A DNA stretch of 37,938 nucleotides, taken from the NCBI GenBank assembly GCA_011191975.1, contig DUFA01000033.1, positions 1-37,938 of the forward strand, read 5' to 3'. The notes under the pieces are model-generated. The model was not told the DNA's origin, made no database searches, and saw only the letters and a program-made list of their open reading frames with translations. A program made the position numbers and the translations under genes. Source of the stretch: Dehalococcoidia bacterium (GTDB lineage: Bacteria > Chloroflexota > Dehalococcoidia > Dehalococcoidales > UBA2162). Each line of letters starts with the position of its first letter. Position 1 is the stretch's first letter. Positions 1 through 37,938 of the stretch are shown piece by piece.

Positions 1-212
1 GTCTTACGGGTAATCGGGAGTTTTTCAAGGTCGGATACCGATGTTATTTCACCTGGATTCACTCCACAGCCATCAAGCAGTTTTTTCACTGCAGGGGCGT
101 TTCTGTAAGCCTGTTCGACTGTCAGAGCCAGTTTCTCATCAAGGTATGTACGGCGTGTTCCAGGAGCCATTGTTTCCAATTCGTCGAAATAGTCGCCTTT
201 TCTTACAGCCAT
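1..212 (-). CDS. Phenylacetate-CoA ligase-like AMP-forming enzyme, N-terminal part (cut by window edge)
   Basis: The first 70 codons are visible; the gene runs off the left edge. The start MAVRKGDYFDELETM and the following stretch (Y-L-D-E-K-L-A-L-T-V-E-Q-A-Y-R-N-A-P, then D-L-E-K-L-P-V-T-R) match the characteristic N-terminus of PaaK-type phenylacetate-CoA ligases, which make aryl-acetyl-CoA from the acid, ATP and CoA. The ATG lies inside the last codons of livF (10-nt overlap), with a purine-rich GGAAGAG just before it, so it is translationally coupled to livF as the last visible gene of the operon. Being next to IorAB and a Liv transporter fits aromatic or branched-chain acid catabolism. 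The catalytic domains are outside the window, so the substrate cannot be judged. Confidence 0.8.
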   Translation of the reverse strand, partial: MAVRKGDYFDELETMAPGTRRTYLDEKLALTVEQAYRNAPAVKKLLDGCGVNPGEITSVSDLEKLPITRK

Positions 213-994
213 CTCTTCCGCCTCTTATAATGTTTTACTTCACGGTAGCTTTTCTTTTCACCGACTGCCGAAAGCCCCATATAAAATTCCTTAACATCTT
301 CGTTGTTCCTGAGGAATTCGGCGGAGCCATCTAGAACAACCCGCCCGTTTTCCATCACGTAACCGTAATTGGCGATACTCAGGGCTATCCTGACATTCTG
401 TTCAACCAGCAGGACGGACGTTTTCTGCTCGGAGTTAAACCGGTTGATGATATTATATATCTCCTCGACCATCAGTGGGGCCAGACCAAGTGAAGGTTCG
501 TCAAGCATCATCAGCTTGGGAGCGGCCATCATTGCCCGGCCGATGACCAGCATCTGCTGTTCACCGCCGGAGAGATACCCGGCGATATTATGCCTGAGTT
601 CCTTGAGACGAGGGAAATACTCATAAACCATCTCAAGGTCACGCTTCACGTTCTGACGGTCTGATCGGTTGTATCCTCCAACCATCAGGTTTTCTTCCGT
701 ATTCAGGTGTTCGAACACGCGGCGTCCTTCGAGAGCCTGGATAATACCGAGTTTGCCTATCTGCTCGGCGTTTTTCTTGTCGATTCTCTCACCGTCCCAC
801 TCGATGCTGCCGTCAGTTATTTCACCTTCTTCAACGTGAAGCAGTCCGGATATGGCTTTTAGAGTAGAGCTTTTGCCTGCACCATTCGCACCCAGCAAAG
901 CGACGATCAAGCCATCGTCTACATTCAATGAGACTCCATGTAATACTCGCACAACATTCAGGTATGTTACCTCAATGTTATTCAGTTTCAGCAT
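203..994 (-). CDS. livF: Branched-chain amino acid-type ABC transporter ATP-binding protein LivF
   Basis: A 263-residue cytoplasmic ATPase of the HAAT (Liv) importer family. Walker A GANGAGKSS is at about residues 35-43, then the signature LSGGEQQML, Walker B LMMLDEPSLGLAP and the switch region LLVEQN; the SLGLAP and VEQN wording is typical of LivF rather than LivG. The start at 994 (MLKLNNIEV) is chosen because LivF proteins begin there and GGGAG lies about 11 nt upstream. The in-frame extension to 1069 would overlap the livK stop and has no family counterpart. It follows livK and overlaps the next ligase gene by 10 nt. The usual second ATPase, LivG, is missing from this stretch and must lie outside the window if the transporter is complete. 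Confidence 0.93.
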   Translation of the reverse strand: MLKLNNIEVTYLNVVRVLHGVSLNVDDGLIVALLGANGAGKSSTLKAISGLLHVEEGEITDGSIEWDGERIDKKNAEQIGKLGIIQALEGRRVFEHLNTEENLMVGGYNRSDRQNVKRDLEMVYEYFPRLKELRHNIAGYLSGGEQQMLVIGRAMMAAPKLMMLDEPSLGLAPLMVEEIYNIINRFNSEQKTSVLLVEQNVRIALSIANYGYVMENGRVVLDGSAEFLRNNEDVKEFYMGLSAVGEKKSYREVKHYKRRKRWL

Positions 995-1061
995 AAAAAA
1001 ACATGCTCCCGACAGGGGCATCGAAACATTTTCCGATGCCCCTGTCATTTCAAGTTGATGA

Positions 1062-2300
1062 TTAGTCAAATGAATATGGAATTAATGGTGCTTCAACCCA
1101 GCCTGTTATCGGGGCGATTTCGCCATTCTTTACCTGGAAGACCCTGACAGATTTAGAAAGCCTGTTATCACCGGAAACGTAACTTACGGGTCCGTGCAGG
1201 CCACCGACGTCAAAATTCTTCAGTTTCTTAAAGCCATATTCTTCAATAATCTGTGGAGTTAATTCATCAATGTTGTCAACTCCTACATGTTCTACAGCCA
1301 GTCTCAGTATTTCGGCAATGATCAAACCTTCCGCCCAGGTGGTGATGTAGTCCATATTTCCGTAGTCGTCGGGATGATATTCCTTACAATATTCCGTCAT
1401 CTTTTCCATAGCTGGAACGTCATCCCCCCAGTTTACAGTGGGATAGACTCCGTAAACACCCTCGGTATCTTCTCCTGCCAGCTCAACAAGTGCACTAGTG
1501 AAACTGGCATGAGCACAAGCAATGGTCATTCCTGGATACATTCCCAATTCGACGGCGTTCTTTATTATTGTAGCTGTTTCACCCGGTGTACTGGATATAA
1601 ACAGAACATCGGGATTTAGCGCTTTTATCCGGGTAAGACTTTCAATCTCTGATATTGTTGTTGCAGCATGCTCTTCTGGTGGAAGAAGTTCTATGCCCAT
1701 CTTGTCAGCCAACAGTTTAGCTGCTGCAAGCGCACCAGCACCTGTAGAATTATTGAGAAGGTGCATTGCCATTTTGGGCTTTCCTTCTCCTTTCCAGATG
1801 TTTTTCATGTAATACTCAGCGAAAGCCGCCCAGTCATCGCCATAGTCGGGCATCTGAGCATATATATGCTGCGGCGGATTGGTTAATGCTGGAGCGCTGA
1901 AAACAGCAATGCCTGGCATTTCATTTCTGTTGGCAATTTCAGCAGAAGCTGTCATCATCGCCGACGAACAAGTAGTAAATAAGAGGCAATTTGTATTTAT
2001 AAATTCGTTTATTATGGTGGTAGCTTTCGAGGCATCATACGTATTGTCTCTCCAAACTGCCTCGATCTGGATACCTTTAACACCACCAAGCTCTTCATTG
2101 ATATATTTGATACAGTCCAGCTTGCCATCCCCCATAGGCTTTCCCTTCCAGGCAACCGGACCCGTATAACAAATACTAAGGCCTACTTTAAGTGTTTGCT
2201 CTTCGCTGCTACCACAACCTGTACTTACTATCGGAATTACTAAAAAAATAAGCGATAAAGAAATACTGACCACAATTTTCATTATTTTCCGTAAATTCAT
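1062..2300 (-). CDS. livK: Liv-type ABC transporter substrate-binding lipoprotein
   Basis: A 412-residue extracytoplasmic binding protein (periplasmic-binding-protein-like, Peripla_BP_6 type). It opens with a lipoprotein signal: basic MNLRK, a long hydrophobic stretch and the lipobox STGC with Cys29 as the lipid-attachment residue. The mature part begins LKVGLSICYTGPVAWKGKPMGDG, the usual opening of LivK proteins. The start at 2300 is chosen because GGAGAAACC immediately precedes it; an open frame continues to 2420 but has no signal sequence. The gene sits between livM and livF, the conserved order of these importers. Ligand specificity cannot be read from sequence; the context (IorAB, acyl-CoA ligases) suggests amino acids, aromatic acids or short organic acids. 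Confidence 0.93.
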   Translation of the reverse strand: MNLRKIMKIVVSISLSLIFLVIPIVSTGCGSSEEQTLKVGLSICYTGPVAWKGKPMGDGKLDCIKYINEELGGVKGIQIEAVWRDNTYDASKATTIINEFINTNCLLFTTCSSAMMTASAEIANRNEMPGIAVFSAPALTNPPQHIYAQMPDYGDDWAAFAEYYMKNIWKGEGKPKMAMHLLNNSTGAGALAAAKLLADKMGIELLPPEEHAATTISEIESLTRIKALNPDVLFISSTPGETATIIKNAVELGMYPGMTIACAHASFTSALVELAGEDTEGVYGVYPTVNWGDDVPAMEKMTEYCKEYHPDDYGNMDYITTWAEGLIIAEILRLAVEHVGVDNIDELTPQIIEEYGFKKLKNFDVGGLHGPVSYVSGDNRLSKSVRVFQVKNGEIAPITGWVEAPLIPYSFD

Positions 2301-2371
2301 TGGTTTCTCCTTTCTTATAATAACGATTGATTCATTATTAGACACTGCGCATACTTGTCTTCCTTTCTTAA

Positions 2372-3421
2372 TTAATATGAAAAAGGCCAGAGACGGTAAG
2401 ATGCCTTGAACAACTGCCATCGGTGGGATATACCCCTGGGCTCTAAGATAAGAAACAGAATGATGATCAAACCGAATACCATCGGCCCAATACCGGTAGT
2501 GAATCCTGCTGGTAACGCGAAGGTACTTTCTAAAACAGGAGAGAGGAAAGAGATACCCTGCTGCAACATCCTGATGAAAATAACTCCGAATATAGGACCA
2601 GTGGTAGAACCAAGCCCACCTATAATTATTATGCCTACATAGAGAATTGATTCAGTCATACTGAAATGTTCAGGACTTACCTTACCGATCCAGTGGGCTA
2701 GCAATGAACCAGCTATTCCTGCCAGGAAACAACCGATAAAGAAAGCAAGAAGTTTATATCGAAAGAGGTTTATCCCCATTACTTCGGCAGCCAGGTCATT
2801 GTCCCTGATAGCAACAAATGCCCTGCCAATCCTTGTCCTTGCTAGGTTTTTAGCAAAGAAAATTACCATGACCATAATAATTAATATCAGGAAATATTGG
2901 CTGGACTGGCTTTTTAGTTGGAGTCCTCCAATCGAGGCTATTGGTGCTACGATACCGTTGTATCCTCCGGTAACATCCGCCCACTGATTGATGATCCAGA
3001 TAATAATGAACTGGGCGGCTATAGTACTGATTGCCAGATAGAATCCCTTGACGCGTAAAGACGGCATTCCAAATAACATCCCAACAAAACCAGCTATTAA
3101 CCCAGCACATATAAGACCAACCAGGAAAGGAAGCTCGAAACGATTCGTAAGTATCGCTGATGTATACGCGCCGACAGCTATAAATCCCGCATGACCGATG
3201 GATAGCTGACCGCAATAACCAGTAAGTATATTGAGCCCTGTAGCAGCGATTATCGTAATACCGATCAGGTTTGCTACTCCCAGCCAGAAATTACCCCAGT
3301 AAAGAGGTCCAGTTGAAAGAACAACCAGCAGGACGATTAGCATAACCCAGTGGGTCTTTGTACGGAATATAGCCATATCCTGGGCATAGGAAAAGTTACG
3401 AGTTCCAGCAGGTAAATCCAA
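2372..3421 (-). CDS. livM: Liv-type ABC transporter permease LivM
   Basis: A 349-residue polytopic membrane protein of the branched-chain amino acid permease family. Diagnostic stretches are GLNILTGYCGQLSIGHAGF near residues 60-80 and, later, SILYVGIIIIGGLGSTTGPIFG, both LivM hallmarks. Many hydrophobic helices span the chain. The start is uncertain. The call uses TTG at 3421, four nt after the livH stop, with GAAAGG about 11 nt upstream. An ATG at 3376 (MAIFRTK) is possible but has a poor ribosome site. It pairs with LivH to form the membrane channel. Confidence 0.92.
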   Translation of the reverse strand: MDLPAGTRNFSYAQDMAIFRTKTHWVMLIVLLVVLSTGPLYWGNFWLGVANLIGITIIAATGLNILTGYCGQLSIGHAGFIAVGAYTSAILTNRFELPFLVGLICAGLIAGFVGMLFGMPSLRVKGFYLAISTIAAQFIIIWIINQWADVTGGYNGIVAPIASIGGLQLKSQSSQYFLILIIMVMVIFFAKNLARTRIGRAFVAIRDNDLAAEVMGINLFRYKLLAFFIGCFLAGIAGSLLAHWIGKVSPEHFSMTESILYVGIIIIGGLGSTTGPIFGVIFIRMLQQGISFLSPVLESTFALPAGFTTGIGPMVFGLIIILFLILEPRGISHRWQLFKASYRLWPFSY

Positions 3422-3425
3422 TCCT

Positions 3426-4310
3426 TTAAATCCTTTCTATACGTTCTTCACCAAATAATCCGAACGGTTTAATAAGCATCACAATAATTATGATTATAAA
3501 TGGTATAACCTCTCTGATTCCTGGCCATGTCAATGGTGTAAGATAACCACCTCCAATATTCTCAGCCAAGCCAATTATCGGTCCGGCGATAATAGCACCC
3601 AAAAATGAATCAAGCCCACCGAGTATCACTACAGAAAATGATTTCAGTCCCGTATGCACCAGTGAGTGAGTAATTCCACCTATACTAGACATAAGTACAC
3701 CACCAACAGCTGCAACCACACAAGCAAACATCCACGATCTGGAGAATATCCGCGTTACCGGAATACCACAAGCCTGAACTGCCATTTGATCGTCAGCAGT
3801 AGCCCTCATTGCTATGCCTGTTTTATGGTACTTAAAAAATAGAGTTAATAGCCCGAACAGCAGGAGGGATATTCCAGCAGCCCAGAGGTATTCCTGTGAT
3901 ACGACCGCTGATCCTATGTTGATTGGTTCTCTGGGAAACAGGCGTGGTAAAGCTGCAACACTCCTTGGCCATATGAAGTTTACAGCGCCTTCTATAAAAA
4001 AAGCCAATCCTAGAGTAACCGCGATTAAAGATAAAATCGGCTGAGCAATGAGTGGACGAAGGATGAATCTTTCTATGATCCATCCGATAATGATAGCGAA
4101 AATTATAACCAATACGAATCCTAACCACAATGGAAGTCCAGCTTGTACGAGCATACCATACGTAAACCAGGCAAATAGTAGCACTAATTGTCCTAGTGAT
4201 AAATTAGCAACGCCACTCGATTTCCAGACCAGGACAAAACCCAGGGCAATGAGAGAATATACCATTCCTACCGTCAATCCAGTAACAGTAAATTGCAGTA
4301 GTTCAGTCAT
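3426..4310 (-). CDS. livH: Liv-type ABC transporter permease LivH
   Basis: A 294-residue integral membrane permease. The beginning, LLQFTVTGLTVGMVYSLIAL, and the GVANLSLGQLVLLFAW stretch are typical of LivH; the C-terminal half has VVILGGLDSFLGAIIAGPIIGLAE, the permease loop that contacts the ATPase. The start is the ATG at 4310, with AGGTG five nt upstream; the TTG codon just before it is not needed. It follows the acyl-CoA ligase by 18 nt and precedes livM by 4 nt, so the transporter genes are tightly coupled. Confidence 0.93.
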   Translation of the reverse strand: MTELLQFTVTGLTVGMVYSLIALGFVLVWKSSGVANLSLGQLVLLFAWFTYGMLVQAGLPLWLGFVLVIIFAIIIGWIIERFILRPLIAQPILSLIAVTLGLAFFIEGAVNFIWPRSVAALPRLFPREPINIGSAVVSQEYLWAAGISLLLFGLLTLFFKYHKTGIAMRATADDQMAVQACGIPVTRIFSRSWMFACVVAAVGGVLMSSIGGITHSLVHTGLKSFSVVILGGLDSFLGAIIAGPIIGLAENIGGGYLTPLTWPGIREVIPFIIIIIVMLIKPFGLFGEERIERI

Positions 4311-4328
4311 CAATTCACCTTTCTTTTA

Positions 4329-6260
4329 CTAGGTTTGAATATCCCAAACTCGAATACTGGTGGTCACTGTACCGGTTCGACCGTCACGGTAAGTTACGGC
4401 GGCTTCTACCTTTATTTCACCGCCATCTCCGTAAATGCCTTTGATCAGATTATGATACCTTTCTTCCATGAATTCTCGCCTCAGCTTCCTGGTTCGGGTT
4501 AACTCGGCTTCATCTGCATCGAATTCCTTGTGCAGTAGCACGAACCTCTGTACCTTTGCTCCTTCGGGAAGATAGCTGTTAACCCGTTCGAGGTCGTGGT
4601 GTATTAAATCGGCGACCTGCTCTTTTTGAGACAGATCGACAAACGTAGTATATGGTATATGGTTCCGTTCTGCCCACTTGCCGACCATTGAAAAATCCAT
4701 ATTAATAACAGCGGACACGAAATCCTTATCTTTTCCGCCTATGACCATAACGTCCTTGATATAAGGGCTGAAACGCAGTCTTCCCTCTATATACTGAGGA
4801 GCGTACCTGGTCCCGTTACTCAATTCACCCATATGGTCGAGTCTATCCATGAATATCAGGTGACCGTTCTCATTGATACTGACCGCATCTCCTGTATAGC
4901 ACCAGCCGTTTTTCAGAGTTTCACGGGTTTTTTCTTCATTATGAAGGTAGCCGCTGAACATCGAAATACTTCTCACCAGCATTTCACCTTCGTCGGTGAC
5001 CCTAACCTCAGTATCCAGAGCCGGTCTTCCCACGCTTTCGAAGTCTATCTCTCCTTTTCCATGAGACGAAATAAGCCCAGCTTCAGTGCTGGCGTAGTTC
5101 TGTCTTAGCTCTATGCCAATAGCATGAATAAGGCGGAAGGTGTCCAGGCTTAACACCGAACCACCGGTAACGGCGAATCTGACATTACTCAGGCCTAATC
5201 GGTCTTTTAACGGTCTGAATAGAAGATAATAAGCGATAAACGACATTATTTTCCACAAGAGATTCGGCTTGTTATTAGCGAATCCCAATTCAGCCAGTTT
5301 ATAGCCAGTTGGCATGAACAGATTATAGAAGAATCGTTTTATCGGGTGGGCATCCATTATCTTGACCTGGATTTCCCTGACCAGACTTTCCCACTGGCGG
5401 GGGCCGTAGATAACGAAATTCGGACCGACTTCACGAGTATCCTCGGCGATGGTGTCTGGTTCTTCAGGAAAGTTTATTCTTGCGCCAGTTAACAGGTGAG
5501 GGATGGTAGCGAAAAAACTGTCGCCGACCCAGGCGGCGGGAAAGTTCGAGATCAGATCGTCATTATTGTCCAGCGGATAGCGACTGATAAAACCACGGGC
5601 GGTGCTGATAAGAGCCTGATGGGTTATTTCAGCCCCCTTGGGAAGTCCGGTAGTACCCGAGGTGTAGTAAACGAAGGCAATATCGCCTTCCTTTCCTTCA
5701 GACACATTCTTTTCAAAGAGCCCAGGATTTGATTGTTCGTAGTCTTTCCCAAGCTCGAGTACTTCAATGAAACTGATCAGCAGTGGATCGTCGTAGTTCT
5801 TTAATCCTTTTGGATCCCAGTAGATGACTTTCCTGATTTCAGGGATTTCCTCCCTTATTTCAAGGAATTTATCTACCTGTTCCTGGTCATTCGCTATGGC
5901 GAACTTAGCCCCGGAATGAGTAACGATGTATTTAACCTCCGAGGGGATCGAATCGACGAATATCCCGGTGGCGATCCCTCCGGCAGCTTGAACGGCAAAT
6001 TCTCCCCAGAACCATTCGGGTTCATTATCACCGATGATACAGACGATATCTCCTTTTACCAGCCCGAGATTTATCAGTCCGAGGGAGAAATACTTAACCT
6101 TTTCATAGTACTCATCCCAGCTGTATCGCTGCCATACACCATACTCCTTCATGCACATGGCAGGGCTGTCACCCCATTTTTCACGATTCTGCAGGATTAA
6201 CTGGGGAATGGTCTTGTTATAGCTGTCTGTCTGTACGTATTCTTTCGTCTTAATACTCAT
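4329..6260 (-). CDS. AMP-forming long-chain-type acyl-CoA synthetase
   Basis: A 643-residue ANL-superfamily ligase that would activate a carboxylic acid to its CoA thioester through an acyl-adenylate. The phosphate-binding motif YYTSGTTGLPKG is at about residues 198-208, and the adenylate motif NGWCYTGDAVSINENGHLIFMDRLD precedes the C-terminal lid. The overall layout resembles FadD15-type long-chain ligases. Such ligases are often embedded beside Liv transporters in anaerobes, where they may trap imported acids as CoA esters. The start at 6260 gives the normal N-terminus, but the nearest Shine-Dalgarno-like GGAG is about 20 nt away, so translation may depend on coupling to the thioesterase gene 25 nt upstream. 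The true substrate is unknown. Confidence 0.9.
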   Translation of the reverse strand: MSIKTKEYVQTDSYNKTIPQLILQNREKWGDSPAMCMKEYGVWQRYSWDEYYEKVKYFSLGLINLGLVKGDIVCIIGDNEPEWFWGEFAVQAAGGIATGIFVDSIPSEVKYIVTHSGAKFAIANDQEQVDKFLEIREEIPEIRKVIYWDPKGLKNYDDPLLISFIEVLELGKDYEQSNPGLFEKNVSEGKEGDIAFVYYTSGTTGLPKGAEITHQALISTARGFISRYPLDNNDDLISNFPAAWVGDSFFATIPHLLTGARINFPEEPDTIAEDTREVGPNFVIYGPRQWESLVREIQVKIMDAHPIKRFFYNLFMPTGYKLAELGFANNKPNLLWKIMSFIAYYLLFRPLKDRLGLSNVRFAVTGGSVLSLDTFRLIHAIGIELRQNYASTEAGLISSHGKGEIDFESVGRPALDTEVRVTDEGEMLVRSISMFSGYLHNEEKTRETLKNGWCYTGDAVSINENGHLIFMDRLDHMGELSNGTRYAPQYIEGRLRFSPYIKDVMVIGGKDKDFVSAVINMDFSMVGKWAERNHIPYTTFVDLSQKEQVADLIHHDLERVNSYLPEGAKVQRFVLLHKEFDADEAELTRTRKLRREFMEERYHNLIKGIYGDGGEIKVEAAVTYRDGRTGTVTTSIRVWDIQT

Positions 6261-6285
6261 GTATTTTACTGCTTCAGTACTCCGA

Positions 6286-6720
6286 TTATCCCCCTCCAGA
6301 GTTACCGACCGGAATGGTTGTTCCGGTTGCCTTGGCTATCAGTTTACCGCCTTTACCCGAGACAGTCATCTCGGATACTGCCACTCGCCTTCCATTCTTC
6401 AGGACACGACATTCGCCAATTAAATCATCGCCTACCTCCGGGGCAGCAATAAAATGTATATTGATCTGGGAAGCTACACTCGGAAAGTTCAGAGAATTAG
6501 TCGCATAGGCGAATGCCTGATCTACCAGTGACATTATAATACCACCGAAAATGTATCCGTTAAAATTTAAATACTCCTTCTTTACGGGCATTTTTACTTT
6601 AGCATAACCTGGTGAAAATTCCACCAGTCTCATTTCCAGAAAAGACGCGATAGGTTCATCTTTTTCCCTCGCTTTTAATTCCTTCACAAAGTCTTTTTCC
6701 GGTTTTGTGCTCATATGCAT
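6286..6720 (-). CDS. PaaI-type hotdog-fold acyl-CoA thioesterase
   Basis: A 144-residue (or 142 if the second ATG at 6714 is used) small hotdog protein. The fold signature NGYIFGGIIMSLVDQAFAYAT (residues about 54-74) is the conserved helix of PaaI/YbgC-like thioesterases, where N, G and D line the active site. The C-terminal strand region NGRRVAVSEMTVSGKGGKLIAKATGT is also typical. These enzymes hydrolyse aryl- or acyl-CoA to release CoA. It starts 4 nt after the iorB stop without a clear ribosome site, so it is probably translated by coupling. Lying between IorAB and the acyl-CoA ligase, it would prevent CoA being locked up in slow-turning aryl-acyl-CoA. Confidence 0.87.
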   Translation of the reverse strand: MHMSTKPEKDFVKELKAREKDEPIASFLEMRLVEFSPGYAKVKMPVKKEYLNFNGYIFGGIIMSLVDQAFAYATNSLNFPSVASQINIHFIAAPEVGDDLIGECRVLKNGRRVAVSEMTVSGKGGKLIAKATGTTIPVGNSGGG

Positions 6721-6724
6721 TCGA

Positions 6725-7321
6725 TTATATTATATTTTTTCTAACGTTTTCCGCTCCAAGGGAAAACGCCTTGAGACTAGAATCAACGAAATCAGGTCTT
6801 AGTCTGCCGCGTATATCACCGGACCAGATCGACTCTTCCAGATCCAGGAACACAGATAGAGCTCCAATCATCACCATATTCAATGCTCGTGGATTACCTG
6901 CTTTTCTGCAGATATCCGTTGCCGGAACAAGGTGTATATTTTCCGTACGGGTTGTGATAGTGCCGATCAGCTCTTCATGGGCGGGGTAAGACATATTAGC
7001 TGACAGCAACGACGCGGGAGGAATTTCAACATTAGCAACGATAGCTGTTCCTTCTGGTTTTAGGTAATGTGACCAGCGTGCTGCTTCGAGTTTTTCAAAT
7101 CCTACCAGATAATCAACCTCTCCCAGCTTGATTATTGGTGAGAATACACGTTCTCCCCAGCGGACATGGCTGACGACACTGCCGCCGCGCTGTGCCATAC
7201 CGATAGAATCAGACTTTTTTACATCATATCCGTTATTCATGCCTATTTCGGCAACGGTATCACTGGCAAGAATTACTCCCTGGCCGCCGACTCCTACTAT
7301 CAGTATGTTCTCGTTTTTCAT
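6725..7321 (-). CDS. iorB: Indolepyruvate:ferredoxin oxidoreductase, beta subunit
   Basis: A 198-residue gamma-domain subunit of the 2-oxoacid:ferredoxin oxidoreductases. The opening MKNENILIVGVGGQGVILAS carries the G-x-G-G-Q-G motif of this family, followed by VKKSDSIGMAQRGGSVVSHVR, the conserved A-Q-R-G-G element. With IorA it oxidatively decarboxylates aryl pyruvates to aryl-acetyl-CoA, reducing ferredoxin. The start is the ATG at 7321, which shares one nucleotide with the iorA stop (TGATG), so the two are translationally coupled. A longer open frame to 7468 only shadows iorA. Confidence 0.95.
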   Translation of the reverse strand: MKNENILIVGVGGQGVILASDTVAEIGMNNGYDVKKSDSIGMAQRGGSVVSHVRWGERVFSPIIKLGEVDYLVGFEKLEAARWSHYLKPEGTAIVANVEIPPASLLSANMSYPAHEELIGTITTRTENIHLVPATDICRKAGNPRALNMVMIGALSVFLDLEESIWSGDIRGRLRPDFVDSSLKAFSLGAENVRKNII

Positions 7322-9129
7322 CAACTTACTACCTGAATACACTTTACAGGGCATATCTGGGCGCATACACTGCATCCGGTACAGCTTTCTGTATCTATGG
7401 CGACGGTATCTCCGGTAATTCGCATTGCCGGGCATCCAAGTCGCAGACACATATGACACCCGGTACATTTCTCTGTGTCGACTTGATAAGGAGTGCTTTT
7501 AATCCTGATATGAGTTGGACAGGCTCCGCGGACGATTACCACCGAAGGCTTTTCGCTTTGCACGCTGTTTTTCACCGCTGAATTGATTTCCTTCAAGTCG
7601 AACGCACCGACGACACTAACGTCATCGATCCCGATACCGCGAACAAGTGATTCGAGATCAACCTGGGTGACCTGCCTTTGTGTGGCAGAGATACCCGTGC
7701 CCGGGTGCCCCTGATGGCCGGTCATCGCTGTTGTCCCGTTGTCCATTATAATTACAGTGGTTGTTCCCTGATTGTAAATAACATCGATCAGAGCCGTTAT
7801 CCCCGAGTGGAAAAACGTTGAGTCACCGATAACGGCAATTATTTTATCTTTAACACCGGCTTTCTCGAGCCCCAGTGCCTGCCCGATACTGGCACCCATG
7901 CAGGCGGTAGTATCAAGGGCAAAAAGCGGGGCGTAGACACCAAGCGTGTAGCAGCCGATGTCGCCGGTTACTATAATCCGATTCTTATCGAACTTTTCTT
8001 CGTTTTGATCACCGGTATCATCCCGTTCAGCTAGTCCGAGTTTCCTGAAAGAGTACTCTGCCGCCATGTGCGGACATCCTGCACAGAGCAGGGGAGGTCT
8101 CGGGGGGAGGGATGCTGCCGGTGCTTTCGGATGGGGATTGGTAGTCGTTTTTTCAGGCAACAGACCGGCTTCGATAGCCCTGTTCTCGATAATTTCCGGA
8201 TTTAACTCACCGATAATCGGGATGAACTCTTTTCCGGTTACTGGAATACCGAGTCGCTGCACTTCTTCTTCAATGAAAGGATCAAGCTCTTCGATAACGA
8301 GAATCCTCTCTACCTTCTCTGAGAATTCCCGGATCAGCCTGTCAGGGAAGGGATAGACGGTTACTAGTTTCAGGTGAGATGCGTCCTTGAAGACTTCCCG
8401 TGCATACTGGTAACCTACTCCCGATGAAATAATGCCGATCTTCGTGTCGTTCATTATTATCTCGTTTAAGGGGAAGTCATTCACGTACTCACGGAGTTTG
8501 AGAATTCTTTCTTCCATCGCGGAACGCCTGACACGGGCGTTTGATGGAACCATTACATATTTAGCAGGCGACGCTTTGAACTGAGGTTTCTTTAACTCTG
8601 AAAGGCGTTCTCTGTCTACATTCACCACCGTCTTGCAGTGGGAGAGACGTGTTGTAGAACGAACCAGTACAGGAGTGTCGAATTCTTCGCTTATCCGGAA
8701 TGCCCAGTCCATCAATTCGTAGGCTTCCTGACTATCGGTCGGTTCGAGCATTGGGACTTTTGCCATCCTGGCGTAGTGGCGATTGTCCTGTTCACCCTGA
8801 GAACTGTGCTCGCCGGGATCATCGCACTCGACGATCACGAGTCCACCATCGACTCCTGTTGTTGCTGCTGCCATAAAGGGATCACTGGCTACATTCAACC
8901 CAACATGTTTCATGGATGCCATAGCCCTGACCCCCGCGTATGACGCACCGAGAGCAACTTCCATCGCTACCTTTTCGTTCGTGGACCATTCGGTGTAGAT
9001 CTCGCTGAATTGGGCGAGGGATTCCATTATTTCCGTGCTGGGAGTTCCTGGATAAGCTGCACCGACTCTAACCCCGGCGTGATAAGCGCCAAGTGCGATA
9101 GCTTCATTTCCTGACAAGAGTTGCTTCAT
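7321..9129 (-). CDS. iorA: Indolepyruvate:ferredoxin oxidoreductase, alpha subunit
   Basis: A 602-residue thiamine-diphosphate and iron-sulfur enzyme subunit. In order: the pyruvate-oxidoreductase N-terminal domain (LLSGNEAIALGAYHAGV, YPGTPSTEIM), the TPP-binding domain (GDIGCYTLG, then GDSTFFHSGITALIDVIYNQ and an MDN end), and a C-terminal 2x[4Fe-4S] ferredoxin domain with CTGCHMCLRLGCP and CTGCSVCAQICP. Length is normal for IorA. It converts the 2-oxoacids of aromatic amino acids to acyl-CoA with reduced ferredoxin. It is the first gene of the long operon. There is no good Shine-Dalgarno; instead TATAAT ends 9 nt before the ATG, suggesting a leaderless message. Confidence 0.96.
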   Translation of the reverse strand: MKQLLSGNEAIALGAYHAGVRVGAAYPGTPSTEIMESLAQFSEIYTEWSTNEKVAMEVALGASYAGVRAMASMKHVGLNVASDPFMAAATTGVDGGLVIVECDDPGEHSSQGEQDNRHYARMAKVPMLEPTDSQEAYELMDWAFRISEEFDTPVLVRSTTRLSHCKTVVNVDRERLSELKKPQFKASPAKYVMVPSNARVRRSAMEERILKLREYVNDFPLNEIIMNDTKIGIISSGVGYQYAREVFKDASHLKLVTVYPFPDRLIREFSEKVERILVIEELDPFIEEEVQRLGIPVTGKEFIPIIGELNPEIIENRAIEAGLLPEKTTTNPHPKAPAASLPPRPPLLCAGCPHMAAEYSFRKLGLAERDDTGDQNEEKFDKNRIIVTGDIGCYTLGVYAPLFALDTTACMGASIGQALGLEKAGVKDKIIAVIGDSTFFHSGITALIDVIYNQGTTTVIIMDNGTTAMTGHQGHPGTGISATQRQVTQVDLESLVRGIGIDDVSVVGAFDLKEINSAVKNSVQSEKPSVVIVRGACPTHIRIKSTPYQVDTEKCTGCHMCLRLGCPAMRITGDTVAIDTESCTGCSVCAQICPVKCIQVVS

Positions 9130-9138
9130 TAAGTTGTA

Positions 9139-9170
9139 ATTATACCTTTTCCTTTAAATAACCGGTTATT
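9139..9170 (-). promoter_or_regulatory. iorA promoter -10 box and upstream palindrome
   Basis: Reading on the minus strand, TATAAT at 9139-9144 lies 9 nt before the iorA ATG. No TTGACA-like -35 box exists at the right distance. Instead a perfect 14-bp palindrome AATAACCGGTTATT (9157-9170) covers the -35 region, so the promoter may be controlled by a dimeric regulator binding there. Another inverted repeat, TTAAGGA-A-TCCTTAA, is at 9210-9224. The rest of 9171-9423 holds no gene I can see; a weak hairpin at 9390-9412 follows the GYD gene. Confidence 0.45.
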
Positions 9171-9423
9171 ATCACCATAAAAGCGATATTGTGAACTTGG
9201 GAAAATCTGTTAAGGAATCCTTAAATCCTGGAATTAATAAATATAGGCGAACTTCCCACTGAATTTTGTCCTTTGAATCCGTTTCCTCGCTACAAATTAC
9301 CATCTGGCTGACGAAGCTGTCAAACTCATTGTTACACTTATCCGGTAGCATGCCTGGATATCAGTGTAATACTGGTATAAGTTTCCTTTGATAGAGGTAT
9401 ATCCTCTTATCTACAGGTTCGTT

Positions 9424-9729
9424 TTACCAGGGAGTGTTGGGATCCTTTTTCAGGTTTTCGATAAGGCTGTCCAGGGGCAGCGCGGCCATCGTCAACGGCT
9501 GAAAACACCCAGTGGAGCTGAGTTTAATTGCCAGTTTGGCTGCTGCTTCGTCGCTGGGTGCTTCGATGATATTAACAAAATCATACTGGCCGAGCAGGGC
9601 GAACTGTGTTTCTATCTTACCGCCGAGATACTCGATTTCCTGGTTGATGCTCTTGATCCACTCAGGATCCTCATCGAAACTTTTTCTTCCTTTGTCCGTG
9701 AGAACTACCAGTTGCATGTAATGAGGCAT
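9424..9729 (-). CDS. GYD-domain protein
   Basis: A 101-residue protein matching the GYD-domain family (ferredoxin-like alpha/beta fold, named for a conserved Gly-Tyr-Asp; here GQYDFVNIIEAPSDEAAAKLAIKLS). Start MPHYMQLVVLTDKGRKSF, with AGGAGG five nt upstream of the ATG. A 5' promoter is visible. Members are small, soluble and functionally poorly understood; they resemble dimeric alpha-beta barrel proteins. It points the same way as iorA, but nearly 300 nt and a possible hairpin separate them, so co-transcription is doubtful. Confidence 0.85.
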   Translation of the reverse strand: MPHYMQLVVLTDKGRKSFDEDPEWIKSINQEIEYLGGKIETQFALLGQYDFVNIIEAPSDEAAAKLAIKLSSTGCFQPLTMAALPLDSLIENLKKDPNTPW

Positions 9730-9759
9730 AATATCCTCCTAAGTAAAGTATTTTGATTG

Positions 9760-9788
9760 ATGTTATAGCTTTGTGGTAACTCTGTCAA
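9760..9788 (-). promoter_or_regulatory. Sigma-70-type promoter of the GYD gene
   Basis: On the minus strand TTGACA (9783-9788) is followed after 17 nt by TAACAT (9760-9765), or after 15 nt by the better hexamer TATAAC (9762-9767). Either would start transcription about 25 nt upstream of the GYD start codon, leaving room for its AGGAGG site. Confidence 0.55.
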
Positions 9789-9823
9789 TACGTATGGTTA
9801 CAAGAATCGGTAAGGAGTTAGCT

Positions 9824-9862
9824 ATGAGAAGTAAAATAGGCTCGAAGTTGCCTGAAAGATAA
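9824..9862 (+). CDS. Possible 12-codon ORF in a short structured transcript
   Basis: ATG at 9824 opens MRSKIGSKLPER, ending TAA. A strong AAGGAG lies six nt upstream, which is unusual by chance in an intergenic stretch. The stop codon sits in the loop of a 7-bp hairpin (GAAGTTG 9844-9850 with CAACTTC 9863-9869), followed by a second small hairpin (TCCGA 9880-9884 with TCGGA 9894-9898) and a terminator at 9942. No plus-strand gene follows within 700 nt, so it is not an ordinary attenuator for a neighbour. It may be a small peptide gene, a dual-function small RNA, or chance. Confidence 0.35.
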   Translation: MRSKIGSKLPER

Positions 9863-9941
9863 CAACTTCATCACCTGAATCCGATTAGGATGGTCGGAGA
9901 TTAAATCCTCTCACCCCAATCATAATTTTAATAATACTTAT

Positions 9942-9971
9942 CCCGTCGATGTTGGTATCGACGGGGCATTT
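9942..9971 (+). terminator. Intrinsic terminator
   Basis: A perfect 9-bp stem, CCCGTCGAT (9942-9950) with ATCGACGGG (9957-9965) and a six-nt loop, followed by GCATTTTT. It would end the short plus-strand transcript that includes the 12-codon ORF; alternatively it stops plus-strand read-through into the convergent gene at 10038. Confidence 0.75.
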
Positions 9972-10037
9972 TTAAAAGGCTTTCACCTTGATACTAACGT
10001 ACGTTGGCGTGGTTGTTCACTGTGATTTTCCACACAC

Positions 10038-10487
10038 TTATCTGCATACCAGTTCTAATGTATGGTCTTCAGATATATCAACCTGGCTACCAGCTAAATT
10101 AGCAAGCGGCGTACCATCAAGCGTAGAAGCCTGCATGTTGATTGACGAGGTACCGAAATTGAACGTCCGATCGAATGCAATGATTTCTACGGTACCATTA
10201 CCAATGGTAACAGAATCGATAAACTGCCTGGGAACCTGGACTTTCACCGTTTCTCCTTCGCTAATCGTCTCAGGAACATTAATACCGGGCAGGAAGTTAA
10301 AGCCCAATGCTGCTGATCCCTTCGCGATATCTATAGTCCCGCAACTCTGATTGTTTACCGTGATTGCTAAATCGTTAGATAATATTACTGCACCTGCACC
10401 GACACCTCCGACCACTATCACGCCGAAGATTATCAGAACCACTATTATTGGTGCCATCCCTCGCTGATCTTTCAACAGTCGTTTCAT
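10038..10487 (-). CDS. Membrane-anchored exported protein of unknown function
   Basis: A 149-residue protein I do not recognise. It begins MKRLLKDQRGMAPIIVVLII: a short basic stretch, then one strong transmembrane segment (residues about 12-36), and then a roughly 110-residue domain rich in Thr, Ser, Gly and Val, likely beta-structured and outside the membrane. The K-D-Q-R-G-M start before the hydrophobic core recalls prepilin-like leaders, but the Glu at +5 of type IV pilins is missing, so a simple N-terminal anchor is more likely. Two Cys (NNQSCG and ELVC near the end) could form a disulfide. AGGAGG lies four nt before the ATG and a good promoter is upstream. It is a single-gene unit. Confidence 0.75.
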   Translation of the reverse strand: MKRLLKDQRGMAPIIVVLIIFGVIVVGGVGAGAVILSNDLAITVNNQSCGTIDIAKGSAALGFNFLPGINVPETISEGETVKVQVPRQFIDSVTIGNGTVEIIAFDRTFNFGTSSINMQASTLDGTPLANLAGSQVDISEDHTLELVCR

Positions 10488-10570
10488 TCTACCTCCTATT
10501 CTTTACGGGCGATTTTTTTTACTTTTATACAATTCCCCATCAATAAAGTGCAAACATAAAAGTAAAATAC

Positions 10571-10598
10571 ATTATACGGTAAAAAGGTGTTTCGTCAA
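10571..10598 (-). promoter_or_regulatory. Sigma-70-type promoter of the anchored exported protein
   Basis: On the minus strand TTGACG (10593-10598) is separated by 16 nt from a perfect TATAAT (10571-10576). The transcript would begin near 10563 and carry a leader of about 75 nt. Confidence 0.6.
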
Positions 10599-10726
10599 TA
10601 AGCATCGTGTTAGTGTCAAGAGTATTTTCCCTTGTTAGTCCAAGCTGTTTACCATATACTACAGGCAGTTCAGAAGTTCAAATATTCAAACACAACCAAG
10701 AGTATTTTTCTGAGGAGGTAAACGCG

Positions 10727-11442
10727 ATGGAGCGAACCGAGTGGTTAAAGCAGATGCGAGACAAGGCAGAGAAACTGTATGATCTTTATGCGCCCGGTAT
10801 TGGACAGAATTTGGGCGATATCCGAATGAGAAACACCTGGAGTATCTCCAGAAGTTTCTCAGGCTGATTTCCCCACATAGCAATCTGCTGTCCGCGGGGT
10901 GTGGGGCGGGTCGGTATGACGGAATATTACTGGAGGCGGGTCACAGCGTTGTTGGCATCGACCAGTCCGAAGGAATGCTGGCACGGGCGAAGGAGTATTT
11001 CCCGGAGGTGAAGTATGAGAAAATTGCCCTGCAGGAGATGAATTTCCAGAATGAATTTGATGGGGTGATTTGCCTAGATGCCATGGAGCATGTTTGCCCG
11101 GAGGATTGGCCGGGGATCGTGCGTAGATTCCGGAAAGCATTGAAGCCTGGTGGAGTTTTGTACTTTACTGTAGACCGGGGAGGGGATCATGTAGAAATGG
11201 CCTATGAACGGGCAAAGGCGTTGGGATTGCCGGTGGTATTCGGGGAAGTGGTGGACGAGGTGGAGGAAGCCTACGAGCGAGCAGTGGCATCCGGAGGGAA
11301 GGCAGAAGCAGAAGACGTCGCGGTATATCATTATCATCCATCTTCGGAGCAGGTGCGGACCTGGATTAGTCAGGAGGGGCTGGTGATCGAGGAGGAGGGG
11401 ATCGGAGAGTGGTATGAGCATTTCGTAATGAGGAAGAGGTAG
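10727..11442 (+). pseudogene. SAM-dependent methyltransferase, frameshifted
   Basis: Two reading frames together make one class I methyltransferase. The first (10727 to about 10797) gives MERTEWLKQMRDKAEKLYDLYAP. The second, starting about 10800, continues with YWTEFGRYPNEKHLEYLQKF, then the SAM-binding motif LLSAGCGAGRYDG, then GIDQSEGMLARAKEYFPE, DAMEHVCPEDWPGI and LKPGGVLYFTVD. The total of 716 nt is one short of a multiple of three, so a single missing base near 10797-10799 explains the break. GAGGAGG lies eight nt before the ATG. Codon use is more G-rich than in the neighbours, hinting at transfer. It could be a true pseudogene or a sequencing error; no slippery heptamer supports programmed shifting. 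The substrate is unknown. Confidence 0.8.
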
Positions 11443-11526
11443 AGAAGATCAGTACTGCCCGTCCTTTTTATTTTTTTTCAGGCCAATTTGGACGAAAGCT
11501 ACTGTTATTCTATCAGCCGGAGGTAG

Positions 11527-11568
11527 TATAATCAAGGGAATGTTTTCGGGTTGGGAATGTTTTCGGGT
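11527..11568 (+). promoter_or_regulatory. -10 box and tandem direct repeat upstream of the DUF211 gene
   Basis: TATAAT (11527-11532) is immediately followed by two identical 16-nt copies of GGGAATGTTTTCGGGT at 11536-11551 and 11553-11568, a period of 17 nt. No convincing -35 box is seen. Side-by-side repeats over the expected transcription start look like a two-site operator for a repressor controlling the DUF211 and VIT1-like genes. A replication-slippage duplication is the alternative. Confidence 0.45.
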
Positions 11569-11595
11569 GCAGAAAATGGTTAGAAGGAGAGAGAA

Positions 11596-11886
11596 TTGGC
11601 TGTAAAAAGGCTGGTGATAGACGTACTGATTCCACATGATCCCGATATAATTGAGTTTGCCGAGAGTTTGGCTGGAATACACGGTGTCGATGGTGTCACG
11701 GTCCATGTGCTTGAGATCGATGAAAAGACGAAGACTATCGAGATAACCGTTGAGGGGCACGACCTGACATATGCCGATATCGAAGAGGTGATAGAAGGCC
11801 ACGGCGGATCGATACACTCCATTGACATGGTATCCGCAGGGAAAAAGATGATAGACTCCCAGGTGACCAGGCGTGAAGAAGAATGA
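11596..11886 (+). CDS. DUF211 family protein
   Basis: A 96-residue protein of the DUF211 family, small ferredoxin-like proteins known mainly from archaea. Hallmarks are the opening VKRLVIDVLIPHDPDIIEFAESLA, the strand IDEKTKTIEITVEGHDL and the end IEEVIEGHGGSIHSIDMVSAG. The start is TTG at 11596, preceded by AAGGAGAG at a proper distance; no ATG is available. The stop overlaps the next start (ATGA), so it is translationally coupled to a VIT1/CCC1-like transporter. Function is not established; the pairing suggests a cytoplasmic sensor or metal-handling partner of the transporter (inference). Confidence 0.85.
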   Translation: MAVKRLVIDVLIPHDPDIIEFAESLAGIHGVDGVTVHVLEIDEKTKTIEITVEGHDLTYADIEEVIEGHGGSIHSIDMVSAGKKMIDSQVTRREEE

Positions 11887-12395
11887 TAGGTAATTTCCTC
11901 CGGGGATATATAGATGGTGCTCTCTCCACACTCGGTATTGTGGTAGGAGCTTCTTCAGCAGAGTCTCCGGTTATTGTCGCGGCAGCAGTCGGTGGGACGA
12001 TTGCCAACGGTATCGCCAATATTCTCAGTGCCAGTTCAGCCGCGAAAGCGGAGTATCATGGTGAACTGAGAGAGGTGGAAAAAGCGATGGTCGATAAGGA
12101 TCTGACCGGAACGGTGATCGACAAGAAAATAGGCAGGCAGTCTATGTTCGCCGGAATGGTGGATGGACTGGCTACGGTAATAGGAGGAGCCATTCCTATC
12201 CTGCCGTTGCTGTTTCTTTCCGGCAACCAAGCGTTATTCACTTCAATCGGACTGGTTGTACTTTCCGTGATCGTCATCGGGGTATACCTCGGTAAAATAT
12301 CGAAAAGGAATCTCATTATTTCAGGTCTTAAAATGGCGATATATGGTATTTCTGTGGCTGTGGTGGTGTATTTCGTCCAGGAGATTATTGTCTAG
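11883..12395 (+). CDS. VIT1/CCC1-family membrane transporter-like protein
   Basis: A 170-residue integral membrane protein. The opening LRGYIDGALSTLGIVVGASSAE is the first helix motif of the VIT1/CCC1 family (vacuolar iron/manganese transporters and their prokaryotic relatives). A polar middle segment, ELREVEKAMVDKDLTGTVIDKKIGRQ, corresponds to the cytoplasmic metal-binding loop, although here it has few of the Glu ligands of iron exporters. Three further hydrophobic helices follow. The gene begins inside the DUF211 stop codon (4-nt overlap). Likely substrate Fe2+ or Mn2+, by family only. Confidence 0.8.
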   Translation: MIGNFLRGYIDGALSTLGIVVGASSAESPVIVAAAVGGTIANGIANILSASSAAKAEYHGELREVEKAMVDKDLTGTVIDKKIGRQSMFAGMVDGLATVIGGAIPILPLLFLSGNQALFTSIGLVVLSVIVIGVYLGKISKRNLIISGLKMAIYGISVAVVVYFVQEIIV

Positions 12396-12433
12396 TATAG
12401 AAGACTATCAATATTCCAACTTCCAAAAATAAG

Positions 12434-12463
12434 AAAAGAAGGCGAGAATAACGCCTTCTTTTT
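12434..12463. terminator. Bidirectional intrinsic terminator
   Basis: An 11-bp stem, AAAAGAAGGCG (12434-12444) with CGCCTTCTTTT (12452-12462) and a 7-nt loop. It has a T tract downstream and an A tract upstream, so it works on both strands. It lies between the convergent VIT1-like gene and the small secreted-protein gene. Confidence 0.85.
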
Positions 12464-12488
12464 ATCTATCCCTGTGTTTTTATGATTG

Positions 12489-12725
12489 TTAAAAGCCACT
12501 ACCATCTGGTATACCATCGCCGGAGTTAGGAGCTGGGCCGCGACCGGCACCCACTTCACCGTCAAATCCACTACCATCGTCAATCCCATTTCCAGAATCA
12601 GGAGCTGGTACCTGATATCCGTAAGGAGGAACATCCTCTGAAGCGAACACCGTTACTCCCAGCGACGTTACGAGTACTACCAAGATCACCATAGCTGTTA
12701 CTATAATTGTTGGGATCTTTTTCAA
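12489..12725 (-). CDS. Small secreted protein with duplicated Gly/Asp-rich motif
   Basis: A 78-residue exported protein I cannot name. Signal peptide MKKIPTIIVTAMVILVVLVT with a probable cleavage after VFA (about residue 27). The mature part of about 50 residues holds two copies of a motif, PDSGNGIDDGSGF and PNSGDGIPDGSGF, separated by a Gly-rich linker. The Asp/Asn/Gly spacing is reminiscent of calcium-binding turns, but that is only a resemblance. The start is decided by the ribosome site: AAGGAGG lies one nt before an ATG at 12731 but seven nt before this TTG, and the TTG start also gives a standard Met-Lys-Lys signal. Confidence 0.7.
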   Translation of the reverse strand: MKKIPTIIVTAMVILVVLVTSLGVTVFASEDVPPYGYQVPAPDSGNGIDDGSGFDGEVGAGRGPAPNSGDGIPDGSGF

Positions 12726-12871
12726 GACCATACCTCCTTTTTACTAATTAATACGGTTCGAAGATAAGATCTGTTACGCGAAATTGGTTGTATAATATGA
12801 AAGATACAGATATTTGATATGAATATATGCAGGTAACATGTAAAAAGGTAAGAAAGCTTATGAAGTTGTGT

Positions 12872-13294
12872 CTATTTCTTGTCAGGATTGCTTGATTTAA
12901 TCAGCCAGGAACTCGATTGGACCTTTCCGCCGCCTACGTTAAAGACCATCTCTATCCCGAGTCGACTGCACACTTCAGCTTCGCGTATTTCAGATTTATT
13001 TTTACGGTCGCCGCCGTTCGCAAAAATATCAGGTTTGATAGCTTCAAGGCTCTTGCAGACGCTGTCATCTTCATCGATGCTGACGAAGACACTGTCGACT
13101 CCCTTGATATTTTCCAGGATCTCTTTTCTTTCATCGAGTGGCATGAAGGGGCGGCCTTTTTTCCTTATGAGAAAGGCATCATTGTTAAGTATTACTATCA
13201 GTTTCCCGAGTTTACTCGCTTCACGGATCATCCTGATATGACCGATGTGTACAGGATCGAAACCACCGGAAACAGTGACTATTTTTTCTTTCAT
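12872..13294 (-). CDS. Cytidylyltransferase-like nucleotidyltransferase
   Basis: A 140-residue protein of the HxGH nucleotidyltransferase superfamily. GGFDPVHIGHI (residues 10-20) holds the HxGH motif that binds the nucleotide phosphates, and KPDIFANGGDRKN is the matching C-terminal element. Size and wording are closest to glycerol-3-phosphate cytidylyltransferase (TagD-like) or the RfaE C-terminal domain; the C-terminal ending with SSSWLIK stands where those have the S-T/S-S motif. It would join CTP or ATP to a phosphorylated sugar or alcohol. No Shine-Dalgarno is present; TATAAT at 13305-13310 ends 10 nt before the ATG, suggesting a leaderless message. Confidence 0.85.
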   Translation of the reverse strand: MKEKIVTVSGGFDPVHIGHIRMIREASKLGKLIVILNNDAFLIRKKGRPFMPLDERKEILENIKGVDSVFVSIDEDDSVCKSLEAIKPDIFANGGDRKNKSEIREAEVCSRLGIEMVFNVGGGKVQSSSWLIKSSNPDKK

Positions 13295-13388
13295 ACCAAA
13301 TCATATTATACCAACTGTACTTGAAATACAATGGTAGTTACTCTCGATTTATATCTGTAAATAACGGAAGTTACCATTTTACAACAAC

Positions 13389-13417
13389 TTGACAAGTTTG
13401 CCAATCAGGTATATAAC
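13389..13417 (+). promoter_or_regulatory. Strong sigma-70 promoter of the ABM-domain gene
   Basis: Perfect TTGACA (13389-13394), 17-nt spacer, TATAAC (13412-13417). The leader of about 95 nt can fold: TTCCCAC (13447-13453) pairs with GTGGGAA (13489-13495). A GGGAGGTG ribosome site lies just before the start codon. Confidence 0.8.
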
Positions 13418-13519
13418 TATGTCACTCGGGTGGCTCTTGTAATAACTTCCCACCTCAAGCCATAATAGACGGTCTAAAAAGCTGTCAAGTGGGAAAATAA
13501 AAAACGCGGGAGGTGAACG

Positions 13520-13864
13520 ATGGTTAAGGTAGTTATTGAGCGACGATGCAAACCGGGTGAAGAAAAAAGGCTGGAAGGGCTGCTAAAGGACCTGAGGGCA
13601 AGCTGCATGCGTCAGCCGACCTATGTGTCTGGGGAAACTCTTATCGACGTTTACGATCCCACCCACTACGTGGTTGTTGGTACCTGGACGCGTCTGGAAG
13701 GATGGCAGGGATGGAAGGAATGCCAGGAACGGCAGGAGCTGCTACAGATGGTATCGGCTTGTATCGAGGATGATCCAATTGTTCATGTCTATGCCGCTGC
13801 TGGCAACGGTCTGGGTGGCTTTGAGATGGATGAACACTTTACGTCTTTGATATCCACGGACTAA
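13520..13864 (+). CDS. ABM-domain (antibiotic biosynthesis monooxygenase-like) protein
   Basis: A 114-residue protein of the dimeric alpha-beta barrel superfamily. The layout VKVVIERRCKPGEEKRLEGLLKDLR, then Y-V-S-G-E-T-L-I-D-V, then HYVVVGTWTRLEGWQGWKE is typical of ABM domains: first strand, helix, then the W-x-x-W/E strand-helix. Members include quinol monooxygenases, heme-degrading enzymes and many of unknown role. AGGTG is six nt upstream of the ATG. It is a monocistronic unit between its own promoter and a terminator. Function undetermined. Confidence 0.82.
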   Translation: MVKVVIERRCKPGEEKRLEGLLKDLRASCMRQPTYVSGETLIDVYDPTHYVVVGTWTRLEGWQGWKECQERQELLQMVSACIEDDPIVHVYAAAGNGLGGFEMDEHFTSLISTD

Positions 13865-13883
13865 TATCTCAGATAGCTGATAA

Positions 13884-13936
13884 CGCCGGAGTTATTACGG
13901 AATATATGTCTGTATGACTCCGGCGAGTTTATTTAT
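13884..13936 (+). terminator. Hairpin terminator of the ABM-domain gene
   Basis: CGCCGGAGT (13884-13892) pairs perfectly with ACTCCGGCG (13917-13925), followed by AGTTTATTTAT. The loop is long (24 nt), so strength is uncertain, but it sits exactly between two convergent genes. Confidence 0.6.
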
Positions 13937-13982
13937 CGAAGAAAGCCGCCAGAACCGAGAAAAAAAACAGGTGATAAAGCGG

Positions 13983-15809
13983 TCATTCCACGGTGACCGA
14001 TTTTGCCAGGTTCCTTGGTTTATCTATATCACAGCCCCGCATTGCAGCAACGTGATAGGCGAAGATTTGAAGCGGGATAATACTCAGTATCGGAGTCAGT
14101 GGTTCAAGTGTATCCGGTATATATATCACATCGTCAACCAGTGATTTTATCTCGGTGTTGCCCTCTGTGGCGACAGCAATAACCGGAGATTTCCGTGCCT
14201 TGATCTCTTGAATATTGGATATCATCTTGCTGTATACGCTGTCATTCGGTACTATGCAGATGCAGGGGAATTCCGGGGACATAAGGGCAAGGGGCCCGTG
14301 TTTCGTTTCACCGCCGTGACCGCCTTCTGCATGGACATAAGCGATTTCCTTTATCTTGAGAGCGCCTTCCCGGGCTGCCGGGTAACTGTATTTCCTGCCA
14401 AGATATAATAGATTATCATATTCCTTGTACTTGTTAGCCAGTTCCTGTACTTGATCATGTGAGTTTAAAGTCCTGGTGGCAAGTTCAGGTATCCTCATTA
14501 GTCCTTCGGCTAGTTTTTGCCCGGTTGCCTGGGACATGTTACGCTGTCTGCCTAAAACCAGAGTCATAAGCCCCAGGATCATCAACTGTGACGTGAAGGC
14601 CTTGGTGGATGCTACGGCTACCTCCGGACCGGTACGCGTATAGACGCCGGCATCTGTCTCCCGTGCCTGGGTTGAGCCGACTACGTTAGTTATTCCGAGA
14701 GACAGCACACCGCGTGCCTTTGCTTCCCTTATCTAGGCAAGAGTGTCGGCGGTCTCCCCTGATTGTGATATGGCAATAACCACCGAATGCTTGTCCAGCA
14801 ACATGTCCCGGTACCTGAACTCAGAAGCGGCTTCAGTCTTGGTCAATATCTCTGCGTATTCCTCAAACATATACTCGCCGACGAGTCCGGCGTGACTCGC
14901 CGTTCCGCAGGCAACGATATAAGCTTTATTCACGGCTCTCAGTTTTTTCTCTACCAGATCAAGCCCTCCGAGTCTGGCATTTCCTTCTTCAGGTATCAGC
15001 CGACCTTTGATGGCATTTTCGAGAGTTTCAGGTTGCTCCATTATTTCCTTGATCATATAGTGAGGGTAATCACCTTTGTCGAAGTCACCCTGAGACCAAT
15101 CGATTTCCTGGGGCTTTTTTTCCCTGATAATTGAGAATTTATCCCTACCGATTACAGCAACTTCTCCATCGTCAAGGTAAATAACCTTTCTGGTTCGAGC
15201 GATCACAGCAGACGGATCCGATGCCAGGAGATACTCATCGTTGCCGATACCTATCAATAGAGGACTGGAAAGACGGGCAGCGACGATTTTGTCGGGATCA
15301 TCCCTGGCTATTACTGCCAGACCATATGTACCTTCTATGTGGACTAATGCTGCCCTTACAGCGTCTTCAAGGTTACCGACGAAGTACTTCTCGATAAGGT
15401 GGGCTAAAACCTCAGTGTCTGTCTCAGATGTGAAGAGGTGTCCTTCATTCTCAAGCTGGCGTTTTAACTGCCGGAAATTTTCGATTATACCGTTGTGGAT
15501 AATCCAGATATTCTGATGGCAATCGCAGTGAGGATGGGCGTTCTTCTCGGTGACTCCACCGTGTGTAGCCCAGCGTGTGTGGAGAATGATTGGATTTGCA
15601 TGATCGGTGTGTCCATAATCCAGTTTTTCTTCCAGGCTGGCAATTTTCCCGACGGCTTTCTGACTGAATATCTTCTTCTCTTTTGCATTCCAAAAAGCAA
15701 AACCCGAAGAATCGTAACCCCGGTATTCAAGCCGTTTAAGAGCTTCTATCCCGAGATCAACGGATTTGGCGGTAAGGTCTTTGCCAATATAGCCAATAAT
15801 CCCACACAT
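13983..15809 (-). pseudogene. glmS: Glutamine-fructose-6-phosphate aminotransferase interrupted by an in-frame amber codon
   Basis: The frame reads a full GlmS of 608 residues apart from one TAG at codon 359 (14733-14735). GlmS makes glucosamine-6-phosphate from fructose-6-phosphate and glutamine. The N-terminal glutaminase begins with the nucleophile Cys2 (MCGIIGYIG), then RWATHG and NGIIEN. The two SIS domains follow, with CGTASHAG and SQSGETADT, then after the stop TRTGPEVAVASTKAFTSQ, and the C-terminus KPRNLAKSVTVE is intact. The break falls in S-G-E-T-A-D-T-L-A-stop-I-R-E-A-K; a Gln CAG-to-TAG change is the simplest explanation. TAG is used as a normal stop by nearby genes, so recoding is unlikely. 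AAAGGA precedes the ATG. Real mutation, strain variation or base error are all possible. Confidence 0.9.
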
Positions 15810-15861
15810 ATATTATAATCCTTTACTGTTCACTGGGGAATTAAAGTGTATTCTTACCGAA

Positions 15862-15891
15862 AATATAGCATACAGTCTATTTCCAAGTCAA
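15862..15891 (-). promoter_or_regulatory. glmS promoter
   Basis: On the minus strand TTGACT (15886-15891), 18-nt spacer, TATATT (15862-15867) preceded by TGC, giving an extended -10. The leader would be about 45 nt. No glmS ribozyme is seen in this short leader. Confidence 0.6.
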
Positions 15892-15953
15892 AACACACTC
15901 GGATAGAATTTATGAGCCACATTGCTCATCTTGGATTTTACTCACTGGTTGGA

Positions 15954-15982
15954 TTGACAGGCAGCCGAGTGACATTTACAAT
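15954..15982 (+). promoter_or_regulatory. Promoter of the phosphomutase gene, probably leaderless
   Basis: Perfect TTGACA (15954-15959), 17-nt spacer, TACAAT (15977-15982). The ATG begins only nine nt after the -10 box, and no Shine-Dalgarno separates them, so transcription should start at or within a few nt of the start codon. Confidence 0.75.
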
Positions 15983-15991
15983 CAACGAAGA

Positions 15992-17275
15992 ATGAAATTA
16001 TTCGGTACTTCCGGTATAAGAAAAATTGCTGACAGTAGCCTGGTTGAGTTGGCACTCAAGGCAGGTATGGCAGCAGGTCAACTATACGGAGATATGGTGA
16101 TAGCCGGTGATACAAGGACATCCAGCAATGCAGTGAAATACGCTTTCATATCAGGGGCCTTGATTACTGGTGCTGATTGTACGGATGTAGGACTTGTCCC
16201 CACACCAACTCTTGCCATAGCAGCTGAAAAATACCGTGCTGGTGTCATGATAACCGCCTCTCATAATCCGCCGGAATACAACGGCTTGAAGCTCATCAAT
16301 CCGGACGGTTCAGCTTTTAACTCTGCCCAGCAGTCGCAGATTGAAGAGATGATATCAGCAGCTTCTTATGCTTCGGCAAAATGGGATGCTTTCGGGAATG
16401 TCAGGACATCGGAAGATGCTGTGATTAATCATATCGACCGGATTCGCTCGAATATCACGGGTCGGTTTAATATAAAAGTTGTTCTCGATTGCGGAGGTGG
16501 CGCCGCCTCCGTGATAACTCCCATTCTTCTCAGGGAAATGGGTTGTGAGGTAATCGAACTGAATTGTGTTCCAAGAGGGGATTTTATCCGGCCTTCCGAA
16601 CCCACAGAGGAGAATCTGCAGGAGCTGATACGGGTAACTCGTGAAGTTAGAGCTGACCTCGGTATTGCCCACGATGGAGATGCAGACAGAATGATGGCGG
16701 TAGATGACAAGGGCAGGTTTATTCCCGGTGATAAGCTGCTGGTGTTGTTTACACGTGAGGTCGGTGCGAAAAAGGTTATAACCACGATGGATGCGTCGAT
16801 GATTGTCGAAGAGACGGGGGCTGAAGTTATCCGGACGAAGATAGGCGATAGTTTTGTATCAGTGGAGTTGAAAAATGGTGGAGATTTCGGTGGTGAACCT
16901 TCCGGAAGCTGGATGTTTCCGGAAAACTCACTCTGTCCCGATGGTATATATGCTGCTGCCAGGATGGTGGCAATAGCCGGACGAACCAGGATTTCAGACC
17001 TTGTTGATGATATCCCCGAATATCCGATTCAGCGAAGTAGTGTGAAAGTGAATAAATTAGATATTACCGGGCTGGAAGAAATTCTGAAGTCCCTAAATCC
17101 TGTGTCGATAGATACAAAGGATGGTATTAAGCTGATTTTTGATGACAGCTGGGCTCTAATACGACCTTCGGGTACCGAACCCAAGATAAGACTTACGGTT
17201 GAAGGGAAGAACCGTGAGGTTTTACGCAACCTTCATGACACATGTTTAGTGATAATCAATGAGTTTTTAAAATAA
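15992..17275 (+). CDS. Phosphoglucosamine mutase / phosphomannomutase family
   Basis: A 427-residue alpha-D-phosphohexomutase. MKLFGTSGIR is the family start; MITASHNPPEYNG holds the phosphorylated catalytic Ser90; the metal loop DGDADR is near residue 228; the sugar-recognition loop GGEPSGSW and the C-terminal phosphate site RPSGTEPKIR are all present. Length is slightly short and resembles archaeal-type GlmM. Facing glmS across a shared 182-nt promoter region, it would convert glucosamine-6-phosphate to glucosamine-1-phosphate for UDP-GlcNAc, although mannose or glucose phosphates cannot be ruled out. Confidence 0.9.
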   Translation: MKLFGTSGIRKIADSSLVELALKAGMAAGQLYGDMVIAGDTRTSSNAVKYAFISGALITGADCTDVGLVPTPTLAIAAEKYRAGVMITASHNPPEYNGLKLINPDGSAFNSAQQSQIEEMISAASYASAKWDAFGNVRTSEDAVINHIDRIRSNITGRFNIKVVLDCGGGAASVITPILLREMGCEVIELNCVPRGDFIRPSEPTEENLQELIRVTREVRADLGIAHDGDADRMMAVDDKGRFIPGDKLLVLFTREVGAKKVITTMDASMIVEETGAEVIRTKIGDSFVSVELKNGGDFGGEPSGSWMFPENSLCPDGIYAAARMVAIAGRTRISDLVDDIPEYPIQRSSVKVNKLDITGLEEILKSLNPVSIDTKDGIKLIFDDSWALIRPSGTEPKIRLTVEGKNREVLRNLHDTCLVIINEFLK

Positions 17276-17277
17276 CG

Positions 17278-17297
17278 ATGAAACACTGTTGTTTCAT
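17278..17297 (+). terminator. Hairpin just after the phosphomutase gene
   Basis: ATGAAACA (17278-17285) pairs with TGTTTCAT (17290-17297) across a 4-nt loop, followed by TAAAAT. The T tract is poor, so read-through into the radical SAM gene 30 nt further on is likely. Confidence 0.4.
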
Positions 17298-17326
17298 TAA
17301 AATCGGCAATATTCATACGGAGAGAT

Positions 17327-18733
17327 ATGCAAAAAGTAACTCTAGTCAACCCTCCACAATTTACGGGTTATCCTCAACCTCCGATGGGATTAATCCTGCT
17401 GGCTGCTGTCCTGGAATCAAAGGGTTATCCTGTCAATCTTGTAGATGCTAATCTTCTCGGTATGAAACCAGTGGATATTATTCCGTTGTTAGATGATACA
17501 GATATTCTCGGTCTTACGGCGATGACTCCGACGGTCATCAGGGCAATCGATATAGCCCGTGAGGTAAAATCAGCGAAGCCTGATCTGCCGATAATAATGG
17601 GAGGTCCTCATGCTACGTTACTTCCGGTCGAGACAATGGCTGCCGCATCAGAGGTTGACATAATAGTACGCGGTGAGGGTGAAGAAGCATTCATCAATTT
17701 GCTTTCAGCTCTTGAGGATAAGAAACCGCTGGAAAATATACGGGGAATTACATATCGTAAGGATGCTATTGTGGTAAATAATCCTCCGTCTCCCGAAATA
17801 TCTGATCTCGATTCGCTCCCATTCTTGGCCTATCATTTATTATCTCTGAAGTCATATAAACCTCATCCACCTCATGGAAGGACATTGCCGTTTGCCGTGC
17901 TTATAACCAGCCGGGGATGCCCGTACAACTGTGGATACTGTTCGAAACCGGTCTTCGGTAAGAGATTCAGAGGGCAGAGTCCAGCCAGGATTGCAGATGA
18001 AATTGCCTGCCTTCAGGAGAAATACGGTGTCAGAGAGATTGCCTTTTATGATGATTCTTTTACCTTGGACATGGACAGGGCATATGAGATTTGCGATGAA
18101 ATAATACGCAGGAAACTGAACATTATCTGGTCTTGTGAGACGAGGGTGAATCTGGTCGAAGAAAAACTTCTGAAAAAGATGAAGCAGTCAGGCTGTTACT
18201 CTATATCTTACGGATTGGAATCTGGATCTCAGGAGATACTGGATGTGATAGATAAAGGTACCACACTCGAACAGGCTGAAGAAGCGGTGCGATATACCCA
18301 TGAAGCTGGAATCCACGCGATCGGTTATTTCATGATCGGTTCCCCCGGTGAAACTCCTGATACTATACATGAGACTATCCGGTTTGCAAAAAAATTGAAG
18401 GTGGACTATGCGCAGTTTTCCATCACAACCCCTTTTCCTGGTACGCGGTTGTATGATCTTTATCTCGAAGGGGGGGGCAGGCCTGATATCCCCTGGGAAG
18501 ATTATGTATATGCTGCTTCAAGTGAGGGATCAGCGCCGGTTTTCGAGAGTGATTCGTTAAGCCGTGAAGATATCATCTTGTGGGAGAGTAAAGCGTATCG
18601 TGAATTCTATCTGCGACCTTCTTATATCTGGCAGCGGCTAGTTTCTTGTACTTCTGTTGGTGATATCAAGGTAAATCTAAATGGATTATCCATGCTCCTG
18701 AGCAGTATAAAATCAAAAAAGAAGAAGCAGTAA
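17327..18733 (+). CDS. B12-binding-domain radical SAM protein
   Basis: A 468-residue protein with an N-terminal cobalamin-binding-like Rossmann domain (VTLVNPPQFTGYPQPPMGLI, then DILGLTAMTP, IIMGGPHATLLP and VRGEGEEAF) and a radical SAM core with CPYNCGYC (Cys198, Cys202, Cys205) binding the [4Fe-4S] cluster. SYGLESGSQEILDVIDKG and GYFMIGSPGETPDT are typical of this superfamily (class B methylases, hopanoid and lipid-modifying enzymes, P-methylases). The usual cobalamin-ligating D-x-H-x-x-G is absent, as in many members. GGAG lies a few nt before the ATG. Substrate not identifiable; PlsY and an amidase nearby are on the opposite strand and give no firm clue. Confidence 0.88.
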   Translation: MQKVTLVNPPQFTGYPQPPMGLILLAAVLESKGYPVNLVDANLLGMKPVDIIPLLDDTDILGLTAMTPTVIRAIDIAREVKSAKPDLPIIMGGPHATLLPVETMAAASEVDIIVRGEGEEAFINLLSALEDKKPLENIRGITYRKDAIVVNNPPSPEISDLDSLPFLAYHLLSLKSYKPHPPHGRTLPFAVLITSRGCPYNCGYCSKPVFGKRFRGQSPARIADEIACLQEKYGVREIAFYDDSFTLDMDRAYEICDEIIRRKLNIIWSCETRVNLVEEKLLKKMKQSGCYSISYGLESGSQEILDVIDKGTTLEQAEEAVRYTHEAGIHAIGYFMIGSPGETPDTIHETIRFAKKLKVDYAQFSITTPFPGTRLYDLYLEGGGRPDIPWEDYVYAASSEGSAPVFESDSLSREDIILWESKAYREFYLRPSYIWQRLVSCTSVGDIKVNLNGLSMLLSSIKSKKKKQ

Positions 18734-18787
18734 CGAATGTGTTATTGTCCTGGATTGACGCCGTTCTACCACATGGCATAAAAATTA

Positions 18788-20500
18788 TTATCTGAAGCCC
18801 TTCAGCAGATCGAAATATACCTCGGGAGCTTTACCTTCAACTAGGATTTCAGCTGCAGAAGCCAGACGAAGCAGAGTATTCTCCTGCCATGCTTTTCCTA
18901 TTGCCTGCATTCCTACGGGAAGTCCTGTCTTCGTATAACCTGCTGGAAACGATATAGCTGGAAAGCCGGTGAGGTTAGCCGGAAACATAAAACGCATAAT
19001 TTCAAACAACTCAGTAAGGTTGGATTCACCTTCCGGAAGCGTGTTCTCCGGTATCGGTGGTGCGACAATGCCAGTAGTCGGAGTTATGATAATATCCACT
19101 TCCTCGAATACGCGCTTAAATTCAGCCAGCATATGAGTTCGTACCTGCTGTGCTTTTAGATAGTCCGATGATGAAAACATCCTGGCTATCGCCAGATTGA
19201 GTCTTAAGTCAAGCCCGTACGCATGGTGATGATTTTTATAATAATGTCCGGTCCCGTTCACCATTTCTGAAGTTATCGTAATTGCATGAGCCACCCGTCC
19301 CGATCCAAGTCCTGATAGTGAGATCTCACGAAGTTTCGCTCCCATTTTCTTCAGCTGTTGTACGAGGGATTGGCAGGTAGAGACAATATCCGGAGTGGCA
19401 TGATTGAACCATTCGGGATATATGCCCAGCGTCACATCGCTTATATCAAAGTTTTCCAGATCAGGGAGAATGACAGGAGATTGATGTAGTGTTACCGGAT
19501 CTGCCGGGTCCGGTCCGGCAATTGCCGAATAGAGAATAGCAGTGTCGACTGCTGTCGTGGCGATCGGACCGATATGTTCCACCGACCAGCAAAGAGGAGC
19601 GTTACCGCGCATGCTTATCCGCCCATATGTAGGCTTTAGCCCTACTAATCCACAAAATGAAGAAGGAATCCGGATAGAGCCGCCGCCGTCAGCGCCGATC
19701 GAAGCGAGACCAAGCCCAGCGGCAACAGCAGCAGCTGAACCGCTAGAACTGCCGCCGGTATAATGCCCAGGATCGTACGGATTACGAGCAACGCCGTGGT
19801 GAGGATTGAGCCCAGTCACTCCCATTCCCAGCTCCTGCATATTGGTTTTTCCTACGATTATTGCTCCAGTCATGCGCAATCGTGCTACAACCGTAGAATC
19901 TTTCCCGACTGGTGTTTTCGGCAGGAAACCGGTACCCATAACGGTCGGATAACCTTTTACATCAAGCTGATCTTTGATTGGGATAGGGACTCCGTCGAGA
20001 ACACTGAGAGTTTTCCCTTTCCTGAAACGTTCCTCAGATGCATCAGCCTGGTTCATGATATCCTCCGGGTTATAGGTGAGAAATGCCCGGAGAGGTTTAT
20101 TGCCCTTTTCACTCTCTATTATTGATTCGATAAGCTTTCGCGCTACTTCCTTTGGAGTTGTTTTCCCCTCAGAATATAACCTGTAATAATCACCTATGGT
20201 GTTGAAATGAAAACCCTTTCTACTGACTTTCTCCCGAGAAGGTAATTTATCCGGCAATACGGTAGCAATAACTTTAGCGTACTTCGTAACTTCATGGAAT
20301 GGATATGGAGTTGGTTGGGCATCGAAATGAAGTTTGCGGAAGGCAGAAATCCCGGACTTATCTAATAGGCTTGACTGAACCAGGAAACGTAATGGACTCT
20401 CCATCAGTCCTGCGAGAAGTCGTAGAGTGAATCCTGATAATCTTGGTAATTTCACCGATACCAGGTCATATACTGTTTGATTTCCCGGTTCCTTAGTCAT
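18788..20500 (-). CDS. Amidase signature family hydrolase
   Basis: A 570-residue amidase with the complete Ser-cisSer-Lys triad region: Lys in VPIPIKDQLDVKG, the Gly/Ser-rich GGSSSGSAAAVAAGLG and DGGGSIRIPSSFCGLVGLKPT. About 85 extra residues precede the usual start of the fold, and C-terminal motifs such as TGFPAISFPAGYTKTGLPVGMQ are intact. It hydrolyses an amide bond; it resembles GatA, but no gatB or gatC is nearby, so a catabolic amidase is more likely. The start at 20500 has no clear ribosome site. It is the last gene of a minus-strand group with plsY and degV, 82 nt after plsY. Confidence 0.9.
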   Translation of the reverse strand: MTKEPGNQTVYDLVSVKLPRLSGFTLRLLAGLMESPLRFLVQSSLLDKSGISAFRKLHFDAQPTPYPFHEVTKYAKVIATVLPDKLPSREKVSRKGFHFNTIGDYYRLYSEGKTTPKEVARKLIESIIESEKGNKPLRAFLTYNPEDIMNQADASEERFRKGKTLSVLDGVPIPIKDQLDVKGYPTVMGTGFLPKTPVGKDSTVVARLRMTGAIIVGKTNMQELGMGVTGLNPHHGVARNPYDPGHYTGGSSSGSAAAVAAGLGLASIGADGGGSIRIPSSFCGLVGLKPTYGRISMRGNAPLCWSVEHIGPIATTAVDTAILYSAIAGPDPADPVTLHQSPVILPDLENFDISDVTLGIYPEWFNHATPDIVSTCQSLVQQLKKMGAKLREISLSGLGSGRVAHAITITSEMVNGTGHYYKNHHHAYGLDLRLNLAIARMFSSSDYLKAQQVRTHMLAEFKRVFEEVDIIITPTTGIVAPPIPENTLPEGESNLTELFEIMRFMFPANLTGFPAISFPAGYTKTGLPVGMQAIGKAWQENTLLRLASAAEILVEGKAPEVYFDLLKGFR

Positions 20501-20582
20501 CTTTAAATCTCATATACGATATATTATACAGGATATTCCCACTGGTGTTTGGAGTGAATTTAATTCCTGAAAACGGACTGGT

Positions 20583-21230
20583 TTATCGGGCTGTCTTTCT
20601 AAGGAGCTGGCGTACCAGGTGCTTCATACCTCCGGCTGCTTCTAGAGCTGCCAGTGCTGTCGGTACGAAATTCAGTATCATAATTACGATTATAGTGATT
20701 GAGAAGAACACAAGCAACCATTCATTCTCCAGAAACCAGGATGATACGGGAAGAGAGAGAAGGGCAATATTCAAAGAAAGTACAGGATTCTTCGTCAGGA
20801 GTGAAAGGACGCCCATTATACCGAATACAATAAGAAGCGACCAGGGTATTATCATTGCCAGAGCGCCGATTGCCGCCGCGAGGCCGTTCCCTCCGGTGAA
20901 TTTCAGGTATATCGACCACATATGTCCGGCAATGGCTGCTATGCCTGTAAGTAATACATAGATATTCACCTCATATACGGGTACATCGAGCAGCCAGTAC
21001 GCAATAGCAACTGAACCAGCTCCTTTCGCCAAGTCCCAGATGACTACCGGAACGGCAGCCCAGAAACCAACGGATCGGAAGACATTTCTTCCACCGGCAT
21101 TACCTCCGCCAAGGTTCCTGATATCTTCTCCTTTTACAAGTCGGGTGACTATATATGCGGAATTAATTGATCCCAGGAGGTAGCCGATTAATATTGCGAT
21201 AATACCGATGATAGGTTCGTTAACAATCAA
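20583..21230 (-). CDS. plsY: Glycerol-3-phosphate acyltransferase PlsY family
   Basis: A 215-residue membrane protein with the PlsY motifs: GSINSAYIVTRLVKGEDIRNLGGGNAGGRNVFRSVG (motif 1, phosphate loop), GHMWSIYLKFTGGNGLA (motif 2) and five or more hydrophobic helices. PlsY transfers acyl groups from acyl-phosphate to glycerol-3-phosphate, the first step in bacterial phospholipid synthesis. Motif 2 has Asn where most PlsY have Lys (GGKG becomes GGNG), and motif 1 reads GNAGGRN rather than GNxGATN, so it may be a divergent paralogue. The start is TTG at 21230, the first codon fitting the fold, with AAGG eight nt before. It is 20 nt downstream of degV. Confidence 0.82.
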   Translation of the reverse strand: MIVNEPIIGIIAILIGYLLGSINSAYIVTRLVKGEDIRNLGGGNAGGRNVFRSVGFWAAVPVVIWDLAKGAGSVAIAYWLLDVPVYEVNIYVLLTGIAAIAGHMWSIYLKFTGGNGLAAAIGALAMIIPWSLLIVFGIMGVLSLLTKNPVLSLNIALLSLPVSSWFLENEWLLVFFSITIIVIMILNFVPTALAALEAAGGMKHLVRQLLRKTAR

Positions 21231-21250
21231 TTCTTTAACCTTATCTAGTT

Positions 21251-22108
21251 TCAGTCTCTATAATAAGCCAGGGCAAGTGTACCTGTTCCTGTCGCATATC
21301 CCATAACCGGCGTGAATTCTGCAATCCATAATTCGGCACAGTTAAATTCCTTCTCAATACGATTTTTTAAATCTTCGGCTTCATCCGGTGTGTAGGCATG
21401 CATTATGGCGATATGTGCCGGGTGGTTTCCAACTGCTTCACGCAACATTTCGATCAGTTTATTTACTCCACTTTCCCTGTTTTTCACGATTCCTTTGAAC
21501 TTAATTGCTCCATCAGCGCTGGTAAGTATAGGTTTGATATTAAGCATTGAACCCACTTGGCTGGCTATCTTTGGAATACGACCTGTGCGGTATACATGCT
21601 TGATTGTTTCCAGTAATGCGATGAAACTGACTTTCGCCCTCACTTCTTCAGCTGCTTTTATTACTCCTTCAAGGTTTTCTCCTTTTTCAGCAGCCCTTGC
21701 TGCGGCAAGGGCAATAAAACCTTCGGCAGAGGTAACGCTCATGGAGTCCATCACATGTATGCGGACATCTGGTAGTTCTGTTTTTGCCTCTTCCATCGCG
21801 ATACGCGCCATATCTAAACCCGTACTGAGCTGGGATGATAGAGTGATACAGATGATACTTTGCACTCGGGCACTGACTTTCCGGTAGGCTTCCATGAAAT
21901 GCCCCGGTGACGACGGAGAGGTATTGAATCGTTCCGGGTCTTTCAGTAGCATTTCATAAGCTTCTGAAGGAGTGATATCGATAGAATCGCGGTATATCTC
22001 ACCCCCGAATGTAAGCCTTATCGGAACTATCTCTATTTTGTGTTTTTCAATCAGTTCCTTGGGAAGACAGGCTATACTGTCCGTTATCACCCCGACGGAT
22101 TCAGTCAT
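21251..22108 (-). CDS. DegV family fatty-acid-binding protein
   Basis: A 285-residue DegV-domain protein. MTESVGVITDSIACLPKELI gives the first strand and the conserved D-S; SPSSPGHFMEAY, CITLSSQLSTG and VMDSMSVTSAEGF are family landmarks, and GSMLNIKPIL lies in the lipid pocket region. DegV proteins (FakB in Gram-positives) bind a fatty acid and present it to a kinase that makes acyl-phosphate, the substrate of PlsY. Its coupling to plsY here supports that role. No FakA kinase is in the window. A consensus promoter lies just upstream. Confidence 0.9.
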   Translation of the reverse strand: MTESVGVITDSIACLPKELIEKHKIEIVPIRLTFGGEIYRDSIDITPSEAYEMLLKDPERFNTSPSSPGHFMEAYRKVSARVQSIICITLSSQLSTGLDMARIAMEEAKTELPDVRIHVMDSMSVTSAEGFIALAAARAAEKGENLEGVIKAAEEVRAKVSFIALLETIKHVYRTGRIPKIASQVGSMLNIKPILTSADGAIKFKGIVKNRESGVNKLIEMLREAVGNHPAHIAIMHAYTPDEAEDLKNRIEKEFNCAELWIAEFTPVMGYATGTGTLALAYYRD

Positions 22109-22134
22109 TGACCAGATACCTCGTATTTCTAGGT

Positions 22135-22163
22135 ATAATAGGTCAAGAATCAGGCTATGTCAA
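22135..22163 (-). promoter_or_regulatory. Sigma-70-type promoter of the degV-plsY-amidase group
   Basis: On the minus strand TTGACA (22158-22163), 17-nt spacer, TATTAT (22135-22140). The leader would be about 20 nt. Confidence 0.7.
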
Positions 22164-22174
22164 GACCGATTCTT
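22141..22174. promoter_or_regulatory. Inverted and direct repeats between degV and the selenoprotein operon
   Basis: AAGAATC (22145-22151) and GATTCTT (22168-22174) form an inverted repeat, and GTCAAGA occurs twice 17 nt apart (22142-22148 and 22159-22165). They cover the -35 box of the degV promoter and lie upstream of the selenoprotein operon, so one regulator could act on both. No clear plus-strand promoter was found, only a TATAAT overlapping the leader ORF start. Confidence 0.35.
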
Positions 22175-22223
22175 CCAAAATATACATAAAGCTTTTTCGC
22201 ATTCTGTTAAAGGAGAGTATATA

Positions 22224-22262
22224 ATGGATTTTATCCGGTATTTTTATGGATACAGACAATAA
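22224..22262 (+). CDS. 12-codon leader ORF coupled to the first selenoprotein
   Basis: ATG at 22224 opens MDFIRYFYGYRQ and ends at TAA 22260-22262. AAAGGAG lies eight nt before the ATG, and the stop codon overlaps AAAGGAG (22261-22267), the ribosome site of the first UGSC gene. This is a textbook layout for translational coupling or for control by a leader peptide. Five of the twelve residues are Phe or Tyr, so ribosome stalling on aromatic codons is conceivable. It is too short to prove by sequence alone. Confidence 0.5.
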   Translation: MDFIRYFYGYRQ

Positions 22263-22273
22263 AGGAGTTGCTT

Positions 22274-23926
22274 GTGAGTGAAAATTCTGATATTCAGTAT
22301 GAAGTGTTAAGTCCATGGGCAGTGGTAGATTCTGTACCCTTGCGTGGTCCCGCGCCACGTTTGGACAGTCTGGATGACAAGACAATCGGTCTTTTTAAGA
22401 ATTTTAAAAGGGCTGCTGGACCGATACTTGAAGTTGTGCAAAGAGAGTTGCAGCAGAGGTATCCTTCTGCACGGTTCGTCTGGTTTAATTCGGATGCCGC
22501 CAATGTACTTGAAACGGAGACAGGTAATAAAGAGAAATTCGAGGAATGGGCGAAGAAGATCGATGCAGCGGTTACTTCCGTCGGCGACTGAGGATCGTGC
22601 ACCAAGTACCTTGCGTACAACACAGTAGCCATCGAAGATTACGGAAAACCGGTAGCATTACTTGCCAATTATGGTTTTGTCACAGATTCATACTCGGCAG
22701 CATCCGGTAAGGGAATGCCAGGAATCAGGTCTATTTCAGAAAACGTTCCCTGCGAAAGCACGGTGAAAGCTGATATTGAAACCGGAGTTGTAGAGGTTAT
22801 CGACCAGATAATCGACGCTCTGACCAGGCCGTTGACAGAGCAGGAACAGAATCCACCTCCGATGGATACCGAAGAAAAATCAAGGATAGTTTTCAAGGGC
22901 AGTCTCGAAGAGGTAAATCGATTTTTCTACAGGCGGGGATGGGGTGATGGAATGCCGATCATACCTCCCACTGAGGAAGCGGTGGCAGAAATGCTCACCG
23001 GCTCAGACTTACCACCTGACCATGTGGTGACCGAGATCATTCCCAGAATGGGTAAAGCCACGGTTGAAAAGATAGCTGTAAACGCTGTCATGGCAGGAGC
23101 TCTTCCTACCTATATGCCGGTGCTTATCACGGCCTGCCAGACGATTATGGAACCGAAGACACGCTTCGATACCTTCGAAGTAAGCACCGGATCCTGGGCG
23201 CCCTGTTACATCCTGAACGGCTCTATTCGTAAAGATATCAACCTGAACTGCAGTTCGGGCACGCTCAGCCCTGGTGATATTGCGAATGCGACTATCGGCA
23301 GGGCAATGGGTCTTATCGTCAAGAATATCGGCGGTGCCAGGAAAGCTATCGAAGATATGGGAGTGCTGGGTAATCCTTCCAAGTACTCGCTGGTGATGGG
23401 TGAGAACGAGGAGGAATGCCCATGGGAGCCACTCCATGTCAGCCGCGGATTCAGCAAAGACGACAATACCGTTACGGTGTTCTTCCCCAATTCGTACAGC
23501 CAGACAATCCCGATGCAGACTGACGATAAGGGAATACTCCAGGCTATGATAAACAATGCCAGGGGAGGTGGTATGGCAGGATTTCTGCTTAATCCTCCTC
23601 ACACGAAATACCTGGCTAACGAAGGCTGGACCCGTGAAAAAGCAATGGAGTATGTTGTTGAAAATGCCGTAACAAATACAGGGCCCGGCATACCAGTGGG
23701 TGAAAGCGAAAACGCAGTCCGCAAGGTATTCTCAGATACTTCCTGCATTATCATAGTCTGCGTGGGAGGTCCTGGAGTATTCACCGGTATCCTCACTACT
23801 GCCGGTGGCGGTGCAATGAGCACATTTGGTAATGAATTTGTCACGAAGAAAATAGAATTGCCAAAGAACTGGGATAAACTCGTGGCGAAGTACAGGAACG
23901 TCATTCCTGTTTATGAGAAATATTGA
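22274..23926 (+). CDS. UGSC-family selenoprotein, first copy (in-frame UGA at codon 106)
   Basis: Read through the TGA at 22589-22591 as selenocysteine, the frame gives 550 residues. The first 105 end in AVTSVGD, then U-G-S-C, so Sec106 and Cys109 form a U-x-x-C redox pair. The frame then continues without a break through TKYLAYNTVAIEDYGKP and VALLANYGFV into a C-terminal domain from about residue 220 (RRGWGDGMPIIPPTEEAV, KATVEKIAVNAVMAGALPTYMPVL, ATIGRAMGLIVKNIGGARK, ENEEECPWEPLHVSRG). The motif and layout fit the UGSC family of Sec- or Cys-containing proteins, whose reaction I do not know. The start is GTG at 22274, six nt after AAAGGAG. A paralogue follows 28 nt later. Selenocysteine is inferred; selA, selB, selC and selD are not in the window. 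Confidence 0.88.
22592..22618 (+). promoter_or_regulatory. Candidate SECIS recoding element of the first UGSC gene
   Basis: Directly after the UGA, GTGC (22597-22600) can pair with GTAC (22615-22618) and the inner CAAG (22603-22606) with CTTG (22610-22613) around a UAC loop. Bacterial SECIS hairpins lie inside the coding region just after the UGA, as here. The structure is modest; the stronger evidence is near-identity with the second copy at silent sites. Confidence 0.5.
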
Positions 23927-23954
23927 CGTAGATACTCTGAAAGGAGCTGCTGAC

Positions 23955-25610
23955 ATGAGTGGCGATGATGCATTATTTGAAGTTCTCAGTCCCTGGGCGG
24001 AAGCTGATCTCGTTCCGATGGAGGGACTAACCGCACCGAGGCTGAATGATCTCAATGGGAAGAAGATCGGATTGTTCTGCAATATCAAGCAGGCATCAGA
24101 CCGGATTCAGCCAGTGCTTGAACGCCGGTTAAAAAAACGGTATCCGGGAGCAGAATTCAGTTATTACCGGGGACAGGCATTCTCTGTATCCGAACTGGAG
24201 CCGCAGAACATAGATAAGTTCAATACCTGGATCGACGAGGTGGATACGGTAATTCTTGCCATAGGCGACTGAGGATCGTGCATGAAGTACCTTGCGTACG
24301 ATTCAATGTATGTTGAGAGAAGGAATAAACCTTCGGTGACCCTTGTCTATAAATATTTCCTCAACGACGCGAAGTCGGCTGCTTCCAGTCGCGGATTGCC
24401 TGCGGTACGCTTTATTCCTGAGTCTATCATTTCCGAATGCAGCGTGATGGAGGATATTGAAGCCGGCATTGACGAGGTCTTGGATGATATCATTGCCGGA
24501 TTAACGGCACCCCTTACCGAGCAGGAGAAAGATCCGGAATCACCGAAACAAGAATCTTCAGCCAGGATAATCTTTAAAGGCAACCTTGAGGAAGTGAACC
24601 GGTTCTTTTATCAGAGGGGCTGGACGGACGGCCTGCCGGTGATACCTCCCACCGAGGAAGCGGTGACGAAAATGTTGGAAGGTACCGATCTTTCACCGGA
24701 CCATGTCGTAGCCGAACTTGCACCCCGTAAAGGAAAAGCCACTGTTGAAAAGATAGCCGTTGCTGCCGTTATGGCTGGAGCGTTACCAACGTATATGCCG
24801 GTACTAATTTCCGGTGTGAAAGCGTTGGGTAATGCACCGATGGCGGATGTCTGGGCGGTCAGTACTGGTTCCTGGGCACCGCTCTGGATACTGAACGGAT
24901 CGATCAGGAAGGACCTCAATGTCAATGATGGTTTCGGGGCTTTGAGTCCGGGTGTGATGGCCAATGCAGCTATCGGACGCGCCCTTACCCTGATAACGAA
25001 GAATATCAGGGGAGTACGCCGTGAGATAGAAGATATGGGTGTGATGGGTAATCCGATGAAATACTGTCTCGTTACAGGAGAAAATGAAGAAGACAGTCCC
25101 TGGGAACCGCTTCATGTCGAACGTGGCTTGAGTAGAGAAGACAGCGCGATCTCTCTCTGTTTCCCAAATCAATACTTGCAGCCACACTCATACTCAACCG
25201 ATGACCTAGGGCTACTCAGGACGATTATCTATAACGTACCCCCCAGGGCGATGGGGACACTCACCGTGATGATAACTCCTCCCAACGCCAGGATACTTGC
25301 CGAAAAAGGCTGGGATAAAGAGAAGATCAAGCAATATATAGTTGAAAATACGAAGGCAGACCTTGAACGGACACCGCAGTATTATATGGCTGGTAATGAA
25401 GGTAAAGACCCGAAAGAACAGGTCCAGGTAATAATGGCAAGACCGGGTCAGTCAGCACCGGTGCAAATATTTGTCGGCGGTGGCTGGGGTTCCTGGACGG
25501 CACTCATGTCTGGAGGGATGCCGCATACGGAGAAAATAGAACTCCCCGAAAACTGGGATAAACTTGTTGCCAGGTATAAGAATGTAGTGCCGAATTATCT
25601 CAGGTACTAG
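23955..25610 (+). CDS. UGSC-family selenoprotein, second copy (in-frame UGA at codon 106)
   Basis: Read through the TGA at 24270-24272, the frame gives 551 residues, with Sec again at position 106 and Cys at 109 (AIGD-U-GSC). It is collinear with the first copy over its whole length: FEVLSPWAEADLVP at the start, KYLAYDSMY after the UGSC, the C-terminal domain from about residue 220 (QRGWTDGLPVIPPTEEAV, ATVEKIAVAAVMAGALPTYMPVL), and the shared end ELPENWDKLVARYKNVVPNY. The ATG at 23955 has AAAGGAG eight nt before it. An ATG at 24282 just after the UGA has a GAGGA upstream and could start a separate protein, but the first copy has ACC there, so that reading is disfavoured. Probably the result of tandem duplication. 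Confidence 0.88.
24273..24302 (+). promoter_or_regulatory. Candidate SECIS recoding element of the second UGSC gene
   Basis: ATCGTGC (24275-24281) pairs over 7 bp (one G-U) with GTACGAT (24296-24302), and inside it AAG pairs with CTT around a UAC loop. The hairpin begins two nt after the UGA, as expected for a bacterial SECIS. Confidence 0.55.
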
Positions 25611-25642
25611 ACGTAATATTATTACATTATAGAAATTATCTC

Positions 25643-25768
25643 ATTCCGGCGAAAGCTGGAATCTAGAGAATTTCTCTGGATACCGACTTTCGTCGGTATG
25701 GCGTTTAGCCCATGATTGAATAAGGTGTATTTCAGTTTCAGACTTGTCATTCCCGCGAAGGCGGGAAT
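25643..25768. repeat. Intergenic palindromic repeats between the selenoprotein and reductase genes
   Basis: Three short hairpins: ATTCCGGC/GCTGGAAT (25643-25662), TACCGAC/GTCGGTA (25681-25698) and ATTCCCGC/GCGGGAAT (25749-25768). Their wording (CATTCC-CGCGAA-GCGGGAATCC) matches a class of extragenic palindromes scattered through many bacterial genomes. They may act as transcript-end or processing signals here, which would weaken co-transcription of the reductase gene with the selenoproteins. Confidence 0.7.
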
Positions 25769-25801
25769 CCATATACAGTCGAGAGGACGAGAGGTGGACG
25801 T

Positions 25802-26725
25802 ATGTTTGACTATGATGCAGTGATAATTGGTGGTGGGCCAGCGGGATTGACAGCTGGCTTATATCTTTGTCGGGGAAACTGGCGGACGCTGCTGGTGGAT
25901 AAAGAAAGTCCAGGCGGGTATATAAAGAACATAGAACTAATCGAGAACTATCCTGGTTTTTCTAACGGTGTTGCTGGATCTCAACTTGCCGCCCAGATGG
26001 TAAAGCAGGCGACGACTTTCGGTCTGAAATTCGAACAGGCTGAAGTGTCGACTATAGAGATATTCTCCAGCAGTAAATGGGTTGGCTGCATTAACGGCAA
26101 GGGATTTACTACGGGGGCGGTTATTTTTGCCGGAGGTTCCGTGCCGAAGAGACTTGGTGTCACCGGTGAAGAAGAATTCAGAGATAAAGGTGTAATCAAC
26201 TGTGCTTTCTGTGATGGAGGTCAGTTTGCCAGGAAGACGATAGTTGTATGCGGAGGTGGTGACTCCGGGATTACCGAAGCCCTTTACCTTTCCAAAATAG
26301 CCGATAAAGTGATCGTCGTCGAAGCTATGCCGCAGTTGAATGCGACCGCTATCCTGCAGGACAGGCTGAAGGCAAATCCGAAAATGGAAGTCTATACCGG
26401 TACGATGGTGAAGGAGATCATCGGTAACGGGCAGGTCGAAGGTATTAGAATTGTAAGAAATGGGGAAAGTGAGGAAGACATCATCAAGACCGATGGCGTA
26501 CTTGTCCATATCGGCCTTGATCCAAATACTTCTTACCTTGAAGGAATCGTTCCTCTTACCAATAACGGTCAGATAGAGGTGAACGAATGGATGGAGACAG
26601 ATCTACCGGGCATCTTTGCCGCCGGAGATATCAGGAGTGATTCTCCAAGGCAGGTATCCGCCGCAGTAGGCGACGGTGCGGCTGCCGGTATGTCTGCCCA
26701 GAGGTACCTTCAGAAGCAGGGATAG
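25802..26725 (+). CDS. Thioredoxin-reductase-like FAD/NAD(P)-dependent oxidoreductase
   Basis: A 307-residue flavoprotein of the low-molecular-weight thioredoxin reductase family. FAD-binding VIIGGGPAGLTAGLYL is at residues 7-22; the redox pair is Cys134-A-F-Cys137 followed by DGG; the NAD(P)-binding GGGDSGITEALYLS comes next; and GIFAAGDIRSDSPRQVSAAVGDG is the C-terminal FAD motif. Classical reductases have CATCDG; here the middle pair is A-F. AGGTGG precedes the ATG. Placed 192 nt after two U-x-x-C selenoproteins in the same direction, it is a plausible electron donor to them (inference). It could instead serve an ordinary thioredoxin encoded elsewhere. Confidence 0.92.
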   Translation: MFDYDAVIIGGGPAGLTAGLYLCRGNWRTLLVDKESPGGYIKNIELIENYPGFSNGVAGSQLAAQMVKQATTFGLKFEQAEVSTIEIFSSSKWVGCINGKGFTTGAVIFAGGSVPKRLGVTGEEEFRDKGVINCAFCDGGQFARKTIVVCGGGDSGITEALYLSKIADKVIVVEAMPQLNATAILQDRLKANPKMEVYTGTMVKEIIGNGQVEGIRIVRNGESEEDIIKTDGVLVHIGLDPNTSYLEGIVPLTNNGQIEVNEWMETDLPGIFAAGDIRSDSPRQVSAAVGDGAAAGMSAQRYLQKQG

Positions 26726-26738
26726 CAGACTCGGTTTA

Positions 26739-26800
26739 TGGTGGAGGCGGAGGAGAGTCAAACTCCCCCTGAAACACTCATGTCGCTTGCCATCGCCACC
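26739..26800 (-). ncRNA. tmRNA 3'-end-like fragment, possibly an integration scar
   Basis: On the minus strand this 62-nt stretch ends CGCCTCCACCA, the standard 3' end of tmRNA, preceded by a T-arm-like GGGGAG-TTTGACT-CTCCTC and GTGTTTC, as in tmRNA 3' domains. Its beginning GGTGGCG also pairs six of seven with CGCCTCC, so it resembles a shortened acceptor domain. The T stem has one extra base pair, and no 5' domain or tag-peptide frame is seen upstream. I therefore take it as a degraded copy of a tmRNA end, the kind left as an attachment site by integrating elements. Confidence 0.35.
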
Positions 26801-26918
26801 ATCAAGTATGAAAATCGCGTATTAGGACGATTCTCAGAGGAAACAATGCCGTGCTTTTTCTAGCATGTTGTTAAATCACATCGTGTCTATTATTATCTGA
26901 ACCGTTTTCATATTATGC

Positions 26919-27734
26919 TTATACTATACCTCTCAGGTTGAGCATATCCACGGGGATATGTAATGCTCCAATTGTAAAGCCTTCAGATTTATCGTATTCT
27001 CCGTGACAATCCGATCCTCCAGTTATCCTCAGATTGTTTTTTCGGCAGTAATCAACGTATATTTCTGTGGATTCCTTGCTGTGTGAGGGGTAAAAACACT
27101 CGATACCTGCTATACCATTATCTTGCATATCGTGCAAAAAAGAACGGAGCTTATCCGGGAAATCATTACCTGGGTGAGCAAGAACCGGAACGCCGTTTGC
27201 TCGTTTTACGAGAGAGCAAAATTGTTCGATTGAAATTTCATCTTCACTGGTTTCCATATACTTTAAGTAAATATATTCACTGGCTTCATCATATGTCTTA
27301 AAAATTCCTCTCTCAATAGCATAATGGGCATATTTCCATCCCCCCAGCTCTTTGGGGCATTCAAATGAAATATAATCGGAAAGTGATAATTGCGGATAAT
27401 CAACACACATCTTTGCAATCATGTTTTCGCAGTCTTTTTGGCTTTGTGTGTATTGCTGTCTAATCAACTCAAGCATTTCTCTGTTTTGCTTATCAAAATT
27501 ATACGCTAAAACATGATAGCTTTCTCTTTTGAGAGTCGCGCCCAACTCTATACCAAGAATATAAGTAATGTTGTTTTGACTGCAGGCGGCAGCCAGCCGT
27601 TCGTATGAACCAATTGAAGCATGGTCGCATACCGACAATAATGAAACCTGTTGTTTTTTTGCCTCGTGTACTATATCTTCAGGCGTTCTGGTACTGTCCG
27701 AAAATGTAGAGTGTATATGTAAATCCGCATACAT
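26919..27734 (-). CDS. PHP-domain metal-dependent phosphoesterase
   Basis: A 271-residue PHP-superfamily protein. The metal-binding motifs occur in order: DLHIHSTFSDS (residues 4-14), CDHAS, GIELG, VLAHPG and GSDCHG near the C-terminus. The layout resembles the TrpH/YciV group, which includes 5'-3' exoribonucleases and 3',5'-nucleotide bisphosphate phosphatases; histidinol phosphatase is less likely. Codon use is more AT-rich than in the neighbours, and the gene lies between a tmRNA-like scar and a gene-poor stretch, so recent acquisition is possible. The nearest ribosome-site candidate (AAGG) is too far from the ATG to be convincing. Confidence 0.9.
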   Translation of the reverse strand: MYADLHIHSTFSDSTRTPEDIVHEAKKQQVSLLSVCDHASIGSYERLAAACSQNNITYILGIELGATLKRESYHVLAYNFDKQNREMLELIRQQYTQSQKDCENMIAKMCVDYPQLSLSDYISFECPKELGGWKYAHYAIERGIFKTYDEASEYIYLKYMETSEDEISIEQFCSLVKRANGVPVLAHPGNDFPDKLRSFLHDMQDNGIAGIECFYPSHSKESTEIYVDYCRKNNLRITGGSDCHGEYDKSEGFTIGALHIPVDMLNLRGIV

Positions 27735-27910
27735 ATGTTAATCACAACCTTCGCAGTATATAAATAATCCGCAGTTCGAAAAACCTGACAAACTCCTGTT
27801 TATCATATCAAAGAAGAGCATGGTACAACAGGTTCTCTGTATCAGTTACCCTTCATTGATCGGGCTTATCTTTCTTTCCGTACCTGACCTTTTTCTTGCT
27901 TCTACTTCTT

Positions 27911-28242
27911 TAGCAAAATCATCAATATTTCCCTCGCTGTATTTTTAGTGATATTGTCGGTTTTAGCCTCTTTGATACGATATAAAACGAGCTAATTTCT
28001 GAAGTATCAATATATAGTAAGTTGTGCGGTCTAGCGTCGGAGTGATCTGAAAAGAAGTCTTTTTGGATATGCAGATTATACGCCTTATATTGTATGTGAA
28101 CAACACGTACCCTTTCCGAAAAAGTAATTGTAAATAGAAAACATTGGATGCTGAGTTTATAACTCACTACGTGGGGTCGACTCTCACCAACTTCCACTAT
28201 AAACAGGTTCCTTATCAGACCGATCGATGGTGAAACTGTCAA
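27911..28242 (-). pseudogene. Possible gene remnant, minus strand
   Basis: A minus-strand frame from 28242 reads to a stop at 27922 with ordinary-looking sequence (for example DFFSDHSDARPHNLLYIDTSEISSFY). If the frame is shifted by one nt near 27984, it continues RIKEAKTDNITKNTAREI to a stop near 27908, which looks equally protein-like. Two adjacent good frames suggest an eroded gene. I do not recognise the family. There is no ribosome site, and it may be non-coding. Confidence 0.25.
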
Positions 28243-28270
28243 TGACTGAAGTGAATGTTTTTTAAGGATG

Positions 28271-28354
28271 ATCCGCCTGTGGCGAAACTTCTACTTTTCG
28301 TTTTATATAGATCGTTACAATTTCCGTCTCAGGCGGATTAACACCGGGTTTCGC
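28271..28354. repeat. Interleaved inverted repeats
   Basis: ATCCGCCTG (28271-28279) recurs inverted as CAGGCGGAT (28330-28338), and GCGAAAC (28282-28288) recurs inverted as GTTTCGC (28348-28354). The two arm pairs are in parallel order rather than nested, so only one can form at a time. Could be the ends of a small non-autonomous element. Confidence 0.45.
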
Positions 28355-28368
28355 AATAACTGAAGTCC

Positions 28369-28397
28369 GTTCGTCCTGAGCTTGTCGAAGGACGAAC
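28369..28397. repeat. Extragenic palindrome
   Basis: GTTCGTCCT (28369-28377) with AGGACGAAC (28389-28397), inner sequence GAGCTTGTCGA. This palindrome wording recurs in intergenic DNA of many bacteria. It sits 35 nt beyond the end of the carboxylesterase gene and could help end its transcript. Confidence 0.65.
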
Positions 28398-28431
28398 AGA
28401 AGTAATCGGAATCTCTCAACGACCAAGAGTA

Positions 28432-29985
28432 TTACATCGGTTTCGTGGTCGTATAGTCATAGCTGTCCCAGGCACGGCGTTCTTCTTCGTACGGTGCTTT
28501 TTCAACACGCGTATTTATATCGAAGACCATGGTATTCCGATCGATTCCGTACTCTGGCCAAGTACCAATGCTGTCGCAAGATGGATTACCGGTACGGGCA
28601 AACGCGACGCAGGAATCCTGCATTTTAATAGCCATACTCTGTTGTTCCAGTCCGTCTCCCGTGAACTGAGAGTCGAGAGTTCCGAACAGGAAGGGATTAT
28701 CCAGTCCGTGCATTGCCCCCAGTACGCCGCCCATTGCCGGCGATTTATATGCAAACAAGTAATTATATGATTTCACTCCATTATCGCGTTGTGCTTCGAT
28801 CAGCCTGATGGTGGGTATCCGGAACATCAAGTCGGTGTTGATACTCCCGAACATATCAAGCGGCGTGACAGCGGGATTTTCAAGTTTGAGTGATTCACGG
28901 TATGCCTGTACCAGTCCCGGGACTATATCCGGTGGAAGGTTGGCTTTCAGCCTTTCGATCATTCCATCTTCATCCAGGTCTTTCATTGCCGGATTCATCC
29001 GGTATGTGGACTTGAGTTCATCACGAGAGTTCCCTGCCATGAGAGTGATATCTCTGGCACTGCCGTTCCTGATTGCCACAATCGGCAGTTCAGGAAGCGC
29101 CTTACCGTCCACAACAGGCTGGAACGGTGTCGCACGCATTTCCTGCTCTCGAAGTCGTTCTCCGAGTTTTTGCTGTCCGTCGAGAAGCTGTTGCGTAGTA
29201 AGGTTTCTTATACCATCAACTTCGTTACCCTTTAAGTTGTATAGTCCAAGATATTGCTTTGCTATATTTACGGCGTTATCCATCGTTGATATGACATTCG
29301 CTGCGCCACTCCGGTTCATCGCCTTGTGGAAAGTGCCTTTCGCTGCCGGAAGTGCCAGTAGTGTTCCGATACTCATTCCACCAGCGGAAAATCCGAAAAT
29401 AGTAACGTTGTCAGGATTACCTCCGAAAGCAGCGATGTTTTCCTGAACCCATTCCAATGCTGCTACCTGGTCGAGAATACCTTCATTTCCGGTTGACGGT
29501 ATCCTGCCGCCGGTAATTTCGTTCAGGTTCAGGAATCCGGGCGCTCCAAGCCGGTAATTAATACTGACAAGGACGATATCGCCGCGTTTTGACAGGACGC
29601 CGCTGTCCAGGAATGTCTCGGAACCTGCCCCGATGATGAAAGCACCGCCGTGTATCCAGAACATAACCGGTCTTTTTTTATCATCCAGACCTGGTGTCCA
29701 GATATTCAGAAAAAGGCAGTTCTCACTCTGCGGAACATTGCCGAAGTTCGGCATTCCGGGTGAGTCACTCGGCGCCACCATCGCGAGTTGCGGGGCCATA
29801 GCACCATAGTCTTTTACCGGTCGTACACCGTCCCATTTTTTCACCGGCTGCGGCGGCATCCAGCGGAGTTTCCCTAACGGAGGTTCAGCATAGGGAACGC
29901 CTTTGAACACGTATAAGCCATCCTGGTATACCCCCTCAAGTTTTCCGCTTTTCGTCGTGACAACAGCCTGTTTATCCATACTCAT
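28432..29985 (-). CDS. Type B carboxylesterase
   Basis: A 517-residue alpha/beta hydrolase of the COesterase family. GVPYAEPPLGKLRW is the family N-terminal motif; SENCLFLNIW and the oxyanion-hole HGGAF (about residue 112) follow; the nucleophile is Ser200 in FGFSAGG; GAMHGLDNPFLFG carries the catalytic His. No signal peptide, so probably cytoplasmic. It hydrolyses carboxylic esters of unknown nature. The start at 29985 (MSMDKQ) is chosen because AAGGAGAG lies five nt upstream; an earlier TTG-type extension to 30006 is not needed. Confidence 0.92.
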   Translation of the reverse strand: MSMDKQAVVTTKSGKLEGVYQDGLYVFKGVPYAEPPLGKLRWMPPQPVKKWDGVRPVKDYGAMAPQLAMVAPSDSPGMPNFGNVPQSENCLFLNIWTPGLDDKKRPVMFWIHGGAFIIGAGSETFLDSGVLSKRGDIVLVSINYRLGAPGFLNLNEITGGRIPSTGNEGILDQVAALEWVQENIAAFGGNPDNVTIFGFSAGGMSIGTLLALPAAKGTFHKAMNRSGAANVISTMDNAVNIAKQYLGLYNLKGNEVDGIRNLTTQQLLDGQQKLGERLREQEMRATPFQPVVDGKALPELPIVAIRNGSARDITLMAGNSRDELKSTYRMNPAMKDLDEDGMIERLKANLPPDIVPGLVQAYRESLKLENPAVTPLDMFGSINTDLMFRIPTIRLIEAQRDNGVKSYNYLFAYKSPAMGGVLGAMHGLDNPFLFGTLDSQFTGDGLEQQSMAIKMQDSCVAFARTGNPSCDSIGTWPEYGIDRNTMVFDINTRVEKAPYEEERRAWDSYDYTTTKPM

Positions 29986-30337
29986 AGCAACTCTCCTTAA
30001 ACTCAAAGTACCAGAGATTATATCAGAGTGTATTTGAAATTTCAGGTTTTATTACTGTACCGGTAAAATTACCGGCTTCTTTGGCATTTGAATTGCTTGC
30101 TGAACGGTAACCTCTCCCTTTGTTAAAGGGAGACAGAAAGGGATTTTGAAATCCCCCTTACTCCCCCTTTTCGAAAGGGGGAAATGACATTCCTACCGAA
30201 TTTATCAAGTGTTGGGTTTATATTCTCCCGCCGAATTCTGTATAATTGTCCATGAGCTGCTGATGTTTATCCACATTCTGAACTGAAAAGAATGAATAGA
30301 CCGGATTCCGGTTAACTTCTTTCACAGGAGGTATATT
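29986..30337. repeat. Intergenic region with palindromic repeats between esterase and CoA transferase genes
   Basis: CCGGTAA-AA-TTACCGG (30060-30075) is a 16-nt inverted repeat 75 nt upstream of the esterase start, a possible operator. Three hairpins follow close together: CTCCCTTT/AAAGGGAG (30114-30132), GGGATTT/AAATCCC (30140-30155 region) and CCCCCTTT/AAAGGGGG (30163-30181). Their wording matches a common extragenic repeat type. TATAAT near 30240 may be the -10 box for the CoA transferase, without a clear -35. Confidence 0.55.
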
Positions 30338-31546
30338 ATGGCTGGACCGCTGGAGGGAGTCAGGGTGGTGGAACTTACGCAGTTTCAGCAGGGGCCCGTA
30401 GCCGGTATGAGACTGGGCGATCTTGGCGCTGAAGTTATCAAGATAGAATCGAAAGAAGGCGACGCGGCACGGGGGATGATGAGGATTGTAGGCGCTGATA
30501 CTGGACTAAAGGGTAGAAATTATTACTTCGAGAGCTGTAATCGTAATAAACGCAGTATTGTTCTAGACTTGAGCACCAAACAGGGCAAGGAAATTTTCTT
30601 TGAACTTATCAAGCAGGCCGATGTATTTTTAACAAATCTCAGTATAAGCGCTCCGAAGCGACTTGGTATTACCTATGATGTTCTTTCAAAGATGAATCCT
30701 CGTCTTATCTATACTCACGCTTCGGGCTGGGGCAGAGAAGGACCTGATGCGAATGCTTTGTCGTTCGACTACACGGGAATTGCACGTTCCGGTACGATGA
30801 TGATGTGCGGCGAGCGGGACGGACCTCCGGGAACGCTGATTCCGGGGATGGGTGATGAACAGGGTGGCCTTATCTGCGCCTGGGCAGTTACTGCCGCTCT
30901 CTATGCCAGAGAGAAGACAGGAAAAGGACAGCTTGTCGATACTTCTTTGATGGGTTCATTGATTGCTTTGCACGGGGTAAACTTTGCTGCACCGGGAGTT
31001 CTCGGGCAGGAATTCCCACGGTTGAAGAGAGCCGAAGCCGGTAATCCGATCTACAATCACTACCAGTGTAAAGATGGCAAGTGGATCGTCATCGCCCATC
31101 TCCAGCCGGACAGATACTGGCCAAATGTCTGCAAGGCGATGGGGCTGGAAGAACTTGAGCATGATCCGCGATTCAACACCATTGAAGCCAGGCATGACAA
31201 TGGTAAGGAACTGGTAGCTATTCTGGATGAAAGATTTACCACTAAAAACCGCGACGAATGGATGGGCATCTTCAAAGAATCGGAAATTATTTTTACTCCT
31301 GTACAGTCGCCAACCGAGGTATTTCAGGATGAGCAGGCGAAAGCGAACAAGTACGTAATCGAAGTCGATCATCCTGTCTGGGGACAGATTAAAATGCTCG
31401 GTTTCCCCTGGGATTTCCATGATACTCCGGCTGCGGTGCAGCGTGAAGCGCCGGAACTCGGACAGCATACTGAGGAAATCCTGCTGGAACTCGGCTATAC
31501 CTGGGAAGATATCGTCAATCTCAAGGATTCAGAAGTTATTAATTAA
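30338..31546 (+). CDS. CaiB/BaiF-type class III CoA transferase
   Basis: A 402-residue family III CoA transferase. The opening PLEGVRVVELTQFQQGPVAGM and GDLGAEVIKIES bind CoA; GMGDEQGG carries the catalytic Asp173; QLVDTSLMGSLIAL and the C-terminal APELGQHTEEILLELGY are typical. It swaps CoA between carboxylic acids; candidate substrates in this family include formate, carnitine derivatives, benzylsuccinate and bile acids, none distinguishable here. AGGAGGT lies five nt before the ATG. Monocistronic, ended by a strong terminator. Confidence 0.93.
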   Translation: MAGPLEGVRVVELTQFQQGPVAGMRLGDLGAEVIKIESKEGDAARGMMRIVGADTGLKGRNYYFESCNRNKRSIVLDLSTKQGKEIFFELIKQADVFLTNLSISAPKRLGITYDVLSKMNPRLIYTHASGWGREGPDANALSFDYTGIARSGTMMMCGERDGPPGTLIPGMGDEQGGLICAWAVTAALYAREKTGKGQLVDTSLMGSLIALHGVNFAAPGVLGQEFPRLKRAEAGNPIYNHYQCKDGKWIVIAHLQPDRYWPNVCKAMGLEELEHDPRFNTIEARHDNGKELVAILDERFTTKNRDEWMGIFKESEIIFTPVQSPTEVFQDEQAKANKYVIEVDHPVWGQIKMLGFPWDFHDTPAAVQREAPELGQHTEEILLELGYTWEDIVNLKDSEVIN

Positions 31547-31571
31547 ATATCAATACCTTTGAGTGTTGATT

Positions 31572-31602
31572 AGAGAGAGGATACAAACCTCTCTCTTTTT
31601 TT
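31572..31602 (+). terminator. Strong intrinsic terminator of the CoA transferase gene
   Basis: AGAGAGAGG (31572-31580), 7-nt loop, CCTCTCTCT (31588-31596) with the stem running into seven T residues. Confidence 0.92.
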
Positions 31603-31611
31603 AGCTATATA

Positions 31612-31657
31612 TTGCTAACTAATAAATTATATTGTATAATAGTTCATTTAGTGAACT
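31612..31657 (+). promoter_or_regulatory. marR promoter with overlapping operator
   Basis: TTGCTA (31612-31617), 17-nt spacer, perfect TATAAT (31635-31640). Directly after the -10 box is the inverted repeat AGTTCA-TTTAG-TGAACT (31641-31657), covering the expected start of transcription. This is the usual place and shape for a MarR dimer site, so the operon is probably autorepressed. Confidence 0.75.
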
Positions 31658-31701
31658 GTTCTGTTAATGACCTATTCCTTAATGGTTGGTTTGAGCTGGT
31701 T

Positions 31702-32145
31702 ATGGAAAACAAAATTATAGACAGTATCCTGGACAGTATGGCGCAGGTTCTTCCCCTGTTTCATCGAAAACTTCTCAGGATGGACCTTGGCGGCATTTCA
31801 GGTGACCTGTCACGTCTCCACTTTGGTATTATGGAGATACTGAGTGAAAGGGATATGACGGTTACAGAACTGGCCAGGATGACAAGTATGAGCAAGTCAC
31901 AGATGACTGCGGCGATTGATAAACTGGTGAAACTGGATGTACTGGAAAGGCATCCGGATGAAAAAGACAGGCGGGTTATTAATATAGTGTTGACGGAACA
32001 TGGTAGAATTCTCCTTCGCGAGGTCAGACGTAAAATAAAACAGAATATAAAACAAATACTATCGAGTTTGACTCCGGATGAGCTTGCCGAAATGTCAGCT
32101 GCCCTGAAGACGTTAAAAGAAATCGGGGCTAAGCTCCAGTTCTGA
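31702..32145 (+). CDS. MarR-family transcriptional regulator
   Basis: A 147-residue winged-helix regulator. MTVTELARMTSMSKSQMTAAIDKLVKLDVLERHPDEKDRRVINIVLTEHG is the MarR DNA-binding helix and wing, flanked by dimerisation helices. The start at 31702 (MENKIID) matches the family; the frame is open to 31612 but that part overlaps the promoter. Only a weak GAG ribosome site is present. It heads an operon with the two ABC exporter genes (97-nt gap) and likely represses them until a drug-like ligand binds. Confidence 0.9.
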   Translation: MENKIIDSILDSMAQVLPLFHRKLLRMDLGGISGDLSRLHFGIMEILSERDMTVTELARMTSMSKSQMTAAIDKLVKLDVLERHPDEKDRRVINIVLTEHGRILLREVRRKIKQNIKQILSSLTPDELAEMSAALKTLKEIGAKLQF

Positions 32146-32242
32146 TGAAACATATCCGTCCAAATTATTCACCTAAAAAGAAGTACTGCGTGGATAAACC
32201 CATGCAGTAATTAACATTGGAATAAAGGTACCTTCTATATAT

Positions 32243-34468
32243 ATGATAAAACTGATTAAACCTCTAAAACCGTTTATCTGGCTGATCGGAGTGATATTTA
32301 TCCTCCTGTATGCCCAGGCTATGGCTGACCTGTCTTTGCCCGGATATATGGCTGATATAGTAAATGTCGGTATACAGCAGAACGGTATTGAAAATGCCGT
32401 GCCAAAGGCTATCGAATCAGCTGAATACGAAAAACTTGCCATTATCATGATGGATGAAGAGAAAGCGCGCATCGACTCAGGCTACGTATTACTCGAAAGA
32501 CAGGCTCTTGGTGAAAGTGAGTATAAAAAATATCTGGAGGATTATCCTGCCTTAGCTGATATCTCCTTATATACCTTAAAAGCAGAAACGACAGAAGAGA
32601 TCGATGAACTGGATGCGATATTCATTAATATAATCCCGATTGTGACCGGTATCGAGCAGCACGGACTGGCTGCATATGGTGATGCCGACATGGAAATCCC
32701 GGAAGGTGTGGATCCTTTTACGCTGCTTGCTCAACTACCGGAAGACCGGATTCAAGAGATTCGCACCGCTGCGATTCAGTTTGCAGAAGATCTGCCGGAC
32801 GGTTTAAAGGAGCAGGCTACAGTGGCCTATATTGCGACCAGATATAACGCCATCGGCCTGGATACGGGCAGTGTTCAGACGGGCTACATACTGAGGGTGG
32901 GTCTATTGATGCTGCTCATCACCCTTGGCAGTGCGGCTGCTTCGGTAGCGGTCGGTTTTCTATCAGCCCGTATTGCCGCTGCTATGGGCAGGAATGTCCG
33001 CCGGCAGTTATTCGAGAAGGTCGAGAGTTTTTCCAGTGCCGAATTCGACAGGCTTTCCACTGCTTCCCTGATTACCCGTTCGACTAATGACATAACCCAG
33101 ATCCAGATGCTGATGGTGATGCTGTTCCGGGTGGTATTTTATGCTCCGATCCTGGGAGTCGGCGGGGTGATAAAAGTGATTGGCGCTGACCAGTCGATGC
33201 TGTGGATTATCGCGGCTGCGGTCGGCCTGGTGCTGACACTGCTTATCGTGATGATGATAGTTGCTGTCCCGAAATTTCAGTCCATACAGACCTTTATCGA
33301 CAAACTGAACCTTGTAACACGGGAAATGTTATCCGGTCTGATGGTTATCCGGGCTTTTAACGCCCAGGAGCACGAAGAAAAACGGTTTGATGTGGCTAAT
33401 GCCGATCTGACGAAAGTTAATCTTTTCATTAACCGTGTACTGGTATTCCTGATGCCGGCGCTGATGCTTATCATGAACGGGGTAATGCTCTTAATCGTGT
33501 GGGTAGGCGCTCATCAGATAGATGCCGGTACTATCCAGGTCGGTGACATAATGGCATTCATGCAGTACGCGATGCAGATTATCATGGCGTTCCTGATGGT
33601 GTCCATGGTGTTTATCATGCTGCCGCGTGCCATCGTTTCAGCTGTGAGAATAAGCGAGGTGCTCGAAACCGATCCTGTGATCACCGATCCCAGGCAGCCG
33701 CAGGAAGTGCTGCCGGAGAAAAAAGGAGTGGTGGAATTCAGGAATGTTTCTTTCCGTTACCCGGGCGCCGAGGACGATGTATTAAAGCACATTAATTTCA
33801 CTGCAATGCCCGGTCAGACAACTGCCTTTATCGGCAGTACCGGCAGTGGCAAGTCTACCCTAATAAACCTGATACCGCGGTTCTATGATGTGACCGGGGG
33901 AGAGATACTCGTCGATGGTGTCGATGTAAGGAAGGCACGGCAGCATGACCTGAGAGACAGGATAGGGTACGTTCCTCAGAAAGCCGTGCTGTTTTCAGGT
34001 ACCGTTGAAAGTAATATCAGGTATGCCAATGAAGATGCTACCGATGAGGAAGTGAAGAAATATATCAGGACAGCCCAGGCGGAAGATTTTGTCAGGTCGA
34101 AGGAAAACAGCCGGTCACTCGATATAGCCCAGGGCGGGACAAACCTGTCAGGAGGACAGAAACAGAGACTGGCTATTGCTCGTGCCCTGGCTAAGCGACC
34201 GGAAATCTATATATTCGATGACAGCCTGTCTGCGCTGGATTACCGGACGGATAAAGCTCTGAGGAGAGCTTTAAAGAAGGAAACGGCCGATGCTACAGTT
34301 CTGATAGTAACCCAGCGTGTCAGCACCGTAATGTCGGCCGACCAGATACTGGTGCTGGACGACGGAGAAGTTGCCGGTATCGGTACCCACAAACAGCTTA
34401 TGAAAGACTGTGAAGTCTACCAGGAAATCGCACTGTCCCAGCTTTCAGCCGAGGAGTTAGCCCAATGA
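32243..34468 (+). CDS. Heterodimeric ABC exporter subunit with degenerate catalytic site and large TM1-TM2 insertion
   Basis: A 741-residue half-transporter (membrane domain then ATPase). TM1 is at about residues 11-30, but TM2 begins only near 214: roughly 170 acidic residues are inserted, predicted to lie outside the cell. The ATPase has Walker A GSTGSGKST (about residue 530), signature LSGGQKQR (about 635) and Walker B IYIFDDSLSALD, where the catalytic Glu is Asp. This Asp marks the degenerate-site partner of heterodimeric exporters such as LmrCD or TM287/288. The H-loop His is replaced by Gln (VTQRVS), also typical. Its partner overlaps by 4 nt. Likely drug or lipid export, under MarR control. 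Confidence 0.92.
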   Translation: MIKLIKPLKPFIWLIGVIFILLYAQAMADLSLPGYMADIVNVGIQQNGIENAVPKAIESAEYEKLAIIMMDEEKARIDSGYVLLERQALGESEYKKYLEDYPALADISLYTLKAETTEEIDELDAIFINIIPIVTGIEQHGLAAYGDADMEIPEGVDPFTLLAQLPEDRIQEIRTAAIQFAEDLPDGLKEQATVAYIATRYNAIGLDTGSVQTGYILRVGLLMLLITLGSAAASVAVGFLSARIAAAMGRNVRRQLFEKVESFSSAEFDRLSTASLITRSTNDITQIQMLMVMLFRVVFYAPILGVGGVIKVIGADQSMLWIIAAAVGLVLTLLIVMMIVAVPKFQSIQTFIDKLNLVTREMLSGLMVIRAFNAQEHEEKRFDVANADLTKVNLFINRVLVFLMPALMLIMNGVMLLIVWVGAHQIDAGTIQVGDIMAFMQYAMQIIMAFLMVSMVFIMLPRAIVSAVRISEVLETDPVITDPRQPQEVLPEKKGVVEFRNVSFRYPGAEDDVLKHINFTAMPGQTTAFIGSTGSGKSTLINLIPRFYDVTGGEILVDGVDVRKARQHDLRDRIGYVPQKAVLFSGTVESNIRYANEDATDEEVKKYIRTAQAEDFVRSKENSRSLDIAQGGTNLSGGQKQRLAIARALAKRPEIYIFDDSLSALDYRTDKALRRALKKETADATVLIVTQRVSTVMSADQILVLDDGEVAGIGTHKQLMKDCEVYQEIALSQLSAEELAQ

Positions 34469-36441
34469 TGCGGCGCGGTAACGGACAACCCGGAAATGGC
34501 GGCATGCCCGGTCCCGGAACACGATTTCCGGAAGGTGGAGGGCCTCCCCCTGGTGGTGGACCGCCGCCCGGTGGTACACAACCGATAGGAGGGGGGCCAA
34601 TGGGCGGCGGTATGCGTCCTGGAATGATGGGTGGTGAGAAGCCGAAGAGTTTCAGGAAAGCCTTCAGGACGTTCCTGACATATCTGAAACCGTATCGGTT
34701 CTCACTTGTCATTGTGTTTGTGTTCGCTATAGCTAGTACAATTTTCGCAATAATCGGTCCGAAACTCCTGGGTAATGCTACTACCCGGCTTTTCGAAGGA
34801 GCTGTGGCGAAAGTCATGAATGTCCCCGGGGCGGCCATCGATTTCGAGTATATCGGTCAGATAGCCCTGCTGTTGCTGGTTCTCTACCTCCTTAGCGCTG
34901 TTTTCAACTACATCCAGGGATATATCATGTCCGGGATAGCCATGAAGATTACGTATCAGTTCAGGAAGGAAATCGCCGAGAAGATAAAACGGATGCCGTT
35001 GAAATATTTCGATACGAAGACCCACGGCGAAGTTCAAAGTCGTGTCGCGAACGATGTCGATACCATCAGCATGACGCTGACGCAGAATATGACGCAGATT
35101 GTCACTTCCGTGACTACTATCGTCGGTGTCCTTGTCATGATGCTGACCATCAGCTGGCTGATGACTCTGGTAGCCCTTGTGATCCTGCCGCTTTCAGCGG
35201 GACTGGTTAGCCTGATAGTGAGAAAATCACAGAAGTATTTTAGAAGGCAGCAGGCATACCTCGGACATGTGAACGGACATGTAGAGGAAATGTACGGTGG
35301 TCATATTGTTATGAAAGCGTTTAACGGTGAGGAAAAATCCATCCGAAAGTTTAACGAATTGAACGAGGAACTTTACGTAGCCGGTTGGAAGTCCCAGTTC
35401 CTCTCTACAATGATGATGCCGATAATGACCTTCGTGGGGAACCTCTCATATGTGCTGGTGAGCATTCTCGGCGGATATCTGGCGATACGGGGAAGCATCG
35501 GGGTAGGAGATATCTTGGCCTTTATACAATACGTGAGGTCTTTCACACAACCGATCGCCCAGGTCGCCAATATAGCCAATGTTATCCAGGCGACGGCGGC
35601 TGCTGCCGAACGTGTATTCGAATTTTTGGATGAGGAAGAAGAAATATTGGATCTCGCTGATGCTGTTAAACTGCCCTCAGTTACCGGAAATATATCCTTC
35701 AAGAATGTGCGGTTCGGTTATAATCCGGAGGAGATCATCATCCATGATTTCTCCGCCGATATCAAGCAGGGGCAGAAAGTGGCAATTGTTGGACCGACCG
35801 GTGCCGGGAAAACGACCATTGTAAAATTGCTGATGCGTTTCTATGATCTAAATTCTGGTGCTATCTCTGTCGACGGTACCGATATTACCTGCCTGACTAG
35901 AAATAATCTTCGCGACATGTTCGGGATGGTGCTGCAGGATACGTGGCTGTTTAACGGTTCGATCCGTGAAAATATCAGGTACGGTGATCTTACTGCCACT
36001 GACGGCCAGGTTGTCGAAGCTGCTAAAACGGCTAACGCCGACCATTTTATAAGAACTCTGCCGTATGGGTATGACATGGAACTAAACGAAGAAAGCACAA
36101 ATATTTCAGAGGGTCAGAAACAGCTGCTGACGATTGCCAGGGCTATCCTTTCCGATCCGAAAATCCTCATTCTCGATGAAGCGACGAGTTCGGTCGATAC
36201 AAGGACTGAAGTCCTGATTCAGAAAGCCATGGATGAACTGATGAAAGAACGGACGAGTTTTATCATTGCTCATCGCCTGTCAACTATCCGCAATGCCGAT
36301 GTGATCCTGGTGATGAGAGACGGCGATATCGTCGAGCAGGGGAATCACAAGACACTCCTGGCGAAGGATGGTTTCTATGCTTCTCTGTATAACAGCCAGT
36401 TCGAGACAGGATCGGTCGAAACTAGTGTCAGTCAAAACTGA
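34465..36441 (+). CDS. Heterodimeric ABC exporter subunit with consensus Walker B and Gly/Pro-rich N-terminus
   Basis: A 658-residue half-transporter. The first 55 residues are a low-complexity Gly/Pro/Met tail (runs such as GGGPPPGGGPPPGG), then a six-helix membrane domain. The ATPase has Walker A GPTGAGKTT (about residue 445), Walker B ILILDEATSSVD with the catalytic Glu, and H-loop AHRLS, but its signature is ISEGQ instead of LSGGQ. That degenerate signature pairs with the degenerate Walker B of the first subunit, leaving one working ATP site. The start at 34465 overlaps the previous stop (ATGA); an ATG immediately after is equally possible. The tail is unusual and may be a flexible cytoplasmic extension. 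Confidence 0.92.
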   Translation: MMRRGNGQPGNGGMPGPGTRFPEGGGPPPGGGPPPGGTQPIGGGPMGGGMRPGMMGGEKPKSFRKAFRTFLTYLKPYRFSLVIVFVFAIASTIFAIIGPKLLGNATTRLFEGAVAKVMNVPGAAIDFEYIGQIALLLLVLYLLSAVFNYIQGYIMSGIAMKITYQFRKEIAEKIKRMPLKYFDTKTHGEVQSRVANDVDTISMTLTQNMTQIVTSVTTIVGVLVMMLTISWLMTLVALVILPLSAGLVSLIVRKSQKYFRRQQAYLGHVNGHVEEMYGGHIVMKAFNGEEKSIRKFNELNEELYVAGWKSQFLSTMMMPIMTFVGNLSYVLVSILGGYLAIRGSIGVGDILAFIQYVRSFTQPIAQVANIANVIQATAAAAERVFEFLDEEEEILDLADAVKLPSVTGNISFKNVRFGYNPEEIIIHDFSADIKQGQKVAIVGPTGAGKTTIVKLLMRFYDLNSGAISVDGTDITCLTRNNLRDMFGMVLQDTWLFNGSIRENIRYGDLTATDGQVVEAAKTANADHFIRTLPYGYDMELNEESTNISEGQKQLLTIARAILSDPKILILDEATSSVDTRTEVLIQKAMDELMKERTSFIIAHRLSTIRNADVILVMRDGDIVEQGNHKTLLAKDGFYASLYNSQFETGSVETSVSQN

Positions 36442-36455
36442 TCTGTTAACAGATC
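36440..36455. repeat. Perfect palindrome over the end of the exporter operon
   Basis: GATCTGTTAACAGATC is a perfect 16-bp palindrome overlapping the stop codon of the second exporter gene. It lacks a T tract, so it is a weak terminator at best and may be a protein-binding site. Confidence 0.5.
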
Positions 36456-36666
36456 GAAATCTATTCCAGCCTAAACAATTACTCTTCATGTTTGTCACAT
36501 CATACCTATAGCCGGTTGATACCGTTAATCTTTTTCATTGGTTCAGCAAATCCTAATACATAATATTACATAATATACAACATAATATACATATGTTGGC
36601 TTGTCAGCAGGTGTAAATTAAACTAAATCACCCCAGATTGTCTGGAAATTAAACGGAGGTAACATA

Positions 36667-37098
36667 ATGGCAAAGATTACGAGAAGCATATTAATTAATG
36701 CCCCTGTTGAGAAGGTATTCGAGTATTTGGATGATCCAATGAACATGATGGAGTGGCATCCCAGCGTAACTAATATCCGAGATGTTACAGGTAAAGGGCA
36801 TAATCAGAAATGGAAATGGGACTTTAAGTTATTCGGTATTCTTTTTCAAGGAGAAGCACAGGTAACAAGAAATCAAACCAATACACTGAGAGTCGTAAAA
36901 AATACAGGTGGCGTTGAAAGTACTCGAACCTGGAATTTTAAACGTGAGGCTGGCGGAACCCGGGTGGATTATGAGTTAGAGTACAAAATACCAACACCGG
37001 TGATTGGCAAAGTCGGTGAATTGCTTGCCATACAGCGGAGTGAACGAGTGGTCGACATGGCGTTGGCTAATATTAAAGAGAAAATGGAAGCCAAATAA
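36667..37098 (+). CDS. SRPBCC (START/polyketide-cyclase-like) family protein
   Basis: A 143-residue ligand-binding-fold protein. The opening ITRSILINAPVEKVFEYLDDPMNMMEWHPSVTNI is the standard SRPBCC start (strand, then the two helices), and the C-terminal long helix is LLAIQRSERVVDMALANIKEKME. These proteins bind hydrophobic ligands or modify lipids and polyketides. GGAGG lies seven nt before the ATG. AT-rich direct repeats of ACATAATAT type (about 36558-36592) lie in its upstream region. It stands alone; the ligand is unknown. Confidence 0.88.
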   Translation: MAKITRSILINAPVEKVFEYLDDPMNMMEWHPSVTNIRDVTGKGHNQKWKWDFKLFGILFQGEAQVTRNQTNTLRVVKNTGGVESTRTWNFKREAGGTRVDYELEYKIPTPVIGKVGELLAIQRSERVVDMALANIKEKMEAK

Positions 37099-37427
37099 TA
37101 GTAGTAATTTCGTTTGTTTTCTACATTTATCACATTTAGTATGTGGGCATATTGTTGATGTTTCTGAAATATTAAAGGTGTCTTTGCAAGAACTTTCGTA
37201 ACGACGAGTAAATAATACGCAGAACTTTTCAAACGATTTTTCGTTCATTATTACCACATAAACAATATTTGGATGTTTTTTTTACAGTACGCGTACATCT
37301 ATTTGAAAACGTTTAGTTTCATTGTCTACGCTGTGATTAAACTCTCTACCAGCCGGGCCAACTCCCCGGTCTTTTTATTTTGATGGAGTTTATTGTAACA
37401 TTGAAGAAACCCATATTGAGGTCCTAA
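37099..37427. other. AT-rich intergenic region
   Basis: No gene seen. It holds a short palindrome GTACGCGTAC (37287-37296) after a run of T residues, and a terminator-like hairpin at 37352-37369. Open frames here do not look coding. Confidence 0.6.
37352..37380 (+). terminator. Terminator-like hairpin upstream of the dehydratase gene
   Basis: GCCGGG (37352-37357) pairs with CCCGGT (37365-37370, one G-U), followed by CTTTTTATTT. It could end transcripts from the SRPBCC gene or act as an attenuator 50 nt ahead of the dehydratase gene. Confidence 0.6.
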
Positions 37428-37938
37428 ATGACCAATAATTACCTGAAACAAGTTGATAAATATTACAATGATTATGGATACCGAGCCCGTGAACTGCACG
37501 AGCAGGGCAGGAAGGTGATCGGATACCTGTGCGCGTTTACGCCGGTGGAAATAATCACGGCGGCAGGATTTATCCCTTTCAGGATAAAAGGGGACGTAAA
37601 CGAGCCGATAACCCGTGCCGATACACAGATGGAGACGATAATCTGCCCGGTGGTGCGAAGCGCCTACGACGTGACGTTGAAAGGAAGGTACGACTTCCTG
37701 GACGGGCTGGTTATCCCTCATGCCTGCGACAGTATCAGCCGGACCTATGATATCTGGAAATACAGCCTCGATGTTCCTTATTCTCACCTGGTCAACCTGC
37801 CGCATTCTATCGATGACTCATCGCTGGGATTCTATAAACACGAACTGAACACTTTCAGGAAAAGCATCGGGAACTACGCCGGAAAAGCTGTTACTGAGGA
37901 AGATCTTGCACAGGCAGTCGAACTCCATAACAGGATCA
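37428..37938 (+). CDS. 2-hydroxyacyl-CoA dehydratase subunit, N-terminal part (cut by window edge)
   Basis: The first 170 codons are visible. KVIGYLCAFTPVEIITAAGFIPFRI near residues 24-49 is the diagnostic start of the 2-hydroxyacyl-CoA dehydratase family (HgdB/HadC/BcrC-like), and IICPVVRSAYD plus DFLDGLVIPHACDSISRTYD supply cluster-binding Cys residues. These [4Fe-4S] proteins dehydrate 2-hydroxyacyl-CoA or reduce aromatic-CoA esters in anaerobes after activation by an ATP-driven reductase. GAGGT lies five nt before the ATG. It fits the amino-acid and acyl-CoA chemistry at the other end of the window. Subunit type cannot be told from this half. Confidence 0.88.
   Translation, partial: MTNNYLKQVDKYYNDYGYRARELHEQGRKVIGYLCAFTPVEIITAAGFIPFRIKGDVNEPITRADTQMETIICPVVRSAYDVTLKGRYDFLDGLVIPHACDSISRTYDIWKYSLDVPYSHLVNLPHSIDDSSLGFYKHELNTFRKSIGNYAGKAVTEEDLAQAVELHNRI

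Follow-up and report, generated by a model that had tools for sequence, protein, structure and literature searches.

Introduction

GrdB and PrdB (PF07355), known from glycine, sarcosine, betaine and D-proline reductase, are the substrate-attacking subunits of the glycine and D-proline enzymes. In these two enzymes their selenocysteine (Sec) works together with a partner subunit (PMC13188914). A further described system is the UGSC family. The 2008 GOS selenoproteome paper presents UGSC as a major selenoprotein family of that ocean survey, suggests a thioredoxin-like fold for it, and describes a fusion of the UGSC domain to a conserved domain of unknown function, termed UGSC/Unknown_1 (PMC2398784). 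As to the number of selenoproteins per genome, the largest published selenoproteomes are those of Olavius algarvensis Delta 1, with 57, and of a Methylomirabilota MAG, with 63 (PMC13188914). The open-access, non-preprint literature searched here yielded neither a functional study of this family nor any account of an expansion like the one described below.

The present analysis concerns a 37,938-nt stretch of DNA, hereafter the window, from a Dehalococcoidia bacterium (GCA_011191975.1, contig DUFA01000033.1, forward strand). It is contig 92 of a MAG of 3.33 Mb in 164 contigs, 93% complete and 8.3% contaminated, whose closest named relatives are MAGs of the Dehalococcoidales, the order to which it probably belongs. 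The window carries two adjacent genes that resemble both described systems: their N-terminal domain is of the UGSC type and likely shares descent with the Sec-bearing region of GrdB/PrdB, while their C-terminal domain belongs to no known family.

A tandem pair of UGSC-fusion selenoproteins

The two frames (Table 1) agree with the original prediction in that each is interrupted by a single TGA, at codon 106, with GGA TCG TGC (GGATCGTGC) directly after it and homologous sequence on both sides: the two proteins are 52-53% identical over their whole length, the TGA site included. As a pair they are nothing special: the genome holds about 40 paralogues, of which these are two. Downstream of gene 2, at a distance of 191 bases and beyond palindromic repeats, lies a gene for a flavoprotein resembling thioredoxin reductase (TrxR-like). 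An Rfam scan of the window gave no match.

Table 1. Coordinates of the genes, codons, domains and RNA elements of the tandem pair and its downstream neighbour in the window
Feature	Position	Strand	Remarks
Gene 1, UGSC-fusion selenoprotein	22274..23926	+	550 residues (550 codons), Sec at 106; PF24696 5.4e-27; start GTG 22274, stop TGA 23924-23926
Gene 2, UGSC-fusion selenoprotein	23955..25610	+	551 residues (551 codons), Sec at 106; PF24696 5.5e-21; start ATG 23955, stop TAG 25608-25610
Ribosome-binding site, gene 1	22261-22267		AAAGGAG, a few bases 5' of the start
Ribosome-binding site, gene 2	23940-23946		AAAGGAG, a few bases 5' of the start
Sec codon TGA, gene 1 (GD-U-GSC)	22589..22591	+	codon 106
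Sec codon TGA, gene 2 (GD-U-GSC)	24270..24272	+	codon 106
Sec-bearing Rossmann-like (GrdB/PrdB-like) domain, predicted	gene 2 23955..24554; gene 1 22274-22873	+	residues 1-200
C-terminal domain, no known family	gene 2 24555..25607; gene 1 ~22874-23923	+	residues ~201-551 (gene 2)
Expected bacterial SECIS region, gene 1	22592..22643	+	weak predicted hairpin, -5.0 kcal/mol
Candidate SECIS hairpin directly 3' of UGA, gene 2	24273..24304	+	-11.7 kcal/mol
Palindromic repeats, ATTCCCGCGAAGGCGGGAAT type	25620-25790		between gene 2 and the TrxR-like gene
TrxR-like flavoprotein (Pyr_redox_2)	25802..26725	+	CAFC redox motif, candidate electron donor

Membership in the UGSC family, as originally predicted, stands for the broad family and fails for the narrow one. 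The Pfam model PF24696 (UGSC) aligns with gene 1 over residues 11-184 (95 bits) and with gene 2 over residues 25-184 (76 bits), in both cases above its cut-off of 25, but the NCBIfam equivalog NF041046 scores only 74 and 63 bits against a cut-off of 125. Since this second cut-off is missed, we regard the pair as fused relatives outside the narrow UGSC equivalog. The likeness covers the N-terminal ~170 residues, including the Sec motif; in contrast to the UGSC family, members in this genome carry a fused second domain, and their motifs extend to USTC, UDGC, UPGC, USGA and UHGA.

The fused C-terminal domain had been put at ~330 residues and comes to ~350. No Pfam or NCBIfam family covers residues ~200-551, and hhalign gave no relation to GrdE or GrdB (E 0.13 and 0.19). 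PDB searches likewise turned up no related solved structure for this domain. Among its polar residues, conservation is highest at D225, T233, E234, E235, T263, N324, N337, R342, E376, W383 and W534, and no Cys or His is conserved. The fusion answers to the same description as UGSC/Unknown_1, and the second domains are probably identical, a comparison made by description only; neither the copy number nor a link to GrdB was found in the accessible part of that paper (PMC2398784).

Selenocysteine machinery and the UGA codon

That genes 1 and 2 encode UGSC-domain selenoproteins is near certain, given a conserved UGA column and a full Sec machinery. All four components named in the original prediction are present in the genome: selA and selB on contig 36, tRNA-Sec (selC) on contig 10, scoring 68 bits where the gathering score is 47, and selD on contig 145, itself with one TGA. 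A lack of Sec machinery is thereby excluded. Chance or a pseudogene is ruled out because the TGA occupies the same aligned column in 32 members of this genome and at 97 of 123 foreign sites. Nor can TGA have been reassigned to a standard amino acid, since gene 1 ends in TGA and the frames hold no further internal TGA. No homologue ending at the TGA was found; split forms break at residue ~200, between the domains.

The RNA signal downstream of the UGA is of interest at the level of the family, because the hairpins of the window pair are unremarkable on their own and the signal is convincing only across family members. In this genome, the 52 bases after the UGA are more stably folded (-14.5) than other windows of these genes (-10.0, sd 4.0, n=31). 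The corresponding values in a second genome of the class, G086 (see below), are -18.7 and -13.8 (sd 4.3, n=98). The U[S/H]GA group shows a recurrent hairpin, GG(G/A)GC-AGTT-GCC, with an invariant CAGTTG loop, in which the Leu codon is TTG in 18 of 18 cases versus 13% of Leu codons. Compensatory changes on both sides of this stem occur in loci L059 and L080. A simple loop-G rule for bacterial SECIS elements did not discriminate in G086 (58/98 UGA sites versus 52% of controls); because it failed to separate UGA sites, only folding energy and the conservation of loop and codon were used.

Paralogue expansion in the genome

All gene counts derive from six-frame searches and are therefore lower bounds. 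With gene 2 as query, about 40 places in the genome were found, nearly all with exactly one TGA. An HMM built from the pair recovered 40 family segments on the fetched contigs. Of these, 32 carry a single TGA in the aligned position, another four show the motif but no TGA, and the remaining four are either fragmentary or devoid of the motif. The motifs include UGSC, USTC, UDGC, UPGC and [V/I/C/T]W-U-[S/H]GA, the last of these in 17-18 members, which no longer have the second Cys. A tree of 119 sequences unites the 17 full-length U[S/H]GA members in a single clade (support 100) and seven UPGC/UDGC members in a second one (support 97); the window pair falls among UGSC genes from other phyla.

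Among the 31 full-length members of this genome, pairwise identity has a median of 30% and a maximum of 89%. Two other MAGs of the same family, with 1-3% contamination, hold at least 23 and at least 16 copies; most other MAGs in the order hold 0-2.

A larger expansion in a second genome

A survey of the class revealed two genomes, G086 and G087, with far more candidates. G086 is a public MAG of 5.0 Mb with 7% contamination, identified by verbatim sequence in 18 loci as JACPQD01, 'Chloroflexi bacterium isolate NC_groundwater_644_Ag_B-0.1um_60_123'; selB is present. It contains at least 153 family matches (150 of the 314 candidates scored). All 98 fused loci with one TGA that were fetched carry the UGA at the Sec site, corresponding to at least 98 genes; their motifs are UGSC (36), UGTC (22), UGGC (19), UGAC (15) and others (6). 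Any two of these genes are at most 90% identical. In addition, there are ~45 stand-alone C-terminal domains, some beside stand-alone Sec-bearing UGSC genes.

Several members of these genomes deserve mention in their own right. At L297:7834-9447 (contig C101 of G086), the motif is UGTU, the second Cys also being encoded as TGA, which makes it a candidate double-Sec UxxU protein; three further full-length members listed for G086 have two TGAs. G087 (2.7 Mb) gave 106 first-look family candidates and probably holds very many copies.

Like the largest published selenoproteomes, these genomes have unusually many Sec genes. Unlike the published totals of 57 and 63, the figures here refer to one family alone: 32 in the genome of the window and at least 98 in JACPQD01. 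Judged from sequence, the predicted family genes of the latter, at least 98, would thus exceed the published maximum of 63 selenoproteins in a bacterial genome. The UGSC domain and its fusion have been known since 2008, and no published precedent for the expansion was found; what is new beside the known fusion are the motifs without a second Cys and a probable GrdB-type ancestry.

Predicted fold and probable relationship to GrdB/PrdB

The AlphaFold model of gene 2 (pLDDT 83.6, pTM 0.86) has an N-terminal domain of alternating beta and alpha elements, Rossmann-like, in which Sec106 opens helix 107-122 right after strand 98-102. A thioredoxin fold was rejected, as the order of secondary-structure elements in the model differs. 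Searches of the PDB by sequence and by fold gave no convincing relative (best Foldseek E 6e-4, TM 0.16-0.34), and a fold search with a GrdB model was uninformative too.

GrdB sequences for comparison were taken from the same order. With Sec masked, hhalign aligned the N-terminal domain to GrdB with a score of 48.2 (E 5e-6) and placed Sec on Sec; shuffling the columns 40 times gave at most 20.4, and reversing the profile gave 16.6. The probability was 86-93%, below 99%, most of it contributed by a stretch of ~40-100 residues surrounding Sec. Taken by itself, the U[S/H]GA subgroup gave 13% against the GrdB profile and did not establish the link. Around its Sec, the GrdB model has its elements in the same succession as the model of gene 2: a strand, Sec, a 16-residue helix, a strand at +21, a helix, a strand and a helix. 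PF07355 (GrdB/PrdB) is absent from the Pfam hits of the pair, and that model stops just before Sec. From these profile and model comparisons we conclude that the Sec-bearing regions of the pair and of GrdB/PrdB likely share descent. Common to both are the strand, Sec, the helix, E-x-x-G-I-P, the elements that follow and a UG[ST]C-type motif. In contrast to GrdB, the pair is devoid of the N-terminal half and the pre-Sec insertion and has its own C-terminal domain instead, the second Cys is dispensable in the family, and GrdE (PF09338, the pyruvoyl partner GrdE/PrdA) is absent from the genome.

A second group of GrdB-like selenoproteins, of ~410 residues and with motifs such as UPNC and UPGC, was observed in L171-L177, L180 and contig C75 of this genome (L173:733-1956). 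Its members also lack the N-terminal half of GrdB and have an extra C-terminal region.

Residues in place of selenocysteine and split forms

At 123 homologous sites from the first 79 public loci examined, TGA occurs 97 times; the other residues are Ser (7), Ala (5), Cys (4) and Met (3), the rest being Thr, Val, Leu, Asn or Gly. Homologues with Cys aligned at residue 106, sought on the basis of the original prediction, do exist (L126:4479-6585, L124:6623-10139, L154:2705-4706 and L159:7853-9848), but they are rare and Sec-free forms mostly have Ser, Ala or Met; Cys as the usual replacement was therefore rejected. Sec has been kept and hardly ever exchanged for Cys, which suggests a role for selenium as such in the chemistry.

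The tree implies nine gains or losses of Sec, and 26 of its 119 members are Sec-free (Ser, Ala, Met or Leu), which shows that the scaffold can be maintained in the absence of selenium. In the Sec-free sequences closest to the window pair, GSC is preserved and the Sec position holds Ala or Met. Sec-free copies tend to occur in groups of two or three (C41 of this genome, L095, L158 and L163), and several such groups adjoin glycyl-radical enzymes. The group on C41 (~33010-38421; L060:11011-16422) consists of three tandem paralogues (Leu, Ser, Ser) followed by an amidohydrolase, and sits in a genome able to make Sec. Betaproteobacteria and Chloroflexi often encode the two domains in separate genes side by side, with the division near residue 200.

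Gene neighbourhoods

A TrxR-like gene with a CxxC motif adjoins family genes in eight loci from several phyla; in the loci examined it occurs only with UGSC-type subgroups and never beside the U[S/H]GA type. One such locus, L106 (CAMDFL010000165.1), holds a close Sec homologue (46%) together with this neighbour, in a MAG whose label, Bordetella parapertussis, is doubtful. Other recurrent neighbours are TctC (14 loci), SBP_bac_5 (11), short-chain dehydrogenases (SDR; 7), glycyl-radical enzymes (6) and MmgE/PrpD (4); a CoA-transferase, a mandelate racemase, an HpcH aldolase, a transketolase, an aldehyde ferredoxin oxidoreductase and an amidohydrolase were each seen in a single case. The set of neighbours thus changes between copies, which would be expected if every copy had a substrate of its own.

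Family copies lie beside glycyl-radical enzymes and their activases in L163, L158, L096 and L070, including Sec-free copies with Ala, Met, Ser, Asn or Leu in L163, L158 and L096. The glycyl-radical enzymes of L163 and L070 fall below every specific NCBIfam equivalog cut-off.

Proposed function and alternative explanations

We propose, with a probability of roughly 0.55, that the pair are GrdB/PrdB-like reductive selenoenzymes whose paralogues have diversified over many imported small molecules, a reading in which reaction and substrates are inferred from sequence, models and gene context. The C-terminal domain would position a small organic molecule imported by the cell, the selenolate would attack or reduce it, and Cys109 of the UGSC motif, where present, would resolve the intermediate. 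Since no GrdE was found in the genome and the C-terminal domain is joined to the Sec domain or lies next to it as a gene of its own, this domain may take the substrate-activating role of the pyruvoyl subunit GrdE/PrdA. Electrons could pass from NADPH through the TrxR-like protein to selenoproteins of the UGSC subgroup. The substrate would differ between paralogues, so that the organism would carry a toolbox of Sec-dependent reductive catabolic enzymes.

Other functions of the same proteins have to be considered. They could be thiol/selenol oxidoreductases of redox defence or repair, acting on peroxides or disulfides, with the C-terminal domain as a docking or scaffold element. The UxxC motif, the TrxR-like neighbour and the thioredoxin-like fold suggested in the 2008 paper (PMC2398784) all fit this reading; we nevertheless consider it unlikely, given a predicted fold that is alternating beta/alpha and not thioredoxin, the loss of the second Cys in 17-18 members of this genome, catabolic and transport neighbours that differ for each copy, and 32-98 copies per genome, beyond the need of a general defence enzyme. 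It is also improbable that Sec serves as a non-redox nucleophile, forming a covalent Se adduct in order to transfer or lyse a group (C-S, C-halogen, C-N or acyl, for example) with no net reduction. Many copies without a resolving Cys, the occurrence of Sec-free forms, the lack of a reductase near many copies and the wide range of catabolic contexts would agree with such chemistry, whereas GrdB/PrdB, the closest homologues of known chemistry, are reductases, Cys is kept in most lineages, and nearly all of the 98 copies in G086 are UGxC.

Two more explanations would undo the observation itself. Standard gene callers would split these frames, as expected if the TGA were a true stop and each locus held two genes or one decayed gene. 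This is hardly credible given one TGA at one column in 32, 98 and 97 genes whose protein sequence is conserved before and after it, a complete set of Sec genes, a folding bias in the RNA after the UGA, and split homologues that break far from the TGA. The copy number, in turn, might be a binning artefact, with several strains or species in one MAG, and the contamination of both large genomes (8.3% and 7%) leaves some room for it. Mixed strains nonetheless fail to explain the copies, since no pair in this genome is more than 89% identical, and the ceiling among the 98 of G086 is 90%. Many copies lie side by side on single contigs, contig G+C is similar (41-51%), and the two cleaner MAGs of the same family still hold 16-23 copies, all of which makes an artefact very improbable.

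Conclusions

A broader proposal, which we hold tentatively and at somewhat less than even odds, is that a superfamily arose in Dehalococcoidia from the GrdB/PrdB Sec domain and a new substrate domain, and radiated so that a genome holds from 30 to more than 100 reductases, each specific for its own substrate. Selenocysteine is costly, and genomes as a rule use it sparingly. If the radiation is real, it would amount to the largest selenoproteome known and to an unrecognised selenium-based route of anaerobic organic-matter breakdown. The likely link to GrdB/PrdB offers a testable mechanism for the long-orphan UGSC family and speaks against the thioredoxin fold once suggested for it. Because standard callers cut such genes at the UGA, much of what uncultured Chloroflexota and others are able to catabolise has probably escaped notice.
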